Origin: Candidatus Gastranaerophilales bacterium
Lineage (GTDB): Bacteria; Cyanobacteriota; Vampirovibrionia; Gastranaerophilales; Gastranaerophilaceae
Length of the DNA: 64,000 bases
Assembly (NCBI GenBank): GCA_944324435.1
Contig: CALUWH010000002.1
Location: forward strand, 1 to 64,000
Direction: 5' to 3'
In this document: one piece after another, positions 1 through 64,000 of the stretch
Layout of the letters: each line of letters begins with the position of its first letter
Numbering within the stretch: the first letter of the stretch is position 1
The notes under the pieces: model-generated
Databases searched by the model: none
Seen by the model: only the letters and a program-made list of their open reading frames with translations
Told to the model about the DNA's origin: nothing
Made by a program: the position numbers and the translations under genes

Positions 1-1402
1 CGGCAGCAGTCAGGTTACCAGTACCAGACAGTTTACCTGAATTAGTAAACGTACCGTTGGAAGTTATAGAGCCCGTATTAGAGAAGCTTCCGGAAAGAGT
101 GATATTATTTTGTTCAATAGTAGTAGTATTAGACCCCCCGGCAGCAGTCAGGTTACCAGTACCAGACAGGTTACCTGAATTTTGGAATGAAGTCTTGGCT
201 TCAATATTTGAACTGTTATTCAAATCTCCCGTGAGATTTATAGTGCCCTGTGTAATACCGCCGGTATTTACACCTTTTTTGATATTCAGGGTGCCGCTGT
301 CTCCGCTGATTGTGCCTGAATTACTTATGGTATCTGTTGCACTGGCCGTACCATTATTTATCAGCGATTTGGTGTTCTCAAGATAAGATGCACTTAATAT
401 ACCGGTGCTGTTGTTGGTAATAGTACCTGCGTTATTTATAGCGTTCGTGACAGTAATCCCACCGCTGTTTGAAATTTCTGCATTAGCAATATTTGAAATA
501 ATTGCAGTTTCAACACTACCGCCGTTGTTGTTAGTTATTGTACCGCTGTTTTCTATTATATTCGTTGCAGAAATTGAAGAGTTGTTCTCTATAGTTCCCG
601 AATTATTTATTGAATTTGTAGCTGTAATAGTACCGTTATTGGTAATCCCGGCTTGAGTATCATCCCCCTTAGATGTGTTATTTATAGAACCTGTGCTGAT
701 TTCGGCCCCGGTTTCATTTGTTATAATTTTATTATTTTCAATATAATTTGTAGATGACATTGAATTACTGTTGGTAATGGTACCATTGTTCGTAATAGAG
801 GATGTTGTTGTAATCTCACCCTCATTCCTAATAGTTCCACCGTCATTATTAAATATAGAAGCTGTATTTTCTATCTTTGAGCCGGTGCCGGAATTTGTAA
901 GGGTGCCGGAGTTTATTATAGATCCTGTACCGTTTAAAGAACCCGAGTTTGTTATTGTGCCGGAGTTATCAATCCCTCCGCTCGCTGTAATAATCCCTGC
1001 ACTTGAAATTGAACCGGATCTTGTATTTGACAGAGAGTTGGTAATAATAGATCCTGTATTTGAAGTAATTTCCCCATTATTGGTTATGTCCTGTGCAATC
1101 GTTATAGTTCCGGCATTTGAAAGGCTTCCCCCTGTGTTATTTTGCATAACATTAGAATTAATCGCGGAACCTGTTGCAGTGGTAAAAGTTCCGGAATTTG
1201 AAACAGTCGCCAAGCCTGATAAAGTAATATTTTCATCGACCACTACAGTCCCTTCATTTGCGATGTATCCTCCGTCAAAGGACTGATCACTGCTAAAACT
1301 CTCACTATTCCCCTGCGAAATAATAACATCCTGCGCAAAGCCGGTTGACATTGATCCTAAAAGTGCAGCTATACATAACACTGCGCTAAATTTCTTATTC
1401 AT
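1..1402 (-). CDS. Repetitive secreted adhesin-like protein, N-terminal part (cut by window edge)
   Basis: The start (ATG at 1402, with GGAG 8 bases upstream) and 467 codons lie in the window; the rest is beyond base 1. I translated the minus strand through to the edge and found no stop. Residues 1-24 form a signal peptide (MNKK, hydrophobic core, then GFAQ). The remainder is low-complexity Asn/Ser/Thr/Gly sequence built from short units such as ITNSGTI and ISNTGSI at roughly 20-residue spacing, as in beta-helical adhesins and autotransporter passengers. Near the edge a longer unit appears: the same 43 bp recur at 1-43 and 139-181, a 46-residue period with core LSGTGNLTAAGG. No anchor or barrel domain is visible, so the export route is unknown. 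A surface adhesin role is an inference from composition. Confidence 0.85.
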   Translation of the reverse strand, partial: MNKKFSAVLCIAALLGSMSTGFAQDVIISQGNSESFSSDQSFDGGYIANEGTVVVDENITLSGLATVSNSGTFTTATGSAINSNVMQNNTGGSLSNAGTITIAQDITNNGEITSNTGSIITNSLSNTRSGSISSAGIITASGGIDNSGTITNSGSLNGTGSIINSGTLTNSGTGSKIENTASIFNNDGGTIRNEGEITTTSSITNNGTITNSNSMSSTNYIENNKIITNETGAEISTGSINNTSKGDDTQAGITNNGTITATNSINNSGTIENNSSISATNIIENSGTITNNNGGSVETAIISNIANAEISNSGGITVTNAINNAGTITNNSTGILSASYLENTKSLINNGTASATDTISNSGTISGDSGTLNIKKGVNTGGITQGTINLTGDLNNSSNIEAKTSFQNSGNLSGTGNLTAAGGSNTTTIEQNNITLSGSFSNTGSITSNGTFTNSGKLSGTGNLTAA

Positions 1403-1468
1403 GTATTACATACTCCAATATTTTACTTAACTCCATCTTTTAGAATACCAAAAATTATCATTATAAAG

Positions 1469-1498
1469 TATATATGTAACAAAATTTTTACATATATA
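1469..1498. promoter_or_regulatory. Inverted repeat upstream of the adhesin gene
   Basis: Two 11-bp arms, TATATATGTAA (1469-1479) and TTACATATATA (1488-1498), are separated by 8 bp. The site is 67-96 bp before the adhesin ATG. On the minus strand a TATAAT (1465-1460) follows directly, so the repeat sits where an activator or repressor would contact that promoter. It contains the GTAACAAAA core seen upstream of several other surface or unknown genes here. The regulator is not identifiable. Confidence 0.5.
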
Positions 1499-1563
1499 TC
1501 TTATACCAATATTGTAAAAGTTCATATCTTTAACAATATGGCTTTGGGAAATTAAATGTGTAG

Positions 1564-1623
1564 TTTTGTAACAATATTCTGAATTTCTGCAATTCTGCAC
1601 TTTTTATATACTTTATATATATG
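1564..1623 (+). promoter_or_regulatory. Two-block upstream element of the 1661 gene
   Basis: TTTTGTAAC starts at 1564 and TACTTTATATATATG starts at 1609, 45 bp later. Both blocks recur upstream of the gene at 33223 with exactly the same 45-bp offset (33132 and 33177). The second block alone recurs at 17111. The 3' block looks like an AT-rich -10 region; the 5' block could be an activator site. Promoter activity is inferred. Confidence 0.5.
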
Positions 1624-1660
1624 AGGAGAGTAAAGTTATTAAATACTATAGGAGAATTAA

Positions 1661-2569
1661 ATGGCAATTAAGTATTGTGGAATATCAATTCCTTTGGAAC
1701 TCTCTAGCTACGAAAAATTTAGAGATTATGTTGAACCAAAACAAGATGTTGAAGTTAAGTTATTGTCAGGAGTCGAAGTCAATAGAGATTTTCGCGGAAG
1801 AATTCTTTCCGTTAACCACTATGCTCCTAACAAAGAGTTGATGAAACAAGTTTTTTATCAAGGCATGAATGTCTCTAATATTAATTATTACAGCCACGAC
1901 AGATTGTGCGCTAAGGAAGAATATCAGGACGAAAAACTAATCAGCAAAACTGTTTACAATAAAAACGGCGTAGCTGCATATACCATTAAGTACGATTATG
2001 TAAGAGAAAAACTTACCTGCATATCAAAAATAACTGGTAAAAATGAAATAGTAATCAAGTATTTATACGATGAACTTGACAGAATTATAACACGGAAGAT
2101 TTTTGTAGATTTGCAGCTTATTTCACAGCAGGAATATAGTTATGATGTTTTGGACAGAATAACTGAATATCGCGATGAAAATCAGGAAATCTTTGTAAAA
2201 AATATTAGTACAAAAAATGAATTGCTATCTTATTCAATAACTGATAAAATAGGAAATGAAATTCTTATTGAAAATCATTTTACGGAGTACGGGTATCAAA
2301 ATACTGTTGTAACACTGAATGGGCATAGTATTACCGTAAGTGATACAAGTTATGTGGATAACATTATGTTGAAAAAACCTTATGCATCTGATGAAGATTT
2401 GGATTTGATAATTTCAAGTCTGATGAAACAGTCTATACAATCTAAAAGAACGGATTATCAGGATATTTTGAACCGAAAAACTATGGGACTGATAGATACA
2501 AATATTCAGGTAAAATCGCTTCCGATATCTATTAGAAAACGAGTGCTGTTTAATATCGCCGTAAGATAA
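1661..2569 (+). CDS. Uncharacterised protein with YD/RHS-like strand repeats
   Basis: 302 residues, ATG preceded by AGGAGAATTAA. No signal peptide or membrane segment. The middle of the protein contains short tyrosine-aspartate motifs (YDELDRI about residue 138, YDVLDRITEYRD about residue 162) and alternating hydrophobic strands. These resemble the YD/RHS and YwqK-type beta repeats, but too few copies are present to assign a family. The C-terminal third is helical and ends in a basic stretch (ISIRKRVLF). It is a single-gene unit carrying the two-block upstream element shared with the 33223 gene. Function unknown; probably cytoplasmic. Confidence 0.8.
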   Translation: MAIKYCGISIPLELSSYEKFRDYVEPKQDVEVKLLSGVEVNRDFRGRILSVNHYAPNKELMKQVFYQGMNVSNINYYSHDRLCAKEEYQDEKLISKTVYNKNGVAAYTIKYDYVREKLTCISKITGKNEIVIKYLYDELDRIITRKIFVDLQLISQQEYSYDVLDRITEYRDENQEIFVKNISTKNELLSYSITDKIGNEILIENHFTEYGYQNTVVTLNGHSITVSDTSYVDNIMLKKPYASDEDLDLIISSLMKQSIQSKRTDYQDILNRKTMGLIDTNIQVKSLPISIRKRVLFNIAVR

Positions 2570-2574
2570 AATAT

Positions 2575-2603
2575 TTTACAAAACAAGAAATATATAGTAT
2601 AAT
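2575..2603 (+). promoter_or_regulatory. Sigma70-type promoter of the 2630 gene
   Basis: TTTACA (2575-2580), 17-bp spacer, TATAAT (2598-2603). It begins directly behind the stop of the 1661 gene and lies 27 bp before the ATG at 2630, which has a GGAGG ribosome site. Confidence 0.65.
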
Positions 2604-2629
2604 ACTCTTGTTAGAAAGCAGGAGGTTAT

Positions 2630-3022
2630 ATGAAGGAAGAGTTTACAACAAATACCAGGCGCTGGTACGACAAGGATCCGGTTTTATCTTCTGCTATGAA
2701 GACGCTGGAAGAGTCTGATGATGAAACTCAAATTAAGGTCGCTCTTAATTTAATTAAGATTATTACCGAACACCATATTGCAAATTCTGAGTATGAATCG
2801 GTAGAAGATATCGTTTCGGCGGCTGAAGATGTACTGGATGATTCAAAACATGGCAGGTGGTATGATTTAGATGGCACGCTAAGAACAGCGATTAGTCTTT
2901 TACAAAACTGTCCTGACTCAACAAGAGGGATTATAGCCAAGGAAATGGCTAAAAATGTTATTGATATTATAAAAAAAGAAGAAGATGTCGATGATGTGGA
3001 AATAGAGGTTCCAGAAGAGTAA
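2630..3022 (+). CDS. Small acidic protein with an internal duplication
   Basis: 130 residues; strong ribosome site (AGGAGG, 5 bases before ATG) and its own consensus promoter. The protein consists of two related halves, each opening with an R-W-Y-D-x-D motif (RRWYDKDPVLSSAM near residue 10 and GRWYDLDGTLRTAI near residue 82) followed by amphipathic helices. The C-terminus is acidic. There is no signal peptide or membrane segment. I recognise no family. The duplicated helical unit suggests a small binding or scaffold protein, but this is only an inference. Confidence 0.8.
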   Translation: MKEEFTTNTRRWYDKDPVLSSAMKTLEESDDETQIKVALNLIKIITEHHIANSEYESVEDIVSAAEDVLDDSKHGRWYDLDGTLRTAISLLQNCPDSTRGIIAKEMAKNVIDIIKKEEDVDDVEIEVPEE

Positions 3023-3101
3023 AACGTTAGATCCTCTGTAAAACAACATTGTTACCATTCTATTTTTATTTTTTGTCATGTATTTATGCTAAAATCAATG
3101 T

Positions 3102-3635
3102 ATGGATATTTTTGTTATAGAAGTTGTAGACGCTGATAATGTGCACAAGGAACTTTTAAAGGAGTTTCAAAAAAAAGAGATTTCGGATCCTGTTAAGTGG
3201 AATCAGCACTGCCTGTCTTATTTGATGGTAGATAGAATTCTCAGGGAGTTCTATAAAATTGAAGACAGAGAGGTGGTTTTTAACGGCAAAAAACCGTTTC
3301 TTAAAAACAGAGCAAAGTTTTTTAGTATAAGCCACAGCGGCAATTATATAGCTCTGGCTTTTTCCGATTATGACTGCGGAATTGATATCGAACAAATCAA
3401 ACTCCGAAATTTTGAAGAAATTTCTAACCGTCTGGGATTTAAGTGTAATACTTTAGAAGATTTTTACAATGAGTGGACGAAGTATGAAGCAGAGTATAAA
3501 CTTGGAAAGCCCGGGCAAAAATTTAAAAAGTTTCATTTTGAAGACTATATAATTACTGCCTCAAGTGTTAACGTTTCTGAGGAATTTGAAGTTTATATTC
3601 AAAGCGGAAATGTTTTTCCTAACGCAAATGTCTGA
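3102..3635 (+). CDS. 4'-phosphopantetheinyl transferase (Sfp-type)
   Basis: 177 residues. Transfers the phosphopantetheine arm of CoA to a conserved serine of acyl or peptidyl carrier proteins. The diagnostic motifs are present: FSISHSGNYIAL near residue 74, the metal-binding GIDIE at 93-97, and W-T-K-Y-E-A at 125-130 (family motif WxxKEA, with the lysine shifted). It is shorter than Sfp (about 220 residues), closer to compact AcpT/HetI-like members. It lies alone. The start has no ribosome site but a TGCTAAAAT extended -10 box ends 6 bases before the ATG, suggesting a leaderless mRNA. The carrier-protein partner is not in the window. Confidence 0.85.
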   Translation: MDIFVIEVVDADNVHKELLKEFQKKEISDPVKWNQHCLSYLMVDRILREFYKIEDREVVFNGKKPFLKNRAKFFSISHSGNYIALAFSDYDCGIDIEQIKLRNFEEISNRLGFKCNTLEDFYNEWTKYEAEYKLGKPGQKFKKFHFEDYIITASSVNVSEEFEVYIQSGNVFPNANV

Positions 3636-3692
3636 TTTCGCTAAAGTTTTCGATAATTCTGTCGATATTATATATAGAAAAGAGGTTTATGA

Positions 3693-3866
3693 ATGGCTAG
3701 AATTATTGAATCATCTACAGGCTCAAGACGAATAATTAAAATGTCGGTTGATGATATTTTATCTGTTGTGCAGGATTACCAGCGCATTGTCCCGAGATTT
3801 TCTAACACAAAAGAAGCTCGTTCTTATTTAAGCGACACTGTTATCTATATTCCGGAAGATGTTTAG
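3693..3866 (+). CDS. Small conserved-looking protein of 57 residues
   Basis: Short ORF from ATG 3693 to TAG 3864-3866, with AAAAGAGG 6 bases upstream. The sequence starts MARIIESSTGSRRIIKMS and ends in YIPEDV. It looks like a compact alpha/beta protein without a signal peptide. Its stop overlaps the stop of the convergent TPR gene by 4 bp, a tight arrangement that supports it being real. An upstream ATG at 3689 is closed by TAG after three codons. Function unknown. Confidence 0.6.
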   Translation: MARIIESSTGSRRIIKMSVDDILSVVQDYQRIVPRFSNTKEARSYLSDTVIYIPEDV

Positions 3867-5521
3867 TAGTAGTCGGACGATGCCATATCTGCAAGCGCAT
3901 TTTTTGCTTCTTCAAAAGAGGGATCCTGTTCCAGAACTTCAATATAAAGTTCTTTAGCTTTATCACGGTTATTATTTTCATAAAGCAGAGCAAGATTATA
4001 CTTTGCCTGAATCAGATCGGAATCGTACATAATAGCTTTTTTAAACGATTCTTCCGCATTTTTGACATCGTGCTGCGCAGCATACATGAGCCCGACACGA
4101 TAAAGACCATAGGGGTTTTTTTCATCTACTTTTAATAAGTCTGTGAGCGCTTTCTTTTCTTCAAAAAAATGACCAAGTTGGTGCTGAGCTTCTGATAATA
4201 GAAGCAGATATTTTGCAAAGTATTCTTTTTGTTTGTCGTATTCAATGGCTTTATTCAGAGATTCAATTGTGCTTGTATAATTTTTTTGTGCAAAAAAGTT
4301 TTTTGCGAAATTGTAATAAATCTCCGGATTTATTGCGTTATATTGAATTGCATTTTTTAACATTTCGGCGGATTCTTCATATTTCTTTTGGTCGGAATAG
4401 TCAATAGCCCATTTTATATAAAGATCGCATATCTGCAGATTGACTGTTTTTGCTTCCCTCTGGGTCGCTTTATCAAGCAGTATCATATATCTTTCAAGGG
4501 CTTTATCGTATTCCTTGCGAAGGATATAGGCATCTGCCAGTTCAAGTGTTACATCAAAACCGTTTTGGGAAAGCATGGCCAAATCTTCCAGAATCGCAAC
4601 TCCTTCTTCGGTGCGGTTTAGCTTTATATTAAATGTTGCGATATCGTTTCTAACCTTAAACTTGTCTGAGCCCTGTATATCAAGAAGCTTTTCAGAATAT
4701 TCAATTGCTTTGTCATATTCTTCTGACTCAACATATAAAGCAACAAGAGTTTCATAAACCCATAACAAAACTTTAGGTTCTGTTACAAATGTCAGCATGT
4801 ATAGAAGAGTTTCTATTGCAATGGGGTAATTTTTAATTTTTATATAAAGCTCAACCAGTTTTCTGTTTGTGATTATATCGTTAGGATAGATTCCCAGTCT
4901 GATTTTGTAGGCTTCAAATGCTGCAGGATAGTCATGGGCTTCTTCATTTAGTTCCGCAAGTATTGATTGCACATCTGCGACCTCCTCATCCAGCTCGAGC
5001 ATGTCTGCAAGCGCCTCGTAAGCACTTATTGCAGAATATAATTGTTCGGTGTCCCTGTATAATTCTGCAAGGGTTCTTATGACTTCTTTATCATTTTTTT
5101 TATGTTCGTAGACGAACTCGTATTCTCTGATAGCTTTATTCAAAGCCTGTTTTTTTATATAACAATTTCCCAGCACCTGATGAGTTTCTACGTTACTTGA
5201 TTTCTTTTTCAGGATAATTAAACACTGTTTTATTGCCTGATTATATTTCCTATCTTCATAGTATGCTTTTGCAAGATAAACTCTGACTTCAATATGTCCA
5301 GGCACTCTATCCAGATATTTGGTTGCCAGAAGCTGGACTAGAGAGTATTCTCTTTTGTTAAAAAGCACTTGTACCTGTTCAAGAATGTTTTTTGTAGACA
5401 ATTGGAGTTCATCTCCTTTGCTGGAGGACCCTTGGTATAAAATTATCGAGTATAATATGTATATTGCGACTATTGCAACAACAAATGCGATAATTATTAT
5501 TATAAGATTTGTATCGGTCAT
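3863..5521 (-). CDS. Membrane-anchored TPR-repeat protein
   Basis: 552 residues. A single N-terminal membrane segment (about residues 5-28, rich in Ile/Val) is followed by a long array of tetratricopeptide repeats covering almost all of the rest. Recognisable TPR signatures include KYNQAIKQCLIIL, YDKAIEYSEKLLD and DLIQAKYNLALLYE. The N-in topology with a long TPR domain resembles LapB/YciM-type or general assembly scaffolds, but no rubredoxin-like C-terminal domain is present, so it is not LapB. Likely a scaffold for an envelope complex. Its start has GAGAG upstream; the gene is divergent from 5640. Confidence 0.85.
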   Translation of the reverse strand: MTDTNLIIIIIAFVVAIVAIYILYSIILYQGSSSKGDELQLSTKNILEQVQVLFNKREYSLVQLLATKYLDRVPGHIEVRVYLAKAYYEDRKYNQAIKQCLIILKKKSSNVETHQVLGNCYIKKQALNKAIREYEFVYEHKKNDKEVIRTLAELYRDTEQLYSAISAYEALADMLELDEEVADVQSILAELNEEAHDYPAAFEAYKIRLGIYPNDIITNRKLVELYIKIKNYPIAIETLLYMLTFVTEPKVLLWVYETLVALYVESEEYDKAIEYSEKLLDIQGSDKFKVRNDIATFNIKLNRTEEGVAILEDLAMLSQNGFDVTLELADAYILRKEYDKALERYMILLDKATQREAKTVNLQICDLYIKWAIDYSDQKKYEESAEMLKNAIQYNAINPEIYYNFAKNFFAQKNYTSTIESLNKAIEYDKQKEYFAKYLLLLSEAQHQLGHFFEEKKALTDLLKVDEKNPYGLYRVGLMYAAQHDVKNAEESFKKAIMYDSDLIQAKYNLALLYENNNRDKAKELYIEVLEQDPSFEEAKNALADMASSDYY

Positions 5522-5639
5522 TATACTCTCTTCTAACTAACTTATAATATATCAATATTATACATTATATCTTTTAAAATTAAAAGTTTTTTATATAACA
5601 GGTTTACTTTTTTAAAAATTTAATTAATATAATAAATAT

Positions 5640-6215
5640 ATGAGACGGGTTTTAATATATTTACTGATGTTAATATTGTTTCAATCTGCAGTATCTTCGC
5701 AAGAAACATTGGAGGATTTTTCAGATATAGATCGTGCCTGGGACGGACAAAAGTCGATAACCAATGAACAATTTGAGGAGGCGATAGATACGCTGGAGGG
5801 GAACAAGAAGAAAAAAGAAGAAAAGCAGCGTAAAAAGTTGATTAAGCGAGTCGGCGGAGGCGGCAGCAGTTTGCATCCGGATCTGGATCCTTCCGGTGAA
5901 ATTAAACCGATGGGTGAGGTTGGGGAGGAGGAGGCACGAATTTTGAATGTTCCGGTGCATTTAATAATGAATGGTAATAAATTAGAAAAGGGATTTTATA
6001 GAATATTAGCTGAACGCAAAAAAGACAAGATATATTTGTTATTTTATCAGTCGCAATTTCTGAAGGGTAAAACGGAAGCCGTGGAAACTAACGACGATTT
6101 TGGTGCAGAGACAATTGATTTTGTAAATTTGACTCCATATAATGAAAATTATATGCGTGTGGAATACGGCTCATTGGATTTAAATGCTTACGCTTTTATA
6201 AAGTACGAGCAATAA
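5640..6215 (+). CDS. Secreted protein of unknown function
   Basis: 191 residues. Residues 1-20 form a signal peptide (MRRVLIYLLMLILFQSAVSS). A very basic stretch (KKKKEEKQRKK, about residues 56-66) and a short glycine run (GGGGSS) follow, then a C-terminal half of beta strands (VPVHLIMNG, FYRILAERKKDKIYLL). I recognise no family. TATAAT at 5628-5633 ends 6 bases before the ATG with no ribosome site between, so the mRNA appears leaderless. It is transcribed divergently from the TPR gene. Confidence 0.75.
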   Translation: MRRVLIYLLMLILFQSAVSSQETLEDFSDIDRAWDGQKSITNEQFEEAIDTLEGNKKKKEEKQRKKLIKRVGGGGSSLHPDLDPSGEIKPMGEVGEEEARILNVPVHLIMNGNKLEKGFYRILAERKKDKIYLLFYQSQFLKGKTEAVETNDDFGAETIDFVNLTPYNENYMRVEYGSLDLNAYAFIKYEQ

Positions 6216-6309
6216 TTAAAAATTTTTAACTTTAAATCGTATAACAAACATCCTCTTTACGGAAAATTTGTATTGTAATATAATTTTTACTATAGGGGAA
6301 AAATAAAGT

Positions 6310-7308
6310 ATGAAAGAACAGAAAATTGCAGTAATCGGTTTTGGAATATGGGGCAAAAATATTGTCCGTAATTTTTACAACCTCAATGTTTTGGATGTAG
6401 TGTGCGATCTTGATGAACAATCTTTAAAAACTGTTCAGGAGCAGTTTCCGGGGGTTAGAGTTACAAAGGATTTTAACGACATTATAAAAGATAATACTAT
6501 TACAGGTGTTGCGGTTGTTACTCCCAGCCATACGCATTTTAAAATTGTAAAGGCAATGCTGGAAGCAGGTAAAAATGTTTACGTAGAAAAACCGATTTCT
6601 ACGGTTGCGGAAGAGGCAAGAGTGCTTACAGAACTTGCAGAAGAAAAGGGGCTTGTTTTGATGGTAGATCATCTGCTTCTTTACCATCCTGCGGTAAACA
6701 GGTTAAAAATGCTCATTGAAGAAGGTGTTCTGGGCGACCTTGTCTATGCTCAGAGTGACAGATTGAATGTTAACTATCATAAAAATGACAGAAGTGTTAT
6801 GTGGGACTTAGCCCCTCATGATGTTTCAATGATAGCGTATGTTACCGGTAAAAATCCCGTTAAAGTAATATCTGCAGTCGGATGCTCTTCTGAGAAAAAT
6901 AATATAATGGACATTACACATATTGGTGTTGAATTTGAAGGCGGAATGATTGCTCATATATCAGACAGCTGGATTACGCCGCAAAAGCATGTAATGCTTC
7001 TTGTAAGAGGAACAAAAGCTACTGCAATATTTGATGACACGGCCCCGACAGATAAGCTGAAAGTTTATGACAACTTTACACCGGCAAATACACAGAATTA
7101 TACACTTGATTATTTGGAAATTGAACCTTTGAAACTTGCATGCCAGCATTTTGTTAACTGCTGTGCATCCGGTCAGAAAGCTCGTTCTGACGGTGCTAAC
7201 GGTTATGCTGTAGTCAGTGTGCTGGAAGAAGCTGAAAGAATTATGCTGGGGGCAAAGGTGGAAGATTTAAACAAAAAAGATTTTGCTCTTTCAAGAATGA
7301 AGGTGTAG
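6310..7308 (+). CDS. Gfo/Idh/MocA-family NAD(P)-dependent oxidoreductase
   Basis: 332 residues. The N-terminal Rossmann fold shows VIGFGIWG (residues 8-15) and the family's E-K-P motif at 93-95. The C-terminal substrate domain contains WDLAPHDVSMI, similar to the D-x-x-x-H-D segment of the WlbA/WbpB UDP-sugar dehydrogenases. These enzymes oxidise or reduce a sugar ring carbon using NAD(P). The next genes encode a membrane lipid enzyme and TrmL, so the neighbours do not define the substrate. A role in surface-sugar synthesis fits the glycan genes downstream but is inferred. Ribosome site: GGGGAAAAATAAAGT before ATG. Confidence 0.85.
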   Translation: MKEQKIAVIGFGIWGKNIVRNFYNLNVLDVVCDLDEQSLKTVQEQFPGVRVTKDFNDIIKDNTITGVAVVTPSHTHFKIVKAMLEAGKNVYVEKPISTVAEEARVLTELAEEKGLVLMVDHLLLYHPAVNRLKMLIEEGVLGDLVYAQSDRLNVNYHKNDRSVMWDLAPHDVSMIAYVTGKNPVKVISAVGCSSEKNNIMDITHIGVEFEGGMIAHISDSWITPQKHVMLLVRGTKATAIFDDTAPTDKLKVYDNFTPANTQNYTLDYLEIEPLKLACQHFVNCCASGQKARSDGANGYAVVSVLEEAERIMLGAKVEDLNKKDFALSRMKV

Positions 7309-7336
7309 AAAATCGGCCAGGGTCTACAGTACAGGA

Positions 7337-7388
7337 GGCGCACCGAATTGTAAGACTTTGGGCTGAAAGTATGTAATTAATGTGCGCC
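7337..7388. other. Hairpin between oxidoreductase and phosphatidyltransferase genes
   Basis: GGCGCAC (7337-7343) pairs perfectly with GTGCGCC (7382-7388) across a 38-base loop, directly before the ribosome site of the next gene. There is no U tract, so it is not an ordinary terminator. It could be a processing site or a structured leader. I recognise no riboswitch class. Confidence 0.35.
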
Positions 7389-7407
7389 GGCAGAAGTGGT
7401 GAGAAAT

Positions 7408-7995
7408 ATGGCAAACTTTATATCAATCTTTAGAATTTTTGTAATGTTCTTTGCGGTATATTTGATTTATACTTGTCAGGGAAATTCTCAGGCCTATTTT
7501 TGGGCGCTTATTCTAACTATCTTGGCGTTTGCTCTTGATGGGGTTGATGGTTATGTCGCAAGAAAACTGCATGAGGAATCAAAATTTGGTGCGCTTCTTG
7601 ACATTATGGGCGACAGAATCGTTGAAAATACATATTGGATATTGTTTGCCGTTATGGGATGGCTCAATATCTTATTCCCTTTGATTGCAATTACAAGAGG
7701 TTTTATAACTGATACAATCAGAAGTGCTGCAATGGAGCACGGGCTTACGCCATTTGGAATGCAGGTTAATCCGATTTGTAAATTTATCACAGGCTCAAAA
7801 TTTATGAGAATTAGCTATGCTGTAGCAAAAGTTGCAGCGTTTGTTCTTATTATTGCAGCAAAAATTCCGGTTTGTCCGCACAGAGAAGTTATATGGACTA
7901 TAGGATTCTGGGCTGCCGTGTTTGCTATTGTATTTTGTGTTGTCAGAGGCTTGCCTGTTGTGATTGAAGCTAAATATTTATTTGAGAAAAAGTAA
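7408..7995 (+). CDS. CDP-alcohol phosphatidyltransferase family protein
   Basis: About 195 residues, integral membrane. It carries the family's catalytic signature D-G-x2-A-R-x8-G-x3-D-x3-D, seen as DGVDGYVARKL followed by FGALLDIMGD. These enzymes swap CMP of a CDP-alcohol (usually CDP-diacylglycerol) for a second alcohol, for example in phosphatidylglycerol-phosphate or phosphatidylinositol-phosphate synthesis. At least four membrane helices are visible. I chose ATG 7408 (MANFISIFRIF, matching the usual N-terminal pattern, with GGTGAG upstream); a GTG at 7396 is also open. Its end overlaps the trmL start by one base, so the two are co-transcribed. Which alcohol is used cannot be told. Confidence 0.85.
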   Translation: MANFISIFRIFVMFFAVYLIYTCQGNSQAYFWALILTILAFALDGVDGYVARKLHEESKFGALLDIMGDRIVENTYWILFAVMGWLNILFPLIAITRGFITDTIRSAAMEHGLTPFGMQVNPICKFITGSKFMRISYAVAKVAAFVLIIAAKIPVCPHREVIWTIGFWAAVFAIVFCVVRGLPVVIEAKYLFEKK

Positions 7996-8438
7996 TGCTG
8001 AATATTGTTTTATATGAGCCTGAAATTCCTCAAAATACCGGAAATATCGCAAGACTTTGTGCTTGCTGCGGCGCGTCTTTATATCTTGTCGGGAAATTAG
8101 GCTTTGCACTCACTGACAAATACACTAAGCGAGCCGGCATGGATTATTGGCAGAGCGTTGATTTGCACAGGGTTAATTCTATGGAGGAATTATTCAGCCA
8201 ATTCCCTAATGGAAGATTTTTTTACCTCACAACAAAATCTAACAAGAAATATACAGATATCGGATTTAAAGATGGTGACTTTCTGGTCTTTGGGCCGGAA
8301 TCAAGAGGGCTTCCGCAGGAATATGTAACACGCGATACGGCAATTACGATTCCTATTAAGGAAGGGCTAAGAAGCCTGAATTTGTCGAACTCTGTTGCAA
8401 TTGTTGCGTATGAATTTATAAGGCAGGTCGGGTTCTGA
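7995..8438 (+). CDS. trmL: tRNA (cytidine/uridine-34 2'-O)-methyltransferase TrmL
   Basis: 147 residues, a complete small SPOUT methyltransferase. It uses S-adenosylmethionine to methylate the ribose of the wobble base of tRNA-Leu isoacceptors. Family motifs are clear: LYEPEIPQNTGNIARLCA near the N-terminus, VFGPESRGLP in the middle, and the trefoil-knot segment IPIKEGLRSLNLSNSVAIV near the C-terminus. The length matches E. coli TrmL. It is translationally coupled to the preceding phosphatidyltransferase by a one-base overlap. Confidence 0.95.
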   Translation: MLNIVLYEPEIPQNTGNIARLCACCGASLYLVGKLGFALTDKYTKRAGMDYWQSVDLHRVNSMEELFSQFPNGRFFYLTTKSNKKYTDIGFKDGDFLVFGPESRGLPQEYVTRDTAITIPIKEGLRSLNLSNSVAIVAYEFIRQVGF

Positions 8439-8469
8439 TTATTAAATATGCTCCATTCAAAGAATATGA

Positions 8470-9192
8470 TTATTTTTTATGTAAGGCAGCAAGCCGGGTT
8501 AGTTTTTCAATAGATTGCTCCGGCGTATCATTTAACAGGGTATCTATATTATTTTCAATAATATTCAGCGGCAAGTCCCACCATTTAATTTCCAAAAGTT
8601 TGTCAATATATTTTTGTTCAAATCGTTTCTTGTAAAATTTTGCAGGAACGCCAAAAACTATTGTATAAGGTTCAACATTTCCGGTTACAACTGCTCCGGC
8701 TCCTATTACGGCGCCGTCTCCTATTTTAACGTTATGCAATATATGTGCTCCTGCTGCTATCCAGACATCGTTACCAATACTGCATAATCCTTCTGCTTCA
8801 TCCATTCTTACCATATCGTCCGTGCCTGACAATTGTTTATATCTGAATTTGGGCATAGTGCTAATCTTTGTATAATCGTGGTTAAATCCGCCGATATCAA
8901 CCCCTCTTGCTATGGAACAAAACTTGCCTATTGTTGCATAATTGATAACGGAATTCAAACCAACGTATGAATAACTGTCTATACTTGTGTTATTTACATA
9001 GCAGCGGCGATTGATTGCTATATTATCAGCAAAACTGCAGTTTACAATATTCGTGTCATTGCCTATAGAAACGTTGCTCCCAAAACTTGAGTTTACTATT
9101 ACGGCATTATTGTATGCCCTGCAATTCTCGCCGCAAAAAGAATTAGAAAATTTTACGCTGCCGGATTCTTTTATGGTATTTGTTCTATTCAT
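8470..9192 (-). CDS. Left-handed beta-helix (hexapeptide) acyltransferase
   Basis: 240 residues, dominated by hexapeptide repeats (SIGNDTNIVNCSF, SIGNDVWIAAGAHI, GDGAVIGAGAVVTG) that form the left-handed beta-helix of trimeric acyl-CoA-dependent O- or N-acetyltransferases. It contains the CatB/VatD-like segment CSIARGVDIGGFNHDY with a likely catalytic histidine. Last gene of the minus-strand sugar operon, 1 bp after the GNAT gene. It probably acylates a sugar made by the pathway; the acceptor is unknown. Confidence 0.85.
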   Translation of the reverse strand: MNRTNTIKESGSVKFSNSFCGENCRAYNNAVIVNSSFGSNVSIGNDTNIVNCSFADNIAINRRCYVNNTSIDSYSYVGLNSVINYATIGKFCSIARGVDIGGFNHDYTKISTMPKFRYKQLSGTDDMVRMDEAEGLCSIGNDVWIAAGAHILHNVKIGDGAVIGAGAVVTGNVEPYTIVFGVPAKFYKKRFEQKYIDKLLEIKWWDLPLNIIENNIDTLLNDTPEQSIEKLTRLAALHKK

Positions 9193-9193
9193 T

Positions 9194-9754
9194 CTATTCT
9201 TCCCAATAATTAGTTGATTCTATTACATTTTTGTAGTCATCTTTTAAAATACCTAATATAATTACATCTTCGTATTTCCCATTTTTAAAAACAGCCTGTC
9301 TTAGAACGCCTTCCTTTTTAAACCCTACTTTTTCCGTAACGTGCTGCGATATAGTGTTGTAACTGATTACAGACCCGTTAATGCGATTTAATCTAAGTTC
9401 GTCAAATGCATATCTAAATAGTGTCATATATGCATCAGTTGCAATTCCTTTACATCTTAGTTCTTTTTTTGCAACTCGCATACCTCCGGCATCTGCAACT
9501 CCGTTTTTCCAATCAATGTTTAACAGACCGGTCATCCCAATTGCGCCGTCTTGTTCGGTCTCTATAATAAATCTTAATGTTTTATCATCGGCTTTGTAAT
9601 TTTCATACCAGTTTAGCTGATCCTTTTTAGATATAGGATATGACCATCCTACAATCATTTTTTCAAATTCAGGATCATTTGAAAGCTCTCTTAGCATTTC
9701 AATATCTTCTTGTTCGACAGAACGTAATAAAACTTTTTTGCCTCGTAAAAACAT
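9194..9754 (-). CDS. GNAT-family N-acetyltransferase
   Basis: 186 residues, similar in layout to RimJ/RimL-type GNATs: an N-terminal strand with RSVEQEDIEML, then the acetyl-CoA binding motif A region near GGMRVAKKELRCKGIA, and the C-terminal VTEKVGFKKEGVLR typical of the subgroup. In a nucleotide-sugar operon such enzymes usually acetylate an amino group on the sugar made by the upstream DegT-type transaminase. This role is inferred from position, between the CitE-like gene (9-bp gap) and the hexapeptide acyltransferase (1-bp gap). Confidence 0.85.
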   Translation of the reverse strand: MFLRGKKVLLRSVEQEDIEMLRELSNDPEFEKMIVGWSYPISKKDQLNWYENYKADDKTLRFIIETEQDGAIGMTGLLNIDWKNGVADAGGMRVAKKELRCKGIATDAYMTLFRYAFDELRLNRINGSVISYNTISQHVTEKVGFKKEGVLRQAVFKNGKYEDVIILGILKDDYKNVIESTNYWEE

Positions 9755-9763
9755 CTTATCTCC

Positions 9764-10558
9764 TTATTCATTCCTGTTATTAAGTATTTTCTTAAACCTC
9801 AGATAGTGCATTTTTTCATACACTTTTCCATCAATAACCAAAATCGCAGAGTTATTTTTTTCATATTCTTCAATGATGTATTGTATATAATCATAGTCGT
9901 AATTATTAAAAATTTCATTAATCATTATAGAATGCTGCGGATGAATTGCAAGCTTGCCGCTAAAGCCCATCTCCATACTTCTTGTAATATCATTAGTAAC
10001 CGCAAGTGCATCTTTAACATTAAGGCAGGGGGTGTCAAAAACAGGTTTTCTGAAAGCTTTTGCGCAGGTGATTAATTTGCTTTTAGCATATAACAAGTTT
10101 TCCGGCGTATTCTCCATATTAATTGATACCGAGTAATCCTCAGCACCGAATGCCAAAGCACTTATACGCGGATGGGCCGCTATTTTCTCAAGATTTAGAA
10201 CCCCCATAGGTGTTTCTATTAAACCGATGATTTTCCTATCCTCTATATGATTCAAGATATTTTCCAAAAAATTAATGTTTTCAAATTTTGGCAGCATATA
10301 CCCGTCAAGATTTGTTTTTTCAAGCCTTTTAATTTCCGTCAGAGCTCTGTCCTTATTAACTCTGACAAAGAATTTTCTGTCTTTCTTTAGTGGGGTTTTA
10401 GCCAGAGTCGTAATTAACAAGTTTAAAGCTTTTTCTTTATCTTCGGGCAGAATAGATTCTTCTATGTCAAAAATCAGCGCATCTGCCTCTAATATATTTA
10501 TTTTATTTAGAAACTTTTCTACTGCCGGAACAAACAATAAGCTTTTTATTTTATCCAT
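9764..10558 (-). CDS. CitE-like HpcH/HpaI-family lyase
   Basis: 264 residues with the family's TIM-barrel landmarks: FVPAVEKF at the N-terminus, DALIFDIEES, an FVRVN segment, IGLIETPMGVLN, and LAFGAEDYSV followed by KLAIHPQH. CitE-type enzymes cleave or condense C-C bonds of acyl-CoA or oxaloacetate-like substrates with Mg2+. Finding one in a sugar-modification operon is uncommon. It could supply or add an unusual acyl group used by the two acyltransferases downstream. That link is an inference from gene order. Full length for the family. Confidence 0.85.
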   Translation of the reverse strand: MDKIKSLLFVPAVEKFLNKINILEADALIFDIEESILPEDKEKALNLLITTLAKTPLKKDRKFFVRVNKDRALTEIKRLEKTNLDGYMLPKFENINFLENILNHIEDRKIIGLIETPMGVLNLEKIAAHPRISALAFGAEDYSVSINMENTPENLLYAKSKLITCAKAFRKPVFDTPCLNVKDALAVTNDITRSMEMGFSGKLAIHPQHSIMINEIFNNYDYDYIQYIIEEYEKNNSAILVIDGKVYEKMHYLRFKKILNNRNE

Positions 10559-10578
10559 TTATATCTACCTCAAATATA

Positions 10579-11286
10579 TTATATAATCAATTCATATTTT
10601 TCTAAAATATTTTTTATTTCATTGTGAGAATTGAACATCATCACATCTATTATGGACAAATTTGGAACAAAATTTTTGCCAAATTGTTCGTACTCAAACT
10701 CTAAAGTCTTTAAAAATCTCAGCTTTATGTTACTTTTTTGAAATAGTTCCGGTTGATACAGTTTTATACCTCCAATAGGGTTTATATATAAATCTGCTTG
10801 GAGCGATTTATTAATTGCAATTATTCTATCTTGCGCTTTGAGCCCTTGAGGATTTGAAACAGTGGAGGATAAAATAAATTTTACTTTTTTGAGGTCAAGA
10901 TATTCGGAGATTTTTTCTATACTGTTTTTTATGTATAAGGTTAAGTCTTCTTCATTATATAACGTTATACTTTTAATCAGCGGATAAACCTGTTTGAAGT
11001 ATGGGCTTCTGGAGTATGCCATCGTTATAGTTTTCAAAAATTTTTCTTTTTCTTTAACATCAAAGTGTAATTTTGTCTGATTAATCAATTTGTTTTGGCT
11101 GATTTTTTCGACAGGTATTGTAAATAAGTGGGGCTTGCCGTTTATAAGGATATTATTTCGATTAATCCATCCCTTTTTTATGTAGCTAACGTCGTCAAAT
11201 ATAACAAAGATATCTGCCGCATTTATTAATTGCCAGTAACCTATATATGGGAATAAATATGGCTGCATAATTGCGACTTTTTTCAT
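10579..11286 (-). CDS. WbqC-family protein
   Basis: 235 residues, recognised by the N-terminal signature IMQPYLFPYIGYWQLINA and the following FDDVSYIKKGWINRN. WbqC-family proteins occur in O-antigen and capsule clusters, usually next to DegT aminotransferases and GNATs. They are thought to act on amino-sugars, possibly as acyl or peptidyl transferases, but no member's reaction is established to my knowledge. Here it lies 1 bp after the GT2 gene, which fits that context. Confidence 0.85.
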   Translation of the reverse strand: MKKVAIMQPYLFPYIGYWQLINAADIFVIFDDVSYIKKGWINRNNILINGKPHLFTIPVEKISQNKLINQTKLHFDVKEKEKFLKTITMAYSRSPYFKQVYPLIKSITLYNEEDLTLYIKNSIEKISEYLDLKKVKFILSSTVSNPQGLKAQDRIIAINKSLQADLYINPIGGIKLYQPELFQKSNIKLRFLKTLEFEYEQFGKNFVPNLSIIDVMMFNSHNEIKNILEKYELII

Positions 11287-11287
11287 T

Positions 11288-12190
11288 TTACGCCTTCTTT
11301 TTCTGAAATTGTTTAAAAAATAACAGTGTTAGGTATAATGCCCAGGCTGCTCTTCTACCGACACAACACTCTAATTCTTCAAAATACAATAATCTTGATT
11401 TAAAAAAGTTGTGATATTTATACTTGAGTCTTTTATCATTCTTATAAGAATTTAATACGTAAGTAAACTTTTTTTCTTCTCTTGTTTTTGAGCTCCAGAC
11501 ACCGAGTCCGTTACTGTTATATACAGAGGTGCACTTTTTATCACAAAAAACTTTGCCGGCAGCTATATAATCCAGAAAAAGTCTTGTATCACCAAACCTG
11601 TTATCATGCGGCGTGTTGTGCGGAAAAATTCTTCGATAAATACGGGAAGAGGTATGTAAGTAATAATAATTTTCAAAAGAAATATCCGGGTTGAATTTCT
11701 TCTCGAAGCATCTTTGTTCATCAAGGCAAGTGCTTGTTTTATTTGTATATTTGTAAATTGTGTTAGTTGCGTAACAATGATAATCTTTATTTTTTTCTAA
11801 GAAATCAACAGCTTCTTCAACTTTTTTGTCATAACACCAATAATCATCGCCTTCCAGCAATGTCCAATATTTGCTCTTGATTTTAGGATACAAGAAGGTT
11901 TTTATTATGCCGATGTTTTTTGAATACTGATTCTTTTTCTGGAATATAGGTTTAATCATATCCGGATATTTTTCGGCATATTCTCTGATAATTTGAGCCG
12001 TATTGTCTGTCGAAGCGTCATCATGAATTAGTATTTCCATTTTATACTTTGTCTTTTGTTCCAAAATACTTTCAATAGTTCGGCGTATAGAATTTTCGTG
12101 GTTATATGCCAAAACTAAAACAGTAAGTGTGACATCTTCCATATCTTGATTACAACAATTTATTTTAGGTTCTAAACAATACATAGGCAC
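11288..12190 (-). CDS. Family 2 glycosyltransferase
   Basis: About 300 residues. The GT-A nucleotide-sugar fold is clear: TVLVLAYNHENSIRRTI, then ILIHDDASTDNT, and the metal-binding LEGDDYW. Likely adds a sugar to a lipid-linked surface glycan at the inner membrane. The GTG at 12190 overlaps the DegT stop by one base (TAGTG); an ATG follows two codons later at 12184. Both share a GAGAGGG ribosome site. Donor and acceptor unknown. Confidence 0.9.
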   Translation of the reverse strand: MPMYCLEPKINCCNQDMEDVTLTVLVLAYNHENSIRRTIESILEQKTKYKMEILIHDDASTDNTAQIIREYAEKYPDMIKPIFQKKNQYSKNIGIIKTFLYPKIKSKYWTLLEGDDYWCYDKKVEEAVDFLEKNKDYHCYATNTIYKYTNKTSTCLDEQRCFEKKFNPDISFENYYYLHTSSRIYRRIFPHNTPHDNRFGDTRLFLDYIAAGKVFCDKKCTSVYNSNGLGVWSSKTREEKKFTYVLNSYKNDKRLKYKYHNFFKSRLLYFEELECCVGRRAAWALYLTLLFFKQFQKKKA

Positions 12191-13302
12191 TACCCTCTCA
12201 GAATTTCATCGCAGATTTTTACTCTGTACTCTTCTTCCAGACTGCCATAGAAAGGCAGGCAGAGTACTCGGTTTTTTAAGTCATTCGCAACAGGAAGATT
12301 TTCTTTCGAAGCAGACGGAAGCTCTTTATAGCAGTCATAATCCGAACAGATGGGATAGAAATATTTTCGGGCATATATGTTTTTTGCTCTTAACTGTGCG
12401 TATAATTCATCCCTTGAAACTCTAAAATTATCTTCTATTACAATAGGATAATACTGATAGGAATCCGTAACACTTGGCGGCATTTTAGGGATTCTGATTC
12501 CCTTAATTCCTTCAAGACGAGAAGTATAATATTCTCTTAAAATTTTTCTTTTTGCCTGTTCTTCTTTGTATAAATCCAAATTAAGAAGTCCTACTGCGGC
12601 CTGGAGCTCGTTCATTTTCCCGTTTATTCCGATATCTTCCACGACTTCCTCGCCGCGTATACCGAAATTGCGAAGGTTATAAATTTTTCTTTTGAGCGTG
12701 TCATCTTGATAGGTTAAGCAGCCGCCTTCAATGGTTGTAAATAATTTTGTTGCATGGAATGAAAACATCGTAATGTCTCCAAAATTTCCTATATCAACTC
12801 CATTAATCTTTGTAGAAAATACATGTGCGCCGTCATATATTACTTTTAGGCTGTGTTTGTCTGCAATTTTTTGAATTTTTTCCACATTACACGGAAAACC
12901 ATATACATGAACTGCAAGTATTGCGGATGTATTTGGAGTTATTGCAGCTTCTATTTTATCAGGATTAATGCACATAGTCTCCGGCTCAATATCGCAAAAG
13001 ACAGGTTTTAAGCCATTCCAGCTTATACAATGGGGTGTTGCCGCAAAAGTGAATGGAGTTGTAATAACTTCACTTCCGTAGGGCAAGGAGAGTGCTCTTA
13101 GCGCTATTAATAGCGCTAACGTTCCGTTGTTACACAACGAAACGTTAGAAACGCCCAGATGTTCCTTTAACTTCTCTTCAAGAAGATTATGTTTAGGACC
13201 TGCATTCGTTACTTTTTTTGTTGTCCAAATTTCTTTGAGCTCTTCGTTTAATGCTTCAAGCTCAGGCAATAATGGTTGGGTTACAAAAATTTTTTTATCC
13301 AT
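12190..13302 (-). CDS. DegT/DnrJ/EryC1-family sugar aminotransferase
   Basis: 370 residues, PLP-dependent. The internal aldimine lysine is Lys186 in FSFHATKLF, with DGAH at 157-160 and the TTPFTFAATPH segment typical of enzymes close to VioA (dTDP-4-amino-4,6-dideoxyglucose transaminase). It converts a keto-sugar nucleotide to an amino-sugar nucleotide using glutamate. Second gene of the operon, 11 bp after the lipase-like gene and overlapping the GT2 gene by one base. The exact sugar is inferred only from family resemblance. Confidence 0.9.
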   Translation of the reverse strand: MDKKIFVTQPLLPELEALNEELKEIWTTKKVTNAGPKHNLLEEKLKEHLGVSNVSLCNNGTLALLIALRALSLPYGSEVITTPFTFAATPHCISWNGLKPVFCDIEPETMCINPDKIEAAITPNTSAILAVHVYGFPCNVEKIQKIADKHSLKVIYDGAHVFSTKINGVDIGNFGDITMFSFHATKLFTTIEGGCLTYQDDTLKRKIYNLRNFGIRGEEVVEDIGINGKMNELQAAVGLLNLDLYKEEQAKRKILREYYTSRLEGIKGIRIPKMPPSVTDSYQYYPIVIEDNFRVSRDELYAQLRAKNIYARKYFYPICSDYDCYKELPSASKENLPVANDLKNRVLCLPFYGSLEEEYRVKICDEILRG

Positions 13303-13313
13303 AATACACTCTT

Positions 13314-14501
13314 TTACAAATCCGCGATTTTATCTCTTTTTTTTAGAACTTTTGCTTGATATTCAGGGTCATACTGGAATTTGTATCCGTTTACAAAGCT
13401 CTTTACAACTGCCTTTGAAAAAGCGCCTCTTGCACTCCAGTATGAAGTGTGTGCAAACGGAAACAGACGCTTGCTCCAGACGCTTGAATCATCATAGATT
13501 ACACCTGTCGGATTCTCAATTGTCAGTCCAATTCTGTCTTGAAGTTCACTTACAGTTATATTCCTACTTGAAGGAAATCCAAGCGGGTCTTCTTTGAAGT
13601 TTACTGTAATCCAGAAGATGCCGTTTTCGTAAATATATTTAGCCATTAATTTGTTGCAGTAATTGAGTTCGTATTCAGGATCCGCAATATCCGAATAGAA
13701 CAATACAAGAGGGCTTGCAAAATTAACTATTCCTCTTAATCTTTTGTCAGGCGCACAGGCAGTCTCCGTAATCTCGTCCATCTTGAGATAGCTTTGCTTC
13801 AACTGTTCGGTATCCTGATTAAAAATTAGCTGACCGGAATTGGTTATAGATGCGATTCCTGCGTTTTCATAAGAAATTGCTGAGATGCAGGTCGGCTTTC
13901 GCGGATTTTCTTTCACAAATGAGAGAAATTCCGCATCCAGATTAAACGCCTCAAACATTTTTTCAAGGTTTATGTACCTGAGTTTGTTGAATAAATATTC
14001 ATAAGTCACAAAAGTTCCTGCAGAATAGCCGTATAAAATGACATCTTTCCCCTCTTCAGTCTCTTTTTTGACATAACTGTTAAGTTCATCAAGAATCGGA
14101 ATCACATTATGACTCTTCTGTACCCAGATTGCATCATGAAGATACTGGGCGATAAGGCTTCTTACAATATAAGCTCCGGTTGAACTTATTGCCTTTGAAA
14201 TATCAAGCTGGCTCCTTACAAAATCTAAATCATTCTTGCTCTTGTCGCCCCAGAAAAAAATCACTGGCTCCTCATCTATACTCAGCCCCTCGCTTTCCGG
14301 ATAGTGGTTCTTGATATAAGAATTTGCTATAAACTTTTTCCTCAAAACAGGATGTAGTTTTCTTACTCCCTCTTCATACCAGCTCCTCATCTTTTCGTCA
14401 TTATTGTTGGAGCCGTTAATGTATATAAAGCTTACATTATTTGATGCAAACGCCGTGTTAAACAAAAGCAGGCATGATAAAATTAATAAAATCTTTCTCA
14501 T
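13314..14501 (-). CDS. Secreted alpha/beta-hydrolase-like protein
   Basis: About 395 residues from ATG 14501, chosen because a signal peptide starts there (MRKILLILSCLLLFNTAFA). A longer in-frame start at 14537 would place 12 residues ahead of it. The mature part opens with a strand followed by INGSNNNDEKM and has a G-Y-S-A-G nucleophile elbow (ILYGYSAGTFVTYEY), as in lipases and esterases. An HTSY segment near the C-terminus could supply the histidine. Substrate unknown; likely periplasmic or secreted. It is the first gene of the sugar operon, which makes a role in acyl-group trimming of the glycan possible. Confidence 0.75.
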   Translation of the reverse strand: MRKILLILSCLLLFNTAFASNNVSFIYINGSNNNDEKMRSWYEEGVRKLHPVLRKKFIANSYIKNHYPESEGLSIDEEPVIFFWGDKSKNDLDFVRSQLDISKAISSTGAYIVRSLIAQYLHDAIWVQKSHNVIPILDELNSYVKKETEEGKDVILYGYSAGTFVTYEYLFNKLRYINLEKMFEAFNLDAEFLSFVKENPRKPTCISAISYENAGIASITNSGQLIFNQDTEQLKQSYLKMDEITETACAPDKRLRGIVNFASPLVLFYSDIADPEYELNYCNKLMAKYIYENGIFWITVNFKEDPLGFPSSRNITVSELQDRIGLTIENPTGVIYDDSSVWSKRLFPFAHTSYWSARGAFSKAVVKSFVNGYKFQYDPEYQAKVLKKRDKIADL

Positions 14502-14568
14502 AGTAGTAAGTTTAACATTTAATATTATCTTGAGCAAGTATAAATACTTAACATACTGAATCTTTAAA

Positions 14569-14646
14569 TAAAAAAAAGCCGTTTCATTTGAGAACGGCTA
14601 CCAGACTTGGGGAGGAGGTATGAAAAACCTCTTTGGTTTTCCATAC
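14569..14646 (-). ncRNA. Candidate small RNA: two hairpins around a CUCCUCCCC linker
   Basis: Reading the minus strand, a 12-bp hairpin (arms 14646-14635 and 14629-14618, one G-U pair, 5-base loop) comes first. The unpaired linker CTCCTCCCCAAGTCTGGT follows (14617-14600), then a 7-bp hairpin AGCCGTT/AACGGCT (14599-14577) and eight T residues, a standard intrinsic terminator. No gene lies upstream on this strand that would need the terminator. The architecture, with an anti-Shine-Dalgarno pyrimidine motif between two hairpins, matches Yfr1 of Cyanobacteria, whose motif is ACUCCUCAC. A weak -10 (TAGTAT, 14654-14649) precedes it. Homology to Yfr1 is an inference. Confidence 0.55.
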
Positions 14647-14760
14647 TAATACTATCGGCTAAAATTTTTTGTTTCTTGAATAAATTCAGGTAAATATCCT
14701 CCGAAAAGTGTAGAAAATTTTTTATGCTTATTAAATCGGGGTTTGATGTATAATATTTAT

Positions 14761-15636
14761 ATGGGGATTAGAAGAGCCTTATTACTGTTTTTTACATTTA
14801 TTATTGTATGCACGCCTTGTTTTGCAATAAAAATAGGGCTGCAAACCCACGTAAATAAAACCTTTATTGGTGCCTCAACGCAGGCGCAGATTATTAACTG
14901 CGATACGAATAAATTAATATTTGTTATGGATAAGATGAAGGGGTATGAATTTAAGCCCTATAAGAATGTTATAGCAATAAAAGTCGACGGAGAATGGAAA
15001 AAAATAAAAGCTGACAAAATTGTAATAAAACCCGAACCCGACGGATTTGTGAGCGTAAAAAGGAAGTGGTATCGCGGACATTTTAAAATAATTAATGACG
15101 GCTTAGGACTCACTGTAATGAACGATATTGAACTGGAAAAATATCTGCAGGGGGTTGTTCCGTCCGAGATGCCATCCGGCTGGGAACATGAAGCGCATAA
15201 AGCGCAAGCAATCGCAGCAAGAAGTTACGCTGTTGCCAATATGGGAAAACGTTCAAAATACGGATATGATTTAAAGGATACTCCGGAAGATCAGGCTTAC
15301 GGCGGCGCAAGTGCAGAGACTCAGCAGACAAATGCTGCTGTTACCGAAACAGCAGGTATTGTCATTGTTTGTCAGGGCAAAATAGTGCCTGCATATTATT
15401 CGGCTTCTGCAGGAGGAAAGACCAGAACCGGCGGACAAGTGTGGTCTTCTGATTTACCCTTTTTGAAATCTGTTCCTTCTTTTGATGAAGGGATTAAGAA
15501 AAACGGACACGGGGTCGGTATGAGCCAATATGGAGCTAATAACCTTGCTAAGCGAGGATATAATGCTTATCAAATTATTAAATATTTTTACGCGAACACC
15601 AAGTTTGCGCGTATAAAACCGGAATATTATAAATAA
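14761..15636 (+). CDS. SpoIID/LytB-domain protein, secreted
   Basis: About 291 residues. Signal peptide (RRALLLFFTFIIVC, then CFA), followed by a strand-rich region and the SpoIID domain: YLQGVVPSEMPSGWEHEA, AQAIAARSYAVAN, YYSASAGGKT and NGHGVGMSQYGA. SpoIID is a lytic transglycosylase that cleaves glycan strands lacking stem peptides. In non-sporulating bacteria and Cyanobacteria such proteins act in cell-wall remodelling. I chose ATG 14761 because TATAAT (14749-14754) ends 6 bases before it; ATG 14746 and TTG 14743 are in frame but lie over this promoter. The next gene is 11 bp downstream. Confidence 0.9.
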   Translation: MGIRRALLLFFTFIIVCTPCFAIKIGLQTHVNKTFIGASTQAQIINCDTNKLIFVMDKMKGYEFKPYKNVIAIKVDGEWKKIKADKIVIKPEPDGFVSVKRKWYRGHFKIINDGLGLTVMNDIELEKYLQGVVPSEMPSGWEHEAHKAQAIAARSYAVANMGKRSKYGYDLKDTPEDQAYGGASAETQQTNAAVTETAGIVIVCQGKIVPAYYSASAGGKTRTGGQVWSSDLPFLKSVPSFDEGIKKNGHGVGMSQYGANNLAKRGYNAYQIIKYFYANTKFARIKPEYYK

Positions 15637-15647
15637 GGTACAAAAAT

Positions 15648-16661
15648 ATGAAAACAGCACAAATTTATCAGGATAAAATTATTATAAAAGAAGTTGAAAA
15701 TATTGGATTAGAAGGCCGAAACGGCGCAATTGTCAAAGTTTTAGGCTGTGGACTTTGCGGCTCTGATATTGTTAAATTCAGGCATAAAATTGCAAAAGAC
15801 GGCAGCGTTTTAGGACATGAAATAGTTGCAGAAATATTAGAAATTAATTCTGATACCAGATTCAGAAAGGGTGACAGAATCGTAACTTCACACCACATTC
15901 CCTGCGGAGAGTGTAATTTTTGCCGGCACGGTAACGTGTCGATGTGCTATCACTTCAAAAAAACAAATATTATCCCGGGCGGATTCAGTGAAAGAGTCTT
16001 TATCTCGGAAGAACATCTGAAAAATGTTGCAAAACTCGTACCTGAAAATATTTCGGATGAAGAAATCTCATTTTATGAGCCGTTGGGCTGTTGTGTTAGA
16101 GCCGTTAAACGGTGTGGTCTGATTAAAGGTGATACGGCCCTCGTTGTGGGGTTGGGCTCCATAGGGCTTCTTATGGGCGAAGCCCTAAAAGCGTTCGGCT
16201 ATAAAGTCTACGGCTGTGACTTAATACCTGAAAGAATAACTCTTGCAAATAAAATGGGGATTAAAGCTTATAGCTCAACAAATCTTGATGAGTTTAACGC
16301 TATATTAAAAGAAAAAACTAATGACTACGGTGTGGATGCTGTTTTTATGACATCCGGCTCGGACAAGGCAATTGAAACTGCTCTCAAAGTTGTGCGGCAA
16401 GGGGGTAAAGTTTTGGTATTTTCCAGCACACCGAATAATAACGGATATGCGAATAATGAAATTTATTATAAAGAATTGACCGTGCTGGGCAGCTATTCTC
16501 CTTCGCCCGAGGATTTGAAGGACTCTTTTGAACTGTTAACAACAGGTAAAGTTAATGTTAAAAACTTGACTACAGTTTACCCTCTTGATGATATACAACA
16601 GGCATTTGATGATACTGTCGCGAATAAAATATTGAAGGCTTATATTAAAATAGGGGGGTAA
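15648..16661 (+). CDS. Zinc-dependent medium-chain dehydrogenase
   Basis: 337 residues. N-terminal catalytic domain with CGLCGSD and GHE zinc ligands, and the four-cysteine structural zinc loop CGECNFCRHGNVSMC. The Rossmann domain shows GLGSIG. Family members oxidise secondary alcohols or polyols such as sorbitol or threonine with NAD(P). The substrate cannot be told from the sequence. The stop codon TAA (16659-16661) lies inside the first copy of a tandem repeat, so the repeat forms the 3' end of the gene. Probably co-transcribed with the SpoIID gene. Confidence 0.9.
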   Translation: MKTAQIYQDKIIIKEVENIGLEGRNGAIVKVLGCGLCGSDIVKFRHKIAKDGSVLGHEIVAEILEINSDTRFRKGDRIVTSHHIPCGECNFCRHGNVSMCYHFKKTNIIPGGFSERVFISEEHLKNVAKLVPENISDEEISFYEPLGCCVRAVKRCGLIKGDTALVVGLGSIGLLMGEALKAFGYKVYGCDLIPERITLANKMGIKAYSSTNLDEFNAILKEKTNDYGVDAVFMTSGSDKAIETALKVVRQGGKVLVFSSTPNNNGYANNEIYYKELTVLGSYSPSPEDLKDSFELLTTGKVNVKNLTTVYPLDDIQQAFDDTVANKILKAYIKIGG

Positions 16662-17033
16662 ATGAATTTGGCCGGTAAGTCCTTACTCCACGGGCCATTG
16701 CTCTATGGGAGGGGTAAATGAATTTGGCTGGTTGACAAAACTACAAGTTCGGCGTCCTTCGGAGTGGAGGGGTAAATGAATTTGGCTGGTTGACAAAACT
16801 ACAAGTTCGGCGTCCTTCGGAGTGGGGGGGTAAATGAATTTGGCTGGTTGACAAAACTACAAGTTCGGCATCCTTCGGAGTGGGGGGGGTAAATGAATTT
16901 GGTTGGTAAGTCTTTACTCCACGGGCTATTGTTTTGTAGTGGTAAATGAATTTGGCCGGTAAGTCCTTACTCCACGTATCATTGTTTTGTAGTGGTAAAT
17001 GAAATCGGTTGATAAGTCTTTACTCACGTGTCA
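16653..17033 (+). repeat. Seven-copy tandem repeat, 53-59 bp units of two types
   Basis: The motif GGTAAATGAATTTGG, or a close variant, recurs with its TAA at 16659, 16715, 16773, 16831, 16890, 16943 and 16996, a spacing of 53-59 bp. Two unit types alternate in blocks. Type A (copies 1, 5, 6, 7) continues GGTAAGTCCTTACTCCACG. Type B (copies 2, 3, 4) continues GGTTGACAAAACTACAAG and then TTCGGCGTCCTTCGGAGTGG. Every unit is preceded by a G run or TAGTGG. No ORF crosses it. A single related copy lies on the other strand behind the aldolase gene (47028-47049). The stretch to 17151 otherwise holds only the promoter of the next gene. Confidence 0.9.
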
Positions 17034-17110
17034 TAAAGCCTTATTTTATCATGTTGTCTTTACATTTCTTAATAAAATGCTTAAAAAAAGGCAATTTTTG
17101 AAAACATAAA

Positions 17111-17125
17111 TACTTTATATATATG
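17111..17125 (+). promoter_or_regulatory. TACTTTATATATATG promoter-like box
   Basis: Identical 15-mer to those at 1609 and 33177, here 41 bp before the ATG of the 17152 gene. The upstream TTTTGTAAC block present in the other two is not convincingly present (TTCTTAATA at 17066). Confidence 0.4.
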
Positions 17126-17151
17126 TAAGACATAAATAGAGAGTAAAAAAT

Positions 17152-17397
17152 ATGACAGCAACTTATGACGCAATAGAAAGAAATAAAAAACCGGCAGGAG
17201 CATTAGAAATCCCAGAAAACTTCCACTTCTATTATTTAAAAAAACAAGACAGACAAATGAGATTTAACAATGGCGGCGACCCAATCTATGCTATTTTCGA
17301 TAAAATTGACAACAGACCTCTTTCAAAGATTGCAAAAGACTTTGTCAGAGAATTGGCAGATGATTCTATCAGATTTATTTCAACATTAGTAAAATAA
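17152..17397 (+). CDS. Small protein of 81 residues, unknown
   Basis: Starts MTATYDAIERNKKPAG, with GAGAG upstream. It contains an aromatic segment FHFYYLKKQDRQMRF, then a C-terminal amphipathic helix (IAKDFVRELADDSIRFISTL). No signal peptide or membrane segment. It is a single-gene unit bounded by the TACTTTATATATATG box and a strong terminator at 17465, a layout expected of an abundantly expressed small protein. I recognise no family. Confidence 0.7.
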   Translation: MTATYDAIERNKKPAGALEIPENFHFYYLKKQDRQMRFNNGGDPIYAIFDKIDNRPLSKIAKDFVRELADDSIRFISTLVK

Positions 17398-17464
17398 TTT
17401 CTAATTTCTATATTACTACTCTCTTATATTATCTTACATCTTACATCTTACTTACAAGTTTTAC

Positions 17465-17488
17465 TCCCTTTTCGGGAGTTTTTTTTGT
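17465..17488 (+). terminator. Intrinsic terminator of the 17152 gene
   Basis: ACTCCC (17465-17470) pairs with GGGAGT (17476-17481), followed by a run of T. The run reads as U only on the plus strand. Confidence 0.8.
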
Positions 17489-17495
17489 TTGAAAC

Positions 17496-18710
17496 TTAAT
17501 ACCACCACCAGCGGTAACGCGGATAATAATAGTTATAATATCTCATGCGCTGGAGATTATTTTGTTCTTGGATTAGGGCATTTTGCTGCAAGAGTAATTG
17601 AATTTGCGCCTCGCGCTGCGCTTCTTCTTCCCTTCTTGAATGCTCTGCAAGAAGTTCTTTGTCTAGTTTTTCCTGAGTAGTGTTTAAATCACTAAAACAT
17701 GCCGCAAGGTTATTGCCGCTGTATCTTGAAATACAGTCATTTGCAAACTCAAAAAACTCATTCTGACGCCTATCCCAGTAGTCCATATCATTCGGCAAAA
17801 GATTTTTATTCTTTTCTCTGATTTTTTTCCAGTCAGGCTTTTTGCAATAGACAGAAATCTTTTTGTACGCACTGTCAATCTTTGCCTGCTCAAGGGGGGC
17901 AATATAATTATTGATTATGCCGACTACGCCCAAATCACTTTTTTGCGCGTAATAAAGCCGTTTTGCAATATTATAATTCTTTAGTTTCTCGGCATTGTTA
18001 CTTGTAACCCTTGCGAGGTTTACATAATTTTCCGGATTATCAGGTGTTAATCTTATCAGGTTTACTGCCGCCTTGTACGCTTTTGGTGAATTTTTAGTAA
18101 GATTATACACTTTGTATAAAAGTTCCTGAGCAGGCTGATACATTATGCTTTGAGGAGTAATTTTCTCCGCATACAGTGCTGCTGTTTTAAAATCCTGCAT
18201 GTAATAATAATTTTGTGCAATCTGAAATACTGCATCGGGATTTTTATTCAAATACGGCATTAAATATTTATTAGAAGTAAAATAATCGCCGTTTAGAGAG
18301 TACAAAACACCGAGTTTATAGTCTTTTGCAGCTTTAGTAAACAAATTCGTTTTATCTTTTGCTTCGACCTGTTTTGCATAATCAAGCGCCTTTGGATAAT
18401 CCTTTTTTACAATATAGGCATTTGATAATCTTGAAAGGTTGGGGATTAAATCGGGATTAAGTTTTTCGGCCTTTTCGTACTTCCCTTTCTTGATATAATT
18501 CTCGTTCTTAACCAGATTTTTGTAGAGCTTTTCTTCTTCTTTGCCGAGCTTTTTAACCTCTTCTTTTGAGTGTTCTCTAAAGCTAACCTCAAAATTATCG
18601 CTAAATGTGTAATATTTAGCATAATCAGGATGGCTTGCTGCTGCAAAGCTAATTGGCAGGAATAAGAAAAAGATTAATACTGCAAAAAGTCTTTTCATAA
18701 GATTTTCCAT
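17496..18710 (-). CDS. Secreted TPR-like protein with aromatic C-terminus
   Basis: 404 residues. ATG 18710 has GGGG 6 bases upstream; ATG 18698 begins the signal peptide (MKRLFAVLIFFLFLP). The mature region contains helical TPR-like repeats (ALDYAKQVEAKD, LNGDYFTSNKYLMPYL, ETHQ-free variants of the A/B helix pattern), then a Glu/Gln-rich coiled coil (about residues 355-385). The last 15 residues are almost all Tyr, Arg and Trp (NYYYPRYRWWWY). This tail might contact peptidoglycan or membrane, but that is an inference. Last gene of the minus-strand kinase operon, 28 bp after the response regulator. Confidence 0.75.
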   Translation of the reverse strand: MENLMKRLFAVLIFFLFLPISFAAASHPDYAKYYTFSDNFEVSFREHSKEEVKKLGKEEEKLYKNLVKNENYIKKGKYEKAEKLNPDLIPNLSRLSNAYIVKKDYPKALDYAKQVEAKDKTNLFTKAAKDYKLGVLYSLNGDYFTSNKYLMPYLNKNPDAVFQIAQNYYYMQDFKTAALYAEKITPQSIMYQPAQELLYKVYNLTKNSPKAYKAAVNLIRLTPDNPENYVNLARVTSNNAEKLKNYNIAKRLYYAQKSDLGVVGIINNYIAPLEQAKIDSAYKKISVYCKKPDWKKIREKNKNLLPNDMDYWDRRQNEFFEFANDCISRYSGNNLAACFSDLNTTQEKLDKELLAEHSRREEEAQREAQIQLLLQQNALIQEQNNLQRMRYYNYYYPRYRWWWY

Positions 18711-18738
18711 TAGTTACCCCTTTTGAGAAGTTTTAAGA

Positions 18739-19125
18739 TTACTCAGGTAATATTTCCTCGTACGCCGAAAAACACTTTAAGGCCGTCGATTTCGGAATAC
18801 AGCTTACTCCCAGCATTTCTGCCGTATGCCTTATATTGTAAGTTGCAGAAATTATAACAACCTTTGTATTCATATAACGATTATCAGCCTTAATTTGTTC
18901 AACAAGCCACTCGCCTGCCATTTTAGGAGCGTACGTATTTTCCATCTGCAAATCCGTAATAATAACATCAAAAGGCTGATTACGGTTTTCAAGAAGCAAA
19001 TCATACGCTTTTTGCGCACAGTCAGCAGTTGTTATTTCAACTTCTCCATTGTAAAACTCATCTACCGCGTTAGAGTTAAAATCTCGCCATCCTTTTACAT
19101 CATCAACTATTAAAACCTTTTTCAT
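18739..19125 (-). CDS. Single-domain response regulator
   Basis: 128 residues, receiver domain only. The acidic pocket is VDD (8-9), the phosphoacceptor is Asp58 in IITDLQM, a serine switch residue sits in VVIISAT, and the conserved lysine is in CIPKS. No output domain follows, as in CheY- or Spo0F-type proteins. Its neighbours include a histidine kinase (20031-21377), the likely phosphodonor. The start overlaps the AroH stop by 4 bp, so the genes are translationally coupled. Confidence 0.9.
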   Translation of the reverse strand: MKKVLIVDDVKGWRDFNSNAVDEFYNGEVEITTADCAQKAYDLLLENRNQPFDVIITDLQMENTYAPKMAGEWLVEQIKADNRYMNTKVVIISATYNIRHTAEMLGVSCIPKSTALKCFSAYEEILPE

Positions 19126-19472
19126 TTTCTTAAAGCCTCTGCTCCTTCCAGATACACAAATTCAGGCGTAAAAGATTCTCCGCAGTTTATGACTATTAAA
19201 ACCCTTAGGCATTTTGCAAGACTTCCGGGAACATTAAGTTCGTGAAAACACATCATAGGAACCTCTTTCCATTTCAAGTTTACTCTTGCATATTTTGCCG
19301 GAAAATCTGCGTTTAAATCCTCGGTAAGAGTAAAAATTGCATGTGAAATCATATCAACTTCGATATTGTTTCTCTCAACCATTTCTTTAAGAAGTCTTAT
19401 TGTTGCGCTCCCGATTGCTTCTGATGTATTGTCTTCTACTGTAATCGCGCCTCTTATACCTTTTGATATCAT
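19122..19472 (-). CDS. aroH: Chorismate mutase, AroH type
   Basis: 116 residues from ATG 19472, chosen because GGGAGG lies 7 bases upstream and the ATGA overlaps the Nudix stop by 4 bp; the longer frame from 19487 covers the ribosome site. The trimeric AroH fold is recognised by KGIRGAITVEDNT, IFTLTEDLNADFPA and CLRVLIVIN. It converts chorismate to prephenate in phenylalanine/tyrosine synthesis. Residues matching B. subtilis AroH Arg7 (RGAI), Glu/Asp of TEDLN and Arg90 (LRVLI) are present. Its place in a two-component operon is unusual. Confidence 0.9.
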   Translation of the reverse strand: MISKGIRGAITVEDNTSEAIGSATIRLLKEMVERNNIEVDMISHAIFTLTEDLNADFPAKYARVNLKWKEVPMMCFHELNVPGSLAKCLRVLIVINCGESFTPEFVYLEGAEALRK

Positions 19473-20026
19473 TTTATTTCCTCCCATAAGTAGAATAATG
19501 CGGCAAGGGTTGATGCCGTAAGCGCCATGCCGGAAGCTTCCTTTTCCTTCAGCCAGTTTGGAATATCTTTTATATCAACAAGCTCCCTTCCGACAATAAC
19601 TCCGCCATCGCTTACAGGCTCGCTCAAAACCTTATATTCATCAATATATGCAATTGCTATTGTAACAACTTCTGAAACACAGCCCGGGGAGCTTGCGGTC
19701 TTTCTGGTTTTTATATCTATTTTAGAAGCTTTTAGTCCGGCTTCTTCAAGAAGTTCTGCTTGTATAGCCTCTTTTACACTTTCACCCGATCTTTCATCCC
19801 CGACAAGACCTGCAGGCAGTGCAATCGACCGAATTGTAATATCTTCGGCTTTTAAAGGCGGACGTTCTTCTGTTAAAAATAAGACTTTTTCATGATTTAT
19901 AACCGGAAGAATTACAACAACATCTTTTGCATTAGGTCTGTGCGCGTAAACCCAGGGTTTTCCGCTCTTAGATGGCGTACTTTTTAGCTGTAAATATTTA
20001 GTATCGTATAAAATATTATTATTCAT
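19469..20026 (-). CDS. Nudix hydrolase, ADP-ribose pyrophosphatase-like
   Basis: About 185 residues. N-terminal strands with KPWVYAHRPNAKDVVVIL precede a Nudix box: G-x5-E-x7-A-E-L-L-E-E-A-G-L. All positions fit the consensus except that the Arg of REUxEE is Ala (IQAELLEEAG). The glutamates that bind Mg2+ are kept. The family cleaves ADP-ribose and similar nucleoside diphosphates. I chose ATG 20026; a TTG at 20041 overlaps the kinase gene. Whether the Arg-to-Ala change alters activity is unknown. Confidence 0.8.
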   Translation of the reverse strand: MNNNILYDTKYLQLKSTPSKSGKPWVYAHRPNAKDVVVILPVINHEKVLFLTEERPPLKAEDITIRSIALPAGLVGDERSGESVKEAIQAELLEEAGLKASKIDIKTRKTASSPGCVSEVVTIAIAYIDEYKVLSEPVSDGGVIVGRELVDIKDIPNWLKEKEASGMALTASTLAALFYLWEEIK

Positions 20027-20030
20027 ATCC

Positions 20031-21377
20031 TTATTGTCCAAAATATACGTTTCCGTTAACTCCTGCCGGCAGTTTTATACAAAATTCCGTAAACTCGCCT
20101 TTTTTACTTTCGACAGTCAATTCTCCGTCATGAGAATCTACAATTTGTTTTGCAAGGTATAGCCCGAGCCCTGTACCGATTTTTCGGAATTTTTTTGCTG
20201 CAGAATAGTATTTATTAAAAATTTTATCAATTTCGCTTTCCGACAAACCTGCGCCGTAATCCTTAACCTTGATTACAACGTATTGAGGAATTTCACCTAT
20301 TGTAATCTCTATCGGAGAATCCGGTTCTCCATAAGAGATTGCATTCTGGATAAGATTTTTTATAACACGTTTAAGCTGAATTTTATCTGCCCATACCCGG
20401 ATATCGCGCGGCAGTATAAATTCCAGACGGTTATTTGTCTTGAGTGCAATAACTTGCATTTCTTCAATAATTTCTTCTATAAAGCTTTTTAACATAATAT
20501 TTTCTTTGTAAAGCCTTATCTTGCCGTCTCTGACCTTGTATGTTTCAAGAACGATTTGCACCAAATCCAAAAGTTCTTTGTTTGAAACCTGCATATTTTT
20601 TAATGCAATCTTTTGTTTTTCGGATATCGGCCCGAAACTTTCATTTAAGAAAAGCTCCAGCATATTAGTTTCCGCTATTATAGGAACTTTTAAGTCATGA
20701 GTAAGTGTCGCGACAAAATCCTCTTTTAAACTTTCAAGCTCTTTTTGGTCAGTTACATTTTTTATAATCATTATGAATCGTTTCTTTTTATCATCAATTT
20801 TTAATTCCATAGAGCTTGCAATAAAACTGTTTGTTTTTAAGGTATTTATAACAATTTCTTCTCGTGTAAGATTCTCTGCCTTTTTTCTTGGCGGAAGCTG
20901 TATGTAATCAAGGAGCGATGTTCCGATAAGTTTTTTGCCTTCAACATTAAACCAATCACTTATTTTATAAGTCGCTCTCAGAATCTTATACTCATCATCC
21001 ATGACAATTAACCCATCAGACAATGAATCAATAACAGCTTCCAGAAGTTTATTCTGGCGATGGAGTTCTGTCTGGTATTCAATAATCATCTTCTCTCTGT
21101 CATTCAGGGTTTCAATCATTCTGTTGATACTCTCCGCAAGCTCATCAGAGTTTGGCAGATCCATTTTCTCAATCTTTTTGGTTAAGTCGCCGTATCTTAC
21201 CGAATTAACAGCATTTGTAATTACACCAAAGTAATCATTAACCTTTGTCCATTTTTTACCGGCATGCCTTGCTGAAATAAACAGTGCAATAAGCGTTACC
21301 AGTATGAGCAGGTTTAATATATGTATTAAAAATACATTGTTTTCGTCCAGAATAAAACTTATAACTTCCATTAGCAT
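20031..21377 (-). CDS. Membrane sensor histidine kinase
   Basis: 448 residues. One N-terminal membrane helix (HILNLLILVTLIALFI), a HAMP-like linker with NRMIETLND, a coiled coil, a PAS domain (LIVMDDEYKILRAT), then HisKA with His227 in LTHDLKVP. The ATPase domain has NLIQNAISYG, DYGAGLSE and GTGLGLYLA. It autophosphorylates and passes phosphate to a receiver, likely the single-domain regulator three genes downstream. No periplasmic sensing loop is evident, so the signal is probably cytoplasmic through PAS. First gene of a five-gene operon. Confidence 0.9.
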   Translation of the reverse strand: MLMEVISFILDENNVFLIHILNLLILVTLIALFISARHAGKKWTKVNDYFGVITNAVNSVRYGDLTKKIEKMDLPNSDELAESINRMIETLNDREKMIIEYQTELHRQNKLLEAVIDSLSDGLIVMDDEYKILRATYKISDWFNVEGKKLIGTSLLDYIQLPPRKKAENLTREEIVINTLKTNSFIASSMELKIDDKKKRFIMIIKNVTDQKELESLKEDFVATLTHDLKVPIIAETNMLELFLNESFGPISEKQKIALKNMQVSNKELLDLVQIVLETYKVRDGKIRLYKENIMLKSFIEEIIEEMQVIALKTNNRLEFILPRDIRVWADKIQLKRVIKNLIQNAISYGEPDSPIEITIGEIPQYVVIKVKDYGAGLSESEIDKIFNKYYSAAKKFRKIGTGLGLYLAKQIVDSHDGELTVESKKGEFTEFCIKLPAGVNGNVYFGQ

Positions 21378-21438
21378 GCCATGTAGTCCTATTTATTTTT
21401 TTATGGTACAATTATACCAAAAATAGGGAAAGTTTTTA

Positions 21439-22251
21439 ATGAATAAGATTTTGGGAATATATTTGGGAGCTCTATGCTGGCTGTACACTTTACAGGTGTC
21501 GGCAAATGAGAAATTTGATGTTTTACCGGATTTGCCGGATCCTCTGGCATGCGCTGTTCAGCCGGCCCAAGCATCATCTGTCAGTACGACAAACGACGTT
21601 ACCAATACCATAACAACAGTCCAATCAACAGGGCATGAACCAAATCTTATTTCTATAGTATTTTCTTTATTGTTTGTTATTTTGTTAATTTATGTAACAG
21701 GCATTATATATGCAAAACTAAATAAATTAGGCATGACAACTTTAAAACGACAGATTGGTGAGGCAGGACGCTCGCACGTTGCTGTTGTTTCAACAACGAA
21801 TCTCGGAAATAATAAAACCCTGCATGTTGTTGAACTTGACGGTAAAAGAATGCTAATCGGAGCCTCCCCGAATTCTATTCATCTTATAAAAGATTTAGGT
21901 GTCTTTAAGCCGGAAGATATTCAAGAAGGCGAGTATTCAAAAATTGAAATTCCAAATATTTGTATTCCAAAGATTGAAATCCCTAAAATAGAAATCCCAA
22001 GTATAGACTTTTCCAAAATTGTTACAAAATCTCATAAAAAGGATGAAAAATCAGAAGAAAATACAGAAGAGAAAGAAGAAACCCCCGATGAGTTTGTAAT
22101 CTCGGATATTTACGAAGAAGAAAATCCGGATGGAATTATTGATAAGTTGTTTCATACTGCGGCTAATGAAAGTGTAAAAGAGGATAATAAAGATATTGAG
22201 CATAAAGTTGATCCGGACGAGTTTGCTCTTTACAAAAAATATCTGGGTTAG
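21439..22251 (+). CDS. FliO-like membrane protein with extended acidic tail
   Basis: 270 residues. Signal-like N-terminus, a periplasmic Ser/Thr linker, one membrane helix (about residues 73-95, IVFSLLFVILLIYVTG), then a FliO-type cytoplasmic domain: HVVELDGKRMLIGASPNSIHLI. FliO helps assemble the flagellar FliPQR export gate. No other flagellar gene is in the window. The segment after FliO has a repeated P-K-I-E-I pattern (IPKIEIPKIEIPSID), then a long Glu-rich tail. It lies 8 bp before the neuB-like gene, so it may serve something other than flagella. Family assignment is moderate. Confidence 0.65.
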   Translation: MNKILGIYLGALCWLYTLQVSANEKFDVLPDLPDPLACAVQPAQASSVSTTNDVTNTITTVQSTGHEPNLISIVFSLLFVILLIYVTGIIYAKLNKLGMTTLKRQIGEAGRSHVAVVSTTNLGNNKTLHVVELDGKRMLIGASPNSIHLIKDLGVFKPEDIQEGEYSKIEIPNICIPKIEIPKIEIPSIDFSKIVTKSHKKDEKSEENTEEKEETPDEFVISDIYEEENPDGIIDKLFHTAANESVKEDNKDIEHKVDPDEFALYKKYLG

Positions 22252-22259
22252 GAGTTTTG

Positions 22260-23132
22260 ATGGGTAGAAAGTGTGTGAAAATTGCTGATAAAACAGTGGG
22301 AGACGGCTTTCCTTGTTTTATTATCGCAGAAATCGGAATCAACCATAACGGTTCTGTTTCTCTTGCCAAAAAAATGATTGATATTGCGGTAACAACAGGG
22401 TGTGATGCCGTAAAATTCCAGAAAAGAACTGTTGATGTAGTTTATTCCAAAGAAGAGCTTGCAAAAGAACGAAAAAGTGTTTTTGGTAATACTAACGGTG
22501 ATTTGAAACGGGGTCTGGAGTTTGGAAAAGAAGAGTATGAAGAAATTGACAGCTTCTGTAAGGAAAAGGGCATTTTGTGGTTTGCTTCCTGCTGGGATGA
22601 GCAGTCAGTAGATTTTATGGAACAATTTAATACTCCGTGCTATAAAATAGCTTCAGCATCTTTAACGGATGATAATTTATTGAAGCATACCAAAAGTAAA
22701 GGCAAACCTATATTACTTTCTACCGGCATGAGTACAATGGAGCAGATAATACATGCTGTATCAATTTTAGGCGAGAATAATTTGATTCTTTATCATTGTA
22801 CATCAACATATCCGACGAACGCAGATGAGGCAAATCTAAGGGTAATAGAAACTTTGAGAAAAGAGTTTTCCTGCCCAATCGGGTATTCAGGACATGAAAG
22901 GGGTGTAACTCCTTCTGTACTTGCGGTAGCGTTAGGCGCAAATTCTGTAGAGAGACATATTACTGTTGACAGAACAAATTGGGGCTCTGACCAGGCCGCA
23001 AGTTTGGAGATGGCAGGTCTTTACCACTTGGTGCGCGATGTAAGGCAGGTGCCAATGCTTATGGGAGATGGTGTTAAGGTTGTGTACAAAAGTGAATTGC
23101 CGATAATTGATAAGTTAAGAAGAGTAAAATAG
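22260..23132 (+). CDS. NeuB-family sialic-acid-type synthase lacking the SAF domain
   Basis: 290 residues from ATG 22260 (AGGAG 5 bases upstream). NeuB enzymes condense phosphoenolpyruvate with N-acetylmannosamine or a related sugar to make nonulosonic acids. Motifs: IIAEIGINHNGS, DAVKFQKR, KIASASLTD, LLSTGMST and HCTSTYP, and the C-terminal GYSGHERG and SVERHIT. The protein stops at the end of the TIM barrel; the usual C-terminal antifreeze-like (SAF) domain of about 60 residues is absent. The phosphatase gene starts one base after its stop, which fits a route through a 9-phosphate intermediate. Confidence 0.9.
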   Translation: MGRKCVKIADKTVGDGFPCFIIAEIGINHNGSVSLAKKMIDIAVTTGCDAVKFQKRTVDVVYSKEELAKERKSVFGNTNGDLKRGLEFGKEEYEEIDSFCKEKGILWFASCWDEQSVDFMEQFNTPCYKIASASLTDDNLLKHTKSKGKPILLSTGMSTMEQIIHAVSILGENNLILYHCTSTYPTNADEANLRVIETLRKEFSCPIGYSGHERGVTPSVLAVALGANSVERHITVDRTNWGSDQAASLEMAGLYHLVRDVRQVPMLMGDGVKVVYKSELPIIDKLRRVK

Positions 23133-23133
23133 T

Positions 23134-23625
23134 ATGACATTGAGTTTACCCGATACAATAAAATTTGTTATAACTGATTTTGACGGAGTTGTCACTGATA
23201 ACTGTGTTTACATTGGTTCAGACGGTGAGATGACTCGCAGATTAAATTTTAAAGATGTTATGGCGTTTTCGATATTAAGAAAAAACGGGTTCAGAATTGG
23301 GATTATATCGGGAGAGAAAAACTCTGCGATTGAACTTATTGCAAAGAAGTTTAATGTTGAGGAAGTTCATCAGGGAATAAGAATAAAGATTGATGTTTTG
23401 AAATCAATTGTGGAACGATATGGGCTTAAAGAGGACGAATTTGTTTATATCGGAGATGATATCAATGACATTGAGGCTCTTGAGTATACCAAATATGCAA
23501 TAACAGTCCCCGATGCCGTGAAAAAAGTAAAAGAGATAAACGGAATACAGGTAACAACGGCGCGCGGCGGTGAAGGCGCATTTAGAGAAATTGTAGATGT
23601 GCTGATAGGAGCAAAAAACATTTAA
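23134..23625 (+). CDS. KdsC-like HAD phosphatase
   Basis: 163 residues, the small HAD type without a cap domain. Motif I is TDFDGVVTD (nucleophile and acid/base Asp), motif II is the Ser of IIISGEKN-type (GIISGE), and motif III is YIGDDINDIE. KdsC removes the phosphate from KDO-8-phosphate; close relatives act on N-acylneuraminate-9-phosphate. Coupling to the NeuB-like gene (1-bp gap) makes a nonulosonate-9-phosphate the more likely substrate, an inference from position. Length is slightly below KdsC (about 180). Confidence 0.9.
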   Translation: MTLSLPDTIKFVITDFDGVVTDNCVYIGSDGEMTRRLNFKDVMAFSILRKNGFRIGIISGEKNSAIELIAKKFNVEEVHQGIRIKIDVLKSIVERYGLKEDEFVYIGDDINDIEALEYTKYAITVPDAVKKVKEINGIQVTTARGGEGAFREIVDVLIGAKNI

Positions 23626-23735
23626 AAATGGACTCTTTTCAGTAAAGAGCGAATTGAGGATTTCTCCTCCCATTGTTGCAGATAAAACTCTTCATCACTT
23701 AGTCATTAAAAAACGCACCCCTCAGACTTCACTAA

Positions 23736-23772
23736 AAATAACCTGCTTGAAGTTCAGGCAAGCAGGTTATTT
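23736..23772. terminator. Bidirectional terminator between convergent genes
   Basis: A 14-bp perfect stem (23736-23749 with 23759-23772) around a 9-base loop. It has A runs on the left and T runs on the right, so both strands give a U tract. It serves the kdsC-like gene (plus) and the prepilin gene (minus). The 110 bp before it contain a weaker CTCTTT/AAAGAG hairpin only. Confidence 0.85.
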
Positions 23773-23784
23773 TGTCAACTTAAA

Positions 23785-25251
23785 TTATTTTATAAACTCA
23801 CCGCTTCCGCTTCCACCATTCGTCAGCCAGGAATATACGTCACTTTCATATATAGCCCCCCATGTATGTGGATAATATGCATTTTTACTATCATATCTTG
23901 GTTTAATGTCTGCAATTGAAAAATCAAGACCATTAGTATCATATTTACATTGACAACTACCCCTTTCGCAGTGTAAACTGAGAGAATACCAACAGTCATC
24001 ATAGTCACTAGGTAAGGATTTAAATGGATTATACAAAAGAGACATCTTACAATTTCTACTTCCAGGACTATAAGTACAAGTTGCAAAGGGGCTGCTCCAG
24101 GATGATACGGTCGTAGATTTACCTATGCCGCCGGCGCCGGTGCCGCAAAGAGTAGTAGTATCTATCCCCGGTCTATGCCAACATTCATATTCAAAAGTAA
24201 ACCTTTTAATGTTAAACCTAATATTATCGATGTAAAGATAGATTTTTACAGTCTGTGATGCAGGCTCGCTAAGCTCAGCCCATCTTTCGTAGAAGATATC
24301 AGTAAAATCGCTATTTTTCATTGAATCCACAAAGTTAGCACGTGAGTTTGGATAGACAATTGGATTATATAAGCATTGCATATATAATGGTCCGATACCA
24401 CCACCTTGGAACCTACTGCTGCACGGATCAATAACTTCCGGTTCAGGCTCCGGCACATAAACAGGAATGTCCGGTTCCGGATCCGGCTCAGGAGTCGGCG
24501 TTGGTGTTGGAGTAGGATCCGGTGTAGGTGTAGAAGGGGTTTCCTCAACCGGATCATCCTCAAACATTTTATCATCTAAACTTGCTAAAACATTTCCCTC
24601 AACATCAAATTTCTTCTTGAGTAAATTCTTTCTCGTGTTGATATAATGTACACCGACAGGATCGGCAGGTACCAGCCTCCCATCAGCCGCAAGTAAAAAC
24701 TTAAATCGGTCAGGTTGTTTGCAATTCTCCTCACCGTACATACAATTTGAGGATTTCTTAGAAGAATCAACATCTACATATATATCTGTCTGATAAGCTA
24801 TCTTATTGCTTACCGTGTCAATCTCTCTCTTTGTCTGACTTATCCACCATTCCATGCCGTTTGATGTTGTGAAAGATGATTTATCAGGATAAGAAGTTGT
24901 ATTGCAGGAATCTGCACCAAAAGTATGTGCTAACAAATTACAAAGCTTATTATCTCCTGAATATTTTGTATCATCATTAAAAGGTGCCTTTAATGGCTGA
25001 GAGTTATTTACAAGCGGATACCTGCTTACATCAATATCTGTGCTTCCTTCTTTGAGAAGTATTGGAAACAATGAAGTATCTGCAACCATCGATTTAATAT
25101 TATTACCTAATTCATCATACACTTTTAGATAATTAATCTTAGTTTTGTCGGGCATTAATCCGTTTATTGCAGGAAGTATAACTGCTGCAACAACCCCAGC
25201 TATTCCGAGAACTATTAATAGCTCTGCTAAAGTAAATCCGCGTTTTCTCAT
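23785..25251 (-). CDS. Large prepilin-like protein with Pro-Thr linker and Cys-rich C-terminus
   Basis: 488 residues from ATG 25251, chosen because GAGAGGAA lies 7 bases upstream and the prepilin signature MRKRGFTLAELLIVLGIAG begins there; an upstream frame from 25338 runs through the palindrome region. Cleavage after Gly5 with Glu at +5 is canonical for PilD processing. Unlike ordinary pilins (about 150 residues) it has a large globular part. A linker of alternating Pro/Thr/Asp/Glu (about residues 247-285) follows, then a second domain rich in cysteines (CSSRF, CLYNP, CEWH-like ECWHRP, CQCKYD). It is probably a minor pilin or pseudopilin with an adhesive tip domain; that function is inferred. 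Confidence 0.85.
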   Translation of the reverse strand: MRKRGFTLAELLIVLGIAGVVAAVILPAINGLMPDKTKINYLKVYDELGNNIKSMVADTSLFPILLKEGSTDIDVSRYPLVNNSQPLKAPFNDDTKYSGDNKLCNLLAHTFGADSCNTTSYPDKSSFTTSNGMEWWISQTKREIDTVSNKIAYQTDIYVDVDSSKKSSNCMYGEENCKQPDRFKFLLAADGRLVPADPVGVHYINTRKNLLKKKFDVEGNVLASLDDKMFEDDPVEETPSTPTPDPTPTPTPTPEPDPEPDIPVYVPEPEPEVIDPCSSRFQGGGIGPLYMQCLYNPIVYPNSRANFVDSMKNSDFTDIFYERWAELSEPASQTVKIYLYIDNIRFNIKRFTFEYECWHRPGIDTTTLCGTGAGGIGKSTTVSSWSSPFATCTYSPGSRNCKMSLLYNPFKSLPSDYDDCWYSLSLHCERGSCQCKYDTNGLDFSIADIKPRYDSKNAYYPHTWGAIYESDVYSWLTNGGSGSGEFIK

Positions 25252-25291
25252 CAAACTATTCCTCTCTTTCTGTCTTGTATATTTGGCGTTA

Positions 25292-25319
25292 ATGTAACAC
25301 AATACATATTGTGTTACAT
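25292..25319. promoter_or_regulatory. 28-bp palindrome upstream of the prepilin gene
   Basis: Perfect 13-bp arms (ATGTAACACAATA and its complement) around CA. It lies 41-68 bp before the prepilin ATG, in the promoter region, and is probably a dimeric regulator's operator. A near-copy occurs at 25572-25603. Confidence 0.55.
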
Positions 25320-25320
25320 G

Positions 25321-25571
25321 TGCTACGCACGTAGACATTGGGCCGGCTTCTTGGTAAGACTACAAGCCGGTTTCAAAATTCCACGTCCGCCTAAGAATTT
25401 CTGCTACAGGCTTGTACGCGAGGGCTTGGCTGGAAGGTAAGCGCTACAAGAGTTCCAGAAAGCGAAAATTTTGCAAAATTTTGGCAAAAATGAGAAGATT
25501 TTTCGTTTTTTGAAAAAGAGCGCCTCTTCACAAACCCAGTAATATATGCTACCATGAATGTCGAGGCGCGC
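25321..25571. other. Non-coding segment with several hairpins
   Basis: No ORF of note lies between the two GTAAC palindromes. The segment holds CTACG-CA-CGTAG (25323-25334), a hairpin CCGGCTT/AAGCCGG (25343-25370), and GCGCCTC pairing with GAGGCGC across about 30 bases near 25530-25568. GC content is locally higher than in the flanking AT-rich DNA. It may be a structured RNA or the remnant of a small element bounded by the palindromes. I cannot assign it to a known family. Confidence 0.4.
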
Positions 25572-25603
25572 TAATGTAACATAATATGTATTGTGTTACA
25601 TTA
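25572..25603. promoter_or_regulatory. Second GTAAC palindrome
   Basis: 15-bp arms (TAATGTAACATAATA and TATTGTGTTACATTA) around TG, with one mismatch. The core is nearly identical to the palindrome at 25292-25319, 253 bp away. No gene starts directly beside it. Confidence 0.45.
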
Positions 25604-25620
25604 GAGCGGTTTTATGGTTA

Positions 25621-25859
25621 GTGAGGCGTGAGGTATGAGGCGTGAAGGGAGGGTTTTTAAAGTGATCAAGTGATCAGGTGATCAGGTGATCAAGGTTTTT
25701 AGTGAATGGTGAATAGTGAGTAGTGAATAGATTTTTAACTTCTTCTAAACTCCTCAACTATAAAATTACTATTCAACCTTTCAACTATTCAACTTATCAA
25801 CCCCTCAACCCCTCAACCCCTCAACTTATAAACCTCTAAACTCCTTATCAACTACTCAG
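25621..25859. repeat. Four successive short tandem-repeat arrays
   Basis: Four different arrays follow one another. (1) A 7-mer, GTGAGGC-like, four units at 25621-25648. (2) An 8-mer, RGTGATCA, four units at 25661-25692, with TGATCA exactly every 8 bp from 25663. (3) A 7-mer, AGTGAAT-like, four units at 25701-25728. (4) An 8-mer, consensus CNNNTCAA, nine units in perfect register at 25769-25840 plus degenerate units on both sides, including three identical CCCCTCAA. No reading frame continues through them. The rest, to 26018, shows nothing else recognisable. Confidence 0.85.
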
Positions 25860-26018
25860 TCAGAACTTCGTAAAAGAGTTTAACTCTATTAAAACAAGGT
25901 ATGTTATTGTTTCGTCAAGAGATTGTAACTAATTTGAAATTTATTTTGGAAAGTAGTGCAAGAGGAGGTGTATAGTCTCCTGTGAGATGAGATTTTTTAG
26001 CTCCGAGTCCCTGATGCT

Positions 26019-27578
26019 TTATGCTTCTTCTTCCGGTTTTTTGTCTGTCTCATCCTTTGCAGGAATGCCAAATCCACCGGAAGCTCCTGCAGTGCCGGTT
26101 GTGCCTGAAGTGCCTGTTACACCTGCTGTTTTTCCATCTGTTGCGCCCGTTGCTCCTGCTCCGCCTGAAGTTCCTGGTGTTTCAACCGATGCCTCCTCCA
26201 GAGCGGCCATATCTTCTTCAAGAGTTTCAGGTACTTCCAGTTCTAACTCCTCAACTCCGGCCATATAGCCTTCATAGCCTTCAATTGATTCGTCATAAAT
26301 ATCATTTGTGGCAGAATTAAGTTCCTGAGTAGCCTCCCTCATACCTATTTCAGTACCGACTTCTCCTGCCCATTTGAATTGTTGAGTAACACCTGTTGTA
26401 CTCATTGCTGCTCCGGCTGCTCCCATGGCAGCAAAGCCCCAGGCCCACGCTGTAAAAATTCCGCCTGAAGCAGCAAACTGAGACGCCTTAGCGGCATGGA
26501 GGAGTCCGCTTCCGGCATTTAATGTTTGAGCGCCAGCTTCAATATAGCAGGAGGTTCTGGTTGCTTCGTCAAAGCTTTCAGCATAATCTGTTAAACCTTG
26601 AACCTCTCCGATTGTTTCGGCCGCAACATCATAGCCTTCCTGATATGTTCCCATCTCATCATATATTTCAGTTACGGTCTCTCCGGTTTCTTCAATCGAC
26701 TCACCCATACTTATACCAAGTTCCTGCATTACAGTCACTAATTCCTGCATAAGAGCTTTTTCTTCCTGGGTTAAAGGCTGTCCCGATTCAATCTTCGCTT
26801 TCAAGGCTTCATAACTTGCTTTATACATTTCCAATTGTGTTTGTTGTTCTTCTAGCCCTTCATTTGCATCTTCATTGTAGACTTGAGCTTCATCTGAGAG
26901 TTCGACTAACTCGTCACCCATTGCGTACATCTCCTCTTGAGCGGTGTAAACAGCACTCTGGGCGTTTGTCATTTCATCTTGTAAAGCATCACAAGCCTCT
27001 TTCTGATCCTTATTTGGTTTTTGAGCCATGTATTTTATACCTGTTGTCAGTGTTAAAGGAGCTCCAATTATCCAACTGCCGGCGTTGTTTCCTTTGGTAG
27101 CAACATCTTTTGCCGCTTCAACACCTTTTTCTGCTCCGACTTTTGTAATGGTACTGCCTATAAGACCTGTACTGGTGCTCATTAAACCTGTACCGCCTCC
27201 GATAGCTCCGACTAAGCCATTGGCTACTCCAGAACTTAATACTGCGTTGGCAGCTCCTGCAACACCATCGCCGACGGAATTTGCAATCATTTTACCTCCG
27301 CCGCCGCCTTCATAGCCGGTCTTATCTTGTGCATTGGCTCGGCCGCTAGCCACGGCATCCGAAAAATCATCATCTTCTATTTCATAGGCATTTTCATCAT
27401 TCTCAGCATTTGCCCTCCAATTCACAAGCTCTCCGCTCCAGGTTTGAGTAATTGTATTTATATCATCCGCAGATATCTGCATAGTGTTGCCGCCATAATT
27501 GTAGTTATACCAGCATTTGTAAGCGTATGCCTGTGATGTTTGAGCTTTTGATACATTGAATGAATCTTGAATTGCCAT
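26019..27578 (-). CDS. Large unknown protein: coiled coil, hydrophobic segments, Gly/Thr-rich tail
   Basis: 519 residues, ATG with GGAGGG 5 bases upstream. No signal peptide. The N-terminal 90 residues are acidic. Two Gly/Ala/Ser hydrophobic stretches follow (about 100-150, including VLSSGVANGLVGAIGGGTG), then a coiled-coil region (about 190-320, Glu/Gln/Ala-rich). A second hydrophobic pair (GGIFTAWAWGFAAMGAAGAA, about 385-405) and a helical acidic segment come next. The last 60 residues are collagen-like in composition (GTSGG, GATGATDG, GTSGTTGTAG). The order coiled coil then hydrophobic hairpin recalls secretion-system translocators, but I recognise no homologue and none of the machinery is nearby. 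Function unknown. Confidence 0.8.
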   Translation of the reverse strand: MAIQDSFNVSKAQTSQAYAYKCWYNYNYGGNTMQISADDINTITQTWSGELVNWRANAENDENAYEIEDDDFSDAVASGRANAQDKTGYEGGGGGKMIANSVGDGVAGAANAVLSSGVANGLVGAIGGGTGLMSTSTGLIGSTITKVGAEKGVEAAKDVATKGNNAGSWIIGAPLTLTTGIKYMAQKPNKDQKEACDALQDEMTNAQSAVYTAQEEMYAMGDELVELSDEAQVYNEDANEGLEEQQTQLEMYKASYEALKAKIESGQPLTQEEKALMQELVTVMQELGISMGESIEETGETVTEIYDEMGTYQEGYDVAAETIGEVQGLTDYAESFDEATRTSCYIEAGAQTLNAGSGLLHAAKASQFAASGGIFTAWAWGFAAMGAAGAAMSTTGVTQQFKWAGEVGTEIGMREATQELNSATNDIYDESIEGYEGYMAGVEELELEVPETLEEDMAALEEASVETPGTSGGAGATGATDGKTAGVTGTSGTTGTAGASGGFGIPAKDETDKKPEEEA

Positions 27579-27589
27579 AATCCCTCCGT

Positions 27590-27606
27590 ATGTAACAAAG
27601 TTACAT
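27590..27606. promoter_or_regulatory. Inverted repeat at the start region of the 519-residue protein gene
   Basis: ATGTAAC-AAA-GTTACAT, 7-bp arms with 3-bp spacer, 12 bp before the ATG. On the minus strand a TATAAT just upstream places the repeat at about the transcription start, a position typical of a repressor site. Confidence 0.5.
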
Positions 27607-27757
27607 TATTATATTAGTTTCTACTAATATTTACGGCATATTTCGTTAAAACTTTAGCTTTTTTGACGTTTCTGTTACAAAAATTTACAATTGGGGTAAG
27701 GTTTGCTCTGATTTTCAGTATATATACTTATATATCTATATTGTTAATCTCTTATGG

Positions 27758-28687
27758 TTAAGCCTTACCGATTAATTTGGCAAGCTCTTTCTTCTCTGAT
27801 TTTGAAATTATTACTCTTTTGCAATGTGCAAGTTCCAGTGTTGACGGATAATCCATATAATTACCGTACAACCCACTAAGATATGCATCAGGATTAGCAA
27901 GTCCCGGAAATTTAAAACCCTCAAATTCAAATTCTTTCAACGGAAAGAAATCCTCATAGTTGTAAAACCAGTTATTCCATATATGTGCAAAATCCATCCC
28001 CCAGAATACATCTGGCTTTTCTTGCAGATGTACAGGCTTATTTTCTCTTACTTGCTCTTCAACAGTTAACTTTATATATTTGTAAAGTTCCTGATTATTT
28101 AGTTTATATAGGCTTTTGTCTTTGCTGAGATTTCTTCTGATTTCTACTGCTTTACGGCTCATTTCTCTCTTTCCTGCTTCACTCAATTTGGAATGAAACA
28201 ATTCATAAGGAAAAATATCCACAAACAAAAACGGTAGTTTTCTATGCTGTACTTTATACCAGTACATACAAGGATTGTGTCTGCTTCTAATAAAATCCAG
28301 AAAAATATCTTTGTTACGACTCGTTTTATTGAATACTTCATATAGCTGTTCATATTCGGGACGTAACATCCCCGTATCAATGTCATCATCCCAAGGTATA
28401 AAGCCCTTATGTCTGACTGCTCCCAGCATAGTTCCGCCATCCAGCCAGTATTTTAATCCGTGCTGTTTACATACGTAATCCAATTCTTGCAATAAAACAA
28501 GGTTACCTAGCTGAATATCCCTTACAAAACCGGTATTTGCAGGAAGTTTAGTTATATCTTCATTATTAGCTTTGGCAGCTTGATATAAGGCAATATACTT
28601 TTGCTCTCGCAACGGAAATTTTAAATTTAATATTTTTACTAATTTTCGTCCGAGTTTTGGATTTATACATAATATCTGTTCTAGCAT
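27758..28687 (-). CDS. LicD-family phosphotransferase
   Basis: 309 residues, AGGAAATCATT before the ATG. The LicD nucleotidyltransferase core is clear: LKYWLDGGTMLGAVRHKGF and PWDDDIDTGM, which hold the metal-binding aspartates. The WYKVQHRKLPFLFVDIFPYE segment is also typical. LicD enzymes transfer phosphocholine or another phospho-alcohol from a CDP carrier to surface glycans. This fits the sugar-modification genes elsewhere in the window. The alcohol transferred is unknown. It stands alone between two long intergenic regions. Confidence 0.9.
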   Translation of the reverse strand: MLEQILCINPKLGRKLVKILNLKFPLREQKYIALYQAAKANNEDITKLPANTGFVRDIQLGNLVLLQELDYVCKQHGLKYWLDGGTMLGAVRHKGFIPWDDDIDTGMLRPEYEQLYEVFNKTSRNKDIFLDFIRSRHNPCMYWYKVQHRKLPFLFVDIFPYELFHSKLSEAGKREMSRKAVEIRRNLSKDKSLYKLNNQELYKYIKLTVEEQVRENKPVHLQEKPDVFWGMDFAHIWNNWFYNYEDFFPLKEFEFEGFKFPGLANPDAYLSGLYGNYMDYPSTLELAHCKRVIISKSEKKELAKLIGKA

Positions 28688-28832
28688 AATGATTTCCTAT
28701 TAGTTTATGTGTTTCTTTTTTGTGTGTACAGTAATTGTTCAAACTGACAATGAGCTCTTAAATTTATAAAATGTTGGGAATTGGCAGTCATTATTAAATA
28801 AAACTCAAAGAAGCCGGTATTTCTTCCGGCGG

Positions 28833-29273
28833 TTAAGCTTCCAGGTACTTTAAAACTTCATCAACATGTCCTTTTACTTTAACTTTTCGCCACTCTTTCT
28901 CTACGCTGCCATCCGGCGCAAGAACAAACGTTGAACGTTCTATTCCCATATATTTTCGTCCGTACATTGATTTTTCCTTCCAAACTTTATATTCTTCTGC
29001 AAGTTTATGTTCCGGATCTGAAAGCAGGATAAAGTTTAAATTGTGTTTTTCTTGAAAACTTTTATGACTTTTTATACTGTCAGGGCTGACTCCAATTAAC
29101 AAGACCTTGGTTGTCAATCGATTAACATTGTCTCTAAAATCACATGCTTCCTGGGTACATCCTGAGGTATTATCTTTAGGATAAAAGTATAATACGGTAC
29201 GTGTCCCTTTAAAATCTGCTAATGTATACTCTTGCTCCTGCCCGTTTTTATCCAGTCCCAAATATTTAGACAT
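28833..29273 (-). CDS. bcp: Thiol peroxidase of the Bcp/PrxQ family
   Basis: 146 residues from ATG 29273 (AAGGGGG 7 bases upstream; an in-frame ATG at 29306 is too far upstream). It reduces hydrogen and alkyl peroxides using thioredoxin. The peroxidatic Cys39 is in TSGCTQEACDF and the resolving Cys44 lies five residues later, the atypical 2-Cys PrxQ arrangement. FYPKDNT and the ERSTFVLAPDG strand complete the fold. Single gene; a GCCGG/CCGGC hairpin follows on the minus strand near 28813-28830. Confidence 0.95.
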   Translation of the reverse strand: MSKYLGLDKNGQEQEYTLADFKGTRTVLYFYPKDNTSGCTQEACDFRDNVNRLTTKVLLIGVSPDSIKSHKSFQEKHNLNFILLSDPEHKLAEEYKVWKEKSMYGRKYMGIERSTFVLAPDGSVEKEWRKVKVKGHVDEVLKYLEA

Positions 29274-29353
29274 AAAAAATACCCCCTTTCTATCTATTAT
29301 ATGCAAAAAATTTTTTAATTTTAATATATAATTTAAATATAGAGGAGACAGTA

Positions 29354-30727
29354 ATGATAAACGATCTTACCAAGGGCGAACCGGTAAAGTTAATGCTGAA
29401 ATTCTCAGTTCCGCTTTTGATAGGAAACATCTTTCAGCAGTTTTATAATATAGCTGATATAATTATCGTTGGCAGAATCCTCGGAATGAAGGCCCTGGCT
29501 GCAGTTGGAGCAGTTTCCCCTTTATTCTTTCTGATTATGTTTATAATTGTTGGATTAACTAACGGATTTGCAGTCATAACGGGACAAAAATTCGGAGCAA
29601 AAGACTATTCAGGAGTTAGACGCTCGGTTACAATGTCGACAATACTCTGCTTAGGGTTTACAATTATATTTACCCTGTTTTGCGCAGTTTTTATGAAGCC
29701 GCTCCTGTACTTTATGAACGTTCCGGCAGCAATCTACAAAGATGCTTATTTGTATATTCAAATTGTTGTTGCAGGGCTTTTTGTTGCGAGTTTTTATAAT
29801 CTGCTCGCAAGCATAGTAAGAGCTCTTGGGGACAGCCTTACACCTCTTTACTGCTTAATTGTGGCATCTGTTTTAAATATATTTATGGCACTTCTTTTTA
29901 TAATAAAATTCCACTGGGGAGTCCCGGGTTCTGCAGTAGCCGTTATTCTTTCACAGGCTGTATCTGTACTGCTTTGTATCTGGTATATCAAAACCAAATT
30001 CCCTATTTTACATTTAACAAAAAAAGATTGGATTTTTAATTGGAAAAAAGACTATACTTTCGCACTTCTTCACTTGAAGGTAGGAGTACCTATGGCCGTT
30101 CAATTTACAATATTAGGGCTCAGTATTTTGATAATACAAAGTGTGTGTAACTCTTTTGGGGCAGATGTTATAGCTGCATTTACCGCGGCTCTCAGAATAG
30201 AGCAGATTGCAACACTGCCAATGATATCCTTCGGGGTTGCATTGTCCGCTTATGTTGCACAAAACTTCGGCGCAAAAAAGTTCTCCAGAATAAGATATGG
30301 AGTGAAAAGAGCATCACTTATAAATTTGGGGCTGAGTATCTTTATGGCGGTTATAATGCACTTTTGGGGCGGAGGATTCGTCAGGATTTTTGTTGGGGGC
30401 AATAACGAACACGTAGTTAAAATCGCACATGATTATTTGTTTATAAGCTCACTGTTCTACTTCTTTCTTGCGCAAATCTTTATATACAGAAATGCCCTGC
30501 AGGGACTGGGGCGAGCTGTTATACCAATGCTGGCTTCCGTTGGAGAACTCTTAATGAGAGCTTTTGCCGCGGTTTACTTGGCAGTGAAAATCGGATATTT
30601 TGGAGTATTTTACGCCGGCCCTATTGCCTGGGTTGCGGCTTCTTTGCTTCTTGCAGGCGGATATTTTACAACAATTAAGACCTTTATTTATAAAACTCAG
30701 AAAAAATTACGTCAGGCAAGAAGTTAG
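29354..30727 (+). CDS. MATE-family multidrug/toxin efflux transporter
   Basis: 457 residues with twelve predicted membrane helices. Family signatures: the N-terminal LTKGEPVKLMLKFSVPLLIG, QQFYNIADIIIVGR, and the repeated half beginning LLHLKVGVPMAVQFT. MATE proteins export cationic drugs or metabolites against H+ or Na+. GAGGAGAC precedes the ATG and a TATAAT lies further upstream. The stop overlaps the convergent PlsC-like gene by 4 bp. Substrate unknown. Confidence 0.9.
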   Translation: MINDLTKGEPVKLMLKFSVPLLIGNIFQQFYNIADIIIVGRILGMKALAAVGAVSPLFFLIMFIIVGLTNGFAVITGQKFGAKDYSGVRRSVTMSTILCLGFTIIFTLFCAVFMKPLLYFMNVPAAIYKDAYLYIQIVVAGLFVASFYNLLASIVRALGDSLTPLYCLIVASVLNIFMALLFIIKFHWGVPGSAVAVILSQAVSVLLCIWYIKTKFPILHLTKKDWIFNWKKDYTFALLHLKVGVPMAVQFTILGLSILIIQSVCNSFGADVIAAFTAALRIEQIATLPMISFGVALSAYVAQNFGAKKFSRIRYGVKRASLINLGLSIFMAVIMHFWGGGFVRIFVGGNNEHVVKIAHDYLFISSLFYFFLAQIFIYRNALQGLGRAVIPMLASVGELLMRAFAAVYLAVKIGYFGVFYAGPIAWVAASLLLAGGYFTTIKTFIYKTQKKLRQARS

Positions 30728-31827
30728 CTGTTTCTTGCTTTTTCCATATTATATTCCATATTCCGGCAGATTGTATCCAGAATTTTAGTTACCGCTTGTT
30801 TATGTGAGACAGTTTTTATATGTTGTTTCTCAACACCTTCTGTGTATGTTATTCCTGATTTGCAATTCTTGAAATAAAGAGGTTTTCCTATACAAATTTT
30901 TCCCAAACAATTTTTTATTTTTTCTGAATAATCAATACCAATCGGAATAACTCTAACGTTTTTTTTGTGCATAACGGCCTCCTTAATAAACGATGCTATA
31001 CCCGGCTGTATCCTCTCTGAAAGAGGTTTGGACTGAAAAGAAGAATTATTGCCTTCAGGAAAGATAAATATATTGATTCTGTCTTGTATAAATTCCTGCA
31101 TTAAATTTCTGATAGAAACCGCATTAAATGCACGGTCTTTTTTATGCAGAGATGCGTCTACTTCGACCAATCCGAGCTTTTTGTATATATTTCCTATTTT
31201 TGGGTGTACAATCTTGAGCATATTCCTGCTGACAAGTATTTTGGGGCGCGGAGATTCTGCCTGTTTCCCTCTTGAAGTGTACATTTTGCTAAGTAAAGAG
31301 CTTAAAAATGCATATATAAATTTGTCTTTATGATAATTGGGGTGATTAAGCACAAATATTGTTGCCTTATCCGATTGTGCAACTCTATCCAGAGTTCTAT
31401 CCTCTGTATTGGCAATAATATACTTATTTTTGATAGTCCCTCCTATTCTTGCCAGTTCTTCTACATACTCGCTTGAGTCTGTTTGAATATTATCAAAACG
31501 CTCATTAATTCTGTCAATTGCTTTACTATTGCTCAAAAGAAAAATCCTGTCTGCAATAATTCTTGCATAGAGAATGAGCTTTTTTTGCAATTCTATAAGC
31601 ATTTTTTCTATTAATGTTTTGGGGGAATTAAAGTATTTGCAGAGCAGATCATTTTTTATAAACACTGACAGACTGTCTAATTTCTTTACAAGCAAATTCT
31701 CATTAAACATAGAATCTAACGGAGTAGGCTGAGAATACAAGGGCGTATTTTTTAGAAGTTCGCGGCTATTTATAGGGATTTTGGCCTGAAACCTTGGAGT
31801 ATTAAACTTTGAGTTTTCTATTTTCAT
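30724..31827 (-). CDS. PlsC-like glycerophospholipid acyltransferase
   Basis: About 367 residues from ATG 31827; the longer frame from 31845 covers the promoter, and TATAAT (31839-31834) ends 6 bases before the chosen ATG. An N-terminal helical region of about 130 residues precedes the acyltransferase core. Motif I reads VLNHPNYHKD, so His and Asp are five residues apart rather than the usual four (NHxxxxD). Motif III is clear (IFPEGNNSS). The family acylates lysophosphatidic acid or related lipids. The unusual motif I spacing makes the reaction less certain. Confidence 0.75.
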   Translation of the reverse strand: MKIENSKFNTPRFQAKIPINSRELLKNTPLYSQPTPLDSMFNENLLVKKLDSLSVFIKNDLLCKYFNSPKTLIEKMLIELQKKLILYARIIADRIFLLSNSKAIDRINERFDNIQTDSSEYVEELARIGGTIKNKYIIANTEDRTLDRVAQSDKATIFVLNHPNYHKDKFIYAFLSSLLSKMYTSRGKQAESPRPKILVSRNMLKIVHPKIGNIYKKLGLVEVDASLHKKDRAFNAVSIRNLMQEFIQDRINIFIFPEGNNSSFQSKPLSERIQPGIASFIKEAVMHKKNVRVIPIGIDYSEKIKNCLGKICIGKPLYFKNCKSGITYTEGVEKQHIKTVSHKQAVTKILDTICRNMEYNMEKARNS

Positions 31828-31958
31828 ACAAATATTATAAAACACTTCAAAATAAAATTTGTTACCGGAACAAAATATGGTATTGATTTAACACGGCTGG
31901 AATCAAAAATTAAATGGTTTGAAAGAAAAAAAGTTTATGCTATACTAAGTTAATGTTC

Positions 31959-32031
31959 GGGGCGTTAGCGCAGTTGGTAGCGCCCGACACTGGCAGTGTC
32001 GGGGTCAGGGGTTCGAATCCCCTACGCTCCA
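31959..32031 (+). tRNA. tRNA-Ala (anticodon GGC)
   Basis: 73 nt cloverleaf. Acceptor GGGGCGT/ACGCTCC includes the G3-U70 pair that specifies alanine. Anticodon stem CGACA/TGTCG with loop CTGGCAG gives GGC at 31992-31994. The T arm is AGGGG-TTCGAAT-CCCCT. The 3' CCA is not encoded. TATACT at 31941-31946 is a likely -10 box. Confidence 0.97.
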
Positions 32032-32094
32032 GATTTAAGTATAACTTTGTTCTATTGAATTCTGAAGTTTTTATTGAATGCAGAAGATATAACA

Positions 32095-32133
32095 AAAAAC
32101 CACTGTAAAATATTAGTTTTACAGTGGTTTTTT
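32095..32133. terminator. Bidirectional terminator between the two tRNA genes
   Basis: A 16-bp perfect stem (AACCACTGTAAAA core, 32095-32110 with 32117-32132) around a 6-base loop. A runs on one side and T runs on the other let it stop both convergent tRNA transcripts. Confidence 0.9.
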
Positions 32134-32137
32134 AATA

Positions 32138-32219
32138 TGGTGGGCATGAAGAGACTCGAACTCCCACGCTTGCGCACTAGTTCCTAAGACTAGCGTGTCT
32201 ACCATTCCACCACATGCCC
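32138..32219 (-). tRNA. tRNA-Leu (anticodon TAG), CCA encoded
   Basis: On the minus strand the acceptor GGGCATG (32219-32213) pairs with CATGCCC (32148-32142). The D arm is GTG...CAC. Anticodon stem CTAGT/ACTAG with loop CTTAGGA gives TAG (Leu). A class II variable arm (TGCGCAAGCGT) is present. The T stem has two G-U pairs. Discriminator A is at 32141 and CCA is encoded (32140-32138), unlike the neighbouring tRNA-Ala. Confidence 0.95.
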
Positions 32220-32328
32220 GTATATTTTAAAAGTTCTAATCTCAATTACATTCTGCAATTGACTTTTTAAATTTATCATAAGGTAAGTTTAAAATCAATC
32301 CTTATATTGAAAATCAATTTAAGTAGTG

Positions 32329-32379
32329 TTGCGATTGCTTCTTGAATTTACCCTGGTTTAATTTGTAAAATTTTGTAAC
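32329..32379 (+). promoter_or_regulatory. Repeated upstream element, copy 1
   Basis: A 24-bp sequence starting TTGCGATTGCTTCTTG (32329-32352) is followed 18 bp later by TTTTGTAAC (32371-32379). The same pair recurs at 33092-33115 and 33132-33140. This copy is upstream of the gene at 32472. It is probably a shared control region; the regulator is unknown. Confidence 0.5.
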
Positions 32380-32471
32380 AAAATTGTTTTTATAGTGCCT
32401 TTTTACGCAAGTTTTGCAAAAAAAATGTTTTTACATGAATAGGCGTGTGTAAAACTCTAAGGAGGTTTTGT

Positions 32472-32852
32472 ATGAATAAAATATCATTTTGCGGCGGTGA
32501 AACTGCCGGCAGTGTTGCAAATAGGAAACTCAACTATTTGCGTGAACAAATTCCCAAGCCTCAAACTCCTCCTCAGGATACTGTAAATTTTAAAGGCCGA
32601 GATTATGAAGAAAAGTCCGGCTCTGTCTTCTCCGGTATTCTCGGTACTATTGCAGCTGCTGCTATTATTGTAGGCGGACTTGGCCTTGCGCATAAGTATA
32701 ATGTGGTAGAAAAATTAAAAGACGGTAAAATTAAAGACTTTTTGAAAAAGTCTGATAAGATTACAGAACCTTGCTACAAACTATGTGCAAAAGTGAAAAA
32801 TTTTGCGGTTGAATATTATGATAAAATAAAAAACTGGTTTAATAAAAAGTAA
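32472..32852 (+). CDS. Small membrane protein, unknown
   Basis: 126 residues from ATG 32472, chosen for AAGGAGG 6 bases upstream; the frame from 32445 covers that site. The N-terminal 40 residues are polar and hold the short motif DTVNFKGRDY. One Ala/Ile/Gly membrane helix follows (about residues 50-70, ILGTIAAAAIIVGGLGLA), then a basic amphipathic C-terminus (KIKNWFNKK). The C-terminal half has two cysteines (CYKLC). No family recognised. Located 20 bp before yidD. Confidence 0.7.
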   Translation: MNKISFCGGETAGSVANRKLNYLREQIPKPQTPPQDTVNFKGRDYEEKSGSVFSGILGTIAAAAIIVGGLGLAHKYNVVEKLKDGKIKDFLKKSDKITEPCYKLCAKVKNFAVEYYDKIKNWFNKK

Positions 32853-32872
32853 TTTTTTGATATCATAGCGCT

Positions 32873-33082
32873 ATGCTAAAAAAACTTTTGCTTGCTACAA
32901 TTTTTGTTTATCAAAAAATTTCGTCGCTCACACCTCCAAGGTGTAGATTTTATCCAACCTGTTCCGAGTATACCAGGCAGGCTATTGTCAGGTATGGAGT
33001 TTTAAAGGGACTTTATCTCGGAGTTAAGAGGATAGCAAAGTGCCATCCTCTCCATGAGGGGGGATATGATCCACTACCTTAA
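32873..33082 (+). CDS. yidD: YidD, membrane-protein insertion efficiency factor
   Basis: 69 residues, complete and of the usual length. The family signature [16 protein letters not shown] is intact, and GGYDPLP ends the protein. YidD is a small inner-membrane-associated protein that helps YidC insert membrane proteins. It is normally beside rnpA and yidC, which are not here. A TGATATCAT extended -10 box ends 6 bases before the ATG, with no ribosome site, so the mRNA may be leaderless. Confidence 0.95.
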
Positions 33083-33091
33083 TCTGCTTGA

Positions 33092-33191
33092 TTGCGATTG
33101 CTTCTTGAATTTGCCAATGCTAAATATTAAGTTTTGTAACAAAAACTTTGCGTTGTGAAATTCTATATTTTATAAATACTTTATATATATG
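33092..33191 (+). promoter_or_regulatory. Composite upstream element of the 33223 gene
   Basis: Three shared blocks occur in order: the 24-bp sequence starting TTGCGATTGCTTCTTG (33092), TTTTGTAAC (33132) and TACTTTATATATATG (33177). Blocks 1-2 match the 32329 copy. Blocks 2-3 match the copy at 1564-1623 with identical 45-bp spacing. This is the only place in the window with all three. Confidence 0.5.
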
Positions 33192-33222
33192 TAATCCAAA
33201 ATGAAAGTTAAGGAGACAAAAT

Positions 33223-33519
33223 ATGTCAAATAATATTAATGCAAATGTACTAAAGAATTTTATAATAGATACAATCGGATCTGAAAAATTGACTCGAAAT
33301 CAGGCTCAAAAAGTTGATATAGATGCTAATAAATATACAGAAGCAAATGTTGATGAAAATGCTTATCTTGATTTGGATGAAATAATGGATGATAAGGATT
33401 TGTACGAACAATTTGCGACAATGTATGTTGAAGAACAGGATAAAGAGACCGAGGCTAATGCAGAGAAAGAGAAAGAAGAAGAGGCTAAAGTAAAGGACAA
33501 AGGCGAGAGCAAAGCATAG
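33223..33519 (+). CDS. Small acidic protein, unknown
   Basis: 98 residues, AAGGAGA 6 bases before the ATG. The N-terminal 45 residues look folded (NVLKNFIIDTIGSEKLTR). The rest is highly acidic, ending in a Glu/Lys repeat (EKEKEEEAKVKDKGESK) that is probably unstructured. No signal peptide. Bounded by the composite upstream element and a strong terminator, so it is a single-gene unit likely to be well expressed. No family recognised. Confidence 0.7.
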   Translation: MSNNINANVLKNFIIDTIGSEKLTRNQAQKVDIDANKYTEANVDENAYLDLDEIMDDKDLYEQFATMYVEEQDKETEANAEKEKEEEAKVKDKGESKA

Positions 33520-33543
33520 AAAAGATTTTATAAAGTATTTATC

Positions 33544-33570
33544 GGCGAGACTTTTAAATCTCGCCTTTTT
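33544..33570 (+). terminator. Intrinsic terminator of the 33223 gene
   Basis: GGCGAGA (33544-33550) pairs with TCTCGCC (33559-33565), followed by TTTTTAT. Confidence 0.85.
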
Positions 33571-33676
33571 ATTTGGGTAATGTAAAAAAAATAATAATAT
33601 GTTATAATATAAGTAGGAGATCAAAATTGCATAGTTATCAGCCAAATGCGTAAGCAGAAAGGCATTTTATATAAGA

Positions 33677-35257
33677 ATGATGAGCAATATACAATTACAA
33701 AATGACCTCGAACGCCTGATGGCGGTAATGCCCCAAAAAGTCGTTGACAATCTAACCTGCGACAGATTAGAAGACGTAATCGAAATTGTTCTGGATCTAG
33801 GAAGAGTTCCGGAAGTTCGGCATTCGGGCGGAAGAATTGAGAGGTTGAATTGTGATGTTGTAAACGACGATGATATAAATTTTGTAACTTCTCACCTGCA
33901 GGAATTTACGCATGACAACAGAACAGGTATTCCCGGAACACTCCACCGTATCAGTGCTATAAGAAACCGGCAGGGAAAAGTTGTAGGTCTTACCTGCAGA
34001 ATCGGGCGTGTTGTAACCGGAACAATTGCTTGTATTAAAGATTTTTGTGTTCAAGGAAAAAGTATTCTGTTTTTGGGCCCTCCGGGGGTTGGTAAAACTA
34101 CAAAGCTGAGAGAGATTTCGCGTCTTGTAGCGGACGAGCTGGGTAAACGTGTTGTAGTTGTGGATACTTCAAACGAAATAGCAGGCGACGGTGATGTTCC
34201 GCATCCTGCAGTAGGTTCTGCAAGAAGAATGCAGGTTGCACAGCCCGAGTTACAAAAAGACATTATGATTGAGGCTGTAGAGAATCATACGCCGGAAGTT
34301 ATCGTGGTTGATGAAATCGGAACGGAAGCTGAAGCGCAAGCCGCAAGAACTATTGCAGAGCGCGGCGTTATGTTGATTGCAACCGCTCACGGTAATTGTC
34401 TGGAAAGTTTGATAAAAAACCCTACACTTTCGGATTTGGTCGGCGGAATCCAGTCAGTAACCTTAGGTGACGATGAAGCAAAAAGAAGAGCTTCTCAAAA
34501 GACTGTGCTTGAAAGAGAAAAACAGCCTACTTTTGATATTGTAATTGAGATTCTGGACAGAAATACGCTTGCTGTTTATAAAAATACATCGGAAGCTGTT
34601 GATTATATTTTGAGAGGCTGGCCAATCAGACCTGAAATAAGAAAGGTTGATAAAAATTATACGGATAAACCTCAGGAGGTCCCTGCAGAAGTTCCTGTAA
34701 ATACAGAAGTCAAGCAGCCTTTTGATAATAAAATGAACTTCTCGTTTTCAAGACAAAAATATGTTGAAGAAGTTAAACCGCTTAAAAAATTATACTTATA
34801 CGCGGTTTCCAGAACTATCGTGGAAAAAATTATTGAGCGCCTGAACTTGAATGTTGAATTAACACGTAATGTTGAGGATGCGGATATTGTGATTGCGCAC
34901 AAGAATTTTGCAAAGGGTGGGGCCAAGATTTTGAACACCGCAAAAGAGTATCGCGTACAGGTTTTCTATGTGAAAACCAATTCAATGGCTCAGATTCAAA
35001 AAGTCTTAAAAGATGCGCTTGATATTCAGCCGGGTGATGTTGAGACTTTAACCGGATATACTGATGATACTGAAAAGGCGCTTGATGAGGCAAAAGAAGG
35101 TATTCAAAAAATCATGGAAGGCGCTGAAGTAATAGAATTAGAGCCGCAGCCGGCACATATAAGGAAACTGCAACACGAACTTGTTGAACAATACAATCTT
35201 CAAAGCTCTTCCATCGGTGAAGGCGACGAGCGTCATATTAGGATTATACGAGGCTGA
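33677..35257 (+). CDS. Ycf45-type AAA ATPase with C-terminal R3H motif
   Basis: 526 residues. N-terminal domain (VPEVRHSGGRIERL), then a P-loop ATPase core like SpoIIIAA: Walker A GPPGVGKTTK (134-143), VVVDTSNEIAGDGD, and Walker B VIVVDEIGTEAEA. A variable linker follows. The C-terminus has an R-x3-H segment (RKLQHEL) with SSSIGEGDERHIRI, the R3H single-stranded nucleic-acid-binding fold. This architecture is typical of Cyanobacteria and of plastid Ycf45. A nucleic-acid-dependent ATPase function is likely, but the cellular role is not established. TATAAT lies near 33605; the start ATG-ATG has no strong ribosome site. Confidence 0.9.
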   Translation: MMSNIQLQNDLERLMAVMPQKVVDNLTCDRLEDVIEIVLDLGRVPEVRHSGGRIERLNCDVVNDDDINFVTSHLQEFTHDNRTGIPGTLHRISAIRNRQGKVVGLTCRIGRVVTGTIACIKDFCVQGKSILFLGPPGVGKTTKLREISRLVADELGKRVVVVDTSNEIAGDGDVPHPAVGSARRMQVAQPELQKDIMIEAVENHTPEVIVVDEIGTEAEAQAARTIAERGVMLIATAHGNCLESLIKNPTLSDLVGGIQSVTLGDDEAKRRASQKTVLEREKQPTFDIVIEILDRNTLAVYKNTSEAVDYILRGWPIRPEIRKVDKNYTDKPQEVPAEVPVNTEVKQPFDNKMNFSFSRQKYVEEVKPLKKLYLYAVSRTIVEKIIERLNLNVELTRNVEDADIVIAHKNFAKGGAKILNTAKEYRVQVFYVKTNSMAQIQKVLKDALDIQPGDVETLTGYTDDTEKALDEAKEGIQKIMEGAEVIELEPQPAHIRKLQHELVEQYNLQSSSIGEGDERHIRIIRG

Positions 35258-35315
35258 CGGCGCTTGTAAATAACCTTTTCTTCTGTTAAAATAACTCAAA
35301 GATAAGGAGGAAAGG

Positions 35316-36623
35316 ATGAGTATAAATCAATCAATTAAGCCTGTAAGCGTGGAAGAAAAAGAAAATCTTACAATTGGAGGGTGTGATTTGGTTGATTTGG
35401 TCAAGCGTTACGGCACTCCCCTTTATGTAATCGATGAAGCAACTTTGCGCGGTATATGCAGAGATTATAAAAATGCGTTTAAAAATTATACAAATATCAA
35501 AATGATGTACGCCTCTAAAGCTCTTTGTACATCGGCAATTGTCAGAATCCTGGATGAAGAAGGGTTTGGATTTGACACAGTATCTGCTGGTGAAATTTAT
35601 ACAGTTTTTAAATCCGGCGTTGATATGGCTAAAGTCCTTTTTAACGGAAACAATAAGTCTGAAAAGGAAATAGAACTTGCACTTGAGTGTAATGTCGGAA
35701 GATTCTCCGTGGATAATTTTTACGAGGCAGAATTATTAAACAAAATCTGCGAAGAAAAAGGCAAAAAGGCGGATATTCTGTTAAGAATTACTCCGGGGAT
35801 TGAATGCCATACTCACGATTATATTCAAACTGGACAAATTGATTCAAAGTTTGGATTTGATCTTTCTCAAGTAGATGACATTGTCGGATTAATTATTAAT
35901 AAGTATAAAAATCTTAATTTACGCGGACTTCATGCTCATATCGGGTCACAAATTTTTGAGACACAAAGCTACTATGATGAAGTTGAAATTCTTGTAAAAG
36001 AAATTGCAAGAATAAAAGCTAAATTTGGGCTTAATCTTGACGAAATTAATATCGGTGGTGGGCTCGGCGTAAAATACACAGATGCAGACAATCCGCCTTC
36101 TGTAGACGTTCTTGCGGATGCTGTAACCAGGGCTCTTGATAAATTTGCAGTAGAAGCTAAAACTATCTATATCGAACCGGGAAGAAGCATAATTTCAACC
36201 TCAGGAGTAACATTATATACAGTCGGAAGCTCAAAACAGGTTCCGAATGGTAGAAAATACGTTGCTGTAGACGGAGGAATGGCAGATAATCCAAGGCCTA
36301 GTATGTATCAGGCAAAATATACTGCACAGGTTGCAAATAAAATAAAATTTGATGAAACAGAAAAGGTTACTATTGCCGGCAGATATTGCGAAAGCGGTGA
36401 TATTTTGATTGAAGAAATCGAACTTCCTAAGCTTGAAGCCGGTGATATACTTTGTGTTTACAACACAGGAGCATACAATTATTCAATGGCTTCTAATTAC
36501 AATAGGGTTGAAAAACCTGCGATGGTACTTGTAAATAATTCTCTATCTGATATTATAGTATATAGAGAGACGTTGGATAATCTCATTTCACATGATAATA
36601 TTCCTGATAGGTTACTAAAATGA
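35316..36623 (+). CDS. lysA: Diaminopimelate decarboxylase
   Basis: 435 residues, AAGGAGG 6 bases before ATG. Decarboxylates meso-diaminopimelate to lysine using PLP. Seen: the PLP lysine in MYASKALCT, HAHIGSQI, the phosphate-binding GGGLGVKY, EPGRSI, and the C-terminal active-site segment CESGDIL with Cys from the partner subunit. Full length for the family. The stop overlaps the next start by 4 bp, so it is coupled to the c-di-AMP cyclase gene. Confidence 0.95.
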   Translation: MSINQSIKPVSVEEKENLTIGGCDLVDLVKRYGTPLYVIDEATLRGICRDYKNAFKNYTNIKMMYASKALCTSAIVRILDEEGFGFDTVSAGEIYTVFKSGVDMAKVLFNGNNKSEKEIELALECNVGRFSVDNFYEAELLNKICEEKGKKADILLRITPGIECHTHDYIQTGQIDSKFGFDLSQVDDIVGLIINKYKNLNLRGLHAHIGSQIFETQSYYDEVEILVKEIARIKAKFGLNLDEINIGGGLGVKYTDADNPPSVDVLADAVTRALDKFAVEAKTIYIEPGRSIISTSGVTLYTVGSSKQVPNGRKYVAVDGGMADNPRPSMYQAKYTAQVANKIKFDETEKVTIAGRYCESGDILIEEIELPKLEAGDILCVYNTGAYNYSMASNYNRVEKPAMVLVNNSLSDIIVYRETLDNLISHDNIPDRLLK

Positions 36624-37507
36624 TAGATGCGCTGATTTCTTTAATCCAAGATATTTTGAGTCCGCTCCAGTGGTCTCTGAATTGGATTAATGTTTTAGAA
36701 GTCGTATTTATTGTTATTATATTATTCTTATTCTATCAAAAATTTATACGCAATACGCAGGCAGAAAAACTTGTTAAAGGAATTTTTATTCTTATTTTTG
36801 CGTGGATTTTGAGTGAAGTTCTTATATTAATAGACTTGCAAATACTGGGTGTGTTCTTAAAATCCCTAGTAACGCTAATTGCACTCAGTTTGATTGTTAT
36901 ATTCCAGCCGGAATTACGCAGATTCTTAGGGTATCTGGGGCAGCCCGGGTTTATAAGAAAAACATTTTTTACATCCGGAACGTACAGAGAAGCTACTGAT
37001 AACGAGATTGATGTAATAAAAGAAATTATAGAATCAGTAAAATACCTTACCAAAACAAAAACCGGCGCGCTAATCGTTTTTCAAAAGGGCGTTGATGCCG
37101 GTGTTTATTCTGATGTGGGAACAAAGCTTGACGCGTTGATTTCGACAGAGCTTATATTGACAATATTTCATCCTAACACACCTCTGCATGATGGTGCAAT
37201 GGTAATTGAGGGGAATAAAATTTTATCCGCAGGAGTTCTTCTTCCTCTTACGGAGGATCCTAAATTAAGCTGGAGATACGGAACCCGTCACCGTGCGGCA
37301 ATCGGAATGTCTGAAGTTTCGGATGCTGCTTGCCTTGTTGTCTCGGAAGAAACCGGAGATGTATCGATTTGTATGGATGGTATCCTCAAAAAGTACGAAG
37401 ACTTGACAACTTTAAAAACTGATTTGGAATCAATACTGGGGATAAAACCTACAGAAGTTAATGAAAATAAGCATAAAAATTTTTTTGAAATGCTTAAAAG
37501 AAAATAA
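36620..37507 (+). CDS. cdaA: Diadenylate cyclase CdaA
   Basis: 295 residues. Three N-terminal membrane helices (within the first 100 residues) precede a DisA_N/DAC catalytic domain with the D-G-A motif (LHDGAMVIEG) and R-H-R motif (GTRHRAAIG). It joins two ATP to make cyclic di-AMP, which controls potassium and osmolyte balance and wall growth. Overlaps lysA by 4 bp (ATGA), then yitT 14 bp downstream. No cdaR/ybbR gene follows, unlike the usual cdaA-cdaR-glmM arrangement of Firmicutes. Confidence 0.95.
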   Translation: MIDALISLIQDILSPLQWSLNWINVLEVVFIVIILFLFYQKFIRNTQAEKLVKGIFILIFAWILSEVLILIDLQILGVFLKSLVTLIALSLIVIFQPELRRFLGYLGQPGFIRKTFFTSGTYREATDNEIDVIKEIIESVKYLTKTKTGALIVFQKGVDAGVYSDVGTKLDALISTELILTIFHPNTPLHDGAMVIEGNKILSAGVLLPLTEDPKLSWRYGTRHRAAIGMSEVSDAACLVVSEETGDVSICMDGILKKYEDLTTLKTDLESILGIKPTEVNENKHKNFFEMLKRK

Positions 37508-37521
37508 GGCAGGAGAAGAGA

Positions 37522-38412
37522 ATGTTTTTTCGTAAAAAAAAAGCTGAACCTGTAAAAAAAACAAAGGGTGAGATTGCAAGAGAGATTATTTCTAAACTTT
37601 TTTTCTTAACCCTTGGGGCCTTTATATTTGCGGCAGGGCTTGAATTATTCCTGCTTCCGAATAAAATTATTGATGGCGGCGTTATTGGTATCTCAATGAT
37701 GCTTACGTATATTACAAATGGTAATCTGGGTCTGTTCATCTTTTGTATAAACCTGCCGTTTATATTTATGGCGCTTAGAACTCTTGGGAAAAAATTTGTT
37801 ATTCAAACCTTTTACGCCGTAGGTATGCTGTCAGTTGCAACTAATATTTTTCACGGACACCACGCAACAGAGGATTTACTCCTATCAACGGTATTCGGTG
37901 GGATTATTATTGGTTTTGGCGTTGGTTTAGTTTTAAGAAACAACGCCTCTTTTGATGGTACAGAAATGATTTCCATTAATCTCGCTAAAAAGCTCAAGGT
38001 CGTATCAGTCGGAGAGCTTTTGATGACAATTAACCTGTTTGTATACTTATGCGCAGGCTTTCTCTTTGGCTGGGATAGGGCGTTATATTCTATTTTAACA
38101 TATTATGTAGCATCAAAAGTTATTGACAGCGTTCTGGAGGGCCTTGATAAAGCAAAATCAGTCAGAATTGTTTCTGAAAAATATCGGGATATTGGTGATT
38201 CTATTATGAAAGAACTTGATGTGAGTGTCACATATTTCAGAACAATGGGCGGATATTCAAGGCAGGAAAAGATTCTTACATACTGCGTTGTTAACAAATT
38301 TGAGATGGCAAAATTAAAAGAACTTGTTCATTCCATAGACCCTAAGGCTTTTCTCGTAACAGAGGATGTGCACGAAGTTGAAGGCGTAAGAGTTAAGAAG
38401 AAAAATCACTAA
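37522..38412 (+). CDS. YitT-family membrane protein (DUF161 + DUF2179)
   Basis: 296 residues, AGGAGAAG before ATG. Five to six membrane helices come first (FLLPNKIIDGGVIGISMMLT, FGVGLVLRNNASFDGTEM), then a C-terminal soluble domain of about 80 residues (DVSVTYFRTMGGYS, LVTEDVHEVEGV). This is the standard YitT layout. The transported substrate is not established for the family. Cotranscription with cdaA is likely from the 14-bp gap, which suggests a link to c-di-AMP-controlled transport; this is an inference. Confidence 0.9.
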   Translation: MFFRKKKAEPVKKTKGEIAREIISKLFFLTLGAFIFAAGLELFLLPNKIIDGGVIGISMMLTYITNGNLGLFIFCINLPFIFMALRTLGKKFVIQTFYAVGMLSVATNIFHGHHATEDLLLSTVFGGIIIGFGVGLVLRNNASFDGTEMISINLAKKLKVVSVGELLMTINLFVYLCAGFLFGWDRALYSILTYYVASKVIDSVLEGLDKAKSVRIVSEKYRDIGDSIMKELDVSVTYFRTMGGYSRQEKILTYCVVNKFEMAKLKELVHSIDPKAFLVTEDVHEVEGVRVKKKNH

Positions 38413-38472
38413 GGGTAGACTTTAGAATAAAAATGGTATAAAATCTATATATGTAATAGGAGAGGAAATTCA

Positions 38473-38817
38473 ATGGCAAATACTGATATGATTCCTATAG
38501 AGGTAATTATTTTAACAGACAATGACGATATAAAAGGAACTGTGTATGTTTCAAGTAATGTAGCTGCAAACAGACAGTTGACAGAGCTTTTAAATGATTC
38601 AAACCGCAGATTTTTAGCTGTTACAAATGTAGAAATGTATGCAAAAAATTCTAATCAGCCTCCAAAGAGATACGAATTTTTAGAAATTCACATGGACTCT
38701 ATCAGAATGGTACACCCGACTTCTCAGGCACTATTTAGGGAATCTTCTAAAACTCAGGAAGATATTGCGAGATTTAGAGAATTAAGAGCAAAGTTAAATC
38801 AAACAAAGCCATTTTAG
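38473..38817 (+). CDS. Small soluble protein of unknown function
   Basis: 114 residues, AGGAGAGG before the ATG, and a TATAAA-TCTATATATG box upstream. The sequence is a beta-barrel-like first half (PIEVIILTDNDDIKGTVYVS) followed by FLAVTNVEMYAK and a helical C-terminus. It might belong to a DUF class of regulatory small barrels, but I cannot name it. No signal peptide. Single gene, 47 bp before the glycosyltransferase-kinase fusion. Confidence 0.75.
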   Translation: MANTDMIPIEVIILTDNDDIKGTVYVSSNVAANRQLTELLNDSNRRFLAVTNVEMYAKNSNQPPKRYEFLEIHMDSIRMVHPTSQALFRESSKTQEDIARFRELRAKLNQTKPF

Positions 38818-38864
38818 CCGGTTTCCTAACATAATTCTAACAAAAGTCCTGTAGTATAATAACT

Positions 38865-41693
38865 ATGCTGGACGAAAAAATAGTAAAAAATTTACTCCTT
38901 GGTTTAGGATGCGGAATATTATTATGGCTGATTTATTTTTATAATCTCGGCTTGCCGGCTCTTTTAGATTCTGATGAGACCAGATATGCTCTTATGGCTA
39001 AGAGCATGCTGCATACAAAAGAATTCATCACATTGTATCTGGATGGGCGGATTTTCTGGGATAAACCGCCATTGTACTTCTGGATAGAGTGTTTTTCTTT
39101 CAAGGCTCTGGGGAGGATTGATGAGTTTGCGGTAAGACTGCCAAGTGTTTTATGTGCACTGGCATCTATCGGCGCAATATTTTATTCTGCAAGAAAAGCT
39201 GTATCGGTAAAATTTGCCCTTATAACTGCACTTATTCTTGCAACAAGCGTTGAGTTTGTAATATTTGCAAAAGTTTCTATATTAGATATGCTTCTTGCTT
39301 TTTGTATAACAATCTCGGCGTTTTCAGGTATACTTACGTATTTTGTAAAGAATGATAGTAAAAGATATTTCTGGTTTATATTTTATGTATTCTCAGCTTT
39401 TGGCGTTCTTACAAAAGGGATTCCTGCTGTTGTTATACCATTTTGCACAATGTTCTTTATAGGGTTATGGAAGAAAAATCTTCGTGAATTTTTTAGGCCG
39501 GAATATTTTTTACCCGGATTATGCGCGTTCTTACTAATCGCTCTTCCATGGCATGTGATGATGTACAAAATTCATGGCGCAGAATTTATAAGAGAATACA
39601 TAATAAAACACCACTTCCAAAGATTCCTCGGAAGCAGCGAACTTGGCAGGTGCCATTCTGTATTCTATTTTATCCCGACATTTCTTATAGGATTTTTGCC
39701 TTGGAGTTTTTCTTTCTTATTCGAGCTGCCGGAAGTTTTAAAAGACAAGAAAAAGCAGGATTTCATTGTGATGAACATTATCGGATTTGTTTTTACATTC
39801 CTGTTTTTCTCTATTGCAAAAACGAAACTTATTACTTATATACTTCCAATCTATCCGTTTGCGGCTGTAATTTGTGCTTATATATGGACAGAGAAAAAAG
39901 TTAATTATTCAATCTATCTGACAAACGGTATTTTCTTTTTGTTCGGGATATTATTGCTTTTTGCAGGTTTTTACTTGCCGGAAAATTTATATTTAGCAAT
40001 AAAACCTGTTCAGATACCGCTTGCGTGTATGTTTCTTGTATGTTCATTTTTTATAAAAAAACAATACGCATTTGTGGTTTATATAATCCTGATTACGCTT
40101 TTGTCGAGCTTTATGATACCAAGGCTTTTTAACATCTGGTATGGCTTTGGGCAGCAGGATTTAATGAAATTTGCCGGATATGCAAAATCAGAAGGTTTGC
40201 CGCTTGGGACTTACAATGTGTGGGAAAGATTTAGCCTGCAATATTATTATGGCGGAGATGTAGAATATTTTCTGGCCGGCAAAGCTTATGGGGCAAAATA
40301 TGTTAATACAACAAAGTTTAATAATACATTTAATAACAATCTTATCGTGATTGAAAAAAGAGATTTGAAAAAAATATTAATAACCCTTGTTATATCCGGA
40401 TTAACCATCCTCCTTACAATTCAGCTGACTCAATTCCACAAAGCATATCTGGAAGAAGAAAAGCAAGAAATTACTGCTCTTGCCCAACAGGTAAGCTGGG
40501 CTGTAAAACCTATTCTTAACAAAGGAGATCCAAAAGAACTTGATAAATACTGCAGCCTGTTTATGGCAAGTGAAACAAAGATTACCATAAGTAGCCCGAA
40601 AGGTATTATAGCCGGAGAGAATCTGGAAGCCCCGGATATTATGGAAACCGCGTCCATTAGTTATAATAAAAAACTAAAAACGGATATTTTGTATTATTCT
40701 ATACCTCTGAATGTGAATGGAACTCGCTATATCCTGAGCCTTTCTACTGAAACAGCGGGAATAAGTTCGATTATCAGTAAGTTTGAAAACTATATAATTC
40801 TTAGTATTATCGTAGTAACCCTTTTGATTCTTGCGCTTGCAGTGTATTTTTTCTTAAAGATTCACATTCCGTTTAACAAACTGCAGTCCAGCGCTATTAA
40901 AATAGCCTCCGACGATACGAATACAGATATCTTTATTCCGGACGGAGGAATTCTGTTTGAACTTTCCTGTGCTATCAATAAAATGGCAAAGCGCCTTAGA
41001 AAACAAATAACAGATATGCAAAAACTTGAAGCTTTCAGGAGTGAATTTATTACTAATATCTCTCATGAAGTAAAAACTCCGCTCACGGGAATTTTATCCG
41101 CAGTGGAAATTCTTGAAGAACAGCCGGAGAGCCAAAACCCGACAATCATGAAATGTCTGAATATCCTATCCAACCAATCTTATAGGCTTAATTCACTTAT
41201 TCAGGATATATTGAGCCTCTCGAACATTGAGATGCGGCAGATTAAAGGTGATAAGGATTTCAAAAATTTCAATCTTGCAAATTCTATCACAACAAGTGTT
41301 TCCATATGTTCAGCCTCAAAAGGAAATATCAAGATTAATACCTCGCTGGAAAATCTTGAATACTTTGGGAACAGTTTCCTGATGGAGCAGGCAATGACAA
41401 ATCTTATAATGAATGCAATAAGGTACAGTAAGTCCGATACAATTGATATAAGCCTAAAACAAAAGGATAATTTAATAGAGATAAAAGTCCGTGATTACGG
41501 AATCGGAATTCCTGAAGAGCATATACCGCATATTTTTGAACATTTTTACAGAGTAGATAAAGCCCGAAGCAGAAAGCTCGGCGGAACAGGGCTTGGGCTT
41601 GCGATAGTAAAAAATATAGTAACACTGCATAACGGCAGTATTACTGTTGAATCAAAAAATGGGTGTGAATTTACTATCAAGCTTCCAAATTAA
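38865..41693 (+). CDS. Fusion: ArnT-like GT39 glycosyltransferase + sensor histidine kinase
   Basis: 942 residues in one uninterrupted frame. Residues 1 to about 498 are a polytopic GT39/GT83-type lipid-linked glycosyltransferase, with LLDSDETRYALMAKSM (catalytic Asp/Glu loop), FWDKPPLYFW and LPWHVMMYKIHG, and about eleven helices. From Leu501 (codon TTG at 40365) a complete sensor kinase follows: helix 504-521, a periplasmic loop of about 120 residues, a second helix (ILSIIVVTLLILALAVYFF), HAMP, HisKA with His734 (ITNISHEVKTP), and an ATPase domain with NLIMNAIRYS, DYGIGIPE and GGTGLGLAI. The GT part seems to lack its last 20-50 residues. TATAAT (38855-38860) lies 4 bases before the ATG. No response regulator is adjacent. 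It may be a deletion fusion. Confidence 0.9.
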   Translation: MLDEKIVKNLLLGLGCGILLWLIYFYNLGLPALLDSDETRYALMAKSMLHTKEFITLYLDGRIFWDKPPLYFWIECFSFKALGRIDEFAVRLPSVLCALASIGAIFYSARKAVSVKFALITALILATSVEFVIFAKVSILDMLLAFCITISAFSGILTYFVKNDSKRYFWFIFYVFSAFGVLTKGIPAVVIPFCTMFFIGLWKKNLREFFRPEYFLPGLCAFLLIALPWHVMMYKIHGAEFIREYIIKHHFQRFLGSSELGRCHSVFYFIPTFLIGFLPWSFSFLFELPEVLKDKKKQDFIVMNIIGFVFTFLFFSIAKTKLITYILPIYPFAAVICAYIWTEKKVNYSIYLTNGIFFLFGILLLFAGFYLPENLYLAIKPVQIPLACMFLVCSFFIKKQYAFVVYIILITLLSSFMIPRLFNIWYGFGQQDLMKFAGYAKSEGLPLGTYNVWERFSLQYYYGGDVEYFLAGKAYGAKYVNTTKFNNTFNNNLIVIEKRDLKKILITLVISGLTILLTIQLTQFHKAYLEEEKQEITALAQQVSWAVKPILNKGDPKELDKYCSLFMASETKITISSPKGIIAGENLEAPDIMETASISYNKKLKTDILYYSIPLNVNGTRYILSLSTETAGISSIISKFENYIILSIIVVTLLILALAVYFFLKIHIPFNKLQSSAIKIASDDTNTDIFIPDGGILFELSCAINKMAKRLRKQITDMQKLEAFRSEFITNISHEVKTPLTGILSAVEILEEQPESQNPTIMKCLNILSNQSYRLNSLIQDILSLSNIEMRQIKGDKDFKNFNLANSITTSVSICSASKGNIKINTSLENLEYFGNSFLMEQAMTNLIMNAIRYSKSDTIDISLKQKDNLIEIKVRDYGIGIPEEHIPHIFEHFYRVDKARSRKLGGTGLGLAIVKNIVTLHNGSITVESKNGCEFTIKLPN

Positions 41694-41709
41694 ATAAAAT
41701 ATAATTAAA

Positions 41710-41740
41710 AAACCTCTGACTAATGAGTCGTCAGAGGTTT
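41710..41740. terminator. Bidirectional terminator
   Basis: AAACCTCTGAC (41710-41720) pairs with GTCAGAGGTTT (41730-41740). It lies between the convergent fusion gene and the alcohol dehydrogenase gene, with A/T runs on both sides. Confidence 0.85.
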
Positions 41741-41752
41741 AAATTACAATGC

Positions 41753-42811
41753 TTAGTCTATAATTACTAGCGGTTTAATTAAGTCTCGCGGCTTGTCTTT
41801 CATTAGCATTAGAGCAGGCTCGACATTTTCAAGCCCGTTGAACCTGTGAGTAATCAGTTTTTCCGGATGGATTCTGTTTGTTTCAACAAGCCTTGCGAGT
41901 TTTTCCGAACGCAGCCGGCCTCCGGGCATTAAGCCCCCTGTAATTAACTTATGTCCCATTCCGCATCCCCAGGGAGTGCGAGGGATTTTTACATAATCAC
42001 CTTCGCCTAAATAATTTACGTTACCGATTTTTCCGCCGGGTTTAAGCATTCTTATCGCCTGATCAAACGTATCATTATCTCCGCCTGCAATAATGATTCT
42101 ATCAACGCCTTTTCCGTGTGTTTTTTCAAGAATTTGTTCTACAATATCGCCTTCTCTATAGTTAACGATATCAGTTGCGCCAAATTCTTTTGCAAGGTTA
42201 ATACAGTTTTGACGTGAGCCGACTGCATAAATTTTTGCGGCACCTCTGATTGCTGCTGCGGCAACAGACATTAAGCCTACAGGGCCGATTCCTATTACAA
42301 CAACATTATCCCCAAACTGAACGTCTGCAAGTTCTACGCCGTGGAATCCTGTAGGTACCATATCGCTAAGCATACAGGCTGCGCCTAAGTCCATCCCCTC
42401 CGGAAGATGTGCAAGGTTGCCGTCGGCGTCGTTTACGTGGAAATATTCAGCAAAAACACCATCTTTGAAGTTAGAAAATTTCCAGCCGGAGAGCATTCCG
42501 CCCGAGTGCATTGAATATCCTTCCTGCGCTTCAAGAGAATTCCAATCCGGTGTAATAGCAGAGACAAGCACCTTATCTCCGGGTTTAAAATCTTTAACCA
42601 GATTGCCGACTTCGACAACCTCTCCGACGGCCTCGTGCCCGAGAATCATATTATGCCTGTCCCCTATTGCACCTGCCCAAACTGTGTGTACGTCAGACGT
42701 ACAAGGCGCAAGCGCTATAGGTTTGCAGATTGCATCCATTGGACCGCACTTAGGTATATCTTTTGTTACCCAGCCGGTCTGCCCGATTGATAGCATTGCA
42801 AAACCTTTCAT
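41753..42811 (-). CDS. NADP-dependent secondary alcohol (isopropanol) dehydrogenase
   Basis: 352 residues from ATG 42811 (AGGAGG 5 bases upstream; the GTG at 42817 overlaps that site). The sequence follows the Thermoanaerobacter brockii/Clostridium beijerinckii enzymes closely from MKGFAMLSIG to the end. The catalytic zinc ligands fall at the same positions: Cys37, His59, Asp150. The NADP-selective residues Gly198, Ser199, Arg200 and Tyr218 are present. The structural zinc cysteines of other family members are absent, as expected. It reduces ketones or aldehydes in fermentation with NADPH. Single gene. Confidence 0.95.
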   Translation of the reverse strand: MKGFAMLSIGQTGWVTKDIPKCGPMDAICKPIALAPCTSDVHTVWAGAIGDRHNMILGHEAVGEVVEVGNLVKDFKPGDKVLVSAITPDWNSLEAQEGYSMHSGGMLSGWKFSNFKDGVFAEYFHVNDADGNLAHLPEGMDLGAACMLSDMVPTGFHGVELADVQFGDNVVVIGIGPVGLMSVAAAAIRGAAKIYAVGSRQNCINLAKEFGATDIVNYREGDIVEQILEKTHGKGVDRIIIAGGDNDTFDQAIRMLKPGGKIGNVNYLGEGDYVKIPRTPWGCGMGHKLITGGLMPGGRLRSEKLARLVETNRIHPEKLITHRFNGLENVEPALMLMKDKPRDLIKPLVIID

Positions 42812-43075
42812 AAACACCTCCTGTCATTTGTAGAGTACATTATTAAAATAAAAAGACCAATAACCCAGATTAACACATTTTTGAATCAAATACAAGGCTG
42901 TAGACCAGATAGTTTTTTGATAAGAATCTCCTATTATTGTTTAATAAAATGTGTTGTGTCATTCTGTCAGAAGTTTAGCTTGTCTTTTTCCCATAATAAT
43001 TTTATTTGACTGAAGTTTTTGAACGTGATTTACCGTTCAAAGAGGTGTTTTTATGGAATTAGGAAAGGAGATTTT

Positions 43076-43618
43076 ATGACTACAGTAGAACCAATCAGAA
43101 ATATTGAAAGCCTCAAAAAATTAGAAAAGTATTTTGCCAAAAGCAGTCCAAGAGATTTGTTATTATTTACTCTTGGTACAAATTGCGGATTGAGAATTTC
43201 AGATATAGTAGCTTTAAATGTTGGTGACGTGAGGAATAAAAGCCATATTCAGATTATTGAGAAGAAAACCGGAAAATTTAAAAAATTTCCGGTTAATTCA
43301 AAATTAAAGCCCATGATAGAAGAATTTATAAAGGGTAAACACTCTGATGAGGCTTTATTTGTTTCTATTTTTAAAAATCGGCTCGATAGATTTGGGGCAT
43401 ATTATATTATAAAAACAGCTTGCAAAACTGTTGGTATTCAGGAAAAAATAGGAACGCATACTATGAGAAAAACATTCGGGTATCATCATTACAAAAAATT
43501 CAAAGATGTAGCTATACTGCAAAAGATTTTTAATCATTCAAACCCGAATATAACACTAAGGTATATTGGCATTGAGCAAGACCAAATTGACGAAAGCTAT
43601 AACAACTTTATTCTATAA
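43076..43618 (+). CDS. Small tyrosine recombinase (integrase catalytic domain only)
   Basis: 180 residues from ATG 43076 (AAAGGAG 7 bases upstream). It has the catalytic set Arg40 (GLRISDI), Lys64 (KKTGK), His128-x-x-Arg131 (HTMRKTF), His154 (HSNPNITL) and Tyr163 (RYIG). The N-terminal DNA-arm domain of XerC/D is reduced to about 20 residues. Such small integrases occur on integrative elements and as inversion enzymes. No element boundaries, tRNA or inverted repeats are evident next to it. Function inferred as site-specific recombination. Confidence 0.9.
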   Translation: MTTVEPIRNIESLKKLEKYFAKSSPRDLLLFTLGTNCGLRISDIVALNVGDVRNKSHIQIIEKKTGKFKKFPVNSKLKPMIEEFIKGKHSDEALFVSIFKNRLDRFGAYYIIKTACKTVGIQEKIGTHTMRKTFGYHHYKKFKDVAILQKIFNHSNPNITLRYIGIEQDQIDESYNNFIL

Positions 43619-43755
43619 TTTATAAAAAGAAAAATAGAACAAATTCTCATAGTGTGTTCTGCGTAAGGAAATCCTTTAAATTAAATACAGCAGAATCCAC
43701 TTCTATCTCAAAGTATAAGGGTAAGAACATGTGTAAAGGAGTGATGTTCAACTTA

Positions 43756-43784
43756 TTGACATAGCATAAGAAGTTTGGTATTAT
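43756..43784 (+). promoter_or_regulatory. Sigma70 promoter of the 43846 prepilin gene
   Basis: TTGACA (43756-43761), 17-bp spacer, TATTAT (43779-43784), 61 bp before the ATG. The 137 bp ahead of it, after the integrase, show nothing recognisable. Confidence 0.75.
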
Positions 43785-43845
43785 AAGTATATAAATCGTA
43801 AAAAAATAAAAAAAGTATTCTAATATAAGAAGAGAAAGGAATATT

Positions 43846-44523
43846 ATGATGAAGAAGAATGGTTTTACTCTTGCAGAAGTTTTGATTACTCTGGCAATTA
43901 TCGGGGTTGTTGCTACAATGACTCTGCCTGCTTTGATGACAAATACTCAAGAACAACAAGCAAAAACAGGCTTGAAAAAAGGTATTAATACTCTTACAGA
44001 AGCTGCTCAAATGAATCAGGCTATTGATGGTTTTGATTGGGGCTCTGTTACTGTACAATCTGGAACTACTCCAAGCCCGGATACCCAGTCTATCTATGGT
44101 CTTCTTGCAAAGAGAACTTCTGTAGATTATTCAAAATCCGGCACAGGGAAGCTTCCTGAAGGTAAAGGCAGTGCGCCTGCAGTAGTACAAGGTAATTATA
44201 CTGTATTCTTTAGAGACGGCTCTGCAATATCTTTCCCGACTAATCTATACATGACTGGTAATACTGCAACTGTTCAACAAGACGGTCTTGTTTATGGTCT
44301 GTCGGTTCTGTTTGATACTAACGGAGCAAAAGGACCTAATATCCTTTCAAATTGTTTAGGAAATACTCTAGGGCCTACATCAGGGAAGGATTCTACTGCT
44401 GCAAATGCTATAACGCAGTGTGCAAGTAAAAACCGTGTAATCAAAGACCAATTTGGTGTAAGATTAAGAGGTGGTTATGCCGTTCCAAATGGTGCAGCTG
44501 CAAGGTGGGCTTACGAAAACTAA
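43846..44523 (+). CDS. Type IV prepilin-like protein
   Basis: 225 residues, AAAGGAA before ATG. The class III signal MMKKNGFTLAEVLITLAIIG has its cleavage site between Gly6 and Phe7, Glu at +5 of the mature protein and a hydrophobic N-terminal helix. The mature part is Gly/Ser/Thr-rich with VFFRDGSAISF and an LSVLFDTNGAKGPN segment typical of the pseudopilin-like family common in this lineage. Two cysteines (NCLGN, QCASK) may pair. Major or minor pilin status cannot be told. Strong promoter and terminator on either side: a single-gene unit. Confidence 0.9.
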   Translation: MMKKNGFTLAEVLITLAIIGVVATMTLPALMTNTQEQQAKTGLKKGINTLTEAAQMNQAIDGFDWGSVTVQSGTTPSPDTQSIYGLLAKRTSVDYSKSGTGKLPEGKGSAPAVVQGNYTVFFRDGSAISFPTNLYMTGNTATVQQDGLVYGLSVLFDTNGAKGPNILSNCLGNTLGPTSGKDSTAANAITQCASKNRVIKDQFGVRLRGGYAVPNGAAARWAYEN

Positions 44524-44549
44524 TTCTAATTCACTAATATCTAGGATAG

Positions 44550-44581
44550 AAAAGAGAGAGATTAGTCAATCTCTCTCTTTT
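44550..44581. terminator. Bidirectional terminator
   Basis: 14-bp perfect stem AAAAGAGAGAGATT/AATCTCTCTCTTTT (44550-44563, 44568-44581) around AGTC, serving the prepilin gene and the convergent 712-residue gene. Confidence 0.9.
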
Positions 44582-44586
44582 GATTT

Positions 44587-46725
44587 TTATATTCCTTCAA
44601 AGTTTCCGGCAAGGATTTTTAGCGCCCTGTCTTCTGCTTGCTGAGCTCTATCAAGTGCGCTTTGAAGCCCGGAATTATCAAAACTCTTTGAAATATTTGC
44701 AGCACGCTGGGACGGAATATATCTGCTCTTTGCATCTTCACCTTTATCAGGCTTAATCGTGCATTCTGATGACGGAATGTATGTGTAATTATCTATTGAA
44801 TTTGATTTTAATGGTCTTGGAATTATGTTTTCAGAAGACGGAACATAAGTATAATTATCTACTTTGGCATCCTCCGGTACGCTAATTATCTGAGGATTCA
44901 TCGCGTTAGCATCTTTACCCTTTGAAGAATGTGATGCTGCTTGTTGTTCAGCAAGACTTAATGCAGGCTGCGCTGCCGCAGGCTGTGCGGCTTCTTGTTT
45001 CTTTCTTGCCATTTCATATAATCTTTCGTTCAAATCCTGCATTAGAAATTCTTTTTGTTTTTTCGTTTCGGCTTCGTGCTCATCCTGTTTCATTGCATCA
45101 TAAGACTTGCCGAACAAGAACTGGCTTGTTTTAGTTAATGCAGTTCCTAAAACACCCATAGAAATCAGACCCCAAACACCCAGCCTCATCGGAACACCTG
45201 CGACATTTCTAAAGAAGTTCGGGATTTGTCTTACCTTGTTCATTAAAATATTACCGCTCTTGTACCCTTTAAATGTTTCCAAATCAAGGGTTAAGAATCT
45301 TCCGAGTTTTCTTATACCTTTTGTTAAGATATTCTGGTTTTTAACTGTACTCAAAGCCTTGAGTTGAGCTTTAGCAGCCTTTTTAGCAGCACTATACTCA
45401 GCCTTGTTAGCAAATGCACCTGATTTAGCTTTTGTATTAAATTCTTCCAAAATTTTTCTGTACTGTTCAACCTGTTCTTTTGTCATACCTGCGTATTGAA
45501 CACCGCCCATCGAGTGCATCATCTTCAATGCAAGTGGGAATGTGAATACCCATGATACAGACTCAATCAATCCGCCGGCAAGAGTTCCGACTTTCTGGTC
45601 TTTATCAGCTTTTTTAACATTCATTCCGACTTCAACAAGGAGCGGAGCAATAAACAACAATGCACCCAATTTCCCACCGCCAAATGTAATTCCGCGGTGG
45701 AACATCTGCATTAATTTCGAGGTGAATCTTCCGGTGCCTGTTCTTGCACCTTCCGACATACTGTGAAGTTTATTAAAGACTTCATCACATCCGATTGTAC
45801 GTTCAAACGGCTTAGTTAACGGCCCCATCCAGCCATAGTGGCCTGCGCCCATTTTTACTCTGCCTTTAACCTTTTCGGTTGCAAGTTTAACATCATTAAT
45901 ATATTTGCCGTAAACGTCTTCTTTAATTAATTTAAGCTTATTAGCGTCAAGCCCCATTTCTTTGAGGATTTCCTGCTTGGTCGCATCCATAGCCCCTGCG
46001 CCGAGAGCTTGGATTTTATTAATCTGTTCCGGAGTTTTGCCGAGCCTGTCTAAGAGAACCTGAACAACCGCTTTTTCTTCCGGAATTTGAGAAATACGTT
46101 TTACATTGAAAGTTTTTTTGAGCATTTTTTTCTCAAAATCGTTTAATCCGATATCTTTAAGCCCCGGTGCTTTACCATCTGCGAGCTTCAAAGCATCAGT
46201 AATTCTCAAAAAGTCTTGTACAACCTCTTGTTTCTGGTTAAACATTTGGCTTTTAACCATACTCCATTCCGGCATAGACGGAGTATCTCGCATTGCCCTT
46301 AATATTGCGCTGTTTTCTACTATTTTATGCCCTGTTTTCTTCGCAGAACCAAATCCGGATATTACAGCCTGAACAGGTTTATTCTGAATAAGTTTGGATT
46401 CTTGTATCTTATCCCCAAACCTTGCGGCTTTTGCAACTAAACTTTTTTCATACTGACCGCTGCAAGCTTCTGAATACTTATCTAAAGCAAATCCCATTGT
46501 AAGCCAGGTCGGTAATATCAATAAAGGATGTTCTATAAACGGACTTATAACCCCCATCGGGTCAGCCTCTTTTACTGTCTCTACAAAACCTTTGTGCTCA
46601 AAGCTGTCTGCCGGAACATAATAATAGTTAGGTATATGCACAGGCTGCTGTTGATTTTGTTGCTTCTGCTGCGCCTGTCCCGGAGCTATATTATATTTAT
46701 CAAAATTTTGATTAATTTGTGTCAC
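44587..46725 (-). CDS. Large unknown protein with NYxYVP repeats
   Basis: 712 residues, GTG start with AAAGG 9 bases upstream. No signal peptide. The N-terminus is Gln/Pro-rich. Hydrophobic segments near residues 65-80 (HPLLILPTWLTMGFAL), 352-368 and 398-412 suggest membrane association. The body is basic and helical. A short motif recurs once at the N-terminus and three times at the C-terminus: NYYYVPADSFE, NYTYVPSSENI, NYTYIPSSECT and SRYIPSQRAA. An Ala/Gln-rich segment links body and tail. The motif looks like a binding or sorting tag. I recognise no family. Confidence 0.8.
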   Translation of the reverse strand: MTQINQNFDKYNIAPGQAQQKQQNQQQPVHIPNYYYVPADSFEHKGFVETVKEADPMGVISPFIEHPLLILPTWLTMGFALDKYSEACSGQYEKSLVAKAARFGDKIQESKLIQNKPVQAVISGFGSAKKTGHKIVENSAILRAMRDTPSMPEWSMVKSQMFNQKQEVVQDFLRITDALKLADGKAPGLKDIGLNDFEKKMLKKTFNVKRISQIPEEKAVVQVLLDRLGKTPEQINKIQALGAGAMDATKQEILKEMGLDANKLKLIKEDVYGKYINDVKLATEKVKGRVKMGAGHYGWMGPLTKPFERTIGCDEVFNKLHSMSEGARTGTGRFTSKLMQMFHRGITFGGGKLGALLFIAPLLVEVGMNVKKADKDQKVGTLAGGLIESVSWVFTFPLALKMMHSMGGVQYAGMTKEQVEQYRKILEEFNTKAKSGAFANKAEYSAAKKAAKAQLKALSTVKNQNILTKGIRKLGRFLTLDLETFKGYKSGNILMNKVRQIPNFFRNVAGVPMRLGVWGLISMGVLGTALTKTSQFLFGKSYDAMKQDEHEAETKKQKEFLMQDLNERLYEMARKKQEAAQPAAAQPALSLAEQQAASHSSKGKDANAMNPQIISVPEDAKVDNYTYVPSSENIIPRPLKSNSIDNYTYIPSSECTIKPDKGEDAKSRYIPSQRAANISKSFDNSGLQSALDRAQQAEDRALKILAGNFEGI

Positions 46726-47048
46726 AATAATAAACCTTTATAAACCTAACTATATTTATAAAGTCAGATTGGCTCAAAAAATTGCTCATGTTCGTAAAAA
46801 AACTTAATAAATTGCACCCTTACCTCATCAAGAGATGGGCTTGGGATGGATATAATGGTTTTAAGAGTAGAAGAGTAGTTGAGAAGAAATTTAAAACTCC
46901 TCAATATTTTTTGCTAAAAGGCGGACACAAACATTTGTCTGTGTCCGCCAAATTACCTTTTACCAGTAGTTATGCCGTTGAGGCATCCTTGGAGTTTTTA
47001 TATCAGTCGGGAATTATAACCTAAAAGCCGACCAATACATTTACCCCC
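46726..47048. other. Intergenic region between unknown gene and aldolase
   Basis: About 320 bp. It holds the start region of the minus-strand 712-residue gene, a hairpin terminator for the aldolase at 46920-46949, and one dispersed copy of the GGGGGTAAATG repeat at 47028-47049. An 80-codon plus-strand frame (46782-47024) runs across the terminator hairpin and is not convincing as a gene. Confidence 0.6.
46920..46949 (-). terminator. Terminator of the aldolase gene
   Basis: 10-bp stem GGCGGACACA/TGTGTCCGCC; on the minus strand it is followed by CTTTTAG. About 100 bp after the aldolase stop. Confidence 0.65.
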
Positions 47049-48008
47049 TTAGTCGTCTGCGTGACCGGCTGTTCCTAATACGTCGCGCATTTTGTGCATA
47101 ACCATTTCTTTAACAGCAGTTCTGCCCGGGCCCATGTATTCACGTGGGTCGAATTTCTCAGGATGTTCAATAAAGAATTCTCTGATTGTTGCTGTCATTG
47201 CTAATCTTAAATCTGTATCAATGTTAATCTTTGCAACACCGTGTTTTGAAGCATAGTTTAGCATATCTTCCGGTACACCTTGAGCATCAGGCAATTTCCC
47301 ACCATACTGGTTGCATTTTGCAACAAATTCTTTTGGAACTGATGATGAACCGTGAAGAACAAGCGGATAATCATAGCCGACAATTTCGTTTACAGCTTTC
47401 TTGATTTCTGCAAGTCTTTCAAAGTCTAATTTAGCTTCGCCTTTGAATTTGTATGCGCCGTGGGATGTTCCGATAGCAACTGCCAAGGAATCGCAGCCGG
47501 TTTCTTGAACAAATCTTGCAGCTTCTTCTGGATCAGTGTAAGTTGAATCTTTTGCGTGGACTTTAACGTCATCTTCTACACCTGCTAATTTACCAAGCTC
47601 AGCCTCTACTGAAACTCCGCGCGGATGAGCGTAGTCTACAACCTGTTTAGTTAATTTAATATTTTCTTCCAACGGGAATCTGCTTCCGTCTATCATAACA
47701 GAAGAGAAACCGCCATCAATACAAACTTTACAAATATCAAAATCTGCACCGTGGTCTAAGTGAAGTGCAATAGGTACTGTAGTTGTAGCAAGAGCTGCTT
47801 CTACCAATTTAATCAGGTAAGTTTGGTTTGCATACTTTCTTGCACCTGCTGATACCTGAAGAATAATTGGGGATCTTGTTTCTTCAGCAGCTTCAGCAAT
47901 AGCCTGCAAAATTTCCATGTTGTTTACATTGTAAGCACCGATAGCATAACCGCCGGCTAATGCTTTCTTGAACATTTCGTTTGTTCCGACTAATCTTCTT
48001 TCAGCCAT
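47049..48008 (-). CDS. fba: Class II fructose-bisphosphate aldolase
   Basis: 319 residues from ATG 48008 (AAGGAG 7 bases upstream; the frame from 48029 covers this site). Zinc-dependent cleavage of fructose-1,6-bisphosphate in glycolysis and gluconeogenesis. Seen: GAYNVNNMEILQAI, the zinc-binding HLDHG, EAELGKLAGVEDD, GTSHGAYK, VLHGSSSVP and KINIDTDLRLA. Length and order match the GatY/FbaA-type IIB enzymes. A single gene, divergent from the 48381 unit and its 38-bp palindrome. Confidence 0.95.
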   Translation of the reverse strand: MAERRLVGTNEMFKKALAGGYAIGAYNVNNMEILQAIAEAAEETRSPIILQVSAGARKYANQTYLIKLVEAALATTTVPIALHLDHGADFDICKVCIDGGFSSVMIDGSRFPLEENIKLTKQVVDYAHPRGVSVEAELGKLAGVEDDVKVHAKDSTYTDPEEAARFVQETGCDSLAVAIGTSHGAYKFKGEAKLDFERLAEIKKAVNEIVGYDYPLVLHGSSSVPKEFVAKCNQYGGKLPDAQGVPEDMLNYASKHGVAKINIDTDLRLAMTATIREFFIEHPEKFDPREYMGPGRTAVKEMVMHKMRDVLGTAGHADD

Positions 48009-48098
48009 GTGAATTCTCCTTCTTTTCATGTAAATTACATTTACATCCTCATTATTACTACAAAGGGGGGGAAAAGTAAAGCCAAAATTTCTAAAATA

Positions 48099-48161
48099 TT
48101 GACAAAGAGAATTTTGTACGTTATACTTTCTTTGTATCGATATATCGATACAAAGAAAGTA
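48099..48161 (+). promoter_or_regulatory. Consensus promoter overlapped by a perfect 38-bp palindrome
   Basis: TTGACA (48099-48104), 17-bp spacer, TATACT (48122-48127). A perfect palindrome, 19 bp on each side, spans 48124-48161 with core TATCGATATATCGATA; it starts inside the -10 box and covers the transcription start. It would act as an operator for a dimeric or tetrameric repressor, or fold as a hairpin at the 5' end of the mRNA. The regulator is unknown. Confidence 0.75.
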
Positions 48162-48168
48162 CGTCGAA

Positions 48169-48225
48169 ATGAAAAAAATTGTAATCGTAAATTTGAATAG
48201 AAATTGGTGGCGTGGGTTAGTTTAA
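48169..48225 (+). CDS. Possible leader peptide with tandem Trp codons
   Basis: 18-residue frame MKKIVIVNLNRNWWRGLV directly after the palindrome. Two adjacent TGG codons near the end recall trp-type attenuation leaders. The downstream RNA can fold: TTTAACTGCCC (48221-48231) with GGGTAGTTAAA near 48258-48268 (one G-U), then AAAACC/GGTTTT. There is no good ribosome site, and the following gene is not a recognised tryptophan gene. Coding status is uncertain. Confidence 0.3.
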   Translation: MKKIVIVNLNRNWWRGLV

Positions 48226-48380
48226 CTGCCCGATTTTTACTGTCTATTCTAAATTTTGGGTAGTTAAAACCTGAGAGGTTTTGTCTGCTCGGATTTAAAC
48301 TTGCGAAAGTTAAAAATTGTAAACAAAATTTTTCAGGTAAGGCAATTTTCAAGTTTCACAAGTTTTAGGAATGTGCAGTC

Positions 48381-49583
48381 ATGACAAAAGTAAATAATGA
48401 TAATTTAATTAATACTCTTCCAAAGGCGCTAAAGCCTGCTGCAAGATTTGTAAGGCATCAGGAACAGGCGTCGGGTCTTTCTACGTCAAGATTTATTCAG
48501 GATGTAACAACCTGTTTGATACCAAAGGCTGTTTTTTCAAGAAGTTTGGCAGACTTAACCGAAAATACTTTTTTGGAGGTTTCTGAGGAAACATTGATAT
48601 ACTTTGTGCCTACGATTTTAGGCCAGCATATTGCAAGAAAAGTTTTTTCTAGAGGATTAAGCCCTGATTTGAAAAAAGAAGTTGCAACGACCGGGGTTGA
48701 ACTTATGGAAAAAGCCGATAAGGTGAAAAATAAGAAGGTTCTGCCGGTTAAGGCGGCTATAGCACTTGCTGCAATGGCAATACCCCTTACGGAGTATTCT
48801 TTGAATTATATTAAAAACCTTATGACGCTCAAAATTTTTAATAAGAGTGACTTTAAGAATATTGCATCATTGGAAAACACAAAAGAGGATAAGGCTCATC
48901 AGGATAAGGTAAGAAAGAGCGCAAAAAGGCATATTGGACTTGCCGGCGGACTTTATGCAGGATGTCTCGGGTTAGCTGGACTTCTTGCAACAAAGGGAAA
49001 AAACTCTAAAATACTTCAAAATATTTCGGAATTTATAGTAGCTCCCGGGACAAAATTGTTTAAAAATGCACCGAAAACAAAGAACTTCTTTAACAAATAT
49101 TTATGTATGGATTTTAACCATACTAAAAAAGGTGAGTTATGCTTAAGCCAAGGTCAATTAACAACATGTGTCCTTACAGGCGGCGTCGGATATTTTGGAG
49201 CTTCCGCAGATAGAGGCAAAGAAAACTTAAAGGAGACTGCAACAAGGTTTCCTATTGTTGCGCTTTACGTAATAACAGGCAGCAATTTCTTTGAACAAGG
49301 ATTTAAAAAACTGCTTTATAAAATGGGAAAATGCAAGGATTTAATTGACAAAGACTTAAAAGTGCCGGAATTTGATAAACTGAAAGATTTAGCAGAAAAG
49401 CTTGCGCAGGAAAGAAATTCATCTGTTGAGAAAGAGTACAAATCGCTTGTAAAACAAAAAGTTTTAATAAAAGGACTGCCATACCTTGTTGCAATCGGCG
49501 TAATGGGATTTTTTGTTGCAGGCATGACGGTGCATTTTACTAAAAAACGCTATGAGAAATCAAAGGCTATAAATCAACATTAG
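48381..49583 (+). CDS. Unknown membrane protein
   Basis: 400 residues. The start has TTTTAGGA 10 bases upstream. No signal peptide. Candidate membrane segments lie near residues 122-140 (AAIALAAMAIPLTEY), 188-205 (GLAGGLYAGCLGLAGLLA), 250-270 and the C-terminal 365-385 (LPYLVAIGVMGFFVAGMTV). The remainder is basic and helical. It resembles the 712-residue protein at 44587 in composition, but I see no convincing sequence relation. The last five codons lie in a stretch shared with the tolC remnant that follows. Expressed from the palindrome-controlled promoter. Confidence 0.75.
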   Translation: MTKVNNDNLINTLPKALKPAARFVRHQEQASGLSTSRFIQDVTTCLIPKAVFSRSLADLTENTFLEVSEETLIYFVPTILGQHIARKVFSRGLSPDLKKEVATTGVELMEKADKVKNKKVLPVKAAIALAAMAIPLTEYSLNYIKNLMTLKIFNKSDFKNIASLENTKEDKAHQDKVRKSAKRHIGLAGGLYAGCLGLAGLLATKGKNSKILQNISEFIVAPGTKLFKNAPKTKNFFNKYLCMDFNHTKKGELCLSQGQLTTCVLTGGVGYFGASADRGKENLKETATRFPIVALYVITGSNFFEQGFKKLLYKMGKCKDLIDKDLKVPEFDKLKDLAEKLAQERNSSVEKEYKSLVKQKVLIKGLPYLVAIGVMGFFVAGMTVHFTKKRYEKSKAINQH

Positions 49584-49690
49584 ATTCTTTTATCGGTGCA
49601 CCGATTACTCTTTCAAGCTCAGCTGCATTAACGTTATAATCAAGCAAGTTTGAATAATAGCTCAGTTGAGCATTCAAATAAGTATTTTCA
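49568..49690 (-). pseudogene. Remnant: 3' end of a second tolC-like gene
   Basis: 123 bp aligned without gaps to 53013-53135, the 3' end of the intact tolC-like gene, with six differences. In the tolC frame all six are synonymous: the remnant still encodes ENTYLNAQLSYYSNLL and onwards to SNVDL and a stop. The upstream part is missing and replaced by another gene fragment (49674-49802). This is the expected trace of a full paralogue lost by deletion. Confidence 0.85.
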
Positions 49691-49802
49691 TCTTTTTCTC
49701 TCCTTTTGAAATTTTATCACTTGCAATTCCTGCGGCAGCTCCGACAAGAGCTGCGCCAGCTGCAGTAATAAGTGTGTTTTTGATAAATTTACGCCTATTC
49801 AT
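49674..49802 (-). pseudogene. Truncated gene: twin-arginine signal peptide fragment joined to tolC remnant
   Basis: 42-codon frame from ATG 49802. The sequence MNRRKFIKNTLITAAGAALV is a Tat-type signal (RRKFIK, then an Ala-rich hydrophobic core), followed by GIASDKISKGEKK. After about 37 residues it enters the tolC remnant in a different frame and stops. TATAAT lies upstream (minus strand, near 49822). It is probably the 5' end of a Tat-exported protein gene whose remainder was deleted; a short functional peptide cannot be excluded. Confidence 0.65.
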
Positions 49803-49876
49803 TTGCCTAAAACCTTTATTATAATGTTAGCACTTTAGAGTTACTCTAAGTCAAGTTTTTAATAATTTTTGTCTTA

Positions 49877-49922
49877 AATTATCAAAGCGAGCTCAACAAT
49901 AGTCGAGCTCGCTTTGATAATT
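49877..49922. terminator. Long perfect hairpin after the 49935 gene
   Basis: 18-bp perfect stem (49877-49894 and 49905-49922, AAAGCGAGCTC core) around a 10-base loop, located 12 bp after the minus-strand stop at 49935. The U tract is short. Confidence 0.75.
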
Positions 49923-49934
49923 ATTTAACTCTCA

Positions 49935-50489
49935 TTAAAAAGTTATTTTTATTTCATCACCATCTTTATTCTCAAAAATAAATGTTACATTTTGAATCTT
50001 ATCTAAATACAATCCCATCGCAAGAATTCGTATACTCTCCCCCTTTTTTATTGTATAGTCTTTAGGGAAATCATATAGGTATGGAATTTGTTCTTTCGTA
50101 CTTTTATACCCATGGTAATCATCTATAAATGGAACATATGTCTGCCAGTATTTGAGGTTTCTTACATTTACTCTCGTCCAGTGGCTTTTCCTTGTTATAT
50201 TTTTGTTTGCATAGTAATCAGAATCAATACCTTTTAATAACAAATCTTGATTAGTATTATTTGATACTATATATTCATAAGGAACGCCTTCCTTGTATGA
50301 ATAGTTAAATTTAAATACATTTTTTTCTATTTTTATGCCATTTTTGTCATAACAATCATTCTGAACTTTTTGTAATGTTATTTCTTTATTATAGCTTTTG
50401 TGGGGGTTAGTATTGAACCAGGTATCTATAGCAGCAAATACTGGCGCGGAAAGAACTAAAATAGCAGCAAGTATAAATATCTTTTTCAT
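49935..50489 (-). CDS. Secreted protein of unknown function
   Basis: 184 residues, AGGAGG before ATG. Signal peptide (MKKIFILAAILVLSAPVFA). The mature part is rich in Tyr, Asn and Lys with beta-strand character (FKFNYSYKEGVPYEYIVS, VTFIFENKDGDEI). Two clustered features are a single Cys (NDCYD) and WTRVNVRNLKYWQTYVP. Probably periplasmic or secreted. No family recognised. It lies between the tolC remnant and feoAB, transcribed away from feoAB. Confidence 0.75.
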   Translation of the reverse strand: MKKIFILAAILVLSAPVFAAIDTWFNTNPHKSYNKEITLQKVQNDCYDKNGIKIEKNVFKFNYSYKEGVPYEYIVSNNTNQDLLLKGIDSDYYANKNITRKSHWTRVNVRNLKYWQTYVPFIDDYHGYKSTKEQIPYLYDFPKDYTIKKGESIRILAMGLYLDKIQNVTFIFENKDGDEIKITF

Positions 50490-50618
50490 TTTTACCTCCT
50501 TTTATTATTATTTATATATTTTTACATACTATACCTTAAATTTAAAGGTCAATAAAACAATTCTTAATAAAACTTATGCTTCATACTGAACAATGACAAC
50601 ACACCCATTCCAATCATA

Positions 50619-50647
50619 TTGACAAATGGCTATTCCAGCCATACAAT
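50619..50647 (+). promoter_or_regulatory. feoAB promoter with an inverted repeat in its spacer
   Basis: TTGACA (50619-50624), 17-bp spacer, TACAAT (50642-50647), only 9 bp before the ATG. ATGGCT-ATTCC-AGCCAT (50626-50642) fills the spacer, a typical position for a repressor, perhaps iron-responsive. It is unlike the Fur box. Confidence 0.65.
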
Positions 50648-50656
50648 TAACAAGGA

Positions 50657-53017
50657 ATGAGCGATACTGAAATTTGTCTGGATAAACTTGAGATTGGAAA
50701 AGACGCCATTATTGTTTCGATTGACTGTGACGATAAGGCGCTTAGAAAACATATACTTGATATGGGCTTAACTCCCGGTGTCGAAGTTACGCTTATAAAA
50801 ACAGCCCCGATGGGAGATCCGCTTGAACTGAGGCTTCGTGGGTATGAACTTACCCTCAGAAAAGATGATGCAGCTAAAATCCGGATTACGGACATACATG
50901 ATGCACATAATAGCAAAAGGAAAAACAAGGCCTTCAAAGATACCGCCCATTCCAAAGTAGGTGAAAATTCTAACTATACCAAAAGAAAGAGAAATAAACA
51001 GCCCAAGACAAATATCAATCTTGCACTTGCAGGAAACCAAAACTGCGGTAAAACAACATTATTCAACCAGCTTACAGGGTCAAACCAGCATGTTGGGAAT
51101 TTCCCGGGAGTTACAGTTGATAGGACAGACGGTATTATAAGGAATCATCTGGAAGTCACAATTACAGATCTGCCGGGGATTTATTCTTTATCCCCATACA
51201 GCAACGAGGAGATTGTTACAAGGAATTTTATACTTAATGAAAAACCGGATGGAATAATTAATATTGTTGATGCTACAAATATTGAAAGAAATCTTCTTCT
51301 TACAATGCAGCTGATTGAACTTGATGTTCCGATGGTAATAGCGCTGAATATGATGGATGAAGTGAATGCTGCACATGGAAGTATTGATATTAATGGTCTG
51401 GAAGCAACACTCGGAGTTCCTGTAATTCCAATATCTGCAGCAAAAAATGAGGGTATTGAAGAATTAATTGAACACGCAATCAATGTCGCTAAGTATGATG
51501 AACTTCCGGGCAGGCTGGATTTTTGCAATCCTGATGAGGAGCCGGATGCTACTATTCACAGATGTATTCACTCTATAATTCACCTTATTGAAGACCATGC
51601 AAAAGCAGCTTCAATCCCTGTAAGATTTGCGGCTACAAAACTCGCCGAAGGAGATTCTCTTGTTAAAGAAGCTTTGAGTCTTGATGACAATGAAATTGAG
51701 ACCTGCAAAAAGATTATATCAGAGATGGAACGGGAAAGAGGGATGGATAGAGAAGCCGCTATTGCAGATATGAGATTCTCATTCATTGAAGAGTTATGTA
51801 ATAACTTTGTTCACAAACCGGAAGAGTCATTAACCCACAAGCTTACCGTAAATGCAGATAAAATTTTAACGGGCAAATATACTGCTATTGTTGCATTCTT
51901 AGCCATTATGGCGTTGATATTTTATCTGACATTCGGTTCAATCGGGCTATATCTGTCAGATTTGATGGAAACAGGTATTAACTGGATTACTAATATTACT
52001 GATAATGCGCTAACCGCTTATGGATTGAACCCGGTTGTACACTCTTTGATTATAGACGGTATTTTTGCCGGTGTCGGAAGCGTGTTGAGCTTTTTACCCA
52101 CAATTGTAGTATTGTTCTTCTTTCTATCTATACTGGAAGACAGCGGATATATGGCAAGAATTGCGTTTGTTATGGATAAACTCTTAAGAGGTATAGGGCT
52201 CTCAGGAAGAAGCTTTGTTCCTATGCTTATAGGGTTTGGATGCTCTGTTCCTGCTATTATGGCAACTAGAACACTGCCTTCTGAAAGAGATAGAAAAATG
52301 ACAATCTTCTTGACACCATTTATGAGCTGCTCTGCAAAGCTTCCTATATATGCACTTTTTACGGCTGCATTTTTTAAGAAAAATCAAATAGCAGTTATTC
52401 TTGGGCTTTATCTTATCGGGATTATTGTCGGAATAATCTTTGCCTTTATAATGAAACTTTTCATATTTAAAGGAGAGCCTGTTCCGTTTGTAATGGAACT
52501 TCCGAATTACAGGATGCCGAGCGCAAAGAATGTTTACAGACTAATATACGTGAAATCAATGGACTTCATAACAAGGGCTTTTACAATAATCTTTTTTGCA
52601 ACAATTATAATCTGGTTTTTACAGAACTTTGATTCAAGAATCAATCTTGTTACAGATTCTGCAAACAGCCTTCTGGCACAATTAGGCAGCCTTTTAACTC
52701 CAATATTTGCTCCGCTCGGAATTAATGACTGGAGGATTTCTACGGCATTCATAACCGGATTTATGGCAAAGGAAAGCGTTGTAAGTACATTAAGTGTTTT
52801 ATTGGGCGGAGATACAGACAAGCTTCCGGCTCTTTTCTCCCAGCTTACAGCTTTTGTATTCTTGGTATTTTCACTTCTTTACACACCTTGCGTTGCCACA
52901 ATTGCAACTGTTAGAAGGGAACTTGGTAAAAATTACGCAATCGGAGTAATTTTGCTCCAATGCTCAATAGCTTGGCTTGTTGCGTTAATTGTTTATCATA
53001 TCGGACTTCTATTATAA
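50657..53017 (+). CDS. feoB: FeoA-FeoB fusion, ferrous iron transporter
   Basis: 786 residues. Residues 1-80 are a FeoA SH3-like domain (LDMGLTPGVEVTLIKTAPMG). After a basic linker, the FeoB G domain follows: G1 GNQNCGKTT (126-134), VGNFPGVTVDR, G3 DLPGIYS, G4 NMMDE. About eight membrane helices with the Gate motifs come next (PMLIGFGCSVPAIMATRTL, FMSCSAKLPIYALF). It imports Fe2+ across the inner membrane with GTP hydrolysis. FeoA fused ahead of FeoB is seen in some anaerobes. The stop overlaps the convergent tolC-like gene by 6 bp. Confidence 0.95.
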   Translation: MSDTEICLDKLEIGKDAIIVSIDCDDKALRKHILDMGLTPGVEVTLIKTAPMGDPLELRLRGYELTLRKDDAAKIRITDIHDAHNSKRKNKAFKDTAHSKVGENSNYTKRKRNKQPKTNINLALAGNQNCGKTTLFNQLTGSNQHVGNFPGVTVDRTDGIIRNHLEVTITDLPGIYSLSPYSNEEIVTRNFILNEKPDGIINIVDATNIERNLLLTMQLIELDVPMVIALNMMDEVNAAHGSIDINGLEATLGVPVIPISAAKNEGIEELIEHAINVAKYDELPGRLDFCNPDEEPDATIHRCIHSIIHLIEDHAKAASIPVRFAATKLAEGDSLVKEALSLDDNEIETCKKIISEMERERGMDREAAIADMRFSFIEELCNNFVHKPEESLTHKLTVNADKILTGKYTAIVAFLAIMALIFYLTFGSIGLYLSDLMETGINWITNITDNALTAYGLNPVVHSLIIDGIFAGVGSVLSFLPTIVVLFFFLSILEDSGYMARIAFVMDKLLRGIGLSGRSFVPMLIGFGCSVPAIMATRTLPSERDRKMTIFLTPFMSCSAKLPIYALFTAAFFKKNQIAVILGLYLIGIIVGIIFAFIMKLFIFKGEPVPFVMELPNYRMPSAKNVYRLIYVKSMDFITRAFTIIFFATIIIWFLQNFDSRINLVTDSANSLLAQLGSLLTPIFAPLGINDWRISTAFITGFMAKESVVSTLSVLLGGDTDKLPALFSQLTAFVFLVFSLLYTPCVATIATVRRELGKNYAIGVILLQCSIAWLVALIVYHIGLLL

Positions 53018-54529
53018 ATCAACATTTGATTCTTTTATCGGAGCACCTATAACTCTTTCAAGCTCAGCTGCATTAACGTTATAATCAAGTAAGTTCGAAT
53101 AATAGCTCAGTTGAGCATTCAAATAAGTATTTTCAGCATCCTTAAATTCGATTGCGTTTCCTAGCCCAACCTGATAACGTCTGTATGCCTGATACTGTTG
53201 TTCTTTTGCCTGTTGAAGAGCCAGTTTTGCAACCTCTAAACTGTCATGGGAATTCAAAAGACTTATATAAGCACTTTTAACCTCCAGATAAACATTCTGT
53301 TTTTCCTGTTCATAATCCGCAACATATTTGTCATAAGTAGCTTTAGCTTCATCAACTTGCTTTTTAAGAAGCATCAGATTTAGAGCATTATAGTTTAATT
53401 GAACACCGAATTGGTACCCGTAATCACTGTCTATCTGCCTTCCGCCGTTATTATAAGAAGCAAATCCGCTTAAATCCGGAGTAAACGCACGTTTAGCACT
53501 TCTTACATTCAATTCTGCTGCATCCATTTGTTTTTTAGCAGATAAAAGCGCAGGTCTTGATTCATAAGCAGTCTTTAGAAGGTCATCAAAATTTACTTCA
53601 TACATTTTAGTATTCAGCTTGTCTTTCAAAATAACTTTCTCAAGTTCCGGTATACCTACTGCATTAGCGAGTTCAACTGCGGCAAGCTCTAACGTATTCT
53701 TTGCCTTTATCAAGTTAACCTTAGCATTACCTAAGTTATACTCTGCGGTTGTTACATCAATTTTTGCTTTCTTACCGATTTCATAATAAGCTTTTGCCTG
53801 CTTCAACTGAAGTTCAAAGTCTCTTACAGTATCTTCATACACGATTTTTTGAGCTTCCGCAAAAATCATATTATAATAAGCCACTTTTACGTTATAAATA
53901 ACAAGCTCAATACTTGTCTCAGCATCATATCTTGAAGCTTCATAAGTTCTTTTTGCCGAATCAGCCGCAGCCTTTGTTTTACCAAAATCAAAGAAAAGCA
54001 TATTCGCAGATAATGTCGGCATATAAAACATATTATATTTTTGAGACATCATTCGGGCATAGTTTCCGCCCATTGTCATCAGCATATCGTTTCTTGAATA
54101 ACTAACTCCGGCCCCTATTGTCGGAAAGTAGTTAGACCACGCTTGACCTACACGTGTTTTGTAAATTTCAGCGTTACTTATTGCAGACATAATTGTCGGG
54201 TGGTGCGTGATTGCTAACTTTATACAATCACTCAGCGTAACCTCGCCGTTCATATCTTCATAGCTAATCTGGCTTGTTATAGCAGGGAACTTCGTTTCAT
54301 ACATACCCTTTGCTTCTTTAGAAGTCGCAGCCTTGGTCTTAGCATTTTTTACATCTTTTTTTCTCTGCTGACGAGGGCTTACTTCGTTTTTATCAGGTTT
54401 AACTATTTCAATTTTTTCTTCATTTTCTTTTTTAACCTTATCTTTTTTAAACAAATTCCAGGCAAACCCGGGGCTTGCGGAAAGGGTTAAAATTGAACAT
54501 ATTAAAGCTATATTTAAAATCCTTTTCAT
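53012..54529 (-). CDS. TolC-family outer-membrane efflux protein
   Basis: 505 residues. Signal peptide (MKRILNIALICSILTLSAS), a basic linker, and two homologous OEP domains of long helices (LSDCIKLAITHHPTIMSA; LLKTAYESRPALLSAKKQMD) with FGVQLNY-type barrel strands. It forms the trimeric exit duct of the efflux pump. ATG directly follows the pump gene's stop (TAAATG). Third gene of the adaptor-pump-TolC operon. Its last 123 bp have a diverged copy at 49568-49690. Confidence 0.95.
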   Translation of the reverse strand: MKRILNIALICSILTLSASPGFAWNLFKKDKVKKENEEKIEIVKPDKNEVSPRQQRKKDVKNAKTKAATSKEAKGMYETKFPAITSQISYEDMNGEVTLSDCIKLAITHHPTIMSAISNAEIYKTRVGQAWSNYFPTIGAGVSYSRNDMLMTMGGNYARMMSQKYNMFYMPTLSANMLFFDFGKTKAAADSAKRTYEASRYDAETSIELVIYNVKVAYYNMIFAEAQKIVYEDTVRDFELQLKQAKAYYEIGKKAKIDVTTAEYNLGNAKVNLIKAKNTLELAAVELANAVGIPELEKVILKDKLNTKMYEVNFDDLLKTAYESRPALLSAKKQMDAAELNVRSAKRAFTPDLSGFASYNNGGRQIDSDYGYQFGVQLNYNALNLMLLKKQVDEAKATYDKYVADYEQEKQNVYLEVKSAYISLLNSHDSLEVAKLALQQAKEQQYQAYRRYQVGLGNAIEFKDAENTYLNAQLSYYSNLLDYNVNAAELERVIGAPIKESNVDL

Positions 54530-57500
54530 TTATAACTCCAAATCCTTTTCGGTTATTTCTTTTTTCGGGAACAAATCTACAAATTCCTGAATAATGACAT
54601 AGAAAGCCGGTGTAAGAACAGCACCCAGAGTTGCCGCTGCAATCATACCGCCAAATACGGTAGAACCAACAGAGATTCTTGAATTAGCGCCGGCGCCGTG
54701 TGCAAACAACATCGGCATAACACCTATAATAAATGCAAGCTCTGTCATCATAATCGCACGGAATCTGAGTTTAGCCGCCTTTATAGCAGCTTCTTTTACG
54801 CCAAGACCGTGTTTTTCGTGTTCTTCTTTTGCAAACTCAACAATCAAAATTGACTGCTTGGCCGCAAGACCAACAAGTGTAATCATACCAACTTGAGAAT
54901 ATATATCAAATGATTGGTTCAGCATTAACTGGAATAAGAGTGCGCCAAGTGCTGCAACCGGAGATATCAACAGTACCGCAATAGGAATTGTATAGCTTTC
55001 ATAAAGTGCAACCAAGAACAGATATACAAATATCAAAGCCATAGCAATAATCATTGCAGTCTGCCCGGAAGCCTCCCTTTCCTGAGCAGATGTTCCTGAC
55101 CAGTCAAAAGAAATATCAGAAGGTAAAACATTTTTGGCTTCGTCTTCCATCGCATTCATAGCATCACCCGAGCTCTTGCCGGATGCTTGCTGACCTTGAA
55201 TCTGAACAGATTTATACTGGTTATATCTTGTAATTGATGCAGTACCAACAGTTTGTTTCAATTTTATAACAGAAAATACAGGTACCATTACACCGTTATT
55301 ATTTTTTACATAAATACCGGATAGATCGGTCGCTTTATCTCTAAAGCGGCTTTCTGCCTGCAGCTGCACCTTAAATACCCTATCGTACTTATTGAAGTCA
55401 TTTACATAGTATGTACCGAGCATTGAAGACAGTGTTGAATATAATTCCTGCAAATCAATATTCTGAGCAAGCGCTTTTTCATAGTCAATCTCTACAATAT
55501 ATTGAGGAACGTTAGCCTGAAAAGATGTATACACACTTGAAAGAGAAGGGTTTTGGTTAGCTTGTGCTATAAGCTTATTCGCCCAAACTTCAAGTTCTTG
55601 AGGTGTATAAGTCCCCTTAGACAGCATCTGGAATTCAAATCCGCCCATCATACTCATACCGCTGATTGCCGGAGGGGAGAACGCTACAATAGAAGCTTCT
55701 TTTATGCTTGAAGCAGCAGTTCTTATTTTATTCAAAATAGCAACATGAGACATATCAGTTGCCTGTCCCTTAACTTTTCTTATAATCCAGTCAAACACTC
55801 CGACATTTCTGTCTTCATAATCTTTTAACTGAATAATAATTGTTGACTGGTTAGTAGCACCGTTTCCGCCAAATACAGTTAATCTCTCTTTATCGATACC
55901 GTCTATATCTTTAATTAAATCCGTAAATTTTCTGGAAACTTCTTCAGTTCTGGAAAGAGAAGCGCCGTCAGGCAGAGTAATTTGAGCCAGCAATACACCC
56001 TGATCTTCATCAGGAATAAAACCTGTTGATATAGTTTTAAAACATAAAAGCGTTAAAGCTAAAATAATTGCATAAGATATAATTACAAGCTTTTTATCAT
56101 ATACAAACTTTTTAACGTATTCCATGTAAAAATCTTCTAATTTTGCAAACATTTCGTTAAACTTTTTAACCAAAATCTCTGCTTCATTCCCGATTTTTAC
56201 CAAAATAGGATGTTTTTGTTTAAGCCCATCGTGTTTCTGTCCGAGAAAATGCGAACACATTGCAGGAGAAAGCGTAAGTGCACAGATTGCAGATAGCGCA
56301 ATTGATACCGCGATACATACAGCAAATTGTTTGTACATAATTCCTGTCATACCGCCCATAAATACAATCGGCACAAATACCGCCATCAAAACAAGTGCCA
56401 TCGCAACAAGGGCAAAACCAACTTCTTCCATAGTAAGCTGGGTCGCAATAACCGCGGATTTTCCTTCCTCAATATGCCTCTTTACGTTTTCAATAACAAC
56501 AATAGCATCATCGACAACAACCGCAACAGCAAGTACCATTGCAAACAGTGTCAACAAGTTAATCGACATATCAAAGGCTTTCAGTACAAAGAACGTACCG
56601 ATTAATGATACCGGAATGGTTACGCAAGGTACAAGCGTTGCCATAGCATCTCCCAGAAACAGGAAGATAATAAGCACAACAATAAACCCTGTTAAAAGAA
56701 TCGTAAACTCAACCTCGTGCATTGATTCCTGAATATATTCCGCATCATCTTTAACATACATTATTTTAATGCCGTTATTCATCTGGGCATTGAGCTCGGC
56801 GACTTTTTTCTTAACAGCTTTTGAAAGATTAATAACGTTAGCATCCGGAAGTTGTGATATCAAAACAACCGCGGAAGGTTTTCCGTTAACTAAACCTAAG
56901 TTGGAATAAGATTCTGCACCGAGTTCAACACGAGCAATATCTTTAATTTTAACATTAGAACCGTCCATATTAGAGCGGATAATAATATTCTCAAACTGTT
57001 CAACATCATCCAAACGCCCTTGGGTTTTTAATGTTAATTGTAAAGCATTTTTCTGATCAGTAGGCAGCTGCCCCAGCGCGCCTGCCGTAACCTGAGTATT
57101 TTGATTCGCAATAGCCGTTTTAACCTCACTTGTAGAAACGCCTAAACCTGCCATTTTCTGCGGATCAAGCCAAATTCTCATTGAGTAGTTGCCGCTTCCG
57201 TAAACCTCAACATCTGCGACGCCGTCAATACGTTTAAGCTCATCTTTAATATATATAGAACCATAGTTGGTTAAATCTAATTGAGTCCAATTTCCGGATT
57301 CAGGATACAGTGTCAAAATAATAGCTCCTGAGCCTGATGTTCTGCTTAATGCCGTAACACCGGTTCTTTGAACATCTTCCGGAAGCTGAGATTGAACCTG
57401 CTGAATCCTGTTCTGAACATTCATTAGGTTTACATCTTTATTAGATCCTACTTTGAAATACAATGTCAAAGAATAACTGCCGTCATAGCAGGTTGAAGTC

Positions 57501-57757
57501 ATATAGGTCATATCTTCAACACCGTTAAGTTTATTTTCAAGCACTGTTGCGACAGAAGATTCAATAACCTCGGCACTTGCACCTTGATAATTGGCAGAAA
57601 CCCTTACCTGAGGCGGAGTTACATCAGGATAACTTTCCTGCTTCAGGCTTAAAATGGATATCATACCCAAAATAACTATACATACGGATATTACAAGTGC
57701 AAATCTTGGTTTTCTTATAAAAAAGAATAATTTTTCTTTATCAAATATTTGTTTCAT
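54530..57757 (-). CDS. RND efflux pump, HAE1 (AcrB-like)
   Basis: 1075 residues with the standard AcrB layout: helix 1, large periplasmic porter loop, helices 2-7, second loop, helices 8-12. The proton-relay aspartates are in [31 protein letters not shown] and [15 protein letters not shown] are porter-domain signatures. It pumps hydrophobic drugs, bile salts or metabolites outward using H+. Overlaps the adaptor gene by one base. Substrate range unknown; MarR regulation suggests phenolic or antibiotic inducers. Confidence 0.95.
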
Positions 57758-58896
57758 TATTTTTTCTCAGTTGTTATCTTTAATTTTTGTCCCTCTGATG
57801 TTATGTTCTGAATTCCGGATACAACAATAACATCGTTCATATCAACGCCGCTTTCCACAACCCAGTTATTATTAATGTCATCAGAAACCTTAATATCTTT
57901 TCTCACAGCCTTATTGTCCTTTACTGCCCAGACATAGTAACCGCTCATAGCATCACCTTTTGTGCAGGCTTGAGGAACTGTTATATATTTTACAAGCTTA
58001 GGCGCTGTTAATTTTACCTTCATATATGCACCCGGAACAAGCCAGCTCTTTGAATTATCAAATGTTGCACGCATACTGACTGAACCTGAATTAATATCAA
58101 CTTTGTTATCAACAAAGTTGATGGTTCCGACCTGGTCATACCATTCGCCGTCACTGAATTGAACTTCAACTTTTACATCCTTAAACTTATCACTTGCTCT
58201 CAAAAGTTTTACAAAATCGTCCGATTTAAGGCTGAAAGTGACATAAGCAGGCGAAACACTTGCGACATTGACAAGAGAACCTGATGTTGCAGTAACATAG
58301 TTACCTTCGGTTATATTAACCTTACCGATTCTGCCGTCAATCGGAGAGCGGATAGAAGTATAACCCAAGTTAACTTTCGCAAGCTCCAACTGCTGATAAG
58401 CAGAATCCAACAACGCCTTGTTTTGGTTTCTGGTAGCTAGACTCTGGTCAACGTCAGAGCGGCTTATTAAATCTTCTTTAATAAGAGCATTAGCCCTGTT
58501 TAATTCCTGCTGTGCATTTGTAAGCAGTGCTCTGTATTGATTTACTGCAGCCTGCGCGTTATTAACAGAAAGCTGGTATTCCTTAGGATCAATCTGGAAG
58601 AGCAAATCACCCTTCTTTACAAAATCCCCTTCTTTAAAATATTTCTTTAGTAAAAATCCGGACACACGAGCTATAACATCAATTGAATACTGAGCTTCAA
58701 CTCGTCCGGTAGTTTCAGCAGAAACATTAATTTCTTCGATATGCGGATTATCAACGATAACTTCCTTTGGCATCATCATAAGACGTTTTTGAATCATGCC
58801 TCCGACAAATCCGGATAATTTATTATAAATAATAGGCACAATAATAATTAAAAGTACAATTATGCCTACTTGTTTTCTGTTTAAATGTAATTTCAT
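57757..58896 (-). CDS. RND periplasmic adaptor (membrane-fusion protein)
   Basis: 379 residues, GAGAGAGG before ATG. One N-terminal membrane helix, then the adaptor order: beta strands, lipoyl half ([39 protein letters not shown]), a helical hairpin (residues about 105-175), the second lipoyl half ([17 protein letters not shown]) and beta-barrel/proximal domains. It bridges pump and TolC. First gene of the efflux operon, with the MarR operator over its promoter. Confidence 0.95.
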
Positions 58897-58913
58897 TCCT
58901 CTCTCTCCAGCTT

Positions 58914-58967
58914 TATTAAGGTAGAATATTCTACCTTAATATTAGATTACTTTTCATTTATTGTCAA
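58914..58967 (-). promoter_or_regulatory. Efflux-operon promoter with 28-bp MarR-type operator
   Basis: On the minus strand TTGACA (58967-58962), 17-bp spacer, TAATAT (58944-58939). A perfect 28-bp palindrome (58914-58941, core AAGGTAGAATATTCTACCTT) overlaps the -10 and the transcription start. It is likely bound by the divergently encoded MarR protein. The marR promoter (TTGAAT 58975-58980, 17 bp, TAAAAT 58998-59003) faces the other way. Confidence 0.8.
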
Positions 58968-59010
58968 CAAAGGCTTGAATTTATCAACCATATAGAGTAA
59001 AATTTTTCTT

Positions 59011-59478
59011 ATGGGAGACACTTTTGAACAAAAACTGGAAGATAGTCTGACATATCAGATTGATTATACGGCAAATTTCAACAAATCTTTCAGGCGTGCG
59101 TTTCAGAATACAAATATAAGCACAGAACTCACACCTGATGAATTTTTCATTCTGTATATAATCAAACATGAACCTCATGTATCACAAGCTTCAATTGCAA
59201 GAGCCTTATTTAAAGGAAAGGCACATGTAGGCAAGATACTAAATGAACTTGAGAAAAAAGAATATATACAAAGAGAATCTATGCCAAACTCAACAGCCAC
59301 ATACAACAAGCTGCTTCCAAAAGGGGAAGCCGTAATTGATAAAGGACGTATTCCGCTTGAAAATTCGATAAAAGTTCTTGAAAAAGCGTTTACAAAGGAA
59401 GAATTGTCTCTGTTTATTTCATTTCTAAAACGTTATAGAGAGAGCTTAGGATCTATAATAACAGTCAAACTTAAATAA
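59011..59478 (+). CDS. MarR-family transcriptional regulator
   Basis: 155 residues. Winged helix-turn-helix: LTPDEFFILYII, then VSQASIARALFKGKAHVGKILNEL (recognition helix, given here across two segments of the fold: VSQASIARALF and GKAHVGKILNEL), wing YIQRESMP. Dimeric repressors of this family release DNA on binding phenolics or drugs. Divergent from the RND operon, with the palindrome between them. The -10 TAAAAT ends 7 bases before the ATG and there is no ribosome site, so the mRNA looks leaderless. It overlaps the next gene by 8 bp at the 3' ends. Confidence 0.9.
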   Translation: MGDTFEQKLEDSLTYQIDYTANFNKSFRRAFQNTNISTELTPDEFFILYIIKHEPHVSQASIARALFKGKAHVGKILNELEKKEYIQRESMPNSTATYNKLLPKGEAVIDKGRIPLENSIKVLEKAFTKEELSLFISFLKRYRESLGSIITVKLK

Positions 59479-60787
59479 TATTGATTTTATTAAGTTTTTC
59501 GATTCTTAATTTAACAACCCTTGTAGAATCGGTTTCTGTAACACAATATTTAAAAAATTCATCCTGCACTTCATCATTAACCTGTGCTATTTTACCGAGC
59601 TTTTTAACAACATATCCGCCAATAGTCTTGACATCTTCGTCCTCTAATTTTATATCAAAAAACTCACAAAACTCATCCGTACGCATTTTAGCGCAAATTT
59701 CATACTCATCCGGAGCTATTTCTTTAATTTCAGACTCTTCTTCATCAAACTCATCCTGCACTTCTCCAAAAATTTCTTCAAGTACATCCTCGTGAGTAAC
59801 CAGTCCGCTTGTACCGCCAAACTCATCCATCACAATCGCCATTTGCGTATGCCTGCGCTGGAATTCAAGAGCAAGCTTGTCAACAGGCATTGTCTCCGGA
59901 ATATAAAAAGCTTCTCTCAAAATCGACGATATATTAACCGGTTTATTTTTTACAATCAAAGGATACAAGTCTTTTATATGCAAAAACCCGATTATATGGT
60001 CAATATCACCCTCGTATACAGGATATCTCGTATACTGATTTTCAATAAGAATATTATTAAGCTCATCTATTGAAATATCAGACGAAATACAAACCATATC
60101 GGGCCTTGGAATCATTACCTGAGAGGCTGTTAAATCAGAGAATTTAAAGATATTCTGAAGCATTTCTGCTTCTTTTTCGTTCAGAACCCCGCCTTTACAG
60201 CTTGCATCAATCAGCATATTTAACTCTTCTGTAGAATGCACCATATGATGAGATGAAGCAGGTTCTATTTTGCATAGTCTTAAAAGGAAATTTCCAAGCC
60301 CATTTAAAAGATAAATCATCGGCGCAAAAAGTTTTGTTACAACAAACATAGGCTTTGCAACCCAAAGTGTCGTTTTTTCCGGAAACTGCAGAGCAATAGA
60401 CTTTGGCATTAATTCTCCGATTACAACATGCAAAACAGTAATAAGTGCAAAAGCAATCGCTACGGATACAGTGTGTGTTGCAATAGAATCTATATTTGCA
60501 GGTAAAAACTTAAACAGCGGATGAATAATTCTTGCAAGTGTAGATTCACCGACCCAACCGATTCCGAGGCTTGCAATAGTTATGCCAAGCTGTACCGCTG
60601 CAATATATCTGTCAATATTTTTTACCGCATCCAAAGCAAGCTTGGCGTTAAAATTTCCTTCATTAGAGAGCTGCTGTATTCTGGTTTTCCTAACACCTAC
60701 AAGCGCAAATTCCGCTGCAACAAAAAAACCGTTCAAAAATAACAAAAAAGTTATTACAATAAGATTAAAAAACAATTTTAAATCCAT
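59471..60787 (-). CDS. CNNM/CorC (HlyC)-family membrane protein
   Basis: 438 residues. N-terminal DUF21 domain with four helices (LLFLNGFFVAAEFALVGVRK), then a CBS pair (VMIPRPDMVCIS and FLHIKDLYPLIVKN) and a C-terminal CorC/transporter-associated domain (EICAKMRTDEFCEFFDI). The family is linked to Mg2+ or Co2+ transport and resistance; older names are hemolysin C or TlyC, without real hemolysin activity. The ion is not deducible. Full length; single gene. Confidence 0.9.
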   Translation of the reverse strand: MDLKLFFNLIVITFLLFLNGFFVAAEFALVGVRKTRIQQLSNEGNFNAKLALDAVKNIDRYIAAVQLGITIASLGIGWVGESTLARIIHPLFKFLPANIDSIATHTVSVAIAFALITVLHVVIGELMPKSIALQFPEKTTLWVAKPMFVVTKLFAPMIYLLNGLGNFLLRLCKIEPASSHHMVHSTEELNMLIDASCKGGVLNEKEAEMLQNIFKFSDLTASQVMIPRPDMVCISSDISIDELNNILIENQYTRYPVYEGDIDHIIGFLHIKDLYPLIVKNKPVNISSILREAFYIPETMPVDKLALEFQRRHTQMAIVMDEFGGTSGLVTHEDVLEEIFGEVQDEFDEEESEIKEIAPDEYEICAKMRTDEFCEFFDIKLEDEDVKTIGGYVVKKLGKIAQVNDEVQDEFFKYCVTETDSTRVVKLRIEKLNKINII

Positions 60788-60873
60788 CAGCTCCCCTGAT
60801 TTGTTGTCAATAGATTGATAATACTATAAAATTCGCTAATTTGCAAGATTACAACAAAATCAAAGGTAAAAAC

Positions 60874-60902
60874 TTGCTATTAAAGAGGGTTTTATGTATT
60901 AT
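60874..60902 (+). promoter_or_regulatory. Promoter of the yebC operon
   Basis: TTGCTA (60874-60879), 17-bp spacer, TATTAT (60897-60902), 41 bp before the yebC ATG. Confidence 0.65.
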
Positions 60903-60942
60903 GATAGAGCATAAGTTACACGAGACATAAAGGGGATATTCA

Positions 60943-61701
60943 ATGAGCGGACACTCAAAATGGTCAACCATTAAACATAAAAAAGCAAAAACAGATTCAC
61001 TAAGGGCGGCTGAATTTCAGAAATTTTCAAGAGAAATTATCGTTGCCTCCAAGCTTGGAGGACCTGACCCTGCAGGAAACTTCAGATTAAGAACTGCAAT
61101 TGAAAAAGCTAAAGCCGCAGGACTTCCGAATGACAATATAAAAAGAGCTATAGAAAAAGGCTCCGGTGCAGGAAATAATGAAAACTACGATGAAATGACT
61201 TATGAAGGCTACGCCGCAGGTGGAGTTGCAGTTGTAATCGAAGCTATGACCGATAATAAAAACCGAACCGCAGGTGATATCAGAAGCTATTTTACAAAAT
61301 TCAACGGAAACCTTGGCGAAACAGGCTGCGTCGGCTGGATGTTTGATAAGAAAGGGTGTATTACTTTCAATAAAGATGACGTTGATTATGAAAAACTCTT
61401 TGAGGCTGCGATAAATCTTGATGCAGAAGATATTGTAGAAGAAGATGACGAATACAAAGTTTACACATCCGTTCCAAATCTTCAACCGGTTGCGGAAGGC
61501 TTGGAAAAAGAAGGTTTTAAATCTACATCTGCAGAATTCACACGAGTTCCGCAAAATACAATTGAAGTTACGGATGAAAAAACTGCAATTAATATTATGA
61601 GATTGCTTAACAGATTGGAAGAACACGACGATGTACAAAATGTTTATGCAAACTTTGATATCGATGATGACTTAATGACAGCAATAGAAAATTCAATATA
61701 A
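60943..61701 (+). CDS. yebC: YebC/PmpR-family regulator (translation factor TACO1 family)
   Basis: 252 residues, AAAGGGG before the ATG. Family signature from the first residues: SGHSKWSTIKHKKAKTD, then RAAEFQKFSREI, GGPDPAGNFRLRTAI and LPNDNIKRAIEKG. The C-terminal acidic domain (EDIVEEDDEYKVYT) is complete. Members act as transcription regulators and, in recent work, help ribosomes through proline runs. Starts a run of three housekeeping genes (yebC, ebfC, recR). Confidence 0.95.
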   Translation: MSGHSKWSTIKHKKAKTDSLRAAEFQKFSREIIVASKLGGPDPAGNFRLRTAIEKAKAAGLPNDNIKRAIEKGSGAGNNENYDEMTYEGYAAGGVAVVIEAMTDNKNRTAGDIRSYFTKFNGNLGETGCVGWMFDKKGCITFNKDDVDYEKLFEAAINLDAEDIVEEDDEYKVYTSVPNLQPVAEGLEKEGFKSTSAEFTRVPQNTIEVTDEKTAINIMRLLNRLEEHDDVQNVYANFDIDDDLMTAIENSI

Positions 61702-61722
61702 CGGTGAGGAGGAAATCAAACT

Positions 61723-62058
61723 ATGATGAACATGATGAATATGATGAAACAGGCACAGAATATTCAAAAAAAATTGAAAGAAACTCAAGATGAGCTTAAT
61801 CAAATGGATATTACAGGAGAAGCTGCAAATGGTGCAGTAAGAGTTGTTTGCGACGGAAAAGGTTTATTCAAATCTATCAAGCTTTCTGCAGAAGCTATTA
61901 ACCCTGAAAATCCTTCTTCTGTTTCAGAAGACACTATAGAAATGCTTGAAGATATTATTACAACTGCTATTAACCAAACTTCTGCTAAAGCAATCAAGGT
62001 TATGGAAGAAAAAATGAAAAAAGTTACCGGCGGTATCAGCATTCCGGGATTGTTCTAG
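61723..62058 (+). CDS. ebfC: Nucleoid-associated protein YbaB/EbfC
   Basis: 111 residues, GAGGAGG before ATG. Fold marker: helical N-terminus (MMKQAQNIQKKLKE), strands with GAVRVVCDGKG, then a C-terminal helix; it binds DNA as a dimer. The N-terminus repeats Met-Met-Asn, so several ATGs are possible (61723, 61732 and others). Located just before recR, the usual order dnaX-ybaB-recR, with dnaX absent here. Confidence 0.95.
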   Translation: MMNMMNMMKQAQNIQKKLKETQDELNQMDITGEAANGAVRVVCDGKGLFKSIKLSAEAINPENPSSVSEDTIEMLEDIITTAINQTSAKAIKVMEEKMKKVTGGISIPGLF

Positions 62059-62082
62059 AGATAACAAACAAAAACTCGAATT

Positions 62083-63993
<1,911 letters not shown>

Positions 63994-64000
63994 TCAAAGA

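Follow-up and report, generated by a model that had tools for sequence, protein, structure and literature searches.

A glycosyltransferase-histidine kinase gene fusion in a Gastranaerophilales genome, probably formed by deletion within an operon

In one genome of the Gastranaerophilales, a single long open reading frame joins an ArnT-like glycosyltransferase of family GT39 to a transmembrane sensor histidine kinase (HK). We conclude that this is very probably a chimeric gene, left behind by a deletion of approximately 1.9 kb inside an ancestral operon with the gene order GT39-GT2-response regulator (RR)-HK. We regard the encoded protein as most likely accidental and not as a new signaling enzyme; the fusion would be a product of genome decay, which automated annotation could take for a novel enzyme architecture. 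A search of the literature on GT-kinase fusions found nothing relevant. The features discussed below lie in the window, that is, the whole stretch of 64,000 nucleotides that was analyzed:

38826..38842, + strand: direct repeat CTAACA-N5-CTAACA with an 11-bp period, the likely binding box of a lost PhoB/OmpR-type RR; relatives carry the same motif ahead of GT39, GT2, and RR
38855..38860, + strand: -10-like hexamer TATAAT, four bases before the GT39 ATG (sequence)
38865..41693, + strand: fused GT39-histidine kinase open reading frame, 942 amino acids (frame, Pfam)
38865..40376, + strand: ArnT-like GT39 half, codons 1 to about 504, with 13 predicted transmembrane (TM) helices and a truncated C-terminal periplasmic domain (Pfam, hydropathy, 5ezm match, and alignment; for the helix count also a low-confidence model)
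40345..40385, + strand: junction interval, with GT homology ending at about codon 504, HK homology starting from about codons 502 to 508, and the native (M)KKRD lost (alignments)
40377..41693, + strand: sensor histidine kinase half with TM1 (504 to 522), a sensor domain of about 120 amino acids, TM2 (644 to 662), HisKA (His734), and HATPase_c (Pfam, hydropathy, alignment)

The fused frame and its two halves

The original prediction described one frame that encodes an ArnT-like GT39 enzyme followed by a full transmembrane sensor kinase, and this description was borne out by the frame itself, by Pfam, and by the intact active sites. The 942 codons contain zero internal stops, and Pfam recognized PMT_2 (PF13231) at residues 66 to 229 (E = 1.3e-13), HisKA at residues 725 to 789 (E = 1.7e-15), and HATPase_c at residues 839 to 941 (E = 1.4e-29). 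The GT half also matched the ArnT structure 5ezm (E = 3.4e-29). Eight residues that are critical in Cupriavidus ArnT have been listed previously (PMC8306577); all eight positions have counterparts in the GT half, and seven of these are identical (D37, R40, K67, D141, K184, R253, and Y325), with E84 of ArnT, replaced by D66, as the sole substitution. The PMT_2 domain and these residues mark the GT half as an ArnT-like GT39 enzyme. It was not recognized as ArnT proper, the lipid A aminoarabinose transferase, as it scored 139.9 bits with the NCBIfam equivalog model NF009784, for which the cut-off is 567. The active-site residues and a predicted 13-TM plan are common to this protein and the ArnT of the lipid A aminoarabinose pathway, but the C-terminal domain is here shortened and fused to a kinase, and no other arn genes were seen alongside. 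The kinase half has the hallmarks of a transmembrane sensor histidine kinase: the phospho-acceptor His of HisKA (His734) is present, and all five sequence boxes (H, N, G1, F, and G2) are intact.

Gene order in relatives and the junction

The genome that carries the fusion is closest to metagenome-assembled genomes labeled Candidatus Gastranaerophilales. A search for homologues of the two halves as separate neighbors with an intervening regulator gene was successful: in the congeneric genomes G021 (locus L037) and G074 (loci L001 and L071, apparently one contig of isolate BRZ_GG bin1), the genes follow each other on the same strand in the order GT39-GT2-RR-HK. The two genes between GT39 and HK encode an ArnC-like GT2, which scores best with the PgfS and ArnC models, and a PhoB/OmpR-type RR (Pfam, NCBIfam). 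When compared with L071 and L037, approximately 1.9 kb is missing at the join. In every relative locus examined with sufficient contig, RR immediately precedes HK; this includes the locus of G087, which has the closest HK relative (about 68% amino acid identity) and in which RR and HK are adjacent, separate genes. This GT39 and GT2 were not found in G087, the closest relative, either, which fits more than one order of deletion steps. When the same join was sought across the lineage, 66 HK homologues were identified in 65 of the 383 genomes of the order, and the long frame was seen only in the window (950 codons from stop to stop; 433 to 493 for the other HK frames). The fusion is therefore not a multidomain architecture conserved in several species.

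The operon GT2 and RR of this genome are, as judged from these searches, lost rather than moved, because the best match to the RR reaches only 35% identity, compared with about 65% between the operon RRs of relatives, and because the only notable GT2 match (42% identity) is a paralogue carried also by the other five genomes searched. No RR was found beside the fused gene, so the kinase has no adjoining cognate regulator of the kind expected in a two-component system. An internal deletion that removed the GT tail and a regulator gene, one of the two explanations offered originally, is thus supported but needs a correction, in that the ArnC-like GT2 and the first kinase codons are missing as well. 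The gap could instead have arisen if metagenome assembly had skipped the 1.9 kb, and the genome is indeed a draft in 50 contigs (1.95 Mb). However, the contig is long (169 kb), the genome is 98.9% complete, the join shows no long repeat, neither RR nor GT2 turns up elsewhere in the assembly, and the reading frame is preserved, all of which make such an artifact very unlikely.

In alignments with relatives, GT homology extends to about codon 504, where IVIEKRDLKKI in the window corresponds to IVISNDNLSDIKI in G021, and the GT39 half ends 20 to 25 residues short of the native C terminus. HK homology restarts inside TM1, at about codons 502 to 508, and the native kinase start (M)KKRD, near-invariant in 12 other aligned kinases, has been replaced. 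The residues KRD at positions 498 to 500 could be read as a relic of this kinase start. We prefer a GT origin for them, because the relic reading would require a 4-residue deletion inside TM1 and the GT tails of relatives (ISNDNLSDIKI and IRNKDIKDL) align without such a gap.

The upstream repeat and its candidate regulon

An exact CTAACA-N5-CTAACA occurs once in the genome, upstream of the fused gene. In most relatives, the repeat is located 36 to 65 bases upstream of the GT39 start, and it also precedes GT2, RR, and calcineurin-like phosphoesterase genes. Within the genus, the exact box is present in 11 of 12 HK-positive genomes versus 6 of 53 HK-negative genomes (Fisher P = 1.5e-7), and we infer that this was most likely the sequence bound by the lost RR. 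The system resembles PhoB-PhoR, as the RR of relatives scores best with PhoB, the kinase core scores best with PnpS/PhoR, and the box is a direct repeat with an 11-bp period; it differs in that these scores are below the curated cut-offs, the box is another one, and no regulator is left in the genome with the fusion. RaxR-RaxH and ColR-ColS, which adjoin arnT and are thought to control envelope remodeling (PMC8306577), likewise combine a two-component pair with a neighboring ArnT-like gene. However, these belong to another lineage, and the genome described here has lost the regulator gene and carries the kinase as a fusion with the GT. A useful by-product of this work is a candidate regulon in the poorly known Gastranaerophilales, in which a PhoB-like system is associated with CTAACA-N5-CTAACA before ArnT- and ArnC-like genes. 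It adds a modest new example to a theme already familiar from RaxRH and ColRS beside arnT.

The transcript of the fused gene is likely to be leaderless, because the ATG is close to the -10-like hexamer and no Shine-Dalgarno sequence was found before it (energy, +0.3). The GT39 ATG lies a few bases past a -10-like hexamer in three genomes (that of the window and those of L037 and L071), which likewise suggests a leaderless transcript. Additional copies of the repeat were noticed in L072 (7407 and 10732), L075 (4592 and 10702), L002 (10398), and L093 (1501). The genes downstream of these copies encode an exported protein, a calcineurin-like phosphoesterase, a small membrane protein, and a DprA-like protein and are possible regulon members.

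Membrane topology and the fate of the module

ArnT has 13 TM helices and a periplasmic C terminus, as shown by PEGylation and a PhoA fusion (PMC5377068). In the GT half, hydropathy alone gave 12 clear hydrophobic segments; the long hydrophobic stretch at residues 158 to 199 forms two helices (163 to 184 and 187 to 202) in the predicted model, and the two sources together are consistent with 13 TM helices, with the last 20 to 25 or so residues of the C-terminal domain missing. The AlphaFold model of the whole fusion is poor and of low confidence (pLDDT 56, pTM 0.34), and the topology is taken from hydropathy and homology. Since the C terminus of an ArnT-type protein is periplasmic and the kinase requires a cytoplasmic N terminus, TM1 of the kinase would start in the periplasm in the full-length fusion, which would leave the sensor domain cytoplasmic and put the kinase core on the periplasmic side, where there is no ATP. 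The two halves are thus predicted to have incompatible membrane topologies.

This bears on the other explanation in the original prediction, a new enzyme coupling surface glycosylation to two-component output, in which GT39 and the kinase would act as one protein with phosphotransfer to another RR. Although 942 open codons, the active-site residues of both halves, and a perfect regulator box upstream are in keeping with such an enzyme, the fusion is unique to one genome (1 of the 66 HK homologues), the genes are kept apart in relatives, the cognate RR is deleted, and a GT39-family C terminus, being periplasmic (PMC5377068), would put the kinase core outside. The proposal is therefore unsupported, and we consider it highly improbable. 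That the deletion itself created a working GT-kinase, the kinase half having captured another regulator, is extremely unlikely.

An internal start at TTG501 would give the kinase its correct topology, and Leu501 had been noted as resembling a separate kinase start. The codon is indeed TTG followed by AAA AAA. However, the Shine-Dalgarno energy at this position (-2.4 kcal/mol) is not above background (mean, -1.8), and in alignments with relatives codon 501 falls within the GT tail, not at the native HK start, leaving no positive support for such a start in the sequence. It is still conceivable that one frame yields two polypeptides, the GT half and a correctly oriented kinase re-initiated at TTG501 (or GTG495) that serves another regulator. 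TTG AAA AAA leads straight into a TM helix flanked by positive charges, and the kinase residues are conserved. In addition to the points just raised, the absence of an RR ortholog from the genome and of a stop codon between the halves for translational coupling argues against this arrangement, to which we attach very little probability.

We therefore favor a chimeric gene formed by deletion. In the ancestor, RR-HK would have sensed an envelope signal and activated GT39 and GT2 via CTAACA-N5-CTAACA, which would substitute for a -35 element. As suggested by the families and box positions, GT2 would have loaded a sugar onto undecaprenyl phosphate and GT39, acting on the periplasmic face, would have moved the sugar to a surface acceptor. 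The deletion would then have taken out the end of GT39, all of GT2 and RR, and the first codons of HK, joining what remained in frame. Cells may still produce the GT39 half and insert it into the membrane, and the HK half would be a passenger, with its kinase core periplasmic, its sensor domain cytoplasmic, its partner RR absent, and its signaling presumably lost.

Neither half seems clearly faster-evolving than its relatives. The HK half deviates at 6 of the 88 columns that are otherwise invariant, and three of these lie within the replaced start. The GT half deviates at 5 of 81; the other proteins of this GT39 family show 3 to 7 deviations, and the genome's own GT39 paralogue shows 15. The closest sequences, at 68% amino acid identity, are too diverged for dN/dS dating of the deletion, and the genomes compared include no unfused sibling above 70% identity. 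Retained catalytic residues in both halves, a frame open across the join, and a perfect box would be unexpected in an old pseudogene; together with the absence of accelerated change, they indicate that the deletion is recent or that part of the product is still used.

Damage to the module was also seen elsewhere. The box-linked GT39 gene is frameshifted in G074 by a 1-base shift in an A-run (L071, 3310 to 3410), internally deleted in L005 (box at 8004, - strand) and in G079 (L087, box at 781, + strand), and truncated in L006 (box at 5908, + strand), and in G021 a frameshift near residue 235 interrupts the operon GT2 (L037, 10079 to 11016). By this comparison, the module is broken independently in several relatives. 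Such repeated damage fits the repeated loss of a dispensable surface modification and suggests that, as selection changes, the modification is acquired at some times and lost at others. Separately, the HK gene of G074 (L071, 5485 to 5545) lacks an in-frame start codon downstream of the RR stop. This would be explained by one additional A in an A-run after the ATG, which could reflect phase variation, decay, or an assembly error.
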